Below are positions 1 to 64,000 of a stretch of 64,000 bases of DNA, piece by piece (position 1 is the first letter of the stretch; each line of letters starts with the position of its first letter). The notes beneath the pieces are model-generated. The model saw nothing but the letters and a program-made list of their open reading frames with translations. It was not told where the DNA came from and did not search any database. This DNA comes from Candidatus Aegiribacteria sp. (GTDB lineage Bacteria; Fermentibacterota; Fermentibacteria; Fermentibacterales; JCC-6). The stretch covers positions 1-64,000 of the forward strand of contig JAGLOY010000046.1 of NCBI GenBank assembly GCA_023138735.1. The letters are read 5' to 3'. The position numbers were made by a program, and so were the translations under genes.

Positions 1-1362
1 GTGCGGATGCTGTTCAGCGATGTTTCAATGGCGCTGCTGCGAAACGTGGCGATGGTTTTCGGTACTCTGGGGATAATGTTCGCTGCCGACGCTGAAATAA
101 CGAAGTGGATCATAATTCTTCTGTTACCTGTGGCGCTGTTGACCATACCTGTTCTGAAGAAAATGAGGAAACTATACAGAAGGGTCCGGTCTGCATACGC
201 GCGGATTTCCGGCTTCGTTGCGGAATACGTGAGATCGGTACCTGTTCTTCAGGTATTCGGCGCAACAGGGATGGCAACGCGCAGGGTTCATGTTGAGGGA
301 AAGCACTTTCTCAGCAGAGAAGTAAAGGCTTACTTCTGGGAGTACGGATTCTGGAGTTTTCTGGGAAGCTGCGAGATACTTGCTGTCATCGTTATTCTTC
401 TATCCGGCAGGACCGGAGTTATCGCCGGCGCGGTAAGTGTCGGGACAGTAGTCATGTTCGTTGAGTATACGAGACGGCTCTTCGGTCCGGTGGTGATGTT
501 CTCCGAAACGCTGAACATGGTTCAGCGGGCAGCTGCTTCCGCTGAAAGACTTTTTGATATTCTTGCCACGGAAACGCTCACATCGGATGGACATATGGAT
601 GACGGAGATTTTCCTGACGGCTGGAAAGAGATCCGTTTTGAGAACCTCTGGTTCAAGTATCCCCAGGGTAAGTGGGTTCTGAAGGATATCAGCTTCACAC
701 TGACCAGAGGCAGTATGATCGCTCTGGTAGGCTCCAGCGGAGGAGGTAAAAGCACGATTGTGAGCCTGTTGATGAGATTCTACGAGCCTACGAAAGGTAG
801 AATCACCATCGACGGCATCGATATCAGGGAATTCTACCTGAGTGTCTGGAGAAGCAGGCTGGGGCTTGTTCTTCAGAATGTGAACCTGTTTTCAGGAACT
901 CTATCGGAGAACCTGACGGTTTTCAGGGAAGGAATTCCCGCTTCAAGGCAGATAAACGCTCTGAAAATAATAGAAGCTGAGGATATTCTGGAAGTCATTC
1001 CCGGGGGATTGGAGGGCAGCATAAGTGAAGGCGGCCTGAATATTTCAATGGGTCAGCGACAGCTTATCAACTATGCAAGAGCTGTTCTTTCAGAACCCGA
1101 TATTCTGGTTCTGGATGAAGCCACATCATCGGTTGACCCCGGAACGGAGAAACGGATTCAGAGATCAACTGATCTTATCGTGAAGAACAGGACCGCTCTG
1201 GTGGTTGCTCACCGCCTGAGCACAGTTACACATGCTTCAAAGATTCTTGTAGTGCAGCACGGTGTACTAGCCGAAGAGGGAACACATGAAGAACTCCTGA
1301 GACTTGAGGGTATTTATGCCGGTCTGTGCCGTCTGCAGCTGCGGGGGGTATCAAATGCCTGA
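1..1362 (+). CDS. ABC transporter, permease-ATPase subunit (5' truncated by window edge)
   Basis: Walker A GSSGGGKST, signature NISMGQRQ, Walker B ILVLDEATSSVD, H-loop AHRLSTV; N-terminal TM segments; open at window start. Confidence 0.93.
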   Translation: MRMLFSDVSMALLRNVAMVFGTLGIMFAADAEITKWIIILLLPVALLTIPVLKKMRKLYRRVRSAYARISGFVAEYVRSVPVLQVFGATGMATRRVHVEGKHFLSREVKAYFWEYGFWSFLGSCEILAVIVILLSGRTGVIAGAVSVGTVVMFVEYTRRLFGPVVMFSETLNMVQRAAASAERLFDILATETLTSDGHMDDGDFPDGWKEIRFENLWFKYPQGKWVLKDISFTLTRGSMIALVGSSGGGKSTIVSLLMRFYEPTKGRITIDGIDIREFYLSVWRSRLGLVLQNVNLFSGTLSENLTVFREGIPASRQINALKIIEAEDILEVIPGGLEGSISEGGLNISMGQRQLINYARAVLSEPDILVLDEATSSVDPGTEKRIQRSTDLIVKNRTALVVAHRLSTVTHASKILVVQHGVLAEEGTHEELLRLEGIYAGLCRLQLRGVSNA

Positions 1363-3088
1363 TTACCGCGGATATCTTAAATGGATAGCAGGCTTCTGGA
1401 AGCCTCATAAGAAGCACCTTGTTGTTCTGGCATTATTTACAGTGGTGTCCAGTGCGGTAGCATTGAGTTTCCCACTGGTGTTCCGCTATCTGCTGGATAA
1501 TGTACAGCAGGTTCTGGGTGAGGCGGGCGGCAGCTCCGAATTCAGGAAGATCGTATTGATCCTTGCAGTGCTGGCCTTTGCCAGATTCATTGCCGGGCTG
1601 TATCCCGGGGCGCGAGCCTGGCTTAACAGCAAACTCGGCCTTGACATAAGAGACCGGGTTTTCGCAAGCCTGATGAAAAAGGACTACAGATTCTGGAATA
1701 CTTTCAGACCAGGAGATCTCACTACAAGGCTTACCGATGATATCACAGACTATCCACGCATAGCCTGGTTCAGCTGCTCTGCTGTTTTCAGGGCTCTTGA
1801 ATCCTCATCAAGACTGATTTTCTGCCTCGGAGTGATGTTCTTCATGAGCTGGGAGTTGACTCTGATAGCACTGATTCCTCTTCCGGTGATGTTTCTGATA
1901 TTCACCCGGGTCGAGAACAGGCTGGGCGCCAGGGTTGAGGAAAGCAGGAAAGCCACGAGTCATACGAGCAACCTTCTGGACAGCACATTTGCCGGTATTC
2001 CCATAATCAAAGCCTACAATGCCGAGGAAGGGCAGGCCGGAAGGCTTCGAGGGCTGCTCGATGAAAGGCTTGATATAGACCTGTCCATTACCAGGCTTGT
2101 AATGCTTCTTCACGGTGTATACAGTGTCATCGGTCAGGTCGGGAAAGTGACCGTAATGGGTATCGGAGGGCTCTTCGTTATCCAGAATCGTATCGGCATA
2201 GGGGAATTTTACGCTTTCTACGTTTACCTCGATATGCTTCTGGCGCCGATGATGGACATACCCAACCTCTTTGTAACTTCAAGGCAAGCATTTACATCAA
2301 TAGACAGAGAGATAGAAATACTGGAATATCCCCATGCGGGAAACAGGGAAGGTATTGAAGGAGAAGGTGCAGTCTCAAGCATGTGGCTGGAATCGGCAGG
2401 TTTCAGATACTCCGGGACCAGTGCGGGGATTGTCGGGCTTGATGTCCAGCTCAGCAGTCCGGGGATGTACGCTCTCGTAGGAGAAGTGGGAAGCGGGAAA
2501 ACTACTGTTCTGAAGATGCTCACGGGACAGCTTCCATGCACGGAGGGACGGATTCTGTACAATGGAACCGATCTGAAAGAACTGTCGGAAAAATACCTTA
2601 TCTCCGAAACTGGTTATGTACCGCAGGAATCCGTGCTCTTCAGCGAATCGGTCGGGGAGAATGTCAGGCTGGGCAGAGATATTTCTGATGAAGTCGTATC
2701 GAATTCACTGCGGATTGCAGGATTGGATGGAACTGAACTGCAAGCCGGTGTGGAAACAGTACTCGGCCAGGGCGGTGTTGGAGTCAGCGGCGGGCAGAAG
2801 CAGCGTATCGCCATAGCACGCGCCCTTGCAGGTCAACCATCGCTGCTGCTCTTTGACGACTGTACTGCAGCGCTGGATGCGGAAAAGGAAGAGTTCTTCT
2901 GGCAGGAGCTTTCGGAAGCCAGAGAGAACGCTCTCGTACTTGTTGTTTCTCACAGGCAGTCAACGGTCAGAAGAAGTGACAGTGTGATTTTTGTTCATGA
3001 AGGAAGGATGGAGGCTTTTGATACTCACGAGAATCTTCTCAGAGACAACAGGCTCTACCGATTGGTACTTGCGGCGGAAATGGAATAA
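1355..3088 (+). CDS. ABC transporter, permease-ATPase subunit (partner of preceding gene)
   Basis: Walker A GEVGSGKTT, signature VSGGQKQRIAIARAL, Walker B LLLFDDCTAALD; start moved from 1304 to ATG 1355, overlapping the upstream stop. Confidence 0.93.
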   Translation: MPDYRGYLKWIAGFWKPHKKHLVVLALFTVVSSAVALSFPLVFRYLLDNVQQVLGEAGGSSEFRKIVLILAVLAFARFIAGLYPGARAWLNSKLGLDIRDRVFASLMKKDYRFWNTFRPGDLTTRLTDDITDYPRIAWFSCSAVFRALESSSRLIFCLGVMFFMSWELTLIALIPLPVMFLIFTRVENRLGARVEESRKATSHTSNLLDSTFAGIPIIKAYNAEEGQAGRLRGLLDERLDIDLSITRLVMLLHGVYSVIGQVGKVTVMGIGGLFVIQNRIGIGEFYAFYVYLDMLLAPMMDIPNLFVTSRQAFTSIDREIEILEYPHAGNREGIEGEGAVSSMWLESAGFRYSGTSAGIVGLDVQLSSPGMYALVGEVGSGKTTVLKMLTGQLPCTEGRILYNGTDLKELSEKYLISETGYVPQESVLFSESVGENVRLGRDISDEVVSNSLRIAGLDGTELQAGVETVLGQGGVGVSGGQKQRIAIARALAGQPSLLLFDDCTAALDAEKEEFFWQELSEARENALVLVVSHRQSTVRRSDSVIFVHEGRMEAFDTHENLLRDNRLYRLVLAAEME

Positions 3089-4059
3089 TGTACAAGCCCC
3101 GATACTTGAAGCTGCTCGAAAAGGGAGAGCTTTCAGTAAGGATTAGAGATCTGATGAATCTCCTTGCGGAATGCAGGCTGTGCGGCCGGAAGTGCGGCGT
3201 AAACCGATTGGCCGGAGAAAGGGGTTACTGCGGGGCAGGTAAACTCCCTGAAATAGCTTCTTCCTGCGTGCACAGGGGAGAGGAACCGGTTCTCACAGGG
3301 AGCTTCGGAGTGGGAAATATCTTTCTGGGAAGATGCAACATGAAATGTGTCTTCTGCCAGAACCACTCGATCAGCCAGCCCGATGGTTCTGCCGCCAAAG
3401 ACTGGGACAGTTCCTCCGCTGAAATCTCTGAAATACTGCTTCGGTTTCAGAGGCAGGAATGCCCCACTGCCGGTTTTGTATCCCCCACTCACTACTCGCC
3501 TCAGATATTCGAAGCGCTGAGCCTCGCAGCATCGAAGGGATTCAGCCTGCCGATCATCTACAATACAAACGGATACGATTCTGAAGAATTGTTATCGCTG
3601 CTTGACGGCATGGTGGACATATACCTTCCCGATTTCAAATACTGGAACAGTGAATACGCGAATATCTACTCCGGTGCGCAGGATTATCCCCAGGTAGCCA
3701 GGAATGCCATCAGGGAGATGCACAGGCAGGTGGGAACCCTCCGGACAGATTCATCAGGAACAGCCCTGCGGGGACTGATAATCCGTCTTCTTGTGCTGCC
3801 GGGCGGGATCGCGGGAACCGCCGACGTTCTCCGGTTCATTGCGAGAGAGCTTGGTAACGATGTCTTTGTTAGCCTTATGTCTCAGTACTATCCCGCTCAT
3901 AATGCCTCTGGTTTTCCACCACTCTCGAGAAAGCTCAGGCCGGAGGAATATTCAGAGGTGGTCGACTTACTTGAAGAACTTGGATTTGAGAACGGATGGG
4001 TTCAGGACCCTCTGACCTCTCCTGAGAGCTACCGCCCTGGAATCGATTTCCGACTTTAG
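3088..4059 (+). CDS. Radical SAM protein, pyruvate formate-lyase activating enzyme-like
   Basis: CNMKCVFC (CxxxCxxC) motif; Cys-rich N-terminus CRLCGRKCGVNR; PflA-like family pattern. Confidence 0.85.
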   Translation: MYKPRYLKLLEKGELSVRIRDLMNLLAECRLCGRKCGVNRLAGERGYCGAGKLPEIASSCVHRGEEPVLTGSFGVGNIFLGRCNMKCVFCQNHSISQPDGSAAKDWDSSSAEISEILLRFQRQECPTAGFVSPTHYSPQIFEALSLAASKGFSLPIIYNTNGYDSEELLSLLDGMVDIYLPDFKYWNSEYANIYSGAQDYPQVARNAIREMHRQVGTLRTDSSGTALRGLIIRLLVLPGGIAGTADVLRFIARELGNDVFVSLMSQYYPAHNASGFPPLSRKLRPEEYSEVVDLLEELGFENGWVQDPLTSPESYRPGIDFRL

Positions 4060-4068
4060 ATGAAACAC

Positions 4069-4872
4069 CTAAGTTTCTGTCAGGAGAGTATGGATTTTCT
4101 CCGCTGCTATTTTTCCTGAGAGAAGCATTCCCCCGAATACAGGCCCCATTCGATGTGCTCCCATCGCTGCATTTGCGGCCATACCTGCTACAAATAGACC
4201 GGGCACTATTTCAATGGTGTTTTCCGCCAGAGCTCTCTCTCCCATATCTGCATTCATGGATCTTTCTCCCTCTATTCCGCCGGAAGGAGTATTAAGCGTA
4301 AAGCCAGTCTTTTCGATAACTTTATGCAGAACCTCCAGCGGATGACCTGTGGCTTCGATCACGTATTTTGCAGAGAAACAGACAGGATCCACATGAAGAC
4401 CTGCAATTTCAATAGGGCTGGATGTAACCACCACTCCGGTAATCCTGTCTGTATCAACCATTACATCTTCAACTGAGAAAAGATTGAAAATGGTTACACC
4501 TGCTCTGCAGGCCTCCGCTATCAGAGTGGCAATAGATTCAACTGAATTCGCGGTGTAGTAACCTGGAGAGTACAGCTTTGCTCTCACTCCCAGTTCATCC
4601 AGAATACTTTTTCCCTCTTCCTGGACTACGATTTCGTTGAAGCCCATTCCTCCTCCCCACATCCCTCCACCGGGTGAAAGCTTTCTGTCGAAAACAGCGA
4701 CTTTATGGCCCTTCAGAGCCAGTTCCCTTGCGGCAGTCAGCCCTGCGGGACCGCCTCCTGCGACTGCCACATCCACCTCAAGGTTATCAAGCAGGGTCTT
4801 CGTGTAAGTATCTACTATAGCTCTGGTTATTTCAACATCATTCAATTTGCTCACGAAAATCTCCGATCTCAA
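4069..4872 (-). CDS. thi4: Thi4-family thiazole synthase (archaeal-like, sulfide-dependent type)
   Basis: FAD-binding GGGPAGLTAAREL; GMWGGGMGFN; AGLHVDP; C-terminal AANAAMGAHRMGPVFGGMLLSG; operon with thiE and thiM. Confidence 0.88.
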   Translation of the reverse strand: MRSEIFVSKLNDVEITRAIVDTYTKTLLDNLEVDVAVAGGGPAGLTAARELALKGHKVAVFDRKLSPGGGMWGGGMGFNEIVVQEEGKSILDELGVRAKLYSPGYYTANSVESIATLIAEACRAGVTIFNLFSVEDVMVDTDRITGVVVTSSPIEIAGLHVDPVCFSAKYVIEATGHPLEVLHKVIEKTGFTLNTPSGGIEGERSMNADMGERALAENTIEIVPGLFVAGMAANAAMGAHRMGPVFGGMLLSGKIAAEKIHTLLTET

Positions 4873-4903
4873 AGGTTATTTCCCAGATTCAACTGGATTT
4901 GTT

Positions 4904-5521
4904 TTACATCTTTAGAAGAGCTCTGACCACCTCCGGGACATCCTCTGCTGCCATTATTGAGGATACAACGGCAATACCGTCTGCGCCGGCCCTCCGGACA
5001 CTATCCGCGTTGGATGGGTTTATTCCTCCTATGGCAACAAGGGGCAGAGGGGAAGCTTTTTTCAGTTCCAGAATGGCTTCGATTCCAAGAGGCTCGCCCA
5101 GATCGGTCTTCGTGTCCGTAGGGAAGATAAGATTCGCCGCTATATAATCGGCCCCTTCCCTCCAAGCGGATTCAGCCTCTTCGGGTGATCTGGCGGATGC
5201 TCCTATAACAGCGCCGGGCCCAAGGAATTTTCTGGCAAGGAAAACAGGCATATCATCCTGACCCAGATGAACTCCGTCGGCCCCGGATGCCATTGCGACA
5301 TCGATCCTGTCATTCACGATAAACAGAGCACCATGCTTTCCGCAGAGATCCCGCAGGATAACTGCTAACCGAACCAGCTCCCGGGTGGAAGCACTCTTGT
5401 CCCGGAGCTGCACCGCCCCGACTCCTGCCTCAAGGGCAAGCCTGCATGTCTCCTCTACTCCCCTGCTTCGGGAAAGGACAGGGTCAGTTACGAGGTACAG
5501 CGAAAGCCGTTCCGGGTTCAT
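4904..5521 (-). CDS. thiE: Thiamine-phosphate synthase
   Basis: YLVTDPVL, VQLRDKSAS, GVHLGQDDMP, VAIGGINPSN motifs. Confidence 0.93.
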   Translation of the reverse strand: MNPERLSLYLVTDPVLSRSRGVEETCRLALEAGVGAVQLRDKSASTRELVRLAVILRDLCGKHGALFIVNDRIDVAMASGADGVHLGQDDMPVFLARKFLGPGAVIGASARSPEEAESAWREGADYIAANLIFPTDTKTDLGEPLGIEAILELKKASPLPLVAIGGINPSNADSVRRAGADGIAVVSSIMAAEDVPEVVRALLKM

Positions 5522-6324
5522 CAGAATATTTCGGCTCTTATGCGGCTTTCAATGATCCCGCGGTCCAGATCCGTAAGAGCGTCAAGAAAACAGGGGACAA
5601 AAGTACCGGGACCGGCGCAAACGTCTGCGGCATTCTCCCCCGCTATGCCGAGGGCGGCAAGACCGCCAAGCGCTGCATGGAATGGATCTTCCATGGATGC
5701 TGCGAAACATGCCACAGAAGTTGAGGCGGAACAGCCCGTTCCGGTAACCCTTCCCATTATAGGATGACCATTTTCTATCCTTGCTGTCCGATTTCCATCG
5801 GTAACGATATCCACAGACCCTGTAACGGCGATCACACTGCCCGAATCCGCGGCAAACGAGGATAGAAGATCGATCCGCCCCTCAACCGAATCCATCGAAT
5901 CTACACCCCGCACTTTACCGTCCGCGCCGGAAAGAGCAAGAACCTCTCCGGCGTTTCCCCGGATGATGGTGATCTCAAGTTCCCGTGTGATCATCTTAGC
6001 CGAATCCGTCCGGAGTTCTGTAGCTCCTGCTCCAACAGGATCGAAAACTATGGGTATCCCCAATTCATTCGCAACTCTTCCCGCTGCCAGCATGCTCCTG
6101 ACAAGGCCGAGGTCCAGTGTTCCTATGTTAAGAAGCAGAGCCCCGGCGAACCGCACCATCTCCGGGGATTCCTTGATACAGGGCGCCATGACGGGAGCTG
6201 CTCCGAGGCACAGCGTCACGTTTGCGGTGAAATTCATAACGACGGTATTCGTTAAATGATGGATCATCGGTTTGCTGCTCCTGATGGCAGCAAGGCCGCG
6301 GCAGGTTATCTCTGCGGGTTTCAT
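5521..6324 (-). CDS. thiM: Hydroxyethylthiazole kinase
   Basis: PMIHHLTNTVVMNFTAN, DPVGAGAT, VTGTGCSAS motifs. Confidence 0.93.
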   Translation of the reverse strand: MKPAEITCRGLAAIRSSKPMIHHLTNTVVMNFTANVTLCLGAAPVMAPCIKESPEMVRFAGALLLNIGTLDLGLVRSMLAAGRVANELGIPIVFDPVGAGATELRTDSAKMITRELEITIIRGNAGEVLALSGADGKVRGVDSMDSVEGRIDLLSSFAADSGSVIAVTGSVDIVTDGNRTARIENGHPIMGRVTGTGCSASTSVACFAASMEDPFHAALGGLAALGIAGENAADVCAGPGTFVPCFLDALTDLDRGIIESRIRAEIF

Positions 6325-6334
6325 GAAAACCTCC

Positions 6335-6417
6335 GGATTTTCTTACGCCGGCATTACCCGGGTCAAGTTCAAGGGGTGTAATTCTCAGGTCCGGAATCTC
6401 CGGGCCGCCCCCAATCC
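6335..6417 (-). promoter_or_regulatory. TPP (THI-box) riboswitch upstream of thiM
   Basis: Minus strand contains CTGAGAATTACACCCCTTGAACTTGACCCGGGTAATGCCGGCGTAAG, the canonical THI box; P1 GGATT/AATCC closes the element. Confidence 0.93.
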
Positions 6418-6498
6418 TGCGTCAAAGCTATGAATGATATATTTGATAGTCAAACCTGAAGACTTGTTGAGATCTCCCCGTAATGTTATTTCAGGCAG

Positions 6499-9006
6499 AT
6501 GCAGAGGTTATCCGCTAACATGCGAAAGGCAATTCCAATGACAGTAGTTTTGATGCTTATTTCCACGGTACTCGCTTCCGGGCTGCAGCCAGGAGACCAG
6601 TGGCCGCCAGAGGCTGATTCCGCCATGGCGCTTGCTATGGACACACTGAACCTTACAAGAGAACAGCTGGACTTTGACAGGCACTGGGCAACGGGAGTTC
6701 ATCTTGCGGATTCGACGGTCCTGCGGGCTATTCAGCACGTTGAGGAAATTCCCCTTATCCTTGAGGAGCGTCTTGGAATGCTGACCGATTACAGGCTTTC
6801 CGAGTCGGATAATACTGGCAGGGAAGCCCTTCCCGAGATTCTCAGCCTGCTTGAGGAAGCCGATTCCCTTATTCAGAATCAGCTGCAGAGTATGGGGCGG
6901 GGGACAGTTGATTCACTGACAAGCGTAATCCCTGTCATATGGCTGAACGAGGACGACCCTCTTGAATGGGATACCATTATCGAGAGCTGGAATATGGAAC
7001 CTCTTCCGGATGGTGATATGGAGATGGATTCGCTTGCTGCGCTCTTTGAACGATGTGATTTCGAAGTAAGTATTCCTCTTGATGAACTCGTCATTGCGGC
7101 AAAAAGTCTTCAGGACGCACAGTGGCCCGCGGAACTGTCGGTTACCCTTCCGGGCGTCAGCGGAACTACGGTATCTTACTGTTTCGACGGTCCTGTCAGA
7201 TGGGTAATAGGGGGCGCAGGGGATAACCTTTACACGGACCGTTGTCCGTTTGAGCTTATCATCGACATCGGCGGGAACGATTTCTATGGGGACGGTATCG
7301 GAGGTGCTGCGGGTCCTGCGGGGAAAAGGATTGCCGTAGTAATAGACCTCTATGGAGACGATACATATTCATCCACCTCACCGGTCAGTCAGGGATGCGG
7401 TCTTCTGGGGCTTGGAGGAGTGATTGACCTGCAGGGGAATGATGTATACAGAGCGGAGAACTTCTCGCAGGGGGCAGGACTGATGGGTTTCGGCTTTCTT
7501 ATCGATCTTCAGGGCGAAGACTACTTCAGGGGCGGCACGTTCAGTCAGGGTGCCGGCTGTCTTGGAATGGGGATCCTTTACGATGGCTGCGGAGATGATT
7601 TCAGACAGGTCGATATGTTCGGGCAGGGTTTAGGAGGACCTTCTGGTTATGGCATCCTTGTTGATATGGATGGCAGCGACTGTTCTCTCGCAGGATTCAG
7701 ATACTCTCACGAACCGCTGCTGCCGGATGATAACCAGGCCATGTCTCAGGGTTTCGGAATGGGGCTGAGACCGCTGATAGCCGGAGGCATCGGGCTCATG
7801 GCGGATTTCGGAGAAGGTAACGATACTTACAGAGCTGAAGTATTCGGTCAGGGATGCTCTTACTTCTATAGCCTTGGAATGCTTTATGACCAGGGGGGAC
7901 AGGATACCTACGTGGCGGCGCAGTACAGCCAGGGATCCGGGATTCATCTTGCTTCGGGGTGCCTGTGGGATGGAGACGGTGATGACAGTTACTTCTCGAG
8001 AAACGGGCCGGCGCAGGGAAGCGCCCACGATCTTTCCACAGGGTTCCTTCTTGATGGCGGCGGCAACGACTGGTACTGCGCAGGCGGAGGACAATCTCTC
8101 TCCCTGACCAACTCCGCGTCCATCTTCATCGATCTTACGGGGAATGATACTTACTGCGTGCGGGGGGGAGGACAGGGAGAAGCCCGGTGGGCAAGAGGGT
8201 CGTCCGGTGCCGGTGTGTTCATTGACCTGGCAGATAATGATGTCTACCTGGGCTCCGGCTCCGATTCTACCCGCTGGCTTTCGGGGGAATACGGCGTCGG
8301 CATCGACCTTCCCAATCTGACTCCCGGGGGGCTTGATCCGCAGGACCCCGCAGGTGACCCGGAATCCCTTGAACTTGATTCTCTGTTTTCCGTTGCGTCG
8401 GAATGGGCTGTTGGCCCTAACAACGATAAGGTCAACGCCCACCGGGAAGAACTCGCCACCCGCGGGGAAGATGCGGTCAGGTATCTTATTGAGGACCACA
8501 TGGGGACCCTCAGCGGCCTTGAAAGCCGAGCCATGGAGAGAGTATTCAAGGAGAACATAGATATTTCCATGGAACTTATGCTGAATATGCTGAGTAGAAT
8601 TGACAGCATACCCGCCAGGAACGGGGGAAATCTAGTGTATTTTCTTGGAAAACTTGAGGACGACAGAGCGAGACTCCCGCTAGAGCAAATGCTGACGTAT
8701 CCGGGTGACAGCGTTTCCACAAGGCGGGTAACAGGGATTGTAAAGGCTCTGGGAACTATCGGTAATTATGAGTCTCTTCCGGTCATCCTGCCGCTGGCCG
8801 GTGACGCGGCAGATAGGATCAGACGGGAGGTTGCAGTTTCGATAGGGGAGATCTGTCATCCACGTGGTATAGAGACTCTGGAAGAACTTGCAGGGGACCA
8901 CTCGCTTGATGTCAGATCCGCGGCTGAACGTGCTCTAAGGCTTATTGAGGAAAGGATTAACGAAGAGGAAGAGAGCGGAGAAAACGGGAACAATCAGCTT
9001 AATTGA
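6499..9006 (+). CDS. Secreted protein with about 12 GxDxY/QGxG repeats and C-terminal HEAT-like repeats
   Basis: Signal peptide-like N-terminus (alternative ATG 6520); repeats D-x-x-G-[ND]-D-x-Y...QGxGxxGxG; C-terminus VKALGTIGNYESLPVILPL...REVAVSIGEICHPRGIETLEEL. Confidence 0.8.
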   Translation: MQRLSANMRKAIPMTVVLMLISTVLASGLQPGDQWPPEADSAMALAMDTLNLTREQLDFDRHWATGVHLADSTVLRAIQHVEEIPLILEERLGMLTDYRLSESDNTGREALPEILSLLEEADSLIQNQLQSMGRGTVDSLTSVIPVIWLNEDDPLEWDTIIESWNMEPLPDGDMEMDSLAALFERCDFEVSIPLDELVIAAKSLQDAQWPAELSVTLPGVSGTTVSYCFDGPVRWVIGGAGDNLYTDRCPFELIIDIGGNDFYGDGIGGAAGPAGKRIAVVIDLYGDDTYSSTSPVSQGCGLLGLGGVIDLQGNDVYRAENFSQGAGLMGFGFLIDLQGEDYFRGGTFSQGAGCLGMGILYDGCGDDFRQVDMFGQGLGGPSGYGILVDMDGSDCSLAGFRYSHEPLLPDDNQAMSQGFGMGLRPLIAGGIGLMADFGEGNDTYRAEVFGQGCSYFYSLGMLYDQGGQDTYVAAQYSQGSGIHLASGCLWDGDGDDSYFSRNGPAQGSAHDLSTGFLLDGGGNDWYCAGGGQSLSLTNSASIFIDLTGNDTYCVRGGGQGEARWARGSSGAGVFIDLADNDVYLGSGSDSTRWLSGEYGVGIDLPNLTPGGLDPQDPAGDPESLELDSLFSVASEWAVGPNNDKVNAHREELATRGEDAVRYLIEDHMGTLSGLESRAMERVFKENIDISMELMLNMLSRIDSIPARNGGNLVYFLGKLEDDRARLPLEQMLTYPGDSVSTRRVTGIVKALGTIGNYESLPVILPLAGDAADRIRREVAVSIGEICHPRGIETLEELAGDHSLDVRSAAERALRLIEERINEEEESGENGNNQLN

Positions 9007-9083
9007 CATGCAGAAGCCGCAGGTTTATTTTGCTGTAGTGTTGGAAATTGACTAGTAATGAACTGAAACAGAAAGGAAAATCC

Positions 9084-9887
9084 ATGAAAAAACTTGGACT
9101 TATGGTACTTGTAGCCGGAATCATCCTGATGGCTGGCTGCGCAGGAGACGACCCTGCAGGTGGCGGCGGGGGAACACTTGAAGTAGTAACGGGTGTGGCG
9201 ATAGGCTCAGCTTCCGCAGGCAGAGATGTTGTTCTTACCTGGAATGCAGTTAGCGATGTTGACGGGTACTACGTCTATTTCCGCGAAAACACAAGTGATG
9301 AGTGGGGAACCGCTGTTGGCGATGTAACCACGAACGCCTTTACCCATACAGCCTCTTCCGCTGGATACTACGTTGTTGTAGCTTACGAGGGAACCAACAC
9401 CTCTTCGGCCAATTCAACCGAAGTTAACACCATGCCAGAGCAGATCAACGTTACATACACTATCTGGGATAACCATGCACCGGCCGATGAGCACTCCGGA
9501 TTCATTTTCGGCGCTACCTCCGGAACAACCGGACTTGCCGCAAGCACTTCCTTCATCCAGGACATCTACTGCTACGATGGCGGCTGGACCCAGAGCCCCT
9601 GCGGTTTCTATTCGGGTAACGTTGCCCCCTTCGGCACCGGAAATCCTACCGACATGATCGAAGCAGGCTCAACTTACGGTTACCCTTCAGGCACCCAGTG
9701 GTGGGTTACCGGATGGATCCTTGCGGGTGACATTGTCTTCGCTGAACTTTCAGATGGCCATTTCGTAAAGATATATGTTAATTCCGTACCTCAGCACTCA
9801 ACTCAGCCGGCATCCCATGGTATCGTTTTCTACTACGACTACCAGCCTATTGAAGGTCTTTACCTGTTCACCACCGAATCCAGCTAG
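9084..9887 (+). CDS. Lipoprotein with fibronectin type III-like segment
   Basis: Lipobox MVLVAGIILMAGC; VVLTWNAVSDVDGYYVYFRE; start moved to ATG 9084 after AAAGGA. Confidence 0.75.
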   Translation: MKKLGLMVLVAGIILMAGCAGDDPAGGGGGTLEVVTGVAIGSASAGRDVVLTWNAVSDVDGYYVYFRENTSDEWGTAVGDVTTNAFTHTASSAGYYVVVAYEGTNTSSANSTEVNTMPEQINVTYTIWDNHAPADEHSGFIFGATSGTTGLAASTSFIQDIYCYDGGWTQSPCGFYSGNVAPFGTGNPTDMIEAGSTYGYPSGTQWWVTGWILAGDIVFAELSDGHFVKIYVNSVPQHSTQPASHGIVFYYDYQPIEGLYLFTTESS

Positions 9888-9907
9888 AACAGATACAGAA
9901 CATATGG

Positions 9908-9935
9908 AATGGCGGGGCTTAACTGTCCCGCCATT
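9908..9935 (+). terminator. Stem-loop, probable terminator
   Basis: AATGGCGGG / CCCGCCATT stem after the stop at 9887; T-run weak. Confidence 0.5.
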
Positions 9936-9975
9936 TCTGGTTCAGGAGCTTAAGTCCTTTCTCCAAAGGAGTTTT

Positions 9976-10398
9976 ATGACAAAAGGCGTAGTTGCAAGTG
10001 TCTTTCTGATTCTCCTGGCGGTATCATGCAGCAGCCCCTGGGGACCGAACCTTTCAATAAACGTTACGCATCCCCCTGCCGGGGGAGTACAGGCGGACAA
10101 GAGTTATATCATCAACTGGACCCTCAGCGCACCGGATTATTCCAATACAGGCGTACTGCTTTTCGTTGACACTGATCTAAACCCGGAAACGGGACTTATC
10201 CAGATATCCGATTCCCTTTCCATTGAATCCTCCGGCTTCCTGTGGGACTGTTCGCTTTTTCCGGAGGATGAATATTATGTCAGGGCGATTGTATACGAGG
10301 GAAACAACCACGAAAGCGATTACAGCGAGGGAACCATAACTGTTTCCCACAATAAAGATATTGAAAAGAATAGCGAGTTTCTCCCCGACAGGAATTGA
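9976..10398 (+). CDS. Small lipoprotein of unknown function
   Basis: SD AAGGAG, ATG 9976, lipobox VFLILLAVSCSS; ORF track start 9775 overlaps the upstream gene. Confidence 0.7.
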   Translation: MTKGVVASVFLILLAVSCSSPWGPNLSINVTHPPAGGVQADKSYIINWTLSAPDYSNTGVLLFVDTDLNPETGLIQISDSLSIESSGFLWDCSLFPEDEYYVRAIVYEGNNHESDYSEGTITVSHNKDIEKNSEFLPDRN

Positions 10399-10409
10399 AA
10401 GGTATTAAT

Positions 10410-11165
10410 ATGATACATGTTTTTCTTGCTTTTTTTGCGCTTACAGCGTCCCCTCTTACTACGTTGACTGTTCAGACTCAGCTCTCTTCGATACCGGCAA
10501 TCGAGGAACTGCCCGGCGGGGAATTCGCTGCAATGGTGATCGATCTCCAGACGGGCGATGTTCTGACTTCAACCGGCAGCGGCTCATTTCCTCTTGACGA
10601 CCCGGATATTTTCATGCTGGCATACGTTGTTGAGCTTATGCAGGAGAACATCGTTTCTCCCGATACTATTGTCGGCAGGGACGAAACGGTGGCAGATAGG
10701 TTCAGAAGAGCGCTACACGGCAACAGGGAGGCTGCGGGAAGGGCTATGTGGGCTGTGGGCCTTGAAAGCCTCTCCGCATGGGTTGGTGCAAACGGCATGA
10801 CGGATACGGAACTCCACGATATCCAGCTTCTCTGGGCCGGTGCTCCCGAAACCGATCCTTCAATAAGCACCCCCGGGGATATAGCAAGGGCGCTTCAGAT
10901 CATTCATTCAGGCATGAATATGTCTGCGGTGAGGGAAATCCTTGAGAATCCCGACATGGGAGAAGGACAGGCATCGTCCATCGCAGAGGGCTGGGATCTG
11001 TACGGCTGGGTGGATTCCGGAGAGAGCCATAAAACGTTTGTATTAATAGCAATATCCCCTGAAGGAAGTGAACTTGGATTGATTCTTCTCAGCGATGATC
11101 TCTGCTGTGTGGAGAAGGGTGATCTCGCAATGATGCTCCTCTGGGAGGCCGCCTTGCAGCTTTGA
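10410..11165 (+). CDS. Beta-lactamase-like (class A fold) exported protein, catalytic motifs degenerate
   Basis: AAMVIDLQTGDVLTSTGSGSFPL...FMLAYVVELM...STPGDIARALQII resembles class A penicillin-recognising proteins; start at ATG 10410 after GAAAGG. Confidence 0.55.
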   Translation: MIHVFLAFFALTASPLTTLTVQTQLSSIPAIEELPGGEFAAMVIDLQTGDVLTSTGSGSFPLDDPDIFMLAYVVELMQENIVSPDTIVGRDETVADRFRRALHGNREAAGRAMWAVGLESLSAWVGANGMTDTELHDIQLLWAGAPETDPSISTPGDIARALQIIHSGMNMSAVREILENPDMGEGQASSIAEGWDLYGWVDSGESHKTFVLIAISPEGSELGLILLSDDLCCVEKGDLAMMLLWEAALQL

Positions 11166-11194
11166 TTGACAGTCGTCACTTAATGTATTAAACT
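11166..11194 (+). promoter_or_regulatory. Sigma70-like promoter
   Basis: TTGACA (11166-11171), 17-bp spacer, TAAACT (11189-11194), upstream of the 11254 gene. Confidence 0.45.
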
Positions 11195-11253
11195 TATTCT
11201 AAGTTATTGTTACAGGGGTAGAATAGGCTACCCTTGAAACGAGGAGGAGAGTA

Positions 11254-11850
11254 ATGAAAAGGGTCTTTTCACTTGTATGTCTTCTTGCTTTAGCCGGAAC
11301 GGCCTTCGCAGGATTCTCAATTGGTTTCACGAACATAGACGTCCCTTGGATGGTTGATGGAACCGGTGATATCCTTCTTGAGGAAATCAACTTGCTTCGC
11401 TTGGGTGCAATGGCATCTGCCGAATTCCGTATCGAGGGCTATGTCGGATACGAGAAGTCGACATACGATCTCGATCCTCCACCTGTAGGATTCACAGAAT
11501 CAACAGGTTCAGGTATGGTTTTCGGAGCTGGCGGTTACTATGTAATTGAGGCTCCCGCAAACACAAGCTTCAGCCTTGGTCTCAGGTTCCTTTATGCCAC
11601 AACCACCATTGAAGTATCTACAACGGAATACGAAACTACTTCATATGCCATCGATCCTCTCATGAGGGTAGACTTCGCGATTCCGGGTGCCGAGCGCCTC
11701 GCGTTCTTCACCGAATACGGATTTCGTTACGCCAAGGCAACCATGAAGACTACCGTTGGCGGAGTAGCAAGTACCACAGACGATGTATGGTCCGGCCTTC
11801 AGACTTATGCACCCCCCAACATTCTTGCTGGCGCTTACTACGTTTTCTAG
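11254..11850 (+). CDS. Exported outer-membrane beta-barrel-like protein
   Basis: Signal peptide MKRVFSLVCLLALAGTAFAG; alternating amphipathic strands; C-terminal GAYYVF; SD GAGGAG. Confidence 0.65.
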   Translation: MKRVFSLVCLLALAGTAFAGFSIGFTNIDVPWMVDGTGDILLEEINLLRLGAMASAEFRIEGYVGYEKSTYDLDPPPVGFTESTGSGMVFGAGGYYVIEAPANTSFSLGLRFLYATTTIEVSTTEYETTSYAIDPLMRVDFAIPGAERLAFFTEYGFRYAKATMKTTVGGVASTTDDVWSGLQTYAPPNILAGAYYVF

Positions 11851-11869
11851 ACAAACAGATGCAATATCA

Positions 11870-11901
11870 GGGGCACGCATTTCTGCGTGCCCCTTTTGTT
11901 T
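11870..11901 (+). terminator. Rho-independent terminator
   Basis: GGGGCACGCA-TTTC-TGCGTGCCCC followed by TTTTGTTTT. Confidence 0.9.
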
Positions 11902-11987
11902 TGTACGGCTGGCGATTCGGTGTATATTCCCCCGATACATACTGATTTTCATTAATATCTTAGACTAATTATCGAAAGAGGTGATTC

Positions 11988-12929
11988 ATGGCTGTGAATT
12001 TCAAAGGGCGGAGTCTGCTTACTCTTCTCGACCTTTCGGGGGACGATATTCGTTACCTGCTTGATGTTTCACATCTGCTCAAGGCCGAGCGGACAGCTTT
12101 CCAGATCAATCAGAGATTCAGAGGGAAAACCCTCGCAATGCTTTTCGAGAAGAGATCAACAAGGACACGGTGCGCTTTTGAAACGGCATTCGGTGAAGAG
12201 GGCGGTCACCCCGTATTCCTCTCGAGCTCCGACATACAGCTGGGTGTGAAGGAGAGTATCGAGGATACAGCCAGGGTACTCGGAAGGATGTTCGATGCGA
12301 TCATATTCAGAGGATTTGAACATAAGACAGTGGAAACACTTGCTGAATTCTCGGGTGTGCCTGTCTACAACGGACTGACCGACATGTTCCACCCAACTCA
12401 GGTTCTAGCTGATCTGATGACCATTGAAGAAAACTTCGGGCAGCTGGCAGGTTTGAATTTCGTTTATACCGGTGACGGCAGGAACAACATGGCAAACAGC
12501 CTGATGGTTGGATGTGCCACAATGGGAGTGAACTGCACGATCCTGGCACCGGATTCTCTCTATCCTGAATCGGAGCTTGTTGATACTGCTAAACAGATTG
12601 CTTATGATTCCGGTTCGACTATTACAATAACCTCTTCACTTGAAGAGGCCGTACCCGGAGCTGATGTGATATACACCGATGTGTGGGTGTCCATGGGTGA
12701 AGAGGACAAGGCCGCTGAAAGAATAGAGCTTCTGGAACCCTTCAGGGTCAACTCCGATATGATGGAACTGACGGACAACCCCGGAGCTATCTTCATGCAC
12801 TGTCTGCCTGCGGTGAAGGGTAATGAAGTAACCGTGGATGTTATAGAGGGCAAATCCTCGGTTGTCTGGGATGAGGCTGAGAACAGGAAGCACACCATAA
12901 AAGCCCTTATGGTGGCCAGCCTCCTTTAA
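11988..12929 (+). CDS. argF: Ornithine carbamoyltransferase
   Basis: KRSTRTRCAFETA carbamoyl-phosphate motif; HPTQVLADLMTI; FMHCLPA. Confidence 0.95.
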   Translation: MAVNFKGRSLLTLLDLSGDDIRYLLDVSHLLKAERTAFQINQRFRGKTLAMLFEKRSTRTRCAFETAFGEEGGHPVFLSSSDIQLGVKESIEDTARVLGRMFDAIIFRGFEHKTVETLAEFSGVPVYNGLTDMFHPTQVLADLMTIEENFGQLAGLNFVYTGDGRNNMANSLMVGCATMGVNCTILAPDSLYPESELVDTAKQIAYDSGSTITITSSLEEAVPGADVIYTDVWVSMGEEDKAAERIELLEPFRVNSDMMELTDNPGAIFMHCLPAVKGNEVTVDVIEGKSSVVWDEAENRKHTIKALMVASLL

Positions 12930-12940
12930 ATGGAGCAATA

Positions 12941-14134
12941 ATGATCATTCTACTTCTGTTTCTGATTGCCAGTGGCGAACCGAGTGAGCTTATACCTACG
13001 GTACCCATGATCGAGGAGATAAACCCTGCGGAGTACATTGTAGGCCCTGGTGATATTCTCTGGTTCTCCATACAGGGAGTGGGACCGGTTATGCTGTTTG
13101 AAAATCTGGACGGATCTACTCTTTATATGACAATCACACCTGACGGTTATGCTGTTGTCCCCTCAACGGGTGCCTGGCTGGTTGCCGGGCTCAGGCTGTG
13201 CGAGGCAACCAACCTTATTGAAGCCGGTTTTGCTTCGAAGTATCCCGGCCTCCGTGGAATGGCAGGACTTGCCGTTATCAGAACATTCAGGGTTCCCGTT
13301 ACAGGTCATGTGGCCAGCCAGGGGATATACAATGTCAACGGAGCCAGCAGATTGACGGATCTACTGAATGTGGCCGGGGGTATAGCGTCCGCCGGAAGCT
13401 GGACGTCGATTCAGATAGTACACTCGAATGGAGATACAGCAGAAGTTGATATTACCGAATTTCTCCTTAACGGGTCCATGCAGTCAAATCCTGTTCTTTC
13501 TCAGGGAGACAGAGTTCACATACCCCTTGCGGATGAATTTGTGAGTATAGAGGGCGCTGTGAAAATGTCAGGTTCTTTTGCGACCGCCTATGGAGGCTCT
13601 GCGGAATATACGGCATGGGCCGGAAGCATCAGAGGTACAGTGGAGTACATACCCGGAGAAACCGTGAGCGGTCTCGTTCAGCGGGTTGGCGGAACAAGAA
13701 CATGGGCATCCAGGGACAGCTGTTACATTATGAGAACTCTTCCAGGCGGTACTGAGGAAAAAATCGGAGCCCCGCTGGATGATTCTTCGATAGACCCTGA
13801 GCTTCTTCCACGGGACAGAGTGGTCTGTCCCGGGATACCACCGGTGGTGACCGTTTCCGGGTTCGTTCACTCCCCCGGAGTGTATTCGCATACCGCGGGG
13901 ATGGGGGCTTTCTTCTACATATCACAGGCCGGAGGGCTTCTAAGAGAGGCGCGGGAATCCGGGATCAAAATTGTACTGGCAGGCGGAAGAGAGATTGGGA
14001 TTCGTGATATTCCGGTAGTTCCTTCCGGAGCCGCCATCGTTGTTCCCCGAAAGGCATTTGTAGGCTGGCAGGATCCTCTTCTGATCTTCACCAGCATAGC
14101 GTCGATAATTATCGCATGGAAGAGTCTGGATTGA
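12941..14134 (+). CDS. Polysaccharide export protein with SLBB domains
   Basis: EYIVGPGDILWFSIQGVG (Poly_export); repeated SLBB-type segments VTGHVASQGIYNVNGASRLTDLLNVAGG and VSGFVHSPGVYSHTAGMGAFFYISQAGG. Confidence 0.85.
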   Translation: MIILLLFLIASGEPSELIPTVPMIEEINPAEYIVGPGDILWFSIQGVGPVMLFENLDGSTLYMTITPDGYAVVPSTGAWLVAGLRLCEATNLIEAGFASKYPGLRGMAGLAVIRTFRVPVTGHVASQGIYNVNGASRLTDLLNVAGGIASAGSWTSIQIVHSNGDTAEVDITEFLLNGSMQSNPVLSQGDRVHIPLADEFVSIEGAVKMSGSFATAYGGSAEYTAWAGSIRGTVEYIPGETVSGLVQRVGGTRTWASRDSCYIMRTLPGGTEEKIGAPLDDSSIDPELLPRDRVVCPGIPPVVTVSGFVHSPGVYSHTAGMGAFFYISQAGGLLREARESGIKIVLAGGREIGIRDIPVVPSGAAIVVPRKAFVGWQDPLLIFTSIASIIIAWKSLD

Positions 14135-14135
14135 T

Positions 14136-15386
14136 ATGAGCGAGGGAAGACGGCCCCTGTGGTACCTTTATATTCTTCTTAAGAACAGATGGTTCCTTGT
14201 TAAGGCGCTTCTTATAGTAATGATCCCCACAGTTGTCATTACTTTCATGCTTAAGAAGAAATACACTGTAATTTCAGTGATAATGCCGCCCGAGGACCAG
14301 TCAGCCTCCGGCCTTTCCATTGCCGGTCTTGGTCTTTCGGAGTTTGCAGGTTACTTCAGCGGTGGCATGGGATTCTCTCTGCCCCTTATGACTACAATGT
14401 CTGATGTTTTCGAAGAAATATTGAAAAGCAGATCTCTCGCCGAGCATGTGATTATGTCAACAGCATTTATCGATTCAACAGATCTCAGGAAAATATACGA
14501 TCAGAACAGCCACCTGGGGCTCTACTGGGCCAGGCTGAAATTCAAAGAGAACTACTCTACGAGTGTAACCCCATCAGGATTTCTGAGGGTAGAATTCACC
14601 GCGGGAAATCCCTGGTACGCAGTTGAAGTATCCGAATCCATTATCGCTACTCTTGACAGCATTAACAATGAAATCAACGTCAGCAGGCTGGAACAGACAA
14701 CGGATTTCCTTGAAATAAGAATGAGAAACGCGGACAGTCTGCTGAACTGCTCAATTGTAAACCTGCGGTTTTTTGAGGAACAGCATGGCCTCATGAATCC
14801 GGATCAGGAATTACTGGTGTTTATAGAGAACATCGCAGAGCTTAAAAGACAATACATAACACTTCTCACCGATGCATCTGCCATACGGGCGGGTATCTCA
14901 GGTGGATACAGCTCAACGGCTCTTCTGAAGGAACGACGGGCTCAGGAACTTCTGGAAGTAATCAGAATGCTTGAAACCGGCAATCCGGCAGAAGGTTACG
15001 AGGATATCATGACCTCGATGTCCCCGGGTCAGTATTCGACTATTCAGTACGAATACGCAGGATTGCGAGCAGATTATGAAATGGCACTTAGAATGTCTGC
15101 CGGCGCCAGCTTAAGCCTGCAGCAGGCAGTAGTGGCCGAGGGGAGGGAACAGCAGTCTATAAGGGTTCTCGACCCGCCTCGTCATCCCGGCTGGAAGAGC
15201 AAACCCAAACGAAGTCTTATACTGCTGGAAGTGTTCCTTCTGGCCTTCGTTTCATTATTCGGGTTCCTGATAGCCAGGGAGAATCTCCGGGATGTGAAGA
15301 AGAAAAGACCTGAACAGTGGGAGCCATGGCGCAAACTGTTTGAAGAGATCAAGGGGGATGTTTCCTTCAGAAGGAAAAGGCGCTGA
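14136..15386 (+). CDS. Wzz/chain-length-determinant family protein
   Basis: N-terminal TM, long helical middle, C-terminal RVLDPPRHPGWKSKPKRSLILLEVFLLAFVSLFGFLIARE (proline-rich TM2 region). Confidence 0.8.
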   Translation: MSEGRRPLWYLYILLKNRWFLVKALLIVMIPTVVITFMLKKKYTVISVIMPPEDQSASGLSIAGLGLSEFAGYFSGGMGFSLPLMTTMSDVFEEILKSRSLAEHVIMSTAFIDSTDLRKIYDQNSHLGLYWARLKFKENYSTSVTPSGFLRVEFTAGNPWYAVEVSESIIATLDSINNEINVSRLEQTTDFLEIRMRNADSLLNCSIVNLRFFEEQHGLMNPDQELLVFIENIAELKRQYITLLTDASAIRAGISGGYSSTALLKERRAQELLEVIRMLETGNPAEGYEDIMTSMSPGQYSTIQYEYAGLRADYEMALRMSAGASLSLQQAVVAEGREQQSIRVLDPPRHPGWKSKPKRSLILLEVFLLAFVSLFGFLIARENLRDVKKKRPEQWEPWRKLFEEIKGDVSFRRKRR

Positions 15387-15387
15387 T

Positions 15388-16299
15388 CTAGGAATTCTTT
15401 TCATTCATGAAATTGATGTATTTCCCGTAACGTATTTTCGATATCGATCCCCTTTCAACTGCTGATTTCACTGCGCATCCGGGCTCGGAAAGGTGCAGAC
15501 AGTCTCGAAATCTGCATTCACCCAGATAATTTCTGAATTCAGGGAAACAGAACTGTATATCATTCCTGGGAATATGATCAATTGAGAACATTCTTAAACC
15601 TGGAGTGTCGATAACGGCAGTGTTCTTTTCCAGGGGGATAAGCCTGGCGGCAACCGTCGTATGCTTGCCTTTGCTGGTCTTCGGATTAAGGGAACCTATC
15701 CTTACGTCTAAGGATGGATTGTAGTACTTCACCAGTGAGGTTTTTCCCGCTCCTGACGGTCCTGTCATGACTACTGTCATCCCGCTTATGTGCCGGAGCA
15801 GTTCAGCCGTGCCGCGGCCCGTTATGCAGCTGATAGGGAAGAGAGGATAACCTGTTACCTCCCGGTCGTACGTGGCCTGAATTCTGCTTTTCAGTACTTC
15901 ATCCTGCTGGTCGCAGAGATCCATCTTGTTAAGCACAATAACAGCTGCTAAATCCTTCCAGCTGGCCCCTGCAAGAGCCCTGCATACAAAGCCGTCGCTG
16001 AATTCAGGGTGTTTAATAGAGGTGACAATAAGGACCATGTCCACGTTCGCAGCGATTATCTGGGTTGATTTGCCGGTTGATGCTGTACGCTGAAGGACTC
16101 CTGTTCTTGGAAGGATCTTTTCAACAAGCGGTATATCAGAAGTTGTGACTGCAACAGCATAATCACCTGTGACCGGTTTTGTTTCGTGGTACACACGTCC
16201 GACTACTCTTGCTGCCGTTTCGAGACCACTCTCGTCGATAATAGTGACCCCTCTCCTCCCAACGGAAGAGATTCTGCAGGTGAATTCTCCGGAACTCAG
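15388..16299 (-). CDS. rsgA: Ribosome small-subunit-dependent GTPase A (predicted CTG start)
   Basis: Circularly permuted GTPase: NKMDL, GPSGAGKTSLVKY, DTPGLRMF, C-terminal Zn motif CRFRDCLHLSEPGCAVK; N-terminal OB domain is encoded upstream of the ORF-track start 16194 back to CTG 16299. Confidence 0.88.
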   Translation of the reverse strand: MSSGEFTCRISSVGRRGVTIIDESGLETAARVVGRVYHETKPVTGDYAVAVTTSDIPLVEKILPRTGVLQRTASTGKSTQIIAANVDMVLIVTSIKHPEFSDGFVCRALAGASWKDLAAVIVLNKMDLCDQQDEVLKSRIQATYDREVTGYPLFPISCITGRGTAELLRHISGMTVVMTGPSGAGKTSLVKYYNPSLDVRIGSLNPKTSKGKHTTVAARLIPLEKNTAVIDTPGLRMFSIDHIPRNDIQFCFPEFRNYLGECRFRDCLHLSEPGCAVKSAVERGSISKIRYGKYINFMNEKNS

Positions 16300-16613
16300 A
16301 AGAATTCTTCCGCTGAATCGGGCTCAGTGAATCTCACAATGTGCTCACCTTCCCTGCCCCAGCCTAGAATTTCCCTTACCATTCGCTCCAGATAGGTAGA
16401 ATCGCTCTGGAGCAACTCGATCTGCAGTTCAAGAGTATCAATCTCTGCATTCAGGCTGTCGATCGATAGTGAGATCCGGTCAACATCCCCCTTGAGTCCG
16501 ACAAGAGCAATGAATCCATGCCGGTTGAAGACGAGAATGGCGGTAACGATAACAAAAACGGAAACAAGTATTACGTAAAACAATCTTCGGTTGCCGTTAT
16601 TCCGCCGTCTCAA
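16296..16613 (-). CDS. FtsB/DivIC-like septum formation initiator
   Basis: One TM (LFYVILVSVFVIVTAILVF) followed by coiled coil DVDRISLSIDSLNAEIDTLELQIELLQSD and REILGWGREGEHIVRF; position after eno; start TTG 16613 tentative. Confidence 0.72.
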   Translation of the reverse strand: MRRRNNGNRRLFYVILVSVFVIVTAILVFNRHGFIALVGLKGDVDRISLSIDSLNAEIDTLELQIELLQSDSTYLERMVREILGWGREGEHIVRFTEPDSAEEFF

Positions 16614-16614
16614 A

Positions 16615-17904
16615 TCAATCCCCGCTGATATTATCGAAAAATTGAGGTCCTCTGAATATGCCCTGAGCTCCAAGCTCTTCCTCTATTCGCAGCAGCTGAT
16701 TGTACTTGGCGACTCTGTCTGTTCTGCAGGCGGACCCGGTTTTCAGAAGGTCAGTGTTCATGGCAACAGAGAAATCACTGATATAAGTATCCTCCGTTTC
16801 ACCGCTTCTGTGGCTAACGACCGCCTTCCAGCCATTCTTATGGGCCAGATTCACAGTGTTCATCGTTTCAGTTACCGTTCCGATCTGGTTCAGTTTTATC
16901 AGGATCGAGTTGGCCGCGGCGGACTCGATAGCCCGTGATAACCTTTCCTCGCTGGTTACAAGAAGATCGTCTCCGATAATGAGTATCCTGTCACCGAGAA
17001 GACGGTTCATCCTCACCCAGCCCTCCCAGTCGTTCTCTGCGAGCCCGTCCTCGATACTTACAATCGGGAAGTCTTCAATGAGCTCGCTCCAGTAGTCCAC
17101 CATTTTAACAGACGTTAGTCCCTCCGGATCGCATCCATGCATGAAATAAAGACCGTTTCTGTAAAACTCACTTGCAGCCGGATCAAGAGCGATAAAGACG
17201 TCATGGCCTGCTGCATAACCCGCGTCCTTGATGCTTTCGACGATCAACTCGAGAGCTGCTTTATTGGAAGGCAGATCAGGAGCCAACCCCCCCTCATCAC
17301 CTACTGAAGTTGAAAGGCCCATAGAGGATGCTCTGCTCCTCAGGGCATGGAATATCTCGGTTCCTGCCTGCAGGGCTCTGCTGAAGCTGTCAAATCCCGC
17401 TGGGACTATCATGAATTCCTGAAGGTCGATAGGATTCGAAGCATGCTGCCCGCCGTTGAGAATATTCATAAAAGGTATAGGAAGGTGCCGAGCGTTCGGG
17501 CCGCCAAGATACCTGTAAAGCGGAAGCCCCAGGTGGCTTGCTGCCGCCCTGGATACGGCCATTGAAACAGCCAGGATAGCGTTAGCTCCCAGATTGCCTT
17601 TATTGGGGGTTCCATCAAGCTGGATCATCAGTTCATCAATCGCCGCCTGGTTTATTGCCGAAAGACCGCATATTTCCGGTGCAATTATCCGTTCAATGTT
17701 TTCAATAGCTCTCAGGACACCTTTTCCACCGTAGGCGTCACCTTTGTCTCTCAACTCAACAGCTTCATGTTCTCCCGTTGAGGCTCCACTGGGAACCGCC
17801 GCTCTTCCCCACCCTCCGTTCAGCAGGAAGACTTCGACCTCAACCGTGGGATTTCCTCTGGAATCGAGGATCTGACGTGCGTGAATATCAATTATATCCG
17901 GCAT
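16615..17904 (-). CDS. eno: Enolase
   Basis: [73 protein letters not shown]. Confidence 0.97.
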
Positions 17905-17934
17905 CTGCGTTCCTTTCTCATATACAATTTTCTA

Positions 17935-19917
17935 CTAGGAAAACATAACCTGGTTCGATCCCGTAGAGATATAATCGGCAACAACATCTTCAGGTGTAAT
18001 TGATTTTAGAATGAAAAGAAGCGCATCGCTGGCACATGGATCCAATTGAGTTCCGCTGTTTTTCCTGATTTCCTTGATTGCGAAATCAACACCTGGTGAT
18101 TTTCTGTAAACTCTGTCCGAAGTCATGGCATCGAAACAGTCAGCAACAGCGAGCATTCTGGCATGGAAAGGGATATCCTCCCCAGATAGCCCTGTTGGAT
18201 AACCTTTTCCGTCGTATCTCTCATGATGGTATCTTACTGTGTTTATGAAACTTCCGAATGCGGTAACTGGCCTGAGAATATTGTAACCCACCTCCGGGTG
18301 AGTTTTGATGATATGGTACTCCTCTTCCGTCAGGGAACTTTCCTTGTTCAGTATTAGTTCAGGGATGCCTATTTTTCCAATATCATGAAGAAGAGCGGCA
18401 TTGTTCAGCAGGGCTATTTCTCTGGAAGGAAGCCTTAATTGTGCAGCGATACGGGTGACGTATGCAGCTACGTTCCTGGAGTGGTTGTGAGTATATGGAT
18501 CCTTCGCGTCCACTGCGCTGGCAAGAGCAGAGATTGCCTGGATATAGTTCCTCTCGCTTGTTTCAAACAGGTAGGCATTGCTTACTGCCGAGGCAGCGTG
18601 CCTTATGAGTATTGGTATGTAAGACGGAGTTCTGCCGGTTATCTTTCCCTCTGCCCATTTTGCAAGAACTATCATTCCCCTGAAGGAACTGAACTCACCA
18701 AGGTCGAGGATATCCACTACAGGGGAATGCTGCCAGTCGGAGCTTCTTACGCTGGCGAATGAATCCCTGATTCCGCTGTCAAGGAAAAGATCGACATCTG
18801 TTTTGTTCTGTGTTTTCTCTAGAATAGTACGAAATTCTGTATTAAGAACATCATCGGGAAGATCTGATCTTACAAGCATGTAACTGAGAGGTATCATATC
18901 CTTTCCGCTGAGAAAAATTCCGAAAAGGTCAAATTCAATCATGGCTTTCAACCCGCTGCTTATAGAGGAAAGAACCTGGCTAGTATCAAGGGACGAGGTG
19001 AATTCCGCGGCCAGGATATTTACCTGTTCAAGATTTTCGGTCTGCTCTCTGAGATAGGAAGCCATACTGTAATTAGTAAGCTGATTGCCTGCCTGAGCAG
19101 AAAACAGTCCCATGAGCTTAAGATCTCTTGCGGTGAAGGGTGCGGGAATGCGGGATCTTGCAACCATGCATACTCCAAGGTTGCCCTCAGGACTGGGAAT
19201 TGGCGCAGCCATAAGAGAGAACACACCAGTTTTCCCCGAAAGCATCTGTTTTGCGTTCTTATCCGCCAGATAGCCGCCCTTGCTTTCGAGGGTTGCCCTG
19301 CTTGCAGACTCCCAGAGATCTTCGCCTAGATGCTCCTCTTTTCCAGAACCTGTGTTTCTAAAAAGGGAAACATCCCCGGGTTCTCTGGACAGGCATATTC
19401 TTGAAGAGTCTCCTCTGAAAGTGTTCTTCAGGCTGGTGGCCAGGGTGTCCAGATATGTCTGAATGGACTGTTTGGAGACGTCGATATTGACGGTTAGGTC
19501 GTAAAGGTCCTTCAGTTCAGGAGAAGGGAGAACTGAAAGCTGTTTTTCCCGCACTTCAAGGGCTCTGATGACTGTCTGATGGAGTTCCTCAATCTTGAAA
19601 GGTTTTGTAATAAAGTCAAAAGCGCCCCTCCGAATGGCATCCTTTGCTAAATCGATTGAACCATGTCCGGTAACCAGGATCACGAAAGTATCAGGATATT
19701 TGTCTCTAACTTTGGATGCCAGGTCAAGACCGCTGATATCAGGCATCATTATATCGCTTAGTATCAGGCTGAATGAGGTTTTCTTAAGGATTTTCAGGGC
19801 CTTCGCCCCATTCTCGGCCTCCTCGACTATGAAATTCTGAAGTTCGAGGATTTCTCTGCAGAAGGATCTTACCTCCTGATCATCATCCACTACTAGAATC
19901 CTGGGCTTCACAGTCAT
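17935..19917 (-). CDS. Response regulator with GAF-like region and HD-GYP domain
   Basis: Receiver ILVVDDDQEVR...LILSDIMMPDISG; HD-GYP HDIGKIGIPELIL...HHERYDGKGYPTGLSGEDIP. Confidence 0.93.
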   Translation of the reverse strand: MTVKPRILVVDDDQEVRSFCREILELQNFIVEEAENGAKALKILKKTSFSLILSDIMMPDISGLDLASKVRDKYPDTFVILVTGHGSIDLAKDAIRRGAFDFITKPFKIEELHQTVIRALEVREKQLSVLPSPELKDLYDLTVNIDVSKQSIQTYLDTLATSLKNTFRGDSSRICLSREPGDVSLFRNTGSGKEEHLGEDLWESASRATLESKGGYLADKNAKQMLSGKTGVFSLMAAPIPSPEGNLGVCMVARSRIPAPFTARDLKLMGLFSAQAGNQLTNYSMASYLREQTENLEQVNILAAEFTSSLDTSQVLSSISSGLKAMIEFDLFGIFLSGKDMIPLSYMLVRSDLPDDVLNTEFRTILEKTQNKTDVDLFLDSGIRDSFASVRSSDWQHSPVVDILDLGEFSSFRGMIVLAKWAEGKITGRTPSYIPILIRHAASAVSNAYLFETSERNYIQAISALASAVDAKDPYTHNHSRNVAAYVTRIAAQLRLPSREIALLNNAALLHDIGKIGIPELILNKESSLTEEEYHIIKTHPEVGYNILRPVTAFGSFINTVRYHHERYDGKGYPTGLSGEDIPFHARMLAVADCFDAMTSDRVYRKSPGVDFAIKEIRKNSGTQLDPCASDALLFILKSITPEDVVADYISTGSNQVMFS

Positions 19918-21291
19918 TCAGTTCCTGCCTGTATCTTTTGCTATTCCAAGGCTATTTATTCGCGCAAGAAGAGTGGTCCGTTTAAGACCAAGCAGTCCGG
20001 CTGCATGAGTTTTATTACCTTTACTCCGCTTCAGTGCACTAATGATATAGTGCTTCTCGATATTATCCAATAGGGAATCCAGCTGGATTCCGCCTCCGGA
20101 GGGATGCATTTCAGGCGGCTTGTCAGCTGAGGACATCATCCTTCCGGGGAGATCCTTTGGCAGTATTTCACTGTTTTCACAAAGAACCCAGGCTCGCTCC
20201 ATAGCATTCTCCAGTTCCCTGACATTCCCCGGCCAGCGATAAGAGAGAAGTATGGAAGCGGAACTGGAACTCAATGTACAGGAATCCCTTTTCTCCGAGC
20301 CCATCTGTTTTGAAAGAAAGTGTTCCGCGAGAGGAAGAATATCCTCCGTTCTATGCCGCAGAGGGGGCACATGAACTTCAATGACATTGAGCCTGTAGTA
20401 AAGGTCTTCTCTGAACTCATTCTTACTCATCGCATCTTCGAGGTTTATATTGGTGGCCGTGATCAACCTGACATCGGTGGTTAGGATTTCAGAACTCCCG
20501 ACTGGCGAAAACTCCCCGTCCTGAAGCACACGCAGGAGCTTGACCTGCATGGCAGGGCTCATGTTTCCCACCTCATCGAGAAAAAGCGTTCCCCCGTCAG
20601 CAACACGAAACCGCCCGTGATTTGTGGAAGTCGCACCTGTAAAAGCCCCCTTGATGTGACCGAACAACTCGCTTTCGAGAAGTCCCTCAGGAAGGGCACC
20701 GGAATTTACCGATATGAAAGGTTGAGTAGATCTTAGTGAATTACTGTGAATTGCCCGTGCTATCAGCTCCTTTCCCGTTCCGCTTTCTCCTGTGACAAGG
20801 ATTGTGCTGTCCGTCTTCGCAATTTTGCTTACCAGTTCCATTACCTGATCCATTATATGGCTTCTGTATACTATTTTCCGGAATCTTCTGCCCCTTATTC
20901 GGGTGAATGATGCGTGAATGGCGCTGTTGACTGCAGAGAGTACTTTACCGGTGGTGAAAGGTTTGGGTATGTAATCCATAGCCCCCAGCCTCAGTGCCGT
21001 TTTTGTACTTTCGATGGTGGCATAACCGGTGATCACTATTACCGGTAGAAAAGGGTACTTCTTCCCAGTTAATTCAAGGATCTCAAGCCCGGATATATCC
21101 GGCAATCTCACATCAGTAATCAGCAGATCATAGCCGTTCGATTTTCTTAGCTTGCGAAGTCCTTCTTTTCCGCATTCGGCTGTGTCGCAGATGTATCCGG
21201 AAAGTTCAAGCGTTTCCTTAAGAAGAGATGTAATATGTTCTTCATCATCGATTACCAGTATTCTATTTTTCTTCGTATTATTGCTATTCAT
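19918..21291 (-). CDS. NtrC-family sigma54-dependent response regulator
   Basis: Receiver with DVRLPDISG; AAA+ GESGTGKELIARAIH, GAFTGA, FLDEVGNM; Fis-type HTH KGNKTHAAGLLGLKRTTLLARI. Confidence 0.95.
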   Translation of the reverse strand: MNSNNTKKNRILVIDDEEHITSLLKETLELSGYICDTAECGKEGLRKLRKSNGYDLLITDVRLPDISGLEILELTGKKYPFLPVIVITGYATIESTKTALRLGAMDYIPKPFTTGKVLSAVNSAIHASFTRIRGRRFRKIVYRSHIMDQVMELVSKIAKTDSTILVTGESGTGKELIARAIHSNSLRSTQPFISVNSGALPEGLLESELFGHIKGAFTGATSTNHGRFRVADGGTLFLDEVGNMSPAMQVKLLRVLQDGEFSPVGSSEILTTDVRLITATNINLEDAMSKNEFREDLYYRLNVIEVHVPPLRHRTEDILPLAEHFLSKQMGSEKRDSCTLSSSSASILLSYRWPGNVRELENAMERAWVLCENSEILPKDLPGRMMSSADKPPEMHPSGGGIQLDSLLDNIEKHYIISALKRSKGNKTHAAGLLGLKRTTLLARINSLGIAKDTGRN

Positions 21292-21315
21292 ATTACTGAA
21301 GTTAACATAATCCTG

Positions 21316-22389
21316 ATGGATGTCAACATTTTGACGAACAAAAATGAATTCACTTCAAGTATCCTGACATTATCGTTGCTGCTTCTCGCTGTTTCCTTCG
21401 TGCTATCCTGCGGAGGAGAACCGGAAGACGGTGAAATTGTCATTCTGGCGGAGGACATAGTTCGGGATGACACAATTCTGATCGCTGATACTCTATCTCT
21501 TGTGGATACCGTGATAATTTCAGAACCCGATACCCTGTTAGTACCTGATTCGACCGTAACTGCTGTGCCGGTCGAGCCCGATTCGATTGTTTGTCCCTGG
21601 GAACGAATCGCTCTGCAGATCAACGGTTCGATATACGCAAGCCTGAGGGATAAGGCTGATGCCCCGGATATCCTGGGAGCGCACATAGTCCGGTGCATGT
21701 GGTGGGATTCCAATCCCTGGAACGGTATGAATGCCGGTGATTCCCTCTATATACTTCTGGGGGAAACCGGAAGGGAGAATCAGGTAATCGCACTGAGGTA
21801 CGTTCCAAGGGAAGGAACTTCGAACACACCCTTTTCGGTTTACAGTTTCAGAATGACCGGAGACAATTATCCTTCCCGCTACTACTCCGATGGTACCGAA
21901 GTAATGAAACTGCTTAATTATATGCCAATAACCACCTTTGAGGAAATGACAGGCCCATACGGTGAACCCAGAGGTGATCACTATCATGCCGGAGTTGATT
22001 ACAAAGCCCCGGAAGGAATCCCCGTCCGAACCTGCAAAGGCGGTCAGGTGACCAGATTGAACTGGAATCGAGACTATAACGGGAACTGTATTGAGATTGG
22101 AATAGGAAGCGGATACAGTGAGATATTCCTCCATCTGCAAGGGGTAGCCGATGGTATCCGCGAGGGATCCATACTGGAAAAAGGTGACATTGTCGGATAT
22201 GTCGGCAGCACCGGTGTAACATCAACCGCGCCGCACATTCATTATCAGATAAACGATGAAAATGGAAATCCGATAGACCCCTACCTGTTCTACAGCTCTC
22301 ACAGACGGCGTCTCTCCCCTTCCGATATGGCCGCATTCAGCACCTTTCGTGACAGATGCAATGTCTGGCTGAAAATGATAGCTGAATAG
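21316..22389 (+). CDS. M23-family (LytM-like) peptidase, lipoprotein
   Basis: Lipobox VSFVLSC; HYHAGVDYKAPEGIPVRTCKGGQV...HLQG...VGSTGVTSTAPHIHYQI. Confidence 0.88.
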   Translation: MDVNILTNKNEFTSSILTLSLLLLAVSFVLSCGGEPEDGEIVILAEDIVRDDTILIADTLSLVDTVIISEPDTLLVPDSTVTAVPVEPDSIVCPWERIALQINGSIYASLRDKADAPDILGAHIVRCMWWDSNPWNGMNAGDSLYILLGETGRENQVIALRYVPREGTSNTPFSVYSFRMTGDNYPSRYYSDGTEVMKLLNYMPITTFEEMTGPYGEPRGDHYHAGVDYKAPEGIPVRTCKGGQVTRLNWNRDYNGNCIEIGIGSGYSEIFLHLQGVADGIREGSILEKGDIVGYVGSTGVTSTAPHIHYQINDENGNPIDPYLFYSSHRRRLSPSDMAAFSTFRDRCNVWLKMIAE

Positions 22390-22514
22390 ATCGGAATATG
22401 TAAATCCTGAGGCGTTCGGGAAGCCCTATACTTCCTGCTTTGCGGGTGGATGTATATTATTGCGAATTACTCCAAATGGAAACATAGAATTAAACTATCA
22501 AATTCTGGAGAGAA

Positions 22515-24218
22515 ATGACAGCAATTCTTGGCATAAACTGTTACAAGCACGATGCGGCAGCTGCTCTCCTTCTTGATGGACAGCTTGTGGCAGCGGCAGA
22601 TGAGGAAAGATTCCGAAGGATCAAACACTATCCTGGATATCCTGAGAAGGCTATTGAGTACGTTATTGCAGAAGCATCGATAACGCCTGATCAGATAGAT
22701 CATATAGCTTTCTACATGCTTCCCTCTCTTATAATGCGGGAGAACATCTCCTACAGCAGGCATTACCTTCTCAAGAGAGGGGGGATTCACTTCCTTCTTT
22801 CACAGTTGAACGGTGCGCGGAGGATGCGGGACATAGGCAGAACAGCCCGCTCTCATCTCGGTGCCGGGCTGAATGCTCCCGTCAGTTTCGCACCGCACCA
22901 TATGGCGCATGCCGAAGCAGCTGTTTTCTTCTCTGGATTTGATAGTACCGCCGTTCTGACAATAGATGGTGTAGGGGAGAGGGATACAAGCATTCTGGCC
23001 AGTTACGGAAATAACAGATTCACCATTCACTCCTCTTCAAGGTTTCCAGGCTCCCCTGGAATCTATTACAGTGCCGTCACCAGACACCTTGGATTCATTC
23101 CGGACAACGACGAGTACAAGGTAATGGGGCTTTCCAGCTACGGTGAGCCGGAGTTTCTTGATATTTTCCGGAAAATCATCAGCAGCAACCAGGGCAGAAT
23201 AAGTGTAAATACCCGGATGCTCGATATTCACCGAGGGGTGCACGAATCGAGCTTTTCCCGGTCGGTCTTGAAAGCAATAGGTCCTCCGAGGCGCCCCGGA
23301 TCTGAAATTACCGATCTGCATAAGAACATAGCCTGCTCCGCCCAGAGGGCTCTGGAAGAGACGGTGCTTTCAATGGCCCGTTACCTTTCGGCTATCTCTC
23401 GAATGGACAGACTGGTCATTTCCGGTGGAGTCGGGCTTAACTGCGTTATGAACGGTATGATAGAAAGAGAGGCCGGTTTTCTCGAGGTTTACCCTTTTCC
23501 GGCATCTCATGATGCGGGGACATCCATAGGGGCAGCTCTGCACGTTCATAGAAAGTTCTACCCGGAGATACCGCTTGTACAACCGGAAGGCGTGCTTCTG
23601 GGTCCTTCCTTTACAGAGGATGAGATACTGGACGTTATGAGGATGGCCAGGCTGTCATGGGAAAGACCGGATAACCTTCCGGACAAGGTTGCAGAATTGA
23701 TCGAACAGGGAAAGATAGTGGCGCTGTTTAACGGTAGAATGGAGTTCGGACCGAGGGCTCTCGGGAACAGGTCAATCCTTGCAGACCCCAGAAGGGATGA
23801 CATGAAGGATATCGTAAACAGTGTTGTTAAGCACAGAGAACCCTTCAGACCCTTCTGTCCCAGTTGTCTTGAAGAACACTCCGGAGAGTATTTTGAAAAC
23901 TGCGGCAGGGCTCCTTACATGATTAAAACCTATCCCGTATTCCCTGAAAAGATACGGGAGATCCCGTCCGTTACACATGTTGACGGAACTGCGAGGGTTC
24001 AGACTGTTTCCCGGAAAACAAATCCGTTCTATTATGATGTTATAGAATCGTTCTACAGAAGAACAGGAGTCCCTGTGGTTCTTAATACATCATTCAACAT
24101 CAAGGGTGAACCTATTGTCGCGACGCCGGTTGATGCAGTAAGATGCTTCTATGGAACAGGTATTGATGCTCTGATCATGCCTCCGTTTCTTCTTTTGAAG
24201 AAACCTGCCGAAGAATGA
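22515..24218 (+). CDS. Carbamoyltransferase (NodU/CmcH/TobZ family)
   Basis: GINCYKHDAAAALLLDGQLVAAADEERF; HHMAHAEAAVFFSGFD; SGGVGLNCVMNG; NGRMEFGPRALGNRSILADPR. Confidence 0.93.
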   Translation: MTAILGINCYKHDAAAALLLDGQLVAAADEERFRRIKHYPGYPEKAIEYVIAEASITPDQIDHIAFYMLPSLIMRENISYSRHYLLKRGGIHFLLSQLNGARRMRDIGRTARSHLGAGLNAPVSFAPHHMAHAEAAVFFSGFDSTAVLTIDGVGERDTSILASYGNNRFTIHSSSRFPGSPGIYYSAVTRHLGFIPDNDEYKVMGLSSYGEPEFLDIFRKIISSNQGRISVNTRMLDIHRGVHESSFSRSVLKAIGPPRRPGSEITDLHKNIACSAQRALEETVLSMARYLSAISRMDRLVISGGVGLNCVMNGMIEREAGFLEVYPFPASHDAGTSIGAALHVHRKFYPEIPLVQPEGVLLGPSFTEDEILDVMRMARLSWERPDNLPDKVAELIEQGKIVALFNGRMEFGPRALGNRSILADPRRDDMKDIVNSVVKHREPFRPFCPSCLEEHSGEYFENCGRAPYMIKTYPVFPEKIREIPSVTHVDGTARVQTVSRKTNPFYYDVIESFYRRTGVPVVLNTSFNIKGEPIVATPVDAVRCFYGTGIDALIMPPFLLLKKPAEE

Positions 24219-24253
24219 CGTCCTGATCTCTACATGATGGAAAGGGAATAATA

Positions 24254-25603
24254 TTGATTACCGCTCTCGGAAGAGGCACAGTTCTTATTGCCGATGAGAA
24301 TTCGGAAAGAGCTCAGAGTCTTAAGAACAGAGTATCCGCAATGGGGTACAGCGCCAGCATCCAGCCGAATGCCAGAAAGACCCTGCGGAAGATACGATCA
24401 CGATCGGTGAATGCTGTTATTATTTCCGCAAGTATAGGCGACATGAATATTTCAGGTTTCCTTGAAACCCTGCGTAAAGCTAACCTAGCCACAGGAATAG
24501 TTATCTATGGGAAGAACATAAGCGCAGAGGACGCCATCAGCTGGATGAAATCCGGGGCAGTAGATGTCATCCTTCAGATCGAAGGAGAACAGACCCTGAA
24601 AGCGGCTATCCAGAGGGCATTCTCCTTTTCGATAAAATCCATCGAAAGCAGGTTATCATCCGAGTCAACGGGGAAAGAAGACATCCCCCCCCTTCTTTAC
24701 AGGAGCCGCATCATGGGCGATGTTGTTAAAAAAGCCAGCAGAGTTGCTCCAGTGAAGGTCACTGTGCTTTTAACCGGGGAGAGCGGAACAGGCAAGGATG
24801 TTCTAGCGAAATATATCCATGCCCTCAGCGGGAGAACGGGAGCTTATGTAGCTCTCAACTGTTCCGCAATACCCGAGACCCTTCTTGAAGACGAACTCTT
24901 CGGACATGAAAGGGGAGCCTATACCGGAGCGGAAAGATCGAGGGAAGGGAAATTCGAGGCTGCTTCCCGCGGAACTCTGCTTCTGGACGAAATAGGGGAG
25001 ATCCCTCCGGACGTGCAGGTTAAACTGCTCCGGATACTTGAAGAGAATGTAGTTACCAGGCTTGGAAGTAATCAACCCCGACCGGTTGATGTAAGGCTGA
25101 TAGCGGCGACCAACAGCGATCTTAAAGCTTCCGTCAGGAAGGGTACATTCCGGGGAGATCTCTATTACCGCCTGAAGGTGATCGAGATTCACCTGCCGCC
25201 CCTCCGATCCAGAAAAGGGGATATTCCAATGCTCGCGATGTCATTTCTGAGAGAGGCTGCGGAGAAGCATAACCTTCCTCTGCCGGAGATAACCTCAGAA
25301 GCACTGGAGCGCCTTGTCGTATTCAGCTGGCCGGGGAATGTCCGTCAGCTGCGAAATCTTATGGAAAGTCTTCTGATCATATCCGGAAGCGTGATAGATA
25401 CAGTAGATCTGCCTTCGGAGATTGCTGATCTGCCTTCCGGGGAAACTCAGGAGCTGCATACGGAGCTGCCGGTATCCCTTGAAGAGCTGGAAAAACTGGC
25501 TATTGTAAAGACCCTTGAGATTACAAGAGGGAATAGAACCAGGGCGGCGGAGCTTCTGGGCATAGGACGCAGAACGCTGCAGCGTAAGCTAAAGGAGATG
25601 TAA
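24254..25603 (+). CDS. Sigma54-dependent activator with receiver-like (degenerate) N-terminus
   Basis: AAA+ GESGTGKDVLAKYIH, GAYTGA, LLDEIGEI; HTH RGNRTRAAELLGIGRRTLQRKL. Confidence 0.93.
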   Translation: MITALGRGTVLIADENSERAQSLKNRVSAMGYSASIQPNARKTLRKIRSRSVNAVIISASIGDMNISGFLETLRKANLATGIVIYGKNISAEDAISWMKSGAVDVILQIEGEQTLKAAIQRAFSFSIKSIESRLSSESTGKEDIPPLLYRSRIMGDVVKKASRVAPVKVTVLLTGESGTGKDVLAKYIHALSGRTGAYVALNCSAIPETLLEDELFGHERGAYTGAERSREGKFEAASRGTLLLDEIGEIPPDVQVKLLRILEENVVTRLGSNQPRPVDVRLIAATNSDLKASVRKGTFRGDLYYRLKVIEIHLPPLRSRKGDIPMLAMSFLREAAEKHNLPLPEITSEALERLVVFSWPGNVRQLRNLMESLLIISGSVIDTVDLPSEIADLPSGETQELHTELPVSLEELEKLAIVKTLEITRGNRTRAAELLGIGRRTLQRKLKEM

Positions 25604-25645
25604 CGGATCAAACAGTTGAACTTAGAATACTATTTGGAGGTTTTA

Positions 25646-26608
25646 ATGAAAGTAATACGAACCGGGACAATGAATGCCCGTCACTTCAAATGGGGAGCAC
25701 TTGTGGTAGTTGTGTTCCTCTGGGTCATTCTGGGCGGACCCTTTTACATAGTCGGCCCCGAGGAGGAGGGCGTAGTACTCACATTCGGAAGGTACACCTC
25801 TACTACTCCGCCGGGATTTCATTTTAAATGGCCATGGCCCGTGCAGACGGTTTACAAGCCGCCTGTGAATATTGTTCAGAGGATAGAAATAGGTTTCAGA
25901 ACACTTTCGAACAATCCTCCGAGCTACATCAGCTTCACAAACGATAAGGACATGCTGGCTGAGGCGCAGATGCTTACCGGGGACGAGAACATCATCGATT
26001 GCGCCATTACCATTCAGTTCCGGATCGGCAGTGCTACGGATTACCTTTTCAATGTCCGCGACCCGGAGGGTACTCTTCGGGATATCGCCGAAGCCAGCGC
26101 GCGGCTTATCATAGGCGATAATGCGATAGACGCTGTGCTTACAACCGGAAAACTGGAAATCCAGAATCGGATGATGGATATGATCCAGAACATTTCAGAC
26201 GAATACCGTATGGGGGTGAATATCATCGCCGTTCAGCTTATGGACGTTCAGCCTCCGCTGCCGGTCTCGGCCGCTTTCAAAGATGTCGCGACCGCAAGGG
26301 AGGATATGCAGGCTTATATCAACGAAGCTGAGAGTTACAGGAATCAGCGGATACCGGAGGCCCTGGCCGATTCAGTGGCGCTGGTGAACTCCGCGCTGGG
26401 TTATAGCGCAGGCAGGGTCAATAACGCGATAGGGGAGGCGTTCAGGTTTACCGCGGTCGCCGAGGAATACAGGAAAAGCCCTTACGTAACGGCGACGAGA
26501 CTTCATCTTGAAACTCTCACAACTCTGCTGAATACGGCAGCGGTAACGGTAGTAGATGAATCCGCGGGTGCACTGACTCACTACAACCTTGTTGGAGGTG
26601 TAGAATGA
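25646..26608 (+). CDS. hflK: HflK-like SPFH protein
   Basis: TM plus YIVGPEEEGVVLTFGRYTSTTPPGFHFKWPWPV, followed immediately by hflC; SD GGAGG before ATG 25646. Confidence 0.85.
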   Translation: MKVIRTGTMNARHFKWGALVVVVFLWVILGGPFYIVGPEEEGVVLTFGRYTSTTPPGFHFKWPWPVQTVYKPPVNIVQRIEIGFRTLSNNPPSYISFTNDKDMLAEAQMLTGDENIIDCAITIQFRIGSATDYLFNVRDPEGTLRDIAEASARLIIGDNAIDAVLTTGKLEIQNRMMDMIQNISDEYRMGVNIIAVQLMDVQPPLPVSAAFKDVATAREDMQAYINEAESYRNQRIPEALADSVALVNSALGYSAGRVNNAIGEAFRFTAVAEEYRKSPYVTATRLHLETLTTLLNTAAVTVVDESAGALTHYNLVGGVE

Positions 26609-27693
26609 AACGCATCAAACACATGCTTTACGGCATAGCGGCACTCTTCCTTCTTATGGTTGTGCTGGGAGCTTTTTTCACAGTGAACGAAATGGAACAG
26701 GCTGTAATACTCCAGCTTGGAAACCCCATCCGCGTTATTGTAGGCAACAGAACCCCAGAGCAGATGGCAGATCTTCAGGCATGGATAGATATCAATGCTC
26801 CCGGTGTCGCTCTGAGCCAGGGAGCCGGGCTCTATTTCAAGATACCCTTCCTTCAGCAGGTGGAGATATTCGATGACAGAATTCTCGAGTACGATGACCC
26901 GCCCGCAGATGTTGTCACCAAGGATAAGAAGCACATACAGGTAGACTGCTACGCCAGATGGCGGATAGATAATCCACTTCTGTTCCTGCGGAGGGTAAGG
27001 ACCGAGAACGGCGCTCTCTCCCGGCTTGATGACATAATCTACTCGATGATCCGGCAGGAACTCGGAAACAGCAATCTTATCCAGATAGTGAGAAGCACGA
27101 ATGATCCCATCGGCCTCGGGAATTACGTTAGGCTTGTGAATAATGTTACCTATTCAGATACGCTGCAGGATTTCGAGATTGATGAACAGGGTGAGATCCG
27201 CGAAACGATAAGGCTTATCAGAATGATACCATCTCAGGGAAGAATAGCCATACTGGAGAGAGTAACTTCAGCGTGCAGGCACATGGCGGAAGACTACGGT
27301 ATTTATATCGTGGATGTCCGCATCAAGCGGGCAGATCTTCCGGAAGAGAACCAGGCTGCCGTCTTCACCCGGATGCAGGCGGAGAGGAACAGGATCTCCA
27401 ACCGGTACAGGGCGGAGGGCAGAAGGATGTCCGAAGTCATTGTAGCCAATACCGATCTGCAGGTTGATTCTATTACAGCCAAGGCGAACATGTCCGCGCT
27501 CACCATAAGGGGAGTTGCTGACAGTACCGCAGCGGCTATTTATGCTGATGCCTTCAACAGTTATCCTGAGTTCTACAGTTTCATCCGATCCTTAGAGGCG
27601 CTTGAAACCATCATAGGAGGGTCAAGCAGCATTATTGTAGGAACTGAAGGTATTTTCGAGTACATTGTTTCAGAACCAGGAGCCTTTTTGTAG
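26605..27693 (+). CDS. hflC: HflC-like SPFH protein
   Basis: FFTVNEMEQAVILQLGNPI; DKKHIQVDCYARWRIDNPLLFL; DVRIKRADLPEENQAAVFTRMQAERNR. Confidence 0.9.
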   Translation: MKRIKHMLYGIAALFLLMVVLGAFFTVNEMEQAVILQLGNPIRVIVGNRTPEQMADLQAWIDINAPGVALSQGAGLYFKIPFLQQVEIFDDRILEYDDPPADVVTKDKKHIQVDCYARWRIDNPLLFLRRVRTENGALSRLDDIIYSMIRQELGNSNLIQIVRSTNDPIGLGNYVRLVNNVTYSDTLQDFEIDEQGEIRETIRLIRMIPSQGRIAILERVTSACRHMAEDYGIYIVDVRIKRADLPEENQAAVFTRMQAERNRISNRYRAEGRRMSEVIVANTDLQVDSITAKANMSALTIRGVADSTAAAIYADAFNSYPEFYSFIRSLEALETIIGGSSSIIVGTEGIFEYIVSEPGAFL

Positions 27694-27703
27694 GAGACAC
27701 TGA

Positions 27704-28114
27704 ATGAGTGACATCTTTGATGATGACCGGTACTGTTTCGTATGCGGGGAGAAGAATCCCTTCGGGCTGAAGCTGGAGCCGGTCGGGAAGGATGGAAGGG
27801 GAACCATTATCTGGACCCCTGAAAAGCGGCATCAGGGGTATAGTGGTGTTGTTCATGGAGGATTGATATCGACTCTTCTTGATGAGGCGATGGCCTATGC
27901 AGGTATGAGCGTGGCTGGATTCTGCGCCACTGCCGATATGGAGGTTAAATTCAGAAAACCGATTCTCACCGGAGAAACGGTAAGGATTGAAGCTGAACTG
28001 GTTGAGCGGAGGGGGCCGATACTGAGGCTTGCAGCGAAGGTATTTCAGGGTGATGAAGAGAAAGCCCGGGCAACGGCAACCTTCGTAACCGTTCGCGGAG
28101 AAAAGACGGTGTAA
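27704..28114 (+). CDS. Hotdog-fold (PaaI-like) thioesterase
   Basis: HQGYSGVVHGGLISTLLDEAMAYAG; VKFRKPILTGETVRIEAELV. Confidence 0.85.
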   Translation: MSDIFDDDRYCFVCGEKNPFGLKLEPVGKDGRGTIIWTPEKRHQGYSGVVHGGLISTLLDEAMAYAGMSVAGFCATADMEVKFRKPILTGETVRIEAELVERRGPILRLAAKVFQGDEEKARATATFVTVRGEKTV

Positions 28115-28900
28115 TTGAAGAAACCCCGGGTTCTTCTAACCGGAGCCACGGGCAGACTGGGCTCCGTTATTCTGGAAGATCTCTCGAATATCTGGGACAT
28201 CATTCCTCTATCCCGAAGGGGAGGAGGAAAAACCCAAAAATGTGATATTCTTTTACCCGGGGACAGAAAAGCCCTTCTGGAACAAGAGTTCGACATAGTG
28301 TTGAACACGGCAGCAGCGTCCTCTCCTTCCCTCTGCGCGGACAGACCTGCGGAAAGCTGGATTCTGAACACCCTGTGGCCGCGCGAAGTGGCTGCATACT
28401 GCCGCGAAAGAGCTATACGGCTGATTAACTTCTCAACAGATCTTGTATACAGCGGCGGAGCCCCTCCATACACTGCAGCTTCTCCTGCGGTTCCTTTGTC
28501 ATTTTACGGATGGACTAAACTTGTTGCGGACATATTTGTACTGAAAGCTGACCCCGATGCTCTGATTGTCAGAACATCGGTTCTCTGCGGAGAGACCGGT
28601 TCGAACAGAACCACATTCTCAGAGGACCTCCTTTCGGGAAGAGTAAGCACTGTGTACGTTGACAGCTGGAGGAACCATACCCCCATTCACTGGCTTGCGG
28701 GGATCCTGCCCGAGCTTGCCGCAAAGGAGCAAACCGGTCTTGTAATCGCTTCAGGTAAATACTCAATGTCCCGCTCCGCGTACGCGGAAGCTCTGCTTAA
28801 ACGCCTCGGGAAAAGTACGGATCATCTTATTATGGAGTATACGCCTCCGGGTGTACCCTCCAGGCTCCATCTGAGGGGAGATTACAGCTGTGAACAATAA
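28115..28900 (+). CDS. RmlD-like sugar-nucleotide reductase / SDR epimerase
   Basis: LLTGATGRLGSVI; INFSTDLVYSGGAPPYTAASPAVPLSFYGWTK; TTG start. Confidence 0.8.
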   Translation: MKKPRVLLTGATGRLGSVILEDLSNIWDIIPLSRRGGGKTQKCDILLPGDRKALLEQEFDIVLNTAAASSPSLCADRPAESWILNTLWPREVAAYCRERAIRLINFSTDLVYSGGAPPYTAASPAVPLSFYGWTKLVADIFVLKADPDALIVRTSVLCGETGSNRTTFSEDLLSGRVSTVYVDSWRNHTPIHWLAGILPELAAKEQTGLVIASGKYSMSRSAYAEALLKRLGKSTDHLIMEYTPPGVPSRLHLRGDYSCEQ

Positions 28901-29774
28901 GTCCGCAAAGAACAGTCTGATAGAAAAAGGTATCCGCGCCGGGGAAATCGACATGTACGAGGAAGACAACACCTGGTCGCAGAACAGCAGTGACAAGGTG
29001 GATATAGCGGAAGAGCTGATGTGCGTGATCAGAAATTTCTGCAGGACAATTCCAGTTGATCGTCTTCTTAATGCTCTTTCAATCGGCTCGGGCTCTGAGC
29101 CGCAGTTTCAAATCCTCGAGGCGGCGTTCAGGGGAGGATTGAACCTTCTTGATATAGACAGTATCCCTCTTTCAGTAATCGATAAACGTATACAGAACCA
29201 CTGGATAGACCATGTAAAGACTATTCAGGCGGACTACAATAAAGTTCTTGTTCACGATGCAGATGCGCGGCTGTTTCTCAGCAGGGAACTGGGAGGAACC
29301 AGGCAGGACCTCATCACTCTGCATCACTCTCTTTACTATTCCAGCGAGTCCGACTGGGCCGAGCTGTTCGGGAGTCTATACGGAACCGTCCTGGCAGAAC
29401 AGGGGGCTATCCATGCCGTTATGATGTCTTCAGACTGCAGGGAGCCGGATTCCACGACATGGCTTTACAACCACTATGCCGGAAAATTCTTCGGCTGCCG
29501 CAACGACCAGAATCTTGCCTCATTCGGTAAAACACTGCACAGCACTACCGGTTTTGAGCAGGCTGAGATTCGTATTGAAACTCACAGAGTCAGATTCTTT
29601 ACCGATGATTTTGAAAAATTTATGGAAGTGATATGGATGATACTTCTGTATCCGAACGTGCATGATTACACCCATGATCAGAGAGAAGAGATTACCGAAC
29701 ACGTCTACAGCAGCTTCTATGAGCCCGGAAAACCGCTTATTCAGATGCAGGATCACCTCATCATAACCAGATAA
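28890..29774 (+). CDS. Putative SAM-dependent methyltransferase
   Basis: LSIGSGSEPQFQILEAAFRG, LLDIDSIPLSVID, DLITLHHSLYYSSESDWAELFGSLYGTVLAEQG. Confidence 0.6.
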   Translation: MNNKSAKNSLIEKGIRAGEIDMYEEDNTWSQNSSDKVDIAEELMCVIRNFCRTIPVDRLLNALSIGSGSEPQFQILEAAFRGGLNLLDIDSIPLSVIDKRIQNHWIDHVKTIQADYNKVLVHDADARLFLSRELGGTRQDLITLHHSLYYSSESDWAELFGSLYGTVLAEQGAIHAVMMSSDCREPDSTTWLYNHYAGKFFGCRNDQNLASFGKTLHSTTGFEQAEIRIETHRVRFFTDDFEKFMEVIWMILLYPNVHDYTHDQREEITEHVYSSFYEPGKPLIQMQDHLIITR

Positions 29775-29837
29775 CGTTTGAATAAGCCGTTTGCGGGTGC
29801 CGTTGCCCGCAAGTCGGTCTTGATTCGTTTGTTAGGT
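29769..29837 (-). repeat. attC-like imperfect palindrome (integron cassette recombination site candidate)
   Basis: Minus strand ACCTAAC..GAATcAAGaCCG..TTGCGGG..CCCGCAA..CGGCTTATTC..GTTATCT: R boxes, unpaired spacer, L boxes with two extrahelical bases, GC-rich apical stem. Confidence 0.5.
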
Positions 29838-29849
29838 ATTCATATTTAC

Positions 29850-30167
29850 TTACGATCGAATCATTGTTAACAACATTTTGAAATTTTCTGTAGCCTTCAC
29901 TGCGTGAGGCTTATTTGCCAGCATAACAATCATCTGGCCTGATTCTAAAGTGTTTGGATTGCCTGAAATTGTGATTTCCGCTTTTCCATCAAGAACGTAG
30001 ATCATAGCATCAAATGGAGCTGTATGTTCACTTAACGACTGTCCCTTACTAAACGCGAACAATGTTATAGTTCCGGTTTCTTTCTCTACTAAAGTTCTAC
30101 TAACAACAGATTCGGCTTGGTAATCCACTAAGCTGTTTACAATCTCTGGTTTCGATTCCTGATTCAT
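29850..30167 (-). CDS. Cupin-domain protein
   Basis: FSKGQSLSEHTAPFDAMIYVLDGKAEITISGN...MIVMLANKPHAVKA; SD GGAGG before ATG 30167. Confidence 0.85.
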   Translation of the reverse strand: MNQESKPEIVNSLVDYQAESVVSRTLVEKETGTITLFAFSKGQSLSEHTAPFDAMIYVLDGKAEITISGNPNTLESGQMIVMLANKPHAVKATENFKMLLTMIRS

Positions 30168-30480
30168 ATTTTCCTCCGATTTGTTATACCTACAGTGATT
30201 ATGCTGAGTCTTCATTTCTTTTCAAATATTCTCACACGTTACACTATTAATGTAGGTTATATCCTGTCAATGGTCATCACAATTAAGGGATTTGAGAGAA
30301 GAGACAAGCAAATGTCTGCAAAGGCAGATAAATACTATGATATGAAGAGTCTACATATCAGGGCGGCTCAATACATCTCCCTGGAGGGTTGAATCGAAAC
30401 AAGGTTCGTATTATTGTAACTGCGAGATTGCAGGGTCGTCCAGGGGGCGGTATCGATCACACACCCACAAGGGGGATTAA

Positions 30481-30951
30481 ATGAAACTTGTTACTGTACT
30501 TTCACTGACGGTGATGCTCGTATTGATGGCATGCGGAGGGGGCGCGTTACCCGAGGATTCCATGACGGCCTTCGTCGAGGCAATTAAGGCCGGAGACGGC
30601 GAAACGGCCGCCAGTTACATATCAAGCCATGCGCTGAGTGAGATGGACGTACAGCTTGTTGCGATCAAGGAAAATCCTGAGATGTCAGTCACCTACTTCG
30701 CGACCATGGGAGTTGAAGCGACTGCAGATGAAATAGCGGATTGGACATCTCAAGATCTCCTTGCAGCTTTCTTCGGAAGCCCGGGAATGGTGGAGGAACT
30801 GGGTGACAAGCTCGATATGGAGGTCACCGGTTCGGAGATAGAAGGCTCCGAGGCAGTAGTCTTCATAACTACCGCCGATGGTGACGAAAAAGAGATCGAT
30901 ATGGTACTCGAGGATGGAGTGTGGAAACTCTACGAGATGCCATCAGACTGA
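30481..30951 (+). CDS. Small lipoprotein, DUF4878-like
   Basis: Lipobox VMLVLMAC; AFVEAIKAGDGETAASYIS...EDGVWKLYEMP. Confidence 0.65.
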   Translation: MKLVTVLSLTVMLVLMACGGGALPEDSMTAFVEAIKAGDGETAASYISSHALSEMDVQLVAIKENPEMSVTYFATMGVEATADEIADWTSQDLLAAFFGSPGMVEELGDKLDMEVTGSEIEGSEAVVFITTADGDEKEIDMVLEDGVWKLYEMPSD

Positions 30952-30970
30952 TTATCTTCAAACTGCTTCT

Positions 30971-31003
30971 GCGTGCCCCGTGACAATTCAGTTACGGGGC
31001 GCG
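30971..31003. terminator. Stem-loop between convergent genes
   Basis: GTGCCCCGT / ACGGGGCGC stem; no strong T-run. Confidence 0.45.
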
Positions 31004-31756
31004 TGTATAATCCACTGCAAATTCGATAACGCAAACATTTCCATATGCTGAGTGTTCTTCTATTGCAATACCGACCAGACTGAAATCCGGATTGAGAATA
31101 CTGGTTCGATGTCCCCTGTCAGATACTCCGTCATCAATTAGAAGGCCAACTACGATCTCTCTTCCGGTAGTCGGTCCGTATGAGATGACCTCTCCAATCG
31201 AAACCAGCCATTGCCCATACCGCTCGATCCTTGCTGAGAACTCGGACCGGTCACTGCCGATGTGACCGGTATCTCCTGTCAGGGAGAGATCCAGAGCGTG
31301 ATCCAGAGCAGCCAGACTAATACCCTCCGATGGAACCAGAGCACTCATCAGATCGGTATCCTCCATATCCGAAACACATTCTTCAACTGCCTCCGCACCC
31401 TCCCGCGTTATAAGTGATGGTTCTTCAAGTTCACGATACAGCATCCCGGTGAAGTACTCTATCCTTGGTTCGATGAAATCGTGTGCATAAAGGGCGGGAT
31501 CAGTCCTCGCCATATTCAGGTGCAGGATCACGTCTTTCTCAAGCTCGTCAAGGAACTCCGCGTCTACCGCTGTTGAAAGCTCCCCGAGAGACCAGTCTGC
31601 TGCAGGCCAGAGGTCCGGCTTGCTCCAGCCTTCGGTTGGGTGGGTCTGGGGATCTTTGAGAGAAACAGTAGATACTTTCAGGTGCTGCGATAAGGATCCG
31701 CAGCTGGCGATGGCCAGGATCAGAATTGTATATAAGAGTAGCTTCAGCATTTGCAT
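30992..31756 (-). CDS. CAP/SCP-domain lipoprotein
   Basis: Lipobox LAIASC; VILHLNMARTDPALYA; GHRTSILNPDFSLVGIAIEE...IEFAVDYT. Confidence 0.85.
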   Translation of the reverse strand: MQMLKLLLYTILILAIASCGSLSQHLKVSTVSLKDPQTHPTEGWSKPDLWPAADWSLGELSTAVDAEFLDELEKDVILHLNMARTDPALYAHDFIEPRIEYFTGMLYRELEEPSLITREGAEAVEECVSDMEDTDLMSALVPSEGISLAALDHALDLSLTGDTGHIGSDRSEFSARIERYGQWLVSIGEVISYGPTTGREIVVGLLIDDGVSDRGHRTSILNPDFSLVGIAIEEHSAYGNVCVIEFAVDYTRAP

Positions 31757-32538
31757 TTATCAAGCAGGGAGGGGGAAATGACTGAGTTCCTGTGGATGAC
31801 CTGTTTGAAGAATTTCTTCCAGCTTATTCCCCACTTGCTCTTGAAATATAGCCGCGGATCCATGGCAGGGGAGTCGCTGAAACGGGTGGTTGTTCCTTTG
31901 GAGAAATGGTATACAAGGCTGTTGCCGACCCCTATGAAGTGCCGGCAGCCGTGCCGGTACATTTTCATGGCGAGATCCGGGTCGCTGCCGAAACCTGGGA
32001 AGTACTCCTCGTCGAAACCACCGATGGCTTCCCAGTCAGCTCTGGAAAGAAGAACCGGCGTCCACGTGCTGACCACATTGTAAGGTCTGAAGAGGGTTCT
32101 GTATTCACGCAGAAGTCTCTCCTCCTCGAAATCGGAAGGAGAATTACCGTAGTTTCTGTTTCCTATGTAGCAGGGAGTGGAATTACCCGGTTCAATAGCG
32201 GTTCCAGAAAGCCAAAGTTTATCGGCAAGGCCGCAATATCCTGCAAGAGCGGAATCCCAGCCGGGCAGCGGGTACATGTCATCATTCATGAAGCAGATGA
32301 AATCGGTTGTTGCCATTTCGGCTGCCCTGTTAACGGCCGGGCACACACCGGTATTCTCCGCTGATCCGCAGAACATGACACTTTTCTCCCGAGTCCAGGC
32401 CTCACAGGATTCATCGAATTCGTTGAAGAAGATAATGATCTCATGATTTGCAGCGCTGTTGGCAATGAGCCCCCTGTACATGAGGTCCAGGTACTCGAGG
32501 TTCTTCCATGTCGGAATCACTACTGAAAACGGTTTCAT
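31744..32538 (-). CDS. Family 2 glycosyltransferase
   Basis: FSVVIPTWKNLEYLDLMYRGL; FICFMNDDMYPLPGW; IGGFDEEYFPGFGSDPDLAMKMYRHG. Confidence 0.9.
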   Translation of the reverse strand: MKPFSVVIPTWKNLEYLDLMYRGLIANSAANHEIIIFFNEFDESCEAWTREKSVMFCGSAENTGVCPAVNRAAEMATTDFICFMNDDMYPLPGWDSALAGYCGLADKLWLSGTAIEPGNSTPCYIGNRNYGNSPSDFEEERLLREYRTLFRPYNVVSTWTPVLLSRADWEAIGGFDEEYFPGFGSDPDLAMKMYRHGCRHFIGVGNSLVYHFSKGTTTRFSDSPAMDPRLYFKSKWGISWKKFFKQVIHRNSVISPSLLDKCKC

Positions 32539-33869
32539 TACCGGACGGCAGGCCAGCCGTGATCCATGAGATCTGCAAGCTTCTCGACCACTGTATCAAC
32601 AGGTACCCTTATCTGGTCGAGAGAATCCCTCTCACGGATGGTGACACTCTTGTCATCAAGTGAATCGAAATCGTAAGTGATGCAGAACGGGGTGCCCGCT
32701 TCGTCCATTCTCCTGTAGCGTTTTCCGATCGAGCCGGTTTCATCGAACTGCACCGGGAAATGAGGTTTAAGAAGATCAAAGACTTCTGAAGCATTCACCG
32801 AAAGCTTCTTTGAAAGAGGCAGCACCGCGGCTTTGATGGGGGCAAGGCTGCGGTGAAGACCGAGAACAATTCTCTCTCTTCCCTCTATCTCTTCCTCGCG
32901 GTAGGCATCAAGAAGAACCGCAAGGAATGTTCTCCCAATGCCGCCGCTTGTCTCAATAACATTCGGAACGATCTTCCTGTTGTTGATCTGATCAAGATAG
33001 GAAAGATCCTGCCCGCTCCGGGAAATGTGCGCCTTAAGGTCATAGTCGGATCTGTTTGCAATGCCCTCAAGCTCACCCCAGCCGTCTGAGGCAAAGGGGA
33101 AGGTATACTCGATATCAAAACAGGAACAGGCATAATGCGCAAGCTCGCTGTCATCATGCTTTCGCGTTCTGAGATTCCCGCTCTTTATACCCAGTTCGAA
33201 ATACCATTTCATTCTCTGATCTATCCAGTACTCGAACCATTTCCCGGCTTCTTCGGGAAGACAGAAGAATTCCATCTCCATCTGTTCAAATTCACGGGAC
33301 CTGAAAATGAAGTTACGTGCAGTAATCTCGTTTCTAAAAGCTTTGCCCATCTGAGCGATCCCGAAAGGCAGTTTCTGTCTGGTTGCCGTTACGATGTTCT
33401 TGAAGTTCACAAATATCGACTGACAGGTTTCTGGACGGAGGTAAACTGTGGCTGAATCATCCTCGAGAGCGCCCATCTGGGTCTTGAACATAAGTCCGAA
33501 ATCTCGAGGTTCGGTCAGCTGACCTCCGCATTCGGGGCAGGTATCCCCTTCAACGTGGTCCTGGCGGAACCTGCTTTTGCATTTCAGACAGTCGACCATC
33601 GGATCATGAAAGTTCTTGAGATGGCCTGATGCCATCCAGACGTCAGGGTGCGTTATTATGGCTGAATCCATTCCCACCACGTCCGGCCTTGTAGACACCA
33701 TAAAATTCCACCAGTTGCTTTCAATGTTCTTCTTCAGTTCAACGCCAAGGGGGCCGTAGTCCCAGGAGGATTGGAGCCCTCCGTAGATCTCCCCTGATTG
33801 AAACACGTATCCACGCCTTTTGCAGAGAGATACGAGTTTCTTCATCAGGTCTGTAATGTCAGCGGTCAT
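32538..33869 (-). CDS. glyS: Glycyl-tRNA synthetase (dimeric type)
   Basis: GGLQSSWDYGPLGVELKKNI; LRPETCQSIFVNFKN; GKAFRNEITARNFIFRSREFEQMEMEFF; ETSGGIGRTFLAVL. Confidence 0.96.
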   Translation of the reverse strand: MTADITDLMKKLVSLCKRRGYVFQSGEIYGGLQSSWDYGPLGVELKKNIESNWWNFMVSTRPDVVGMDSAIITHPDVWMASGHLKNFHDPMVDCLKCKSRFRQDHVEGDTCPECGGQLTEPRDFGLMFKTQMGALEDDSATVYLRPETCQSIFVNFKNIVTATRQKLPFGIAQMGKAFRNEITARNFIFRSREFEQMEMEFFCLPEEAGKWFEYWIDQRMKWYFELGIKSGNLRTRKHDDSELAHYACSCFDIEYTFPFASDGWGELEGIANRSDYDLKAHISRSGQDLSYLDQINNRKIVPNVIETSGGIGRTFLAVLLDAYREEEIEGRERIVLGLHRSLAPIKAAVLPLSKKLSVNASEVFDLLKPHFPVQFDETGSIGKRYRRMDEAGTPFCITYDFDSLDDKSVTIRERDSLDQIRVPVDTVVEKLADLMDHGWPAVR

Positions 33870-34611
33870 TTTCAAGGGCCTCCAGTACTGAAAGTGATTT
33901 CAAATTCATTCTAGTCTCCATATGTACTTCCGCGAATCTTTTCATAAGATCAAAGCACTGCCTGTATCCACCGCGCCAGAGCTTCAGGTTCCGAACCTCA
34001 TCCAATCTGCCGTTTCTGGACTTGCGCAGGAAAACGATCAGGCCGGGAGGAATCTCTTCAGAGCCGGCGCTGCCGCAGTTTTCACAGACTATTCCTCCCG
34101 AAGAGGCATTCCAAAGTGATGATCCGCGGGAATCGCAGCCGCATCGCGTACAGCGGTCCAATTCCATAGCGAAGCCGGAAAGCCTTAGAGCCTTTTCGAT
34201 GCCGGAACATAATACAGGCCAGAACGGAGCGCCTGCGGCGAAGTTGTCCTGAACACCTCTAATCAGGTGGAACATAGGATGGGAGGGTTCGCTGCCGGTG
34301 ACGGAATGCAGAAGCCATTCGATAAACAGGCAAGAGTGAACGAAGGCATCGGGATTACCGCGGATGGAATCGTAATGGTCGATAACGGTGGCTTCAGTAG
34401 CAGTATCCAGCTCCCTGCCCTCCCTTCTGGAAAGAGAAATATCCACCATGGATAGAAGCTCTATCCTTCCGTAGAAAGGGCTTTTCGGTCTGAGAGCGCC
34501 TTTAACAATTGCGGATATCCTGCCGAAATCCAGTGAATAGAGAGTAAGTATCAGGGAAGATTCGCTCCATCGAATCCGGCGAAGAACAAATGTAGGGGTT
34601 GTTACACGAAT
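33859..34611 (-). CDS. recO: DNA repair protein RecO (predicted ATT start)
   Basis: Zn motif CTRCGCDSRG...CENCGS; upstream in-frame translation TTPTFVLRRIRWSESSLILTLYSLDFGRISAIVKGALRPKSPFYGRIELL is the RecO OB domain; ORF track start 34449 omits it. Confidence 0.85.
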   Translation of the reverse strand: MRVTTPTFVLRRIRWSESSLILTLYSLDFGRISAIVKGALRPKSPFYGRIELLSMVDISLSRREGRELDTATEATVIDHYDSIRGNPDAFVHSCLFIEWLLHSVTGSEPSHPMFHLIRGVQDNFAAGAPFWPVLCSGIEKALRLSGFAMELDRCTRCGCDSRGSSLWNASSGGIVCENCGSAGSEEIPPGLIVFLRKSRNGRLDEVRNLKLWRGGYRQCFDLMKRFAEVHMETRMNLKSLSVLEALENDR

Positions 34612-34650
34612 AGTATCACACTCCGAAGATAGATGCTCCCGCCCGGGACA

Positions 34651-35871
34651 TCAGTCCGATTCGTCCCCCTGATCCTCAAGGGGTTCTACTTTGACATAGA
34701 GAATCCGCTGAGCCCTGACCTGTTCAACTGTGAACTTATAACCTGAAAGCTCGGCTGCATCATGCTGGCGGGGTATTTTACCCATAAGGCTGTAGATCAT
34801 GCCTCCGAGGCTTTCGTATCCATCGTCTTCAAATGTTGTTCCCAGCAGTTCGTTCAGGTCGTCTATAGGTATGCGGGCGTCCAGAATGTAGGAGCTGCCG
34901 TCAAGTTTTCTTACAAGAAGGGCTTCCTTATCATACTCATCCAGGATCTCCCCGAAGACCTCCTCCATAATATCCTCAATTGTTACAAGTCCCGCGGTTC
35001 CGCCGTATTCGTCAACCACAATTGCCATGTGTATTCTGTTCGCCTGGAATTCGCGGAGGAGTTCATCTATCCTTTTGTACTCCGGAACAAAGTACGGCTT
35101 CCTCAGGATACTCTTTAATTCAAAACTGTTGCTGTCTTCGGAAAGAAGAACGAGGATATCTTTTGCGTACAGCACACCCCGGACATCGTCAATCCGCTCT
35201 TCGTAGACCGGTATCCTCGAATGCCCCGCCTTTTTCAGTTCTTCGACTACTTTTGACAGATTCGACTTTATTTCCACGCACACAATGTCAATACGGGGAA
35301 CCATGACCTCTCTGACGATCTTATCGGAGAAATCAATAATGCTGTCCATAAGCTCTTGTTCTTTTTCAAATTCCCCTGGATCACCCTTCTCCCGGCGTCT
35401 TTCCAGCCAGATGACATCGGGGGGAGTAATAAGCCAGTCTGCGGAATCGGGGTTATCATTCCTGCTGTTTCTGAAAATAAGAAGAGCAGGTAGACGGAAG
35501 GGAAGTGAAATTACCCAGTATGGAACCTTCAGAAATGACAGTAATCGAAGGGCATTCCTTTTTGCCATGATGGAAGGCAGAATCACAGAAAGAATGAATA
35601 CTGCAAGGATAAGAATGAGTACTGTAAGCCAATATGGCATCGTAACATATGAAGATGATTCTTCCGCCAGCAGAATCGTACCGGCTCCAGCGCCGATCAT
35701 AGCGGCAAAATTCAACAGCCATAGTATTCCCAGGTGAAAAAAGGCCACCTGTCTCCGTTCTGACGGGTCTCTGCCTTTAGAGAGAACAACTTCAGGTATA
35801 CATGCCCTGATCCCCGAGGAAAGGAACAGCATAAGAAGAAAGGTCAGGTATACGATAAGAGCTGTAATCAA
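34651..35871 (-). CDS. CNNM/CorC-type CBS-domain membrane protein
   Basis: MVPRIDIVCVE, HSRIPVYEERIDDVRGVLYAKDIL, MAIVVDEYGGTAGLVTIEDIMEEVFGEI; N-terminal TMs. Confidence 0.93.
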   Translation of the reverse strand: MITALIVYLTFLLMLFLSSGIRACIPEVVLSKGRDPSERRQVAFFHLGILWLLNFAAMIGAGAGTILLAEESSSYVTMPYWLTVLILILAVFILSVILPSIMAKRNALRLLSFLKVPYWVISLPFRLPALLIFRNSRNDNPDSADWLITPPDVIWLERRREKGDPGEFEKEQELMDSIIDFSDKIVREVMVPRIDIVCVEIKSNLSKVVEELKKAGHSRIPVYEERIDDVRGVLYAKDILVLLSEDSNSFELKSILRKPYFVPEYKRIDELLREFQANRIHMAIVVDEYGGTAGLVTIEDIMEEVFGEILDEYDKEALLVRKLDGSSYILDARIPIDDLNELLGTTFEDDGYESLGGMIYSLMGKIPRQHDAAELSGYKFTVEQVRAQRILYVKVEPLEDQGDESD

Positions 35872-36266
35872 ATCTCCACCTGTTTCCCTTGGGCACGCGC
35901 TACAAGAATATCGACTTCCCCGCTCATAATAGCAGCATCCTCCTCGCTATGGTGCGAATAGCCTTTGAGGTGAAGGTAACCGTGAAAGATCCGCTCAAGC
36001 AACGCTTCAATGGGCGGGAACAGCCGTCCGTCAACGTATATCGTACCCTCAGGCCTGTCTTCTTCCCCAATAGCCAGATCAAAAGAAAGTACATCTGTAG
36101 CTCTGTCAATATGCCTGTAATCTCTGTTCAGAACCCTGATATATCCCGGATCAGTCAGAACCACTTCAACGCAGCCCTCGATCAGGTTTTCTGTCAGGCT
36201 TTGTATTTCCTCCACACAGAAACCTGCATTATCAAGGATTATACTGATATCAGCCATTTGAATCAC
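35868..36266 (-). CDS. ybeY: Endoribonuclease YbeY
   Basis: LNRDYRHIDRATDVLSFDLA; FHGYLHLKGYSHHSEED. Confidence 0.92.
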   Translation of the reverse strand: MIQMADISIILDNAGFCVEEIQSLTENLIEGCVEVVLTDPGYIRVLNRDYRHIDRATDVLSFDLAIGEEDRPEGTIYVDGRLFPPIEALLERIFHGYLHLKGYSHHSEEDAAIMSGEVDILVARAQGKQVEI

Positions 36267-38265
36267 CTATTGGATAATCGCTTACCCTCTTGTAAAATTT
36301 ACTTTCAAGAACGGAAGTAAAGACCTTTACAATGGTTTTAAGGTTTCTTCGAGTAAGATGACAGTCATCAAGCTCACCCTCGAGGTCATTTTCATCTACA
36401 ACCCTCGCGACAAGTTCAGCCACTCCTTCGGGAGAAGTAAGGTTTTTAGTTGAGGAAGACGCCTGGTCTGCAAGCAGAACAAGAGCAGCCTCTATGGTCT
36501 GCGGCCTTGGACCCGGATAGGAAAAATCCGCCTTCTTCACGCTTTTCGGGTCACTTGATTCCTGCAGGGCTTTATTGTAGAAGTACTTGGTAAGACCTAC
36601 TCCGTGATGCTGCTGGATAATATCAATAACGGCTCTGGGAAGCTTTGCTTTTTCAGCCATCGCAGCTCCGTCCCTCACGTGTGAAATGATCTTAATGGCA
36701 CTTTCCCACGGGTTCATTTTGTCATGCGGGTTCTCCATGTTTCTCTGATTCTCTATGAACATTTCCGGATCCGCCATCTTTCCTACATCATGGAAATACC
36801 CGCCTGCGGAAGCGAGTGATTCCCATGCATTGATAGCTCCCGCTGCCCGTCCTGCAAGCTCAGCAACGGTTTGTGAGTGATTCCATGTTCCGGGGGCAAC
36901 TTCCCGCATCTGTTTCAGAAGAGGATGATCTGTTTTGTTGACTTCATCGATTGATAGAACCGTATAGACACTAAATATTCTTTCAAAAAGGAATAGAAGC
37001 GCATGCGCAGAACCTATCCCGATAACGGGAACGAGCAGAAGACCCAGAATGGATTCCGTCATGGATGATGAGTAGAGAGATGTGTTAAGCATATGCAGCA
37101 GAAGAAACACGCCAACACCTCCGCCTGCCGCCAGACCTATCGCAACAGGAACACTGCGTCTTTCCCTGACATCCCATACGGTGAGGGATGCCAGAATTCC
37201 TGAAACAGCTGAAATCAGTACAACTGAATATGGGTGAGGGTGAACAAGGCCCAGTACGATGGAGAAGATCAGTGTGAAGAAAACCGCGTGCCTCCGGTGA
37301 AAGAATATACTTGTCAGGGCCGCTCCGAATGTGACCAGGGATGCACAGGGATAACTGGTACTGTTCTTGAGGACCAGCCATAGAGTTCCGGTTGCGGCAA
37401 GGGATAGCACCCATATCACACTCAGAAGAAGAAATCTGTTCGCCGCTTTCCATGTATCCGGCATAATGTCATGAACGTAGAAGAATGCTATTCCCACTAT
37501 TAACAAAACGAGAAGAAGCAGGCTTAATACATGCTTGAATCGACGATTTTCCATGGCGGTATTCTTCAGGTGGTCCAGGTATTCTAACGTTCTTGAAGTC
37601 ACCTGCTCATTAGCTTTGAGAAGGACACTTCCCGCCGTTATCGTTGTGTCGATATTACTGAGCCCTGCGATGGCAGTCTCAGCGTTTGCCTGCCTCGAGG
37701 AGTCATCCACTATGAGGTTTGGACGCAGAATGGAGGAGATCTCTTCAAGATCATCACCGGAGAAATTCAATACCGACATTCTTATCTCAAGAATATCCCT
37801 CACATCCTCTATTTCGTTGATATCAAAAAGCTGCCTGTCCTGGGTGCCGGAGGAGCTATGGAGGACAGCTTGTTCTCCATCGTAATACTCACGAACATCA
37901 ACCAGGTCGAATACACCCTCTTCGTAGATCGATTGCAGCTCTCCCACCATACCGCTGGCAAAAGAAGAATCGTATGTCGTAAGAAACAGCATAGGGTAAA
38001 GCCTGCTCCGGAGAGGTTGCCAGACCTCCCTGTCAAACTTGAGATGTACAGGTATGGATTCAAGCATTGCATCACGTATTTCCCTGAATTCCTGCGCATG
38101 GTACGGGAGGTTGAAATTAACAGGAGCAACTATATCGTGGGGGAGGGTCTGGCCGACATTCAGTTCCAGATCAATAATGTGCTTGTCAGGCATGAAAAAA
38201 AGATAGAAAGTGCCGATGAATACAGTTACAACAAGGCTCCCGATCAGTAAATTCCTGATTTTCAT
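36250..38265 (-). CDS. 7TM-HD domain phosphohydrolase (PgpH-like)
   Basis: Extracytoplasmic N-terminal domain, multiple TMs, HD core GTWNHSQTVAELAGRAAGAI...GGYFHDVGKMADP. Confidence 0.92.
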   Translation of the reverse strand: MKIRNLLIGSLVVTVFIGTFYLFFMPDKHIIDLELNVGQTLPHDIVAPVNFNLPYHAQEFREIRDAMLESIPVHLKFDREVWQPLRSRLYPMLFLTTYDSSFASGMVGELQSIYEEGVFDLVDVREYYDGEQAVLHSSSGTQDRQLFDINEIEDVRDILEIRMSVLNFSGDDLEEISSILRPNLIVDDSSRQANAETAIAGLSNIDTTITAGSVLLKANEQVTSRTLEYLDHLKNTAMENRRFKHVLSLLLLVLLIVGIAFFYVHDIMPDTWKAANRFLLLSVIWVLSLAATGTLWLVLKNSTSYPCASLVTFGAALTSIFFHRRHAVFFTLIFSIVLGLVHPHPYSVVLISAVSGILASLTVWDVRERRSVPVAIGLAAGGGVGVFLLLHMLNTSLYSSSMTESILGLLLVPVIGIGSAHALLFLFERIFSVYTVLSIDEVNKTDHPLLKQMREVAPGTWNHSQTVAELAGRAAGAINAWESLASAGGYFHDVGKMADPEMFIENQRNMENPHDKMNPWESAIKIISHVRDGAAMAEKAKLPRAVIDIIQQHHGVGLTKYFYNKALQESSDPKSVKKADFSYPGPRPQTIEAALVLLADQASSSTKNLTSPEGVAELVARVVDENDLEGELDDCHLTRRNLKTIVKVFTSVLESKFYKRVSDYPIGDSNG

Positions 38266-39206
38266 CAGCTGCCTTCATCTCGTTCAAAAGCTGAAATAAT
38301 ACTCTGGACAAGAGGATGTCTTACTACATCGTTCTGGTCAAGGTATGTGAATTCTATACCCTCTATACTCGAAAGGATCTTACTTATTACGACGAGTCCC
38401 GAAGATGAGGGGGGTTTGAGATCAATCTGGGTAATGTCTCCTGTAATAACCGCTCTTGAGCTGTATCCCAGTCTTGTAAGAAACATTTTCAGCTGTGTTA
38501 TAGTTGTGTTCTGAGCCTCATCGAGGATAACAAAAGCGTTGTTCAGGGTTCTTCCCCGCATATATGCAAGGGGTGCGACTTCAATTACCCGGTTATCCAG
38601 GGACCTTCGTACTCTTGCAGGGGATAGAGTATCATCCAGTGCATCGTATACAGGTTTCAGATAAGGGTCTATCTTCTGCTGAAGGTCTCCCGGCAGGAAT
38701 CCCAGTCTTTCCCCGGCCTCAACAGCAGGCCTTGATATGATTATTCTGTCAACTTCACCGTCGGTAAGGGCAGCTACAGCACTTGCTACTGCAAGGAATG
38801 TCTTTCCAGTTCCCGCAGGACCAATGCAGAATACCAGCTCAGAATTCTTGATTGCGCGCAGGTACTCCTCCTGCCCTGCAGTTTTTGGAATTATCCGCCC
38901 CGCACGCCCCGGAACTGAGAGTTCAAGAGATACGTCATGCTCATCGGGGAAACTCAGAGCAGCATCAATACTGTGGTCGTTCAGGCTGCCGGAGGCAATA
39001 ATTTCATGCTTCAGCCTTGCGATAACCGCTGCAGCCTTATCAACTGATGACCCTCTTCCGGAAATACTGAGGCTGCCGTCCCGGTAAACGGCTTTAACGT
39101 CCAGTTTTCTGCAGATATGTCTGAGGTTGGTGTCGCCGGTACCGAATATCTTGGCCGCGGATTCTCTGGAAAGGTTTATTTTCGATTCTCTGGAATGATC
39201 TTGCAT
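38265..39206 (-). CDS. PhoH-like ATPase
   Basis: AIKNSELVFCIGPAGTGKTFLAVA; RPAVEAGERLGFLPGDLQQKIDPYLKPVYD; ILDEAQNTT. Confidence 0.95.
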   Translation of the reverse strand: MQDHSRESKINLSRESAAKIFGTGDTNLRHICRKLDVKAVYRDGSLSISGRGSSVDKAAAVIARLKHEIIASGSLNDHSIDAALSFPDEHDVSLELSVPGRAGRIIPKTAGQEEYLRAIKNSELVFCIGPAGTGKTFLAVASAVAALTDGEVDRIIISRPAVEAGERLGFLPGDLQQKIDPYLKPVYDALDDTLSPARVRRSLDNRVIEVAPLAYMRGRTLNNAFVILDEAQNTTITQLKMFLTRLGYSSRAVITGDITQIDLKPPSSSGLVVISKILSSIEGIEFTYLDQNDVVRHPLVQSIISAFERDEGS

Positions 39207-39229
39207 TCAGTAAGTTCTTTCAGATAAAA

Positions 39230-39264
39230 GGAAGACTCTCCACAAAAAATGTGAAGAGCCTTCC
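39230..39264 (-). terminator. Terminator of the LysM gene
   Basis: Minus strand GGAAGgCTCTtCACA...TGTGgAGAGtCTTCC followed by TTTTA. Confidence 0.7.
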
Positions 39265-39280
39265 ATATCCGCTGATAATT

Positions 39281-39955
39281 CTAGCGTGTTCCTCCAAAAC
39301 CCGCAGAGCGGGTAATGTCAAGAATCTGTCCTGGGTAAATCAGGTTAGGATCACTGATTATACTGCGGTTAGCTTCGTAAAGCTGAGGCCACATGCCTCT
39401 GTCGCCGTATACTCTGCTGAAACCAGCTATCTTACCAAGGAAATCTCCCTCGATAACTGTGTATCTGCTGAGCATAGGCAGGGGAACCCAGAGAGTGTGT
39501 CCCGCGTAGATAAGGTTAGGATCGCTGATGGTGTCGCGGTTGCGCTCGTAGATAGCAGGCCACTGCGAACCATCGCCGTAATTGTAGTGATAGGATGCTA
39601 TTAACCACAGGCATTCGCCATCAACGATGGTATGCTGGACACCGGAACCGAGAAGGCGTGCGATCTCTGCCCTGAGGGCGTTGATCTCGCTTGTCAGCTC
39701 GGCGATCCGTGCATTGATTACGGCCATTTCGTCTCGCAGAGGAAGTACCTGAGGTTCAAGTATTGCTATACGAGCATCCGCCTCGGCCTTTCTCCATTCC
39801 CAGTAAGCGATCTGAAGATGAATATCATCATCTCCCATTGCTTCGATTTCAGCTTGTGAATACGCTGAAAGCTCCTCGGCTGTCCAGGTCTTAGCCAGAC
39901 CCGTTGATGCAAGGCCGAGGCAAATCATCAGAGCTAATACTAGTGTACGCTTCAT
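39281..39955 (-). CDS. Exported protein with coiled coil and two LysM domains
   Basis: Signal peptide MKRTLVLALMICLGLASTGLA; HTIVDGECLWLIASYHYNYGDGSQWPAIYERN and YTVIEGDFLGKIAGFSRVYGDRGMWPQLYEAN. Confidence 0.85.
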   Translation of the reverse strand: MKRTLVLALMICLGLASTGLAKTWTAEELSAYSQAEIEAMGDDDIHLQIAYWEWRKAEADARIAILEPQVLPLRDEMAVINARIAELTSEINALRAEIARLLGSGVQHTIVDGECLWLIASYHYNYGDGSQWPAIYERNRDTISDPNLIYAGHTLWVPLPMLSRYTVIEGDFLGKIAGFSRVYGDRGMWPQLYEANRSIISDPNLIYPGQILDITRSAGFGGTR

Positions 39956-39974
39956 TGTTTTTCCCCTTTCCTTG

Positions 39975-40247
39975 CTATCGGCTTCCGCCGCCGAGTGCAT
40001 AATATTCTGCCTGAAGTTCAGCAAGCTCTGCTTCAAGTACAGCTATCTCTACAAGTCCGTCTGCTATCCGACCCGGCAGAGTTGCAAGTTCCTCCTCAAG
40101 ACCATCTGCTCTAGCTTCTGCAGCAAGAGCCGCAGCACGGGCGTCGTCTCTTGCCTGAAGCTCTGCGGCGCTCGGTCCACATGCCGCCAGAAGCAAAGAC
40201 ACTGTCAGGAGTCCAAGACAGAACCACTTTGTTCTCGCCTTGAGCAT
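39975..40247 (-). CDS. Small coiled-coil lipoprotein
   Basis: Lipobox SLLLAAC then Ala/Glu-rich helical repeats; immediately upstream of the LysM gene. Confidence 0.7.
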   Translation of the reverse strand: MLKARTKWFCLGLLTVSLLLAACGPSAAELQARDDARAAALAAEARADGLEEELATLPGRIADGLVEIAVLEAELAELQAEYYALGGGSR

Positions 40248-40395
40248 ACCTGGCACCTCCTCTCGATTTCATTCGGTTTGGGTTACTTACGAAAATACAA
40301 AAGTACTCATACATTCTCACATACTCGTACAGCTAGACACCAATATAGAATCTTAACGAAAATGGAATTGATGTCAAGAAGAATCTATCAGCTAT

Positions 40396-40779
40396 TTAAC
40401 AGGTCTTCCATTGTCTCCTGCGATACCATAAATATAGAGAAAGACCAATTGAAAGACCCACAATATCCGCGAGCAGATCACCGGCTGAACAATCTCTCCC
40501 GGGGACAAAACTCTGATGTATCTCGTCGCTGACGGCATAAATGAACCCCAGGATAAACATGATCGGAACAGGACTTAAGGTTCTGCAGAGATCACGGTTC
40601 AGAATCATGGAAATAGATAAAAGAAAATACATTCCTGCGTGAAGGACTTTATCCTGATGCGGAAACAGAGGAGGGATGACTTTCAATGATGGTTGATGAC
40701 TGAGGTAGAATATCCCTCCCAGCATTGTAAGCAGAAATACTCTTTTCACAACCGTTACAGCGAGAGTCCTTGCTGTCAT
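40396..40779 (-). CDS. VanZ-like membrane protein
   Basis: FYLSHQPS, DKVLHAGMYFLLSI, YAVSDEIHQSFVPGRDCSAGDLLADIVG. Confidence 0.85.
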   Translation of the reverse strand: MTARTLAVTVVKRVFLLTMLGGIFYLSHQPSLKVIPPLFPHQDKVLHAGMYFLLSISMILNRDLCRTLSPVPIMFILGFIYAVSDEIHQSFVPGRDCSAGDLLADIVGLSIGLSLYLWYRRRQWKTC

Positions 40780-42821
40780 CGGTCCTTCCGCTTTCCCGGA
40801 AGACCGATCTTTCTTACAACGCATGTGCCCGAGCCTGCTTTCCGGGCATCTGACACGGCTTTCTCGGCTTCTCCTGTGAGCAGCAGAACCGTTCTGTTAA
40901 CGTGAGTGTAAACACATCCAATTGAAGCGGAAACCATGGCTGCAGAATCAGGTATCTTTCCATGGTGTTTAAATGAAAGGGCATCTACAGCCCTCTGACT
41001 CATAGCCTCCATCACCGCTTTGCCTGCCCTGGGAATGCAGGCAGCAAAACTATCAGGTCCTGTCCTGGCGATGAATACATCCTCTGAGAAACAGTTACGG
41101 AAACGTGCAGCGGCATCCACCAGCAGTCGGTCGGCTTCGATATAGCCAAGCGTTCGATTCATTTCTCCGAAGCCATCAATGTCTGCAACAATAAGACCAA
41201 CATACCAGCCGTATGTCTGAACCTCCTTGGCCATATGATGAAGATGTCTGTCCAGCAGTGTTATGCCTGGAAGCCCAGTAAGCGTATCCCTGCCCGAGAT
41301 ATTCCTGAACCTCTGCCTCAGTCCGGCAAGCTCTTCTATCATTGAGAATATTCCCGCCGCTGTCAGCAGAATTCCTTCATGATACTGCATGAAGGCATTA
41401 TCGTCCTCATGTTCGGCGATTATCAGAGCGATGACTTCTTTCTCCCTGATGACGGGAACTCCAATACAGCTTCCTGCCCTGTCATGCATGCCCGGTTCGA
41501 GGGTGAACGCGTGCACATTCTTTCCTCCAGATCGTATTCTTGAGCGTCTGCAAGGAACTCTGTTCTTTAAGATCCATCCTGCCATTCCCGCTGAGCAGTC
41601 ATAGGTCTTCCCACGTCTCCACCTGGCAAGAGGCCCTCTTGAAACCCATACCCTTGTTCTGTTGTGCCTTGTGTCAACGTCGGCTATCGTAATAGTTGAT
41701 TCCGGTATTAATTCCGAGAGGATCCCTGCCATTCCATGCACGGCTTTGTCAAGATTGTTATCATTGCAGGCGGCAATGAGCTTTGCCATCCATGTAAATT
41801 CATCCCAGAAAGGAGAGGCCTCTCTGCTGCATGTTCTCAGAAAAATCTCTGATAGGTTCTCCAGATCCGATATAATGCTGTCAGAAGGTTTATTCTCAGA
41901 AAAATCCTGAAGAAGGAAACCTTCGAGTGCTGTCTCTCCGCGAAGAGGGCACAGGATGATCCAGAGGGAATCCCCGTCCTGCGCCCCGGGGAAACGGTAC
42001 GGTGACAATTCCGAACGTTCTTCTGTTGAGTTCGCTCTGATGACGGCAGTTTCTCTGCTGTTCTCCGCTATTCTCGCCAGTCTGTGCTTTGCTGGAAGCA
42101 TGAACTTTGAAATAACGATCCTATCGCTTGCAACATGCTCAGCCAGCCGGTAAAAACCATCATTGCTTCGGACGAACAGACAGGTTGAATCGGCTCTGCT
42201 GCTCTTATGTACCATCTGAAGAATCGGATAGGAAGTACCTGAAAAAACAGCTGGAAGAATCTTCCCTTCTTTTTCTCCTTTGCTTTTCGCCCTGGAGTAA
42301 GCCGGATCCCCGGTATAGAACTCCCTCTCCGCCAGCCAGTCAGATGCAAGACCGAAAAGGAAAGGAACAAGGAGCGATTTCAGGGCGGGCAGGAGTGATG
42401 GAATAAGCCTTGAGATGAAAGGTTCTCCCCCCGTCCAGATGGAGGCGTTGAGAAGGGAGAACGCTTCAATAAAACCGATAACAAGACCCAGCTCGGTTGC
42501 CGACCCGTCATTCGAGGGCAGCGATGCCCACATGAGAAAGAGCAGGTAAACCGAATAGAAAATGCTGTCTGAGCCTCCTGTGAGCTGGACGCTGAGAAGA
42601 AGGCCAGCGCAAACCCAGTAGAGTATGATCCTATTATCTGTCTGTATGATTTTTTTCTGAAACAGCTGAGCGAGCGCCGCACAAAGGAGCAGCAGACCCG
42701 TTCCAAGAAGGAGTAGAACAGGATCAGCTGTGTACGATCCGCTGCTTCGGAATCTGCCTGAAGCAAGAACAAGGAACAGCACCAGCAGGGCAGCATACCC
42801 GGCAATTCTCAGAATTCTCAA
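40776..42821 (-). CDS. Membrane GAF-GGDEF protein with degenerate GGDEF motif
   Basis: Several TMs; GAF-like WVSRGPLARWRRGKTYDCSAGMAGWILKN; GRDTLTGLPGITLLDR...IVADIDGFGEMN...RTGPDSFAAC. Confidence 0.8.
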   Translation of the reverse strand: MRILRIAGYAALLVLFLVLASGRFRSSGSYTADPVLLLLGTGLLLLCAALAQLFQKKIIQTDNRIILYWVCAGLLLSVQLTGGSDSIFYSVYLLFLMWASLPSNDGSATELGLVIGFIEAFSLLNASIWTGGEPFISRLIPSLLPALKSLLVPFLFGLASDWLAEREFYTGDPAYSRAKSKGEKEGKILPAVFSGTSYPILQMVHKSSRADSTCLFVRSNDGFYRLAEHVASDRIVISKFMLPAKHRLARIAENSRETAVIRANSTEERSELSPYRFPGAQDGDSLWIILCPLRGETALEGFLLQDFSENKPSDSIISDLENLSEIFLRTCSREASPFWDEFTWMAKLIAACNDNNLDKAVHGMAGILSELIPESTITIADVDTRHNRTRVWVSRGPLARWRRGKTYDCSAGMAGWILKNRVPCRRSRIRSGGKNVHAFTLEPGMHDRAGSCIGVPVIREKEVIALIIAEHEDDNAFMQYHEGILLTAAGIFSMIEELAGLRQRFRNISGRDTLTGLPGITLLDRHLHHMAKEVQTYGWYVGLIVADIDGFGEMNRTLGYIEADRLLVDAAARFRNCFSEDVFIARTGPDSFAACIPRAGKAVMEAMSQRAVDALSFKHHGKIPDSAAMVSASIGCVYTHVNRTVLLLTGEAEKAVSDARKAGSGTCVVRKIGLPGKRKDR

Positions 42822-43141
42822 AATGCTTGTTTCTCCAATGCTGTTGTTGCTGCATTGTATTTCACGGGCACTTAATAGATACGAATATGTGAAAATGAAA
42901 GGTAGCCGTCCCTATTGTATTTTACCATCCTGTCCCGCAGGGGGTTGACGATAAGGACAAAGTTTCAGATTAATATGCTACTTATATATGAAATCACCGA
43001 AAGATCCCCTGATACCGCTCGGACCGGATAACTTTAAAGCCAGAGAACACATAACATTCAATACTATTACAGTGCCAGCTTTCGTAGCAGGTGCATCTGA
43101 CGCATACATTTCACTGGTCAAACCCGAACTGAAGAGGATAA

Positions 43142-44422
43142 ATGAGCAGAAAACCGATGCCCGGATTATCACAGACTGACCTTGAAAAGAAAACACTTGT
43201 TGAGCTCCAGGCCCTGGCTAAGGAAAAGGGACTCGAAAAAGTATCCGGAATCAGAAAAAAGGACCTGATAATAAAACTGCTTGAAAGAAAGACCGAGAGA
43301 AATGGTCTGGAGTTTTCTACAGGAGTGCTGGAAGTCCTTTCGGAGGGATATGGATTTCTCAGATCAAATGAAGGCAGTTATCTGCCCTCATCCACGGATA
43401 TTTACGTATCTCCATCCCAGATCAAGCGTTTTAACCTGAACACGGGAGACAGTATTTCAGGACAGGTGAGAAAGCCAAAGAACGGAGAGAAGTACCTTGC
43501 CCTTCTGCGGATAGAGAGTGTTAACGGAAGAAGTCTTGAAGAGCTCAAGAGCAGACCAAGGTTCGACAACCTAACTCCTTACTATCCGGAAGAGCGTTTT
43601 ATCCTCGAGACTACACCGGAGAACATGTCCGGCAGGATACTTGATCTTCTTGCTCCAATAGGCAAGGGACAGAGAGCTTTAATAGTGTCTCCTCCCAGAG
43701 CCGGTAAGACCATTCTGCTTCAGCACCTGGCAAACAGTATGTCCGCTAACCATCCCGACGCCAAACTCCTGATTCTCCTCATTGATGAGCGTCCCGAAGA
43801 AGTGACGGATATGAGAAGACATGTATCAGGAGAGGTTATCGCATCCACATTCGACGAAAATCCCAAAAGACATATCCAGATAGCTGATATGGTTCTCGCG
43901 AAAGCCAAGAGGCTCGTTGAAAGCGGTTACGATGTTGTAATTCTTCTGGATTCCATTACAAGGCTTGCAAGGGCAAACAATCAGGTTATGCCTCATTCGG
44001 GCAAGATCCTTTCAGGAGGAGTGGATTCCAATGCTCTTCAGAAACCGAAAAGATTCTTTGGTGCAGCAAGGAATATTGTTGAAGGAGGAAGCCTTACCAT
44101 AATAGGGACAGCTCTGGTAGATACCGGAAGCAGGATGGATGAGGTTATATTCGAGGAGTTCAAAGGAACAGGTAATTCAGAAATAGTTCTTGACAGGCGT
44201 CTTGCGGATAGAAGAATATGGCCTGCCATCGATATAACAAAATCAGGCACTCGGAAGGAAGAGCTTCTGGTTGATGAAGAAAGCCTGAGCAGAATATGGA
44301 TCATGAGAAAGATCCTCGTTGACATGAACCCGGTTGAAGCTATGGAAGTCTTGAAGAAACAGCTCTCGAAGCATAAATCGAACAAGAGATTCCTTGACGC
44401 AATGGGTACAATGTCAGAATGA
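43142..44422 (+). CDS. rho: Transcription termination factor Rho
   Basis: N-terminal Rho-[50 protein letters not shown]. Confidence 0.97.
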
Positions 44423-44459
44423 TACCACTTATTCTGTTTGCTGACATGGAGGAAATGAA

Positions 44460-44675
44460 TTGAAGAAGGATATACATCCCAAATACAATGAGGTAACATT
44501 CAGTTGTACCTGCGGAAACAAGATCAAGACTCGCTCAACAGGCGGTGACAAAAAGTTCGATGTCTGTTCAAACTGTCATCCCTTCTATACCGGTAAACAG
44601 AAACTGGTTGACTCCGCGGGCAGGGTTGATAAGTACCTCAGGAGATACGGGAAAAAAGAAGACAGCGCAAAGTAG
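44460..44675 (+). CDS. rpmE: 50S ribosomal protein L31 (TTG start)
   Basis: [27 protein letters not shown]...[39 protein letters not shown]. Confidence 0.95.
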
Positions 44676-44696
44676 CTGTAGAATCTGAGCATGACC

Positions 44697-44718
44697 GGGG
44701 GAGCTTCGACGCTCCCCC
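44697..44718 (+). terminator. Stem-loop terminator after rpmE
   Basis: GGGGGAGC-TTCGAC-GCTCCCCC then TTCCTTATT. Confidence 0.8.
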
Positions 44719-44749
44719 TTCCTTATTCTAAGTTTCTTGTAGGAGAAAA

Positions 44750-45778
44750 ATGAATAACAATTCAGCAAAGAACAGCGAGACAGCTCCAGAGGAATCGAAG
44801 ACCGGTGGTCAGGCGGTGCTCGAAGGAGTGATGATGCGTTCCCCCGTTTCCACTGCAGTTGCGGTTAGAACCCCCGATGGAACGATCCTTGTTAAAAAAC
44901 TAAAAATAAAAGAACTCAAAAACTGCGGCAGTATATGGAGCAAACCTGTTTTCAGAGGTGCAGCAACATTGATAGATACCCTGAGGCTGGGAATGAAAGC
45001 CCTTAACTGGTCAGCGGAGATTGCTGAGGAATCCGCAGGTTCCGGTAAGAAGAGCGGAGGCTCGGGCTTCACAACCTTCCTTACTACAGCCTTTGCGTTT
45101 ACACTCGCCATCGTGCTCTTCGCCTGGCTGCCGCTGCAGAGCAGCAAATGGATACTTGAAGGCAGTTCTTCCGCAGTTACCGCCAGCGGTCAGTTCGGAA
45201 TACATATGCTGGCAGGCCTGTTCCGTTTGATCGCCTTTCTTCTCTATCTGGGTGCAATATCATTCATGCCGGATGTCAGAAGGCTGTTTATGTATCATGG
45301 AGCTGAACATCAGACTATTCACGCCTGGGAGAAGGGACTTACGCCACTGGCGGAAAATGCTGTAGAGCAGAGTCCGCTGCATCAGAGGTGCGGGACCAGT
45401 TTTCTGCTGCTTGTCATGCTTGGAACCATACTGTTCTACGGCATCTTCGATTCACTGGTCATACTGATTACAGGCTACAACCCCAGTGCTTTAATCAGAG
45501 TGCTTTACCATCTGCCTCTCATTCCTCTCGTCATGGGGCTCAGTTATGAACTCCTCAAGCTGGCGGACAAACATCTCGAAACTTCAGCGATCGCAAAGGC
45601 TGTTACAGCTCCTGGACTTCTGCTTCAGAAACTCACCACGAGAAAAGCAGGAATAAAGGAGATTGAAGTGGCGGTTGCGTCTCTGTACGTTTCTCTGGGC
45701 AGGAAACCCGGACCTGATGTCGAAATACTTGGCAGAGATTCGGATAATCATCCAGAGGAGGAAAATGAAAGCCTTTGA
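44750..45778 (+). CDS. DUF1385 (YqhQ-like) membrane protein
   Basis: TGGQAVLEGVMMRSP; YHGAEHQTIHAWEKG; adjacent to prfA as commonly seen. Confidence 0.92.
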   Translation: MNNNSAKNSETAPEESKTGGQAVLEGVMMRSPVSTAVAVRTPDGTILVKKLKIKELKNCGSIWSKPVFRGAATLIDTLRLGMKALNWSAEIAEESAGSGKKSGGSGFTTFLTTAFAFTLAIVLFAWLPLQSSKWILEGSSSAVTASGQFGIHMLAGLFRLIAFLLYLGAISFMPDVRRLFMYHGAEHQTIHAWEKGLTPLAENAVEQSPLHQRCGTSFLLLVMLGTILFYGIFDSLVILITGYNPSALIRVLYHLPLIPLVMGLSYELLKLADKHLETSAIAKAVTAPGLLLQKLTTRKAGIKEIEVAVASLYVSLGRKPGPDVEILGRDSDNHPEEENESL

Positions 45779-46841
45779 TAAAGGATCCATGGAGCAGAGG
45801 CTCAAGGAAATCGACGAAAGCCTCTGTTCCCCGAAAACTCTCAAGAGTCCATCGCTTATACGGTCGCTTACCTTCGAACGTGCCGGTCTGTCAAAAATTC
45901 TCAGCGCCATAGGTGAAATTGAAGAAGTCGGTTCATCACTTGAAGAGACAAGGGAACTTCTGGAAGATGATGACCGGGAACTGGCAGCCCTGGCAGCCCT
46001 TGAGATCCCCGAAATGGAGATGAGGCTTGAAAAACTTGAAAATCAGCTGAAATTACTTCTCATACCCCCGGACCCTAATGACAATAGGGACGTTATCATC
46101 GAGATTCGCTCGGGAACAGGGGGAGAAGAGGCAGCCCTGTTCGCCGCAAACGTTTACAGAATGTACACGGCTTTCGCCCAGAAGAACGGATGGTCCCAGG
46201 AGATATTCAGCAGCAGTGGTTCGGAAAGGGGAGGATTCAAAGAAGTTACCTTCGCCCTCAGAGGCAAAGGCGTATACAGCAGAATGAAGTTCGAAGCGGG
46301 TGTACACAGAGTACAGAGGGTCCCCGAAACGGAGACATCCGGAAGGATACACACTTCCGCCTGTACTGTAGCGGTACTCCCGGAGGTAGAGGAAGTTGAG
46401 ATCATCGTTAATCAGGATGATCTCAGAATTGATGTCTACCGCTCTTCCGGCCCCGGAGGACAGAGCGTCAACACCACAGATTCCGCAGTGCGGATTACCC
46501 ATATACCCACAGGACTGGTCGTTTCGTGTCAGGACGAGAAGAGCCAGCTTAAAAATAAAGTGAAGGCTATGAAAGTCCTCAGATCAAGGCTCTTCGCGAA
46601 AAAGCAGGAAGAGGAGAATGCCAAACGGGCAGAGACCAGGAAGAGCATGGTGGGTTCCGGTGACAGAAGCGCCAAGATCAGAACTTACAATTTTCCCCAG
46701 GGAAGAGTTACCGACCATAGAATACATCTCTCCCTTCATTCGCTGAAGGACGTTCTGGGCGGGGATCTTGACCAGATCATCGGACCGCTTATCGAAGCCG
46801 AACAGGAAAGGCTCCTCTCGGAGGTTTCGTCCGGACTGTGA
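45765..46841 (+). CDS. prfA: Peptide chain release factor 1
   Basis: EIRSGTGGEEAALFA; YRSSGPGGQSVNTTDSAVRITHIPTG; ATG 45765 after GGAGGAAA. Confidence 0.96.
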   Translation: MKAFDKGSMEQRLKEIDESLCSPKTLKSPSLIRSLTFERAGLSKILSAIGEIEEVGSSLEETRELLEDDDRELAALAALEIPEMEMRLEKLENQLKLLLIPPDPNDNRDVIIEIRSGTGGEEAALFAANVYRMYTAFAQKNGWSQEIFSSSGSERGGFKEVTFALRGKGVYSRMKFEAGVHRVQRVPETETSGRIHTSACTVAVLPEVEEVEIIVNQDDLRIDVYRSSGPGGQSVNTTDSAVRITHIPTGLVVSCQDEKSQLKNKVKAMKVLRSRLFAKKQEEENAKRAETRKSMVGSGDRSAKIRTYNFPQGRVTDHRIHLSLHSLKDVLGGDLDQIIGPLIEAEQERLLSEVSSGL

Positions 46842-47686
46842 GAAGCCTGACTGTTCTTGAAGCCTGCCGATGGGCCGAGGCTGAACTGGTAGAGCTTGAA
46901 TCGCCCAGGCTGGAAGCTGAACTGCTTCTGTGCGACTTAATGAACTGGAAACGGCACGAACTGTATCTGAACCATGAATGTGATCTGCAGGAGACCTGTC
47001 TGGGTAAATACAGAAAGGCAGTCCACAGACGGATGAACAGGGAGCCTATTCAGCATATAACAAAAAGTGTGGATTTCCTCGGCCGTTCGTTCGTAGCGGG
47101 GCCGGGAGCCCTTATTGCCCGGCCTGAAACAGAGTACCTTACCGAGCTGTTCATCAATGAACTTTCCGAGCCTGAATATATTCTTGATGTTGGCACCGGA
47201 TCCGGCGTCATAGCGGTTTCAATTGCTCTTGCGTATCCGGCCGCGCTGGTAATCGGAACAGATGTCAGCCGGGAAGCCCTGATACTCTCGCGAAGGAATA
47301 AAGAGCTTTTCAATGCCCGCAACCTGGTTCTGATCAGAGCGGATATGATCAAAGCATTCAGACAGGATGTTAGAATATTCGATGGTATTGTCGCTAACCT
47401 TCCCTACATTCCTTCAGATCAGATACCTGATCTTGAGCCTGAAGTAAGGGATGGAGATCCCCTGATAGCGCTTGACGGGGGGGATTCCGGGCTTGAACTG
47501 GTTCTCTCATTAACAGCTTCCGCCCCGGCCGTTCTGCGAAAAGGAGGGTTTCTTGCCCTTGAACTGGACCGGGAACAGGTAAAAACGGTTTCAGAAACAC
47601 TTGAGGAAGATCCTCTATGGGAAGATGTGAGAGCATTCAGCGATCATACCGGCCGGCCCAGAGTTGTCACAGCCCGAGCGATCTGA
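46838..47686 (+). CDS. prmC: Release factor glutamine methyltransferase
   Basis: ILDVGTGSGVIAVSIAL; VANLPYIPSDQIPDLEPEVRDGDPLIALDGG; GTG start overlapping the prfA stop. Confidence 0.93.
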   Translation: MRSLTVLEACRWAEAELVELESPRLEAELLLCDLMNWKRHELYLNHECDLQETCLGKYRKAVHRRMNREPIQHITKSVDFLGRSFVAGPGALIARPETEYLTELFINELSEPEYILDVGTGSGVIAVSIALAYPAALVIGTDVSREALILSRRNKELFNARNLVLIRADMIKAFRQDVRIFDGIVANLPYIPSDQIPDLEPEVRDGDPLIALDGGDSGLELVLSLTASAPAVLRKGGFLALELDREQVKTVSETLEEDPLWEDVRAFSDHTGRPRVVTARAI

Positions 47687-47793
47687 TCGTTGGGCCGAAC
47701 ATCACTTGTGACACTTGCAGAACTTGTAAAAATGCTTCCGGGTATGCATATTTCTTTACTGCAAAAATATTGTGGTGATGTGTCTGGAGGGAA

Positions 47794-48885
47794 ATGAGTA
47801 TTAGCATCAGCAGGTCCCATACAAGACAAGTTATAGCTGGAGGCCTGCCGATTGGGGGCGGGGCGCCCATATCCGTTCAATCCATGACTAACGTTCCCAC
47901 TACCGACGTTGAAGCTGTCTGCAATCAGATAAACATGCTGGCGAGCCGGGGGGCTGAAATAGTTCGAGTAGCGGTACCGGACAGGGAATCTGCTGCCGCT
48001 CTGCGGAGTATTATCGAAAGATCTCCCGTTCCCGTGGTATCGGATATCCACTTTGACCCTGAGCTTGCCATACTGGCGCTCGATGCCGGAATAAACAAAT
48101 TGAGGCTCAATCCAGGAAACATAAGACGAAGGACTGATATCTGGAAAATCTCCGAAAAAGCATCAGAGGAGCAGGTTCCCATCCGCATAGGAGTAAATTC
48201 CGGCAGCATCCCGGGTGATCTTCGGGATAAATACGGAGGGGTGAATAGAGATTCGATGTGGGCCGCCGCACAGAGACATCTGGTTCTCTTTGAGGAAACC
48301 GGTTTTCAGGATATTGTCCTTTCCCTGAAATCAAGCGATCCCATGCTTACAGTGGAAGTCAACAGGCTGGCGTCAACCGAATGTGATTACCCGCTTCATC
48401 TGGGTGTTACCGAAGCGGGTCCGCAACTTACAGGAAGCGTGAGAAGTGCTGTGGCTCTTTCTGTTCTGCTGGCGGAAGGGATAGGCGACACGCTGCGAGT
48501 TTCGCTATCCGGTTCACCGGAGAAGGAACCTCTGGTTGGATGGGAGATTCTCTCTTCGCTTGATATCAGACGTAGGTTTCCGAGGATAGTAAGCTGCCCC
48601 ACATGCGCCAGAGCCAGGATAGATGTCGCCGGTATCGCTGAATCGGTTCAGGAGAGTATAGCAGGAAAAACAGGCAACATCACCATAGCAGTGATGGGCT
48701 GCGAAGTTAACGGCCCGGGTGAGGCTAGAGACGCGGATATTGCTCTTATCGGAACACCATCCGGAATACAGCTTTTTATTGATGGGAAAACAACCGGTGA
48801 GATAATTGATTCCGACATTCAGGGATATCTTAACGGGATTGTGGATTCATACATTCAGAGAACAGGAAATAACGCGGGAGGATAA
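47794..48885 (+). CDS. ispG: 4-hydroxy-3-methylbut-2-enyl diphosphate synthase
   Basis: GGGAPISVQSMTNVPT; IRIGVNSGS; SCPTCARARID; MGCEVNGPGEA. Confidence 0.96.
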   Translation: MSISISRSHTRQVIAGGLPIGGGAPISVQSMTNVPTTDVEAVCNQINMLASRGAEIVRVAVPDRESAAALRSIIERSPVPVVSDIHFDPELAILALDAGINKLRLNPGNIRRRTDIWKISEKASEEQVPIRIGVNSGSIPGDLRDKYGGVNRDSMWAAAQRHLVLFEETGFQDIVLSLKSSDPMLTVEVNRLASTECDYPLHLGVTEAGPQLTGSVRSAVALSVLLAEGIGDTLRVSLSGSPEKEPLVGWEILSSLDIRRRFPRIVSCPTCARARIDVAGIAESVQESIAGKTGNITIAVMGCEVNGPGEARDADIALIGTPSGIQLFIDGKTTGEIIDSDIQGYLNGIVDSYIQRTGNNAGG

Positions 48886-48887
48886 CA

Positions 48888-50315
48888 GTGGTGTCTAACA
48901 AGACCGTGAAAATTCAACTTGAGAGAATCCTGAACGAGAATTTCGAAGAGCTTGATATAAGGTTTACCGATCTTAAGGGGCACTGGCGTCATGTAACAGT
49001 GCCGGTATCGATGGTCAACGAAGATTTCTTCCTTAGCGGAGTTGGGTTTGACGGATCCACTCTGGCCGGCATGACTCAGACGAAAGCGGGAGATCTTGTT
49101 CTCAGACCCGATCCCAGAAGGGTTTTCGAGGATAAGTTCACCGAGAGAAAAACACTCGTAATTTTCGCCGATATAGTTGATCCGGCAAGCGGAGAAGCCT
49201 TTTCCAAGGATCCGAGGAGCATAGCAAGAAAAGCAGCCGGTTATCTGAAAGACTCCGGTATGGCCACCGACAGCTTCTGGGCCCCTGAGTTCGAATTTTA
49301 CATTTTCGACGAAGCCTGCTTCTGGTCCGAACCGGGAAGCCAGGGATACCGGGTGGGGAGTATAGAGAAACCCGAAAACGCAAAAATTGCCGATGCCAAA
49401 GGGTTTGCTCATGCCTGCAAATCCGGGTATCACATGATGTATCCCGTGGACAGTCTTCATGATATAAGGTCTGAAATCACTATGCTGATGCAGCAGGCAG
49501 GAATACAGATAAAGTACCACCACCATGAGGTGGGCAGGATGGGTCAGAGTGAGGTGGAAGTTACCTTTTCTCCTTTCCTCAGCGCTGCGGACAATGTAAT
49601 GCTGACCAAGCACATTGTCCGGAATGTCGCGCTGAAGCACGACCTTTCCGCAACTTTCATGCCAAAACCCGCCGAAGGTGAACCGGGCTCCGGCATGCAT
49701 TTTCATATTTTCATGACAGACAAACAGAAAAGGATCTTCTTTGACAAAGAAGGTTACTGCAATCTCAGCAAACCCGCGATGAACGCGATTGCCGGAATTC
49801 TCTATCATGCCCCTGCTGTGTGCGCTTTCAGCAACGCATCGGTTAACAGCTATCACAGGCTTGTTCCGGGGCAGGAGGCGCCTGTATTCAGGTTCTTTTC
49901 CGGTCCTAACAGAAGCGCTGCCATCAGGGTACCATCCTATGCCAGAACGGCTGAATCAATGCGGTTCGAGTACAGGGTTCCCGATGGGATCAGTAACCCT
50001 TACCTCTCGATGAGTGCGATACTAATGGCTGCGATTGATGGAATGAAAAAGGAAATGGACCCTGAGAAACTAGGTTTCGGCCCGATTGATGAAAATGTTT
50101 TTGCGACTGGCTACAATACGGATAACCTTCAAATGCTTCCCCGAAACCTGGTTGAAGCCCTGGATGCCCTTGAAGCTGACAGGGAATTCCTTGAAACGGG
50201 AGAAGTTTTTTCGAAAGATATGATCGATGATTATATTACAATGAAGAGAGATGAAGCCGCAAGTTTCCAGGGAAGCCCTCACCCGAAGGAGCATTCCCTC
50301 TATTTCAGTCTTTAG
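48888..50315 (+). CDS. glnA: Glutamine synthetase type I
   Basis: GFDGSTLAGM; WAPEFEFYIFD; HHHEVGRMGQSEVEV; FMPKPAEGEPGSGMHFH; GPNRSAAIRVP. Confidence 0.95.
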   Translation: MVSNKTVKIQLERILNENFEELDIRFTDLKGHWRHVTVPVSMVNEDFFLSGVGFDGSTLAGMTQTKAGDLVLRPDPRRVFEDKFTERKTLVIFADIVDPASGEAFSKDPRSIARKAAGYLKDSGMATDSFWAPEFEFYIFDEACFWSEPGSQGYRVGSIEKPENAKIADAKGFAHACKSGYHMMYPVDSLHDIRSEITMLMQQAGIQIKYHHHEVGRMGQSEVEVTFSPFLSAADNVMLTKHIVRNVALKHDLSATFMPKPAEGEPGSGMHFHIFMTDKQKRIFFDKEGYCNLSKPAMNAIAGILYHAPAVCAFSNASVNSYHRLVPGQEAPVFRFFSGPNRSAAIRVPSYARTAESMRFEYRVPDGISNPYLSMSAILMAAIDGMKKEMDPEKLGFGPIDENVFATGYNTDNLQMLPRNLVEALDALEADREFLETGEVFSKDMIDDYITMKRDEAASFQGSPHPKEHSLYFSL

Positions 50316-50331
50316 AAAAGGGGTCAAAAAG

Positions 50332-51564
50332 ATGCAGAAGTTACTGGTTCTGATGTTCAGTGTGCTTATTCTTGCTCTTGCATGCGGTGAGCAGCCTGCA
50401 GAAGACATAGCTGTAGATGAAGGTACCGAAGAAGGTTTAGCTACAGAGGAATACCTGCTTCCCGAGGCGGATGAATACCTGATCCTTTCCGATTCAATAG
50501 GGATCGAACTGGGAGACAGCAACTACGTCTTCGGCCAGATTGCCGGAGCCGACATTACGCCTAAAGGGGAAATCGCGATTCTGGATGCTCAGAGAAGCTG
50601 CGTAAGTATCTTCTCTCCATCTGGGGAGTTCGTGCAGAGTATTGGCCGCCAGGGAAGCGGCCCCGGTGAATTTCTGCTTTCCAGAGGAATGTCTTTCTTT
50701 CAGCATGAAGATGATATCGTAGTGTCTGAGGTTCCTGTTCCCGATTCTCTTGAACCAGGACTAGTGGTTTCAGACGTAATGGGGGGAAAGCTGGTCTACT
50801 TCAATTCCGAAATGGAATACATGATGGATGTTCAGGGCTTTTACCCGTCACCTCCCGCGGTTCTTGCATGTGTAGATAACAGTGCTATTGTAGGGATGAA
50901 ACCTGACTTCGTGCAGAACGAAGATGGAATGTACATGGGCTTCACCATTGGAAGATGGGAAATCGGTGAGACAGAACCATCCGTAATCTATTTTGAAAGC
51001 ATGTCACCCTTCGATCCAGCTGATCTCACTACTATGCAGGATGATATACTCAGCTTCGGAGTTACTCCCGAGGGAATCGTACTGACTGCGTCTCTGTCCA
51101 CCGAGGTGTATGAATTCACCGTGTGGAGTGCTGATGGAGAAGAGCTGTTCACCGAAGTTGATGAGAATTTCGAAAGAGTGCCAAAAACACAGGAAGAGAT
51201 AGATCTTGAAACCGAAATGGTTAACAACATGATGATCCAGCAGGGAATGCCTGAATCGATGGCCAACTGGGAGCCCGATCCGTACAATTCGGCAATAGCT
51301 GGACTCTGGGTTGATGGTCTTGACAGGATATGGGTAACAAAAGGAACAACCGTGACACCATCCTTCAATGTATACGATATGGATGGTACTATTCTATTCA
51401 CCGCCGCGCTCGATGCGGGCGAAAGAGCCAGCACATGGCAGGTTCTAATCCAGGAAGACCGGTTCCTTGCCTTTGATGCCGATCCGGAGCTTTACCCGCA
51501 GGTATTCATCGGGAATCTGCCTGGAATCGAAAAAACCGGCACAGAAGAAGAAGGCCAGCACTAA
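50332..51564 (+). CDS. Lipoprotein, 6-bladed beta-propeller-like
   Basis: Lipobox VLILALAC; ISVFSPSGEFVQSIGRQGSGPGEF-type blade (SIFSPSGEFVQSIGRQGSGPGEFLLSRG); start ATG 50332. Confidence 0.8.
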   Translation: MQKLLVLMFSVLILALACGEQPAEDIAVDEGTEEGLATEEYLLPEADEYLILSDSIGIELGDSNYVFGQIAGADITPKGEIAILDAQRSCVSIFSPSGEFVQSIGRQGSGPGEFLLSRGMSFFQHEDDIVVSEVPVPDSLEPGLVVSDVMGGKLVYFNSEMEYMMDVQGFYPSPPAVLACVDNSAIVGMKPDFVQNEDGMYMGFTIGRWEIGETEPSVIYFESMSPFDPADLTTMQDDILSFGVTPEGIVLTASLSTEVYEFTVWSADGEELFTEVDENFERVPKTQEEIDLETEMVNNMMIQQGMPESMANWEPDPYNSAIAGLWVDGLDRIWVTKGTTVTPSFNVYDMDGTILFTAALDAGERASTWQVLIQEDRFLAFDADPELYPQVFIGNLPGIEKTGTEEEGQH

Positions 51565-54314
51565 TCTTCCGAATATTCAGGAGAAGGGGGAGGACATGCC
51601 TTCCCCCTTTCACCATACAGCGCCTCGTGTACCTTGACTGCCAGATCCTGATTCGTGAACGGTTTCTGGATGAAGTGTACACCCTCATCCAGCACTCCGT
51701 GGTGGGCGATTACGTCAGCAGTGTAACCGGACATGAACAGGCGTTTAATATTCGGGTGGACTGACAGTAATTTCTTTGCCAGATCACGTCCATTCATCTG
51801 GGGCATCACAACGTCGGTTATCAGCAGATTGATCTCTCCCTGGAGCTCTCCGGCCAGGCGAATAGCCTCACCAGGTGTTAAGGCAACAAGCACCTTGTAT
51901 CCATGTTGTTCAAGCATCATCTTGGTCAGATGCAGGATAGCAGGCTCATCCTCCACAAGCAGGATAGTTTCGTGCCCGGGCTGGAGCGGTTTTGCAGTGC
52001 TGCTACTCTGAATCGGCGCAGTACTTACCTCATACCGGGGCAGGTAGATCTTGAATGTTGTCCCCTGACCCGGTTCACTTTGAACGTAGATGAACCCGTC
52101 ATTCTGTTTAACTATGCCATAGACCATGGACAGCCCCAGGCCGGTGCCTTCACCGATTCCCTTGGTTGTGAAGAACGGCTCAAATAGATTTCCCAGAATC
52201 TCTTTGTCCATGCCGCAGCCGTCATCGCTTATAGACAGCAGTACATACTCGCCTGGAACAAATCCAGGATAATCAGCGCAGTATGCCTCGTCCGGAGTAG
52301 TGTTCGCGGTATCGATGGTGACCACGCCTACACCAGCGATAGCATCGCGTGCGTTGACGCACAGGTTGGCCATGATCTGGTCGATCTGAGATGGATCCAT
52401 CCTGATTGACCACAGATCCCCTCCCGGCAGCCAGGACAGATCGATATCTTCGCCAATCAGCCGCTGCAGCATCTTGTGCATTCCTCCGACTATCTCGTTG
52501 AGATTGAGCACTCTGGGCGTGACGGTCTGTTTTCGCGCGAAGGCCAGCAATTGCCTGGTCAGGTCAGCGGAACGCTCTGCGGCCAGGCGGATTTCTGTTA
52601 AATGATCGTATAGCGGCCGGTCCGGGTCGACCTGCTCCAGTGCCATTTCTGTATGACCAAGTATCACCCCCAGCATGTTGTTGAAGTCGTGGGCCACGCC
52701 ACCTGCAAGCCGTCCAACCGATTCCATCTTCTGGGCCAGCCGCAATTGTTTCTCGGTATCCTTGCGCACTGTGATGTCGTGAACAATAGCCTGAGCTCCT
52801 ACAATCTTACCATCCTTGTGAATCGGCAGAGCGTTTATTTCAACGCAGGCCACGGAGCCATTCTTCTTTATGAATTCGGATTGAACATTCTCAACAGGCA
52901 GCCCCTGGGCGGTGGTTTGGAAAGTTGAGATGACATCCGGCAGTACCGCTACAGGTACGAACTTCGATATATTGCTTCCAATCAGTTCAGCGGGAGAGTA
53001 GCCGAATACTCGCTCTACAGAGGGTGACACATAACTAATCACAGCATCCAGATCAGCCATGAATATCACATCAAATATACGCTCAGCTATCAACCTGAAT
53101 TTGTTATCACTCTCCCTGAGAGCTTTCTCTGCCTTCTTACGCTCGGTGATATCGTTGATAATGCAGATGGTTCTTTCATATCCACCATCTGCTTTGTTCA
53201 AGCCGGAGGAGTTGATGATGACATCGATCAACTCACCATCCTTCTTGATCATTGTGTATTCTTTATCATATGAGAAACCTGTCTGAAGTATCTCATTTAG
53301 AGATTCAGCGGCTTTTTCCATATAGTCGGGGTGGATGATCTTCCCCATAGAATTGCCAATAATCTCCTTTTTTGTATAACCTAAGAAAGCATTAATCCGG
53401 TCGTTGCAGTCTACAATTATTCCTTCGGAGTCTATGGAAGTAATCAAGTTTGCAGCAGATTCGAAAATAGAGCGATACCGTTCCTCGCTCCGCTTTAACT
53501 TATCTTCCGCATGCTTGCGCTTCGTGATGTCATTCAAAGCGGTTACACGCACATCTCTTCCTTTGTAATGCATCATCTTCGCCTGAATCTCAGAAGGAAA
53601 AGTTGACCCATCTTTTCGTAAAGCTGTTGCTTCGTATGGTTCTTCGTAACCGGACAGCATGTTATTCATCACCATCTCGCGGTCTTCAGGTACAATCCAT
53701 TCAGTACCCATCCTGCCAATAGCTTCCGATGATGTATAACCAAACATTTTCTCTGCTGTCGGGTTCTGCTCAAGACAAACTCCCTTTTCAGAGATGAAGA
53801 TCGCCTCAAAAGCAGCCTCGGATAAACTTCGGTAACGCTCTTCGGATTCCCTCAGCGCTTCTTCCATCTTCTTCCGTTCGGTGATGTTATTAGAAATACT
53901 GACAAGGCCGGTGATATTTCCTTCCTCACCCGTCAGGGGAGAAATTCGCACATCAAAGAACTGGGTTTCACCTTCAACGGAAATGTACTTGGTTTCATAT
54001 CGATCCGGCTTGCCGCTCTTGATTACCCGCTCGAAGCAGTCAAGAACTATCTTGTGATAGTCAGGAGGTATAAAATCCAAGTAGGGTTTTCCAATCACCT
54101 CTTTTTCTGTCAGATCCGGAACGCTATGATTGATAAACCTGATCGTATAGTCAGTGTCCAGTATGATTATGTATTCAGGTGAATCTTCCGTGATTGATCT
54201 CCAGTATTCCTCGTATTTCCGCAACTCGACTTCATTGGTGTGCTGTTCAGTTTTGTTTCTCACGTGGGGCATACCTTCAACCTCCGTATGTTCAACTTCC
54301 ACCGAGCAATGCAT
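51561..54314 (-). CDS. Multi-PAS hybrid histidine kinase with C-terminal receiver
   Basis: Four PAS domains; H-box [22 protein letters not shown]; ATPase GCGMDKEIL...[14 protein letters not shown]; receiver [13 protein letters not shown]. Confidence 0.95.
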
Positions 54315-54475
54315 AATCTAGTTTCTTTACTGCCGAAGTGTATTCATGTGAAGCTAGACTAATCACGCTCGCACTGGTGTGTCAAGTTAATCAGATCTTC
54401 AAGTTCAGCTTTCATTTATTGACGGAACAGCGTTGCCTTCAGTATTGTCGCTTCAGACAGAATGGAGATTTAGAC

Positions 54476-54739
54476 ATGAACCACATAGAAGAGATGCATG
54501 GCTGGGAGAGGCTCCCTCCGGAAGCCCGGACTGAGGTTGAAAGACTTCTGCATGAAGGGAAAAAGATAGAGGCTATCAAGGTTTATCGTAACCATACGGA
54601 TGCAACTCTGAAACAGGCGAAGGAGGCTGTGGAATCGGTTGCGTCTGGAATGGGCATCAAACTTACCACTGGCTGTCTGGCACTCGTCCTGCTTCTTATT
54701 GTGTGGATTGGATTCGTCGTCGTAATACCCCTCTGGTGA
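54476..54739 (+). CDS. Small membrane protein with ribosomal L7/L12 C-terminal-like domain
   Basis: GKKIEAIKVYRNHTDATLKQAKEAVESV resembles the bL12 CTD; C-terminal TM LALVLLLIVWIGFVVVIPLW. Confidence 0.7.
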   Translation: MNHIEEMHGWERLPPEARTEVERLLHEGKKIEAIKVYRNHTDATLKQAKEAVESVASGMGIKLTTGCLALVLLLIVWIGFVVVIPLW

Positions 54740-55373
54740 AGTTTGCTGTAACGGAGGGCTGGAGGAAAGCCCTGACCGGGGCACCATCCCCGGCGGTGAT
54801 TTTCAGCGGGAAACATAAGAGTAGGTAATCTCCAGGCGGGACATCATCGAGCAGCAGATTCTCGAGTATTGGGATCGATGCGCCCAGAAGAATCTCATGT
54901 GTATCTGCCGAATCGGGCGGGTCAACTGATAAGGTATCGATACCCACTATTCTTGCCCCACGGTTGACGGCCAGATGGGCGGCGTTCGCGCAAAGGTATG
55001 AGTACACCATGCTTTCAACTGAATTCCCTGTTTCATCTGACACTGTCTTCAAGATAAGAGCTTTGCCATCAAGTGAGATATCTTGAATAAATGCTTGATC
55101 GATCTCCCGGTTCCCTCTGCAATCGACTACCACTGCTGGTAGAATGAGTCTGTTCAGAGGAATATCGTCAACGAATGTATTGTATCTGGCCAGGTGTGCA
55201 GGAGGATCGATATGTGTCCCGCAATGGCTACTCATGGTGAGTTTCGATGTATGAAAAGCAGCATAAACTCTAGTCTCTTTGCTGAATCCGACGTCCCCCG
55301 GCCATGAGGGTGTACTTCCATCAAGAGGCCTTGTGATATCAATCAACTTATCTGGCGACAGTCTATACTCCAT
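54696..55373 (-). CDS. Cyclase / kynurenine formamidase-like metal-dependent hydrolase
   Basis: DGSTPSWPGD; SSHCGTHIDPPAHLARY; VGIDTLSVDP. Confidence 0.88.
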   Translation of the reverse strand: MEYRLSPDKLIDITRPLDGSTPSWPGDVGFSKETRVYAAFHTSKLTMSSHCGTHIDPPAHLARYNTFVDDIPLNRLILPAVVVDCRGNREIDQAFIQDISLDGKALILKTVSDETGNSVESMVYSYLCANAAHLAVNRGARIVGIDTLSVDPPDSADTHEILLGASIPILENLLLDDVPPGDYLLLCFPLKITAGDGAPVRAFLQPSVTANFTRGVLRRRIQSTQ

Positions 55374-55376
55374 GAA

Positions 55377-56021
55377 TCAGTATTTCTCCTTAATTCCTGA
55401 AGGACATCCTTCTCTCAAAGGACATTCATTGCATAGAGGCTTTGCAGGCCTGCATATCCTCTGGCCGAATCGCACCATGATATGATTGATCCCCGTCCAT
55501 TCCTCTATCGGGAAAAGCTTCTGAAGAGCGAATTCGGTCTCTTCAGGTGAGCGCGTATTCACAAGCCCCAGTCTGTTTGAAATCCTGTGGACATGGACAT
55601 CAACACATATGGAAGGTACACCGAAGACCATTCCCATAACGAAATTCGCAGTTTTTCTTCCAACTCCGGGGAGGGTCAAGAGGCTGTCCATACTGCCTGG
55701 AACCCTGCCCTCGAAATTGTTTTTCAGGATTTTGGCAATCCTTTTCATCTGCCCCGCCTTCTGTCTGTAGAAACCGGCAGGCCGCAGTAGCTGTTCAAGC
55801 TCCTTTATGTCAATGGAGATCATGGCATCGATATCCGGAGCCCTCGTCAGAACCTGCCTTGAAACCATTCTTGTAACGGCATCCCTGGTTCTGAGGCTGA
55901 TTATGGTTGAGATCAGAACCGGAAAAGCTTCGCGGGATTCCTCCATCGGGGCAGGAATACCAAGCGACTTCAGAGTATTTTTCATACTACTCAGGATGGC
56001 AGACGGAGTGGATTCAGACAC
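55377..56021 (-). CDS. nth: Endonuclease III
   Basis: LLTLPGVGRKTANFVMGMVFGVPSICVDVHVHRISNRLGL; Fe-S CRPAKPLCNECPLREGC. Confidence 0.94.
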   Translation of the reverse strand: MSESTPSAILSSMKNTLKSLGIPAPMEESREAFPVLISTIISLRTRDAVTRMVSRQVLTRAPDIDAMISIDIKELEQLLRPAGFYRQKAGQMKRIAKILKNNFEGRVPGSMDSLLTLPGVGRKTANFVMGMVFGVPSICVDVHVHRISNRLGLVNTRSPEETEFALQKLFPIEEWTGINHIMVRFGQRICRPAKPLCNECPLREGCPSGIKEKY

Positions 56022-57202
56022 TATTCGACCCTTATGAAATGCAGCCCCGCCTTACCGTCAGGGTTCAGTATCAGGGCAAGTTTTCCTTTGAGAAGAGAGA
56101 TAAGGTCATCTCCAAGGGCTTCCTTCCTCCAGCCGGAGAGCTTCAGTAATGAATAGAGCTCCTGCTCATTGTCGGGCGGGTCTTTTGCAAGGGAGCTGAT
56201 CAGATCCTTTGAAAGAAGGAGTTCCGGAGAGATATCGAGTCGGTTCGATTCCTGCTTCAGAAAAATGCGGAGTATATCCGTACGGGCAGAAACACCGGGT
56301 CTTGAATGGTATCTGGGGATTTCGGGAATATTCTTATCTGGAAAGCTTTCAGCGTGCGCTATGGTTTTTAGAATTTCGTCACCCCATTTTGAAATGAAAC
56401 CGCTTGAGACCCCCCTTACCCTTGAGAGCGACCTTTTAGAAATCGGAGTTATTGAAGTTATTGCGCCGAGTATATGGTCCCTGACAACGAAATTTCTTGG
56501 TTTATTTACCTGTTTGGCCTTCTCCTCTCTCCACTTGATCAGTGCCCAGAGGACAGGCAGCCTGTTGTTCCTGACTTTTGCTGCTGACCTGACCTTTCTG
56601 AACATCTTGTGAACGGCATTGTTGTATGTTGAGGGATCCGTGAGTGATTCCGCCTCCTCAAGGTACCATTCAAGACGCCCCCTTGCTTCAAGTCTTTCCA
56701 TCTGATTCCGATATATTTCAAGCAGGTACCTGACGTCATCAAGGGCGTATTCGATCTGATCGTCAGCCAGAGGCCGGAGAGACCAGTCGCTGAGAGTGTG
56801 TCCCTTCTTGGGGTAAATGCCGCATTCAGCTTTGATCAGTTTGAAAAGGGCTGTCTGCCTGTCATGACCAAGAAATGCTGCGGCAAGCTGAGTGTCGAAT
56901 ACTGAAGTGAATTCTACATCAAGATAATGCATAAGAACGTCTATATCGTTTCTGGCTGAGTGTATGACTTTGACCGGTGATTCGGCCTCAAAGATCCGGC
57001 CCAGTGGAGAAAGGTCACCAATATTCAGAGGGTCAATAGCAACAGGTCCAGTATCGTCTGCTATCTGGATAAGATACAGATCAGGCCAATACCTTCTCTC
57101 ACCATGAAACTCTGTATCAACAGCAATAGCTTTCTTATCGCGAAGTATAGCTGCAAGTATGTTCAGATCTTCCTGTGTGCTGATCACCGAGGTTCTGTTC
57201 AA
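56021..57202 (-). CDS. rnd: Ribonuclease D-like 3'-5' exonuclease with HRDC
   Basis: AVDTEFHGERRYWPDLYLIQIAD; HSARNDIDVLMHYL; LSDWSLRPLADDQIEYALDDVRYLLEIY. Confidence 0.92.
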   Translation of the reverse strand: MNRTSVISTQEDLNILAAILRDKKAIAVDTEFHGERRYWPDLYLIQIADDTGPVAIDPLNIGDLSPLGRIFEAESPVKVIHSARNDIDVLMHYLDVEFTSVFDTQLAAAFLGHDRQTALFKLIKAECGIYPKKGHTLSDWSLRPLADDQIEYALDDVRYLLEIYRNQMERLEARGRLEWYLEEAESLTDPSTYNNAVHKMFRKVRSAAKVRNNRLPVLWALIKWREEKAKQVNKPRNFVVRDHILGAITSITPISKRSLSRVRGVSSGFISKWGDEILKTIAHAESFPDKNIPEIPRYHSRPGVSARTDILRIFLKQESNRLDISPELLLSKDLISSLAKDPPDNEQELYSLLKLSGWRKEALGDDLISLLKGKLALILNPDGKAGLHFIRVE

Positions 57203-57214
57203 GTTTCTCCCGAT

Positions 57215-58036
57215 TCAGATTCCGGAGCGTCCAGCGGAATCAGATGATTCCACCGCAAGCGGACCGTCAATAAAAGATGTTTCCCTGTGAAAAGGGCAGT
57301 ATACACCATCTGAAGTAATTTCGTAATAGGAGTAACCATTATCAGGACAATGGAATCCACCCCTCTGACCGAATAGCCCCCCGCTTCTTTCGTACATTTC
57401 CCCGAAACTGGATGGATACCCGTAGCCGGCGCTGTTATACTGCCCAACGATCGCAGCCAGGCTTTCCCGCAGAATTCTGCAGGCCGAGCCCCCTGTATCG
57501 ATCCCGTTTCCAAGATGACCGGCTGAACAGAACAGAACACCATCTTCGGAATAATAGTGGGAGTCACCCGCTACAGGACAGAGAAAATCATCCGGCGTTC
57601 GTCCCTCGGACAGGGCCGGAACAACCGTATCCCTTGCGAATGCTGAACAGAGGACCGTCGCATTACCAAGGACATTATCAAGAGAGGTGTCTCCCGTTAC
57701 TGTCCAGTTCCCATCAGAGCCTCTGAGGAGCCATAGCGTTCTTTGCCCGCCCTGGGTAAGAGATATGGAAATATTGAATCCCCGATTTTCAGCTCTTCCT
57801 GCTCTTATACCGCCCGTTGGAGGGGCATCCACAAGATACTCAAGTGTACCTGGAGTAAGAAGAGCAGCCAGGCTGTCCGAGAGGAAAGAGTACGCTTCCT
57901 CGATTTCACCTGCGGCCAGGTGTTCGATGTATCCTCTACCCGTATCGATCAGTCTCTTTCCGGTACTGTTACTCCTGGCAACAACGGCGGCAATTAACAG
58001 CAGGACTATTGCAGCAGCTGTAAGGGCTCTCCTCAT
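57215..58036 (-). CDS. Membrane-anchored protein with two pilin-like CP..YY..DGV.C..H motifs
   Basis: N-terminal TM; FLCPVAGDSHYYSEDGVLFCSAGH and FHCPDNGYSYYEITSDGVYCPFHRE. Confidence 0.6.
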   Translation of the reverse strand: MRRALTAAAIVLLLIAAVVARSNSTGKRLIDTGRGYIEHLAAGEIEEAYSFLSDSLAALLTPGTLEYLVDAPPTGGIRAGRAENRGFNISISLTQGGQRTLWLLRGSDGNWTVTGDTSLDNVLGNATVLCSAFARDTVVPALSEGRTPDDFLCPVAGDSHYYSEDGVLFCSAGHLGNGIDTGGSACRILRESLAAIVGQYNSAGYGYPSSFGEMYERSGGLFGQRGGFHCPDNGYSYYEITSDGVYCPFHRETSFIDGPLAVESSDSAGRSGI

Positions 58037-58962
58037 CTTGTGCCGGTTGAACCAGTTGTACTGGTGAACAGGTCGGTGAAATCAAGACCCGTTCCGTTAA
58101 TCATCAGCCCCCATTCCTTAGCAGTGTTCTCTCCTCCGAGTCTGTAGAAAACTTCCGCCGTAAGGTCAAGGGTTGCATTGTTCAGCGAGAAGCCTGCCCG
58201 GAGATCCTGATAGCTGAATCCGCTGCCGATCTGCTCAGACCAGATCCCATCTATCCTGGCCTCAGTCTCGCCTCTTGTAGCTACTTCCCCTCCAAGTCTC
58301 AGGCTCAGTTCGGGATTGACCGGCAGAACGAAAAATCCCGAGAGCCGTAATTCGACCGGTGGCTTTGTTTCTGCCGAATCTCTTCTTTCGGTATGCAGCC
58401 TATCCCAGGCCGAGAGGTAGTATCTGAGCCCGGCGGTGGCCTCGATTTCGATGCCTGAACCACTTGAAAGGGGGCTTACTATGGTCATGGCTCCGTCAAA
58501 GGCGAAATGCCTGTCGCTTTCAGAGTAGTCTCCTGACTCGAGAGCCCCTTTAAGTGGAATTCTTATGGCTCCTCTTGCAAAGATCCTTGGTTCTCTTGTA
58601 AGCCATCCGTCGAGGGAAATCCATGGGTCGGCAATACCGAGACCGTTGGATCCCCCGGATCCCTGCAGCTGAAGGAAGCCGGGGATGATCACCGATAGAG
58701 TATGGCTGTTCGTCAGCCCGTATCGGCCCAGGAACTGGAATCTGATAACACCGAGGCTGGTGCTGTATTCATATTCCTCGCTGCTGCCAAGGGAATCTGT
58801 CCGCCAGTACGAGCTTGCCCCGAAATAACCAAAGGCAACGTCACCTTTCATCTGCATGGATTGGAGGGCTTCTGTAAGATTGTCGTAATAAAGAGGGTCG
58901 TACGAGAGAGCACTGCCACAGGCAATAAGAATAACAGCAATCAAGATTCGGCATCCAGACAT
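58033..58962 (-). CDS. Exported outer-membrane/porin-like protein
   Basis: Signal peptide ILIAVILIACGSALS; amphipathic strands throughout; ATG 58962. Confidence 0.6.
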   Translation of the reverse strand: MSGCRILIAVILIACGSALSYDPLYYDNLTEALQSMQMKGDVAFGYFGASSYWRTDSLGSSEEYEYSTSLGVIRFQFLGRYGLTNSHTLSVIIPGFLQLQGSGGSNGLGIADPWISLDGWLTREPRIFARGAIRIPLKGALESGDYSESDRHFAFDGAMTIVSPLSSGSGIEIEATAGLRYYLSAWDRLHTERRDSAETKPPVELRLSGFFVLPVNPELSLRLGGEVATRGETEARIDGIWSEQIGSGFSYQDLRAGFSLNNATLDLTAEVFYRLGGENTAKEWGLMINGTGLDFTDLFTSTTGSTGTR

Positions 58963-59027
58963 GGGAAGAGTCCTTTCTTCGAGTAATTCTATTGCTATAG
59001 AAAGCAAATAGCATTCTTTAGCAACAG

Positions 59028-59056
59028 TTGACATATACAGCTAATGCTTTTCTAAT
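59028..59056 (+). promoter_or_regulatory. Sigma70-like promoter of the OmpA-family gene
   Basis: TTGACA (59028-59033), 17-bp spacer, TCTAAT (59051-59056). Confidence 0.55.
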
Positions 59057-59110
59057 AGCATAATTGTCTTTGCGCAAGTCATAACCAGTGTTGTACGAAA
59101 GGAAGGTACA

Positions 59111-61114
59111 ATGAAAAACAGAGGTTTAATACTGATCCTGACGCTTCTACTTGCGGCGGGATCCGCATTTTCTATGCCCTCGATCATGGGGTTTAGAGGA
59201 GTGAATAGAGTTCTTGATGCCAGAACCATCGGTTCCAACCAGATGGCATTCGGGCTCGTAGGAAGATACTGGAGCAGTGCGGACAAGTACGACGATCTTC
59301 ATTATCGCTCGGTTGGAAGCACATCAGATACTATCCTGAGCGTAGAGGATTCCGAGCATCTGTCTCAGGGATACTTCACCCTTGATTACGGTCTTACTAA
59401 CTTCCTGGAAATTGCCGCTAGAATCAGCTACGTCGGCACTTATTACGAATTTGACCTTACACCTCCAAGAAATGAATCCATAGGCCAGTGGGACGGCGTC
59501 CACGGCATGGGTGATATCATGCTTGGTTACAAGGCCGGTTTCACACCTACGCCATCCACTGAACTTCTCTGGCTCGGACTGGCCAACTACTTCATGTTTG
59601 CTCCCTCGAGCAACCAGACCGTTGAGTGTGAGGAGTACGACGGCAGATTCGACGACCTTACTCCCATGTTTACAATGCGTCAGCCCAGTCTTTCAACCGG
59701 ACATACAACCCTGGGCGTTGACGGACTGGTTTCCCTGGATATGGCTAATGTCTGGCCGGGAACCCCGCTTAGATTGCATGTTAACGTCGGTTACTCCATG
59801 TACAAGCAGACAATAGCATTCAATGATTACAGGCTTCAGTTCGACAGTACCGGACACAGGTCACGGGCTGATGAAGTTCTTGTAACCTCCGCTATTGATG
59901 ATAACGCACTGGATTTCGGGATTGCTCTTGAATTCCCGACGAAGTTCGCGGTCATCTATACAGAGTATTCTCTCAAGAAGTACCTGGACAGAGATTCTTT
60001 CAACCATGTAGCTTACTTCACACCGGGAATCCGTGTATTCTCCGGCGGTGGAGTCATCATGGATTTCTGCTTCAACATGGGTCTTACTTCCTTTGATCCG
60101 GAGTTTTTTGACTTCGGTCATGGTCTTTACCAGAGCGGAAGCGTAGACATTGAGGATAGAGATCAGAGAGCTCCCCTTCCCGATGGTGGAACTCAGGACT
60201 GGGGTGTCTCCGGAAGCATAGCTTTCTCAAGCGATCTGCTTATCAGAGAGCCTGTAACGACTGGAACCATATCCGGTATGATCACAGACGCAGAATCGGG
60301 AGACGCTGTTGAGGCCACTGTTTCCTTCCCGGGAACCACAGCGGCTTCAGCTATCTCCGATCCTGTAACAGGATTCTATTCCGCTACCATTACTGCGGGA
60401 AGTATTCCTGTAACGGTAGCAGCCATCGGCTACAAGGCCGCATCGGCTACAGTGGTTCTTGAAGCGGAACAGGATGTTGTTCTGGACTTCGCTCTTGAAG
60501 AGCAGGCAGGCCTTGGCCAGCTTGCAGGTACCGTAACAGAATTCGAGAACGGCGATCCTCTGCAAGCAATCATTACAGTAGAGCTTGAGGATACTACAAT
60601 CACGTTCGAATCCACCGAAGACGGTATCTTCCTCTTTGATGTTCCCGAAGGAACCTGGACTGTCAAGGCAGATGCAGACGAGTACAAATTTGCTACTGAC
60701 ATTGTTGTCATTGAAGCAGACCAGACAACAATAGTAGACTTTGTCCTTAAGCCCGAGCTTGTAACCGGACAGGTTATCTCCTTCGATAACATCTACTTCG
60801 ACAGCGGCAGCGCAAACATCAAGCCCGAATCCTACTATATCCTGGACAACATGGTTGAGATACTCAACGCCAACCCTGAAGCCCTGGTTCAGGTAGCAGG
60901 ACACACTGATTCGGACGGCAGCACAAGCTACAACCAGACCCTCAGCGAGCAGAGGGCAGCTTCGGTGTTCAATTTCCTTGTACAGCGGGGCGTACCTGCG
61001 CGCATGCTGACCACAATGGGATTTGGAGAAGCTCAGCCGGTAGTTCCCAATACTTCCGCATCGAACAAAGCGATGAACAGAAGGATTGAGTTCACGGTCC
61101 TCTCCAATAGATAG
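59111..61114 (+). CDS. OmpA-family protein: beta-barrel, two carboxypeptidase-regulatory-like domains, OmpA C-terminal domain
   Basis: Signal peptide; GTISGMITDAESGDAVEATVSF and GQLAGTVTEFENGDPLQAIITV; FDSGSANIKPES...VAGHTDSDGSTSYNQTLSEQRAASV...NRRIEFTVL. Confidence 0.92.
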   Translation: MKNRGLILILTLLLAAGSAFSMPSIMGFRGVNRVLDARTIGSNQMAFGLVGRYWSSADKYDDLHYRSVGSTSDTILSVEDSEHLSQGYFTLDYGLTNFLEIAARISYVGTYYEFDLTPPRNESIGQWDGVHGMGDIMLGYKAGFTPTPSTELLWLGLANYFMFAPSSNQTVECEEYDGRFDDLTPMFTMRQPSLSTGHTTLGVDGLVSLDMANVWPGTPLRLHVNVGYSMYKQTIAFNDYRLQFDSTGHRSRADEVLVTSAIDDNALDFGIALEFPTKFAVIYTEYSLKKYLDRDSFNHVAYFTPGIRVFSGGGVIMDFCFNMGLTSFDPEFFDFGHGLYQSGSVDIEDRDQRAPLPDGGTQDWGVSGSIAFSSDLLIREPVTTGTISGMITDAESGDAVEATVSFPGTTAASAISDPVTGFYSATITAGSIPVTVAAIGYKAASATVVLEAEQDVVLDFALEEQAGLGQLAGTVTEFENGDPLQAIITVELEDTTITFESTEDGIFLFDVPEGTWTVKADADEYKFATDIVVIEADQTTIVDFVLKPELVTGQVISFDNIYFDSGSANIKPESYYILDNMVEILNANPEALVQVAGHTDSDGSTSYNQTLSEQRAASVFNFLVQRGVPARMLTTMGFGEAQPVVPNTSASNKAMNRRIEFTVLSNR

Positions 61115-61129
61115 TGTTCTAAAAGAATG

Positions 61130-61150
61130 GGGGGCGGTTCATCCGCCCCC
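61130..61150. terminator. Stem-loop between convergent genes
   Basis: GGGGGCGG-TTCAT-CCGCCCCC followed by TTC. Confidence 0.65.
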
Positions 61151-61183
61151 TTCAACTCCTCATATCGACTTTATCAGAACTCT

Positions 61184-61645
61184 CTAGAAATCATCATTCT
61201 TGATTCTTTTGACACCGGTTGCCAGCGAACTTACATTGAAAAGCTTCCAGATACCATCGTTGTTCTTCCTGAGGTGTACCGGTGTGGGCATGTCCTTTCC
61301 GCCGCTCTGGATGAATATCTTCGATTCCTGTTCGCCTCTGTTTGAATTTGCGAGTATCTCCATAGGGTGGTCGTAATCGCAGCGGTAGCTGTTCTCCGGC
61401 GTTCCGCCCAGGTAGGATTTCGCGCTGTTACCGCCGTCATTGCAGAAATACTCCAGAAAAGCATCTCTGCCTGGAGATCCGTCCTGGCGCAGGTACTGCT
61501 CCGGGAGGGTAAGTACGATCATCCTGCTGCCCTCTTCAGGGTTATCAAGATATTCGATAACACCTATCAGAAATGCTCTGATAGCTCCAAGCTCTGATTT
61601 GCTCCATTCCTGTTCCCAATTCTCACTGAATTTCTGATAGTCCAC
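61184..61645 (-). CDS. Hypothetical protein
   Basis: GTG 61645 preceded by GGAGGAAAT; coherent soluble protein MDYQKFSENWEQEWSKSELGAIRAF...GIWKLFNVSSLATGVKRI. Confidence 0.65.
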   Translation of the reverse strand: MDYQKFSENWEQEWSKSELGAIRAFLIGVIEYLDNPEEGSRMIVLTLPEQYLRQDGSPGRDAFLEYFCNDGGNSAKSYLGGTPENSYRCDYDHPMEILANSNRGEQESKIFIQSGGKDMPTPVHLRKNNDGIWKLFNVSSLATGVKRIKNDDF

Positions 61646-61741
61646 ATTTCCTCCCTGTGAGAGTTTATCCTGCAAAGAATTACAATACTCAGAAACATAG
61701 GATACCGTCAAATCAAACAGAACCGAAAAGGATACTGTCAA

Positions 61742-61770
61742 TTGACATGACATTTTTCCGCTGATAGTAT
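61742..61770 (+). promoter_or_regulatory. Sigma70-like promoter of the slipin gene
   Basis: TTGACA (61742-61747), 17-bp spacer, TAGTAT (61765-61770). Confidence 0.4.
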
Positions 61771-61815
61771 AAAACAGCGACAGGTTATAATTGAAACAGC
61801 ATCGGGAGGGGAAAC

Positions 61816-62733
61816 ATGTTCAGGCGAAATCCGGTTCAGAACTTCATTAGAAATCTTGTAAGGCTAGTTATTCTCGTACCACTGTGGTTGCTGCTGGTCT
61901 GGTCCGACATTGCCAAATTTGAATCCATGTACATCTGGATAGCCATAAAAACCATTGCACTGCTCTGGTTTGCCAACGTGTTCGCGAAGATGTTCTTCAT
62001 CATTCCGCAGTGGCAGAGAATAGTACTTCTAAGGCTGGGAAGATCTGTGGGAGCCAGGGGCCCCGGGGTCATCATCGTACCGCCTTTCATATACTCTCTT
62101 GCCAGGACAATAGATATCAGGATAACCACTTACGAGGTAAAGGCAACAAAAACACTCACCAAGGATAACATTCCCATTGATGTTACCGCTGCAGTCGAAC
62201 TGGAAGTAGAGAACCCGGAACGAGCCGCAATTGAGGTCCAGAATTACTGGAAAACCACTGAATGGGCATCCATGGAAGCTCTTAAAAGCACGATCGGCAG
62301 GAACGACCTCAGGCCGCTTCTCAGCGAAACGGATCGAATCGCAAGCGATTTAAAAAGCATCATAGACGGCGAAGCTGTCGATTACGGTGTGAACGTCAGA
62401 GCAGTCCGTATAACCGATGTAGGAACACCGCCTTCATTGATCGAGGAGCTTGCAGTTATAGCCCGTGCGGAACGTGCAGCCAAAGCCAAGATAATACAGG
62501 CAGAGGCGGAGAAGACTGTGGCCATATCCCTGAAAGAGGCTTCGGAATTACTTGCCCAGCAGCCCGATGCCATGAAGCTGCGGCAGATACAGGCCCTTCT
62601 TGATATCTCGAAGGAAGAGAGTTCCATGGTTATCATATACCCCATGGACAGCCTGACGGGCAAGCAGATTGCCTCTGCGACTGCGGGTAACCAGACTGGT
62701 ATGGACAGAAGCATTTCAACTGCTCAGTTCTAG
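61816..62733 (+). CDS. Slipin/stomatin-like SPFH protein
   Basis: QWQRIVLLRLGRSVGARGPGVIIVPPFIYSLARTIDIRITTYEVKATKTLTKDNIPIDVTAAVELEVENPERAAIEVQNY. Confidence 0.9.
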   Translation: MFRRNPVQNFIRNLVRLVILVPLWLLLVWSDIAKFESMYIWIAIKTIALLWFANVFAKMFFIIPQWQRIVLLRLGRSVGARGPGVIIVPPFIYSLARTIDIRITTYEVKATKTLTKDNIPIDVTAAVELEVENPERAAIEVQNYWKTTEWASMEALKSTIGRNDLRPLLSETDRIASDLKSIIDGEAVDYGVNVRAVRITDVGTPPSLIEELAVIARAERAAKAKIIQAEAEKTVAISLKEASELLAQQPDAMKLRQIQALLDISKEESSMVIIYPMDSLTGKQIASATAGNQTGMDRSISTAQF

Positions 62734-62766
62734 TGCAGGGAGACTAAAAGAAGATCAGGAGGGTAG

Positions 62767-63192
62767 CTACTCCTCTACTGAAGGGCTGATGCCTGTTTTC
62801 TTCCACTGAAGGAATTGCTGAATTATCTTCCGGTGGTCAAAGGCAATAACATCTGGAAGATCGTACGGAGAGAAAGCAACAGCTTTCTCGGCATCATCCC
62901 CGCCTTCGGGACAGCCGTCGGCTTTGCAGTAGTACACTACACTCACAGTGTCTCCTCTGGGGTCTCTCCAGGGCTTTGAGTAGACATGAAAAATGCTTAC
63001 CACATCTATGTCCAGGGAGGTTTCCTCCCTGGCTTCCCTTCGTACCGCCTCGGCCAGGCTTTCCCCCGGATCTACAAACCCCCCGGGAATAGCCCATCCC
63101 GGAGGAGGGTACCTGCGCTTGATCAGTACTATGTTCCCATCAGTTAGTTCGATTATCGCGTCGACTGTAATAAGCGGTGTTAAGGGTCTCAT
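62767..63192 (-). CDS. NUDIX hydrolase
   Basis: GFVDPGESLAEAVRREAREETSLDI (GX5EX7REUXEEXGU). Confidence 0.93.
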   Translation of the reverse strand: MRPLTPLITVDAIIELTDGNIVLIKRRYPPPGWAIPGGFVDPGESLAEAVRREAREETSLDIDVVSIFHVYSKPWRDPRGDTVSVVYYCKADGCPEGGDDAEKAVAFSPYDLPDVIAFDHRKIIQQFLQWKKTGISPSVEE

Positions 63193-63285
63193 CCTGTCTC
63201 CATTTGTTACGTTTGGAACAATCAGTGTATATTACCGTATATATACGATGCAGACCGATGGAGAACACCTCTTGAAAGGACAGAA

Positions 63286-63744
63286 ATGAAGAAGTATCTG
63301 ATAGTACTTATGATCGCGGGCCTTATCACGGGGGCCTGCGGTAATTCTGAGAGCGCTTCCGATGAAACACCCGGGGGGCAGCCGGTAGAAACGACTGGAG
63401 AACTTACCTGGTTCGAAGATGATTTTGATGCCGCCAGTGCTGAAGCAGCCGCATCGGGAAAACTGTTGCTCATTGATATGTATGCAGACTGGTGCGGTCC
63501 CTGCGTAACCCTTGGAGAAGAGTATTTTACAAGCGAGGAGATGCGGCCGGTTCTTTCGAACTTCGTTCTTCTGAGGCTTGATGTAGATAATCCTGTTGTT
63601 GCCCCTTACGCCCAGCAGTACAATGTATCGGCAATTCCATGTGTGGTAATAACCGAGGCCGACGGCACGGAAATCGACAGAATAGTCGGTACCACACCTA
63701 CAATAGGGGAATATGTAACCGCTCTTGAAGCAATTATTCAGTAG
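63286..63744 (+). CDS. Thioredoxin-like lipoprotein
   Basis: Lipobox LITGAC; LLIDMYADWCGPCVTLGEEYF; VSAIPCVVIT. Confidence 0.9.
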   Translation: MKKYLIVLMIAGLITGACGNSESASDETPGGQPVETTGELTWFEDDFDAASAEAAASGKLLLIDMYADWCGPCVTLGEEYFTSEEMRPVLSNFVLLRLDVDNPVVAPYAQQYNVSAIPCVVITEADGTEIDRIVGTTPTIGEYVTALEAIIQ

Positions 63745-63771
63745 CCCACAGGGAATTCTTTCGATGAAAAT

Positions 63772-63795
63772 GCGGGGAGTTTCAACACTCCCCGC
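63772..63795 (+). terminator. Stem-loop terminator
   Basis: GCGGGGAGT-TTCAAC-ACTCCCCGC then TTATCC. Confidence 0.65.
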
Positions 63796-63813
63796 TTATC
63801 CACAAATTAGCGA

Positions 63814-63842
63814 TTGACAGTTACGGAATGTAAACATATGTT
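63814..63842 (+). promoter_or_regulatory. Sigma70-like promoter overlapped by palindrome
   Basis: TTGACA (63814-63819), 17-bp spacer, TATGTT (63837-63842). Confidence 0.45.
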
Positions 63843-63854
63843 TACATTCCGTAA
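63821..63854. repeat. Perfect 34-bp palindrome, operator-like
   Basis: TTACGGAATGTAAACAT|ATGTTTACATTCCGTAA, no mismatch, no loop. Confidence 0.95.
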
Positions 63855-63894
63855 GGTATTTCTTTGAAACCTGTTTAATGGTACCAGATTGCTG

Positions 63895-64000
63895 ATGTAC
63901 CATAGAATCATTGCCAATATGATATCGCATGTTCAGTGCAGAAGCATACTCAACAGGATTAGTCAGCCGGACAACTGGTTCGGTCTCTGGTACAACGTGA
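63895..64000 (+). CDS. Start of a radical SAM protein (SPL-like family), truncated by window end
   Basis: Frame from ATG 63895 or 63919 reads MISHVQCRSILNRISQPDNWFGLWYNV, resembling the N-terminus before an NPYRGCxHxCxYC radical SAM motif; motif itself is off-window. Confidence 0.5.
   Translation, partial: MYHRIIANMISHVQCRSILNRISQPDNWFGLWYNV

Follow-up and report, generated by a model that had tools for sequence, protein, structure and literature searches.

The 64,000-nucleotide stretch of DNA analysed here (the window, from contig C134) carries a lone cupin gene that ends in an inverted repeat resembling an integron attC site. This raises the question of how a gene cassette could come to lie, and to be expressed, at a place with no integrase. 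Recombination of attC with attI by the integrase IntI, followed by expression from the promoter Pc, is established integron biology, and the usual description of an integron pairs an integrase with its own attI in cis. The lack of an integrase in the window had already been remarked on in an earlier reading of the sequence alone (the sequence-only reading), and was borne out by a TIGR02249 search, which found no intI beside the site or elsewhere on the contig.

The inverted repeat lies immediately after the cupin gene, and is made up as follows.

29769-29837, minus strand: attC site, from sequence, folds and a covariance model trained without this site
29837-29831, minus strand: R'' box ACCTAAC, an exact match to RYYYAAC
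29826-29815, minus strand: L'' box GAATcAAGaCCG, with extrahelical C at 29822 and A at 29818, from sequence
29812-29806 and 29797-29791, minus strand: stem TTGCGGG/CCCGCAA, from sequence
29789-29780, minus strand: L' box CGGCTTATTC, from sequence
29775-29769, minus strand: R' box GTTATCT, outside the strict GTTRRRY consensus

All of these elements had been described in the sequence-only reading, and all are present, including the two extra bases of L''. Read on the minus strand, AAAC occurs both between R'' and L'' and between L' and R'. The claim that the box layout is that of an attC stands for R'', while R' departs from the strict consensus; yet both GTTATCT and GTTATCC serve as R' in attC sites of the integron array that the genome itself carries (C169 has GTTATCT). 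The extra C and A are on the L'' arm, and in the genome's arrays the arm that is 5' in the gene direction mostly has one to three unpaired bases.

A covariance model was made from 13 other attC sites from arrays of the same genome, leaving out the window site, and was preferred to pattern scans, which at loose settings gave many chance matches. Across the 64 kb with filters off, it matched 29769-29837(-) at a significant 31.9 bits (E 1.9e-5), the only strong match there; the second-best place scored 12.9 bits. In nine unrelated loci (54 kb) it gave no match at E up to 0.5. The fold is also more stable than that of shuffled sequences (z -3.8 for the top strand with short flanks and -4.1 for the bottom strand), and none of 200 shuffles equalled it. 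A chance palindrome was considered as a reading of the hairpin and dropped. Rfam at gathering scores had a sole match in the window, a TPP riboswitch at 6323-6422(-) with 62.7 bits. Taken on its sequence features, namely the R boxes, the imperfect palindrome with extrahelical bases on one arm and the model score, the site is a genuine integron attC that closes a one-gene cassette. The arrays of the same layout and the intact integrases elsewhere in the genome give this further support.

The other side of the cassette was examined in the same way, and gives the following features.

28890-29774, plus strand: native flanking gene, conserved in the genus, with no Pfam family ("methyltransferase" is the label of the sequence-only reading), from its open reading frame and homology
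29769-29774, no strand assigned: attI right half TTATCT, which is also in the R' box of attC and the last codon and stop of the convergent gene, from comparison with the attI of C127
29775-30192, minus strand: integrated gene cassette of 418 bp, running from the attI left half (G^T at 30193/30192) to the attI right half (G^TT at 29775/29774)
29850-30167, minus strand: cassette gene, a single-domain cupin of 105 aa with its stop at 29850-29852 (Pfam Cupin_2, E 6e-10 for a longer ORF)
30177-30173, minus strand: ribosome-binding site GGAGG of the cupin gene, from sequence
30192-30273, minus strand: attI left half and Pc, 63.1 bits and E 8.6e-18 with a model trained without the window, and a promoter scan
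30203-30193, minus strand: attI core CATAATCACTG, from the attI/Pc model
30248-30243, minus strand: Pc -10 AATAGT, from the promoter scan
30270-30265, minus strand: Pc -35 TTGACA, from the promoter scan
30274-30373, no strand assigned: remnant of the intI leader and promoter, with leader TCTACATATCAGGGCGGCTCAATAC on the plus strand, 73% to C127 by blastn
30481-30951, plus strand: native flanking gene for a small lipoprotein, whose upstream region adjoins the intI leader

The region 30192-30373 is homologous by blastn to part of the same genome's intact integron on contig C127, where the corresponding stretch holds the intI leader, Pc and attI (73% over 183 nt, C127 16120-16302). Shared elements are the leader TCTACATATCAGGG.GG.TCAAT, TTGACA followed by TTAATAGTGT, and the attI core CATAATCAyTG^TT. 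In C127 the attI reads ATAATCATTG^TTATCT, and in the window its right half is found beyond the cassette, where it supplies the convergent gene with its last codon and stop (AGA TAA); the overlap with this stop codon, pointed out previously, is thus confirmed. Homology with the genomes G003, G002 and G015 ends at 29774. At the cassette's other edge, a single base marks both the end of the attI homology and the start of the complement of the R'' context that belongs to the cassette itself (TAGGTAT against ATACCTAAC). Both cassette edges, as read from the sequence, are where attC x attI recombination predicts. The junction reads TGTAGGTAT against an expected GTTAGGTAT, with one T missing, and the cassette may now be locked, given GTA instead of GTT at this point.

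The intI leader stops at about 30373, and the native flank, which is the conserved upstream region of the lipoprotein gene, starts about 10 bp beyond. The G+C content is 35-41% across the cassette and attI region against about 51% in the neighbourhood. Two further motifs were seen in the genus. One, AGACTCTAyATA, is present twice, once in the intI leader and once next to the attI core (L013 16135-16152 and 16276-16295). The near-palindrome GTGTACATATGTTTAC upstream of intI (for example at L013 16174-16190) is conserved in the genus's integrase types and weaker in integrase-less copies, and is a candidate SOS/LexA-type operator.

The order at the locus is therefore intI leader, Pc, attI, one cassette (cupin and attC) and the attI right half overlapping the native stop codon. 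An integrase would have joined the cassette's attC with attI at G^TT, and a cupin gene with no promoter would thereby have come to start about 76 nt past the downstream end of Pc. No promoter of its own was identified for the cupin inside the cassette, and Pc should transcribe it.

The closest relatives of the cupin are from outside the genus (Candidatus Anammoxibacter, 83% aa; Cloacimonadota, 77% aa), and only one of 18 congeners, G002, has one (68%). The nearest solved relatives, 3rns and 1yhf, are uncharacterised cupins. The DNA of the cassette body is 84% identical to the Ca. Anammoxibacter copy over 365 nt, ending at ATACCTAA, which is the R'' box; this similarity fits lateral transfer as a cassette-sized unit. 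In the nine unrelated loci the attC model found no attC beside cupin homologues of other phyla, including that of Ca. Anammoxibacter. The latter (L157 3001-3337) has the cassette body as far as the R'' box but not the attC, and is a possible source or a derailed copy.

The genome of the window, G000, has 3.22 Mb in 192 contigs. A search of it for intI and further attC sites, which the sequence-only reading had proposed, proved productive: there are two intact integron integrases above the TIGR02249 cut-off (on C169 and C127), a broken third (C101), and 46 places matched by the attC model with an E value of 1 or less (below 0.02 for about 44 of them). Arrays are found on C159, C169, C127, C139, C36 and others. 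Another attI/Pc without intI is at C139:27988-28170 (L084 12989-13171), directly after the gdhA terminator, and is followed by three attC cassettes, with one FRG-like and two GNAT-like ORFs by reading.

Comparison of synteny in relatives had also been proposed. The orthologous place was indeed found in G002, between the same two native genes, yet it carries attI/Pc (78 bits) and two other attC sites (52.4 and 31.1 bits); it has no intI, and its cassette genes are unrelated to that of the window. The lipoprotein flank is common to G002, G003 and G015. In G016, three attC sites lie beside the same neighbour gene (L042 599-3778) on a contig that ends before attI, with VapBC-like genes by reading. 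At the orthologous locus of G003 the leader is fused to the attI core, with other genes present, and Pc was apparently lost by deletion between repeats of the motif AGACTCTrCATA. The intI-side remnants at this locus differ between G000 and G002, and separate losses of intI in the two are possible.

A model of attI and Pc found 39 such units in 14 of the 19 genus genomes. Among the 30 units whose flanks were read, four adjoin a full or nearly full intI, and the other 26 retain no more than its first 84 codons, if any; the measured truncation points run from the leader to about nt 219 of intI, and none are deeper. The genomes look like incomplete drafts with many contigs, and misassembly at repeats may have occurred, but the pattern recurs in many species. 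In G003, tandem attI/Pc units lie 2-3 kb apart on C10 (2147, 4376, 6482) and C74 (22843, 25784), some of them sharing an upstream segment CCGGCCCCC...CACAGGGCGTTTCAC next to a piece of intI, perhaps an intron or IS end.

The platforms appear to be inherited for longer than their contents. Locus B (G003, G016, G013) has an intI truncation junction common to the species, with an internal deletion also found in two of them, and at locus E (G000, G010) the junction is common to both. The left flanks of orthologous platforms are 79-90% identical over about 1 kb. On the cassette side, blastn between orthologous platforms with long enough DNA on that side gave no match (window/G002, locus B, G017/G014, and G000-C139/G015-C31). 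Given the shared truncation junctions and dissimilar cassette sides, the integrase-less state therefore appears to be older than the cassettes at several loci, and the same order, with intI lost before the cassette came, is plausible at the window locus. Cassettes are also shared by platforms that are not orthologous: G004:C46 and G017:C215 (86% over 720 nt), G011:C102 and G016:C137 (91% over 82 nt from attI), and G002:C12 and G017:C62 (96% over 133 nt).

In 25 integrase-less copies compared with C127, the -35 matches at 97%, the -10 at 91% and the attI core at 94%, against 67-68% for spacers; the search model favours promoter and attI, and the one informative contrast is that with spacers lying within the region the model covers. 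This suggests that Pc and attI are still in use in these copies. A conserved box upstream of intI has a 77% match to C127 in the same copies.

These comparisons bear on the strongest of the rival explanations, that the locus is a dead relic in which the cassette came before or together with the loss of intI, no movement followed, and the differences between species come from losses out of a longer array. The window copy itself could be read in this way: it has GTA in place of GTT at the attI junction, a single remaining cassette, a decayed box upstream of intI, and an intI-side remnant unlike that of G002. The genus is harder to reconcile with it, in that the cassettes of locus B differ behind a common truncation junction, the same cassette sequences recur at non-orthologous platforms, and Pc and the attI core are better conserved than spacers. 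We therefore regard a dead relic as rather unlikely, although the species differences could partly be due to differential loss from longer ancestral arrays rather than new insertion.

The proposal of the sequence-only reading, a solitary cassette at a secondary, attG-like site that is not attI, could call on the single attC, the lack of an integrase on the contig and the known ability of integrases to recombine at attG sites (PMC12901181). It did not survive the discovery that a full attI borders the cassette on its 5' side, together with Pc and the leader of a deleted intI. This region is homologous to the intact C127 integron and to 38 other units; insertion at a secondary site is ruled out by this homology, and we consider it highly improbable. 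Least probable of all is a bidirectional terminator between convergent genes, as the position and stable fold of the hairpin might suggest, because it has no T-run and no terminator call, and the attC score, the two extrahelical bases in L'', the R boxes and the attI on the gene's other side speak against it.

We are therefore confident that this is an integron platform from which the integrase has been lost, and that its cassettes were most likely exchanged after this loss by an IntI encoded elsewhere, which in G000 would be the C127 or C169 enzyme. Exchange after the loss is proposed because orthologous integrase-less platforms in relatives hold other cassettes. Cassettes have thus probably kept moving, with the integrase acting in trans. 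In standard assays, with integrase and attI carried by different plasmids, IntI works on attI in trans. For CALIN cassettes, use in trans is considered possible in the literature (PMC9668308). A wider reading, in which one or two integrases per genome serve several fixed Pc/attI platforms with truncated intI starts, is one on which we are evenly divided. We would give the same even weight to its corollary, that many sites in the genome take up and express cassettes, on platforms inherited for longer than the cassettes.

Such an arrangement resembles several known systems. Like a sedentary chromosomal integron (for example the Vibrio superintegron), it has attI by Pc and promoterless, attC-ended cassettes pointing away from Pc, and intact integrons with IntI are found in the same genome (C127, C169); unlike one, the window locus lacks intI, and there are several attI/Pc platforms at different places per genome. 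It shares with a CALIN, or single attC without integrase (IntegronFinder, PMC9024848), an attC with no intI within a few kb, but it keeps attI, Pc and the intI leader; attI and Pc form no part of the CALIN definition. As in attG insertion, a single cassette lies outside an integrase-bearing integron, but the target is a true attI with promoter rather than a GWT site occurring by chance. Delta-attI-type cassettes of mobile integrons (PMC12901181) also have attI-type sites apart from intI, for which the tandem units of G003 may be compared, whereas in the genus units Pc is retained along with a truncated 5' end of intI, and several occupy chromosomal loci conserved between species.

Among the papers listed by word searches of the open-licence literature, none reported integrase-less attI/Pc platforms. 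IntegronFinder does not detect attI outside class 1 (PMC9024848), and because of this such platforms would be filed only as CALIN, as orphan attC clusters, or be missed, which may explain why they are undescribed.

The genus-wide class of platforms is a more interesting result than the window attC itself. The genus has more promoter-attI platforms than integrases, several of them at conserved chromosomal loci with changing cassettes, and the cupin shared with an anammox planctomycete is a trace of cassette-scale transfer across phyla. The many natural copies of attI with and without intI make attI function and integrase specificity directly testable. If the reading in trans is true, the unit of cassette expression in these bacteria would be a scattered set of landing pads.
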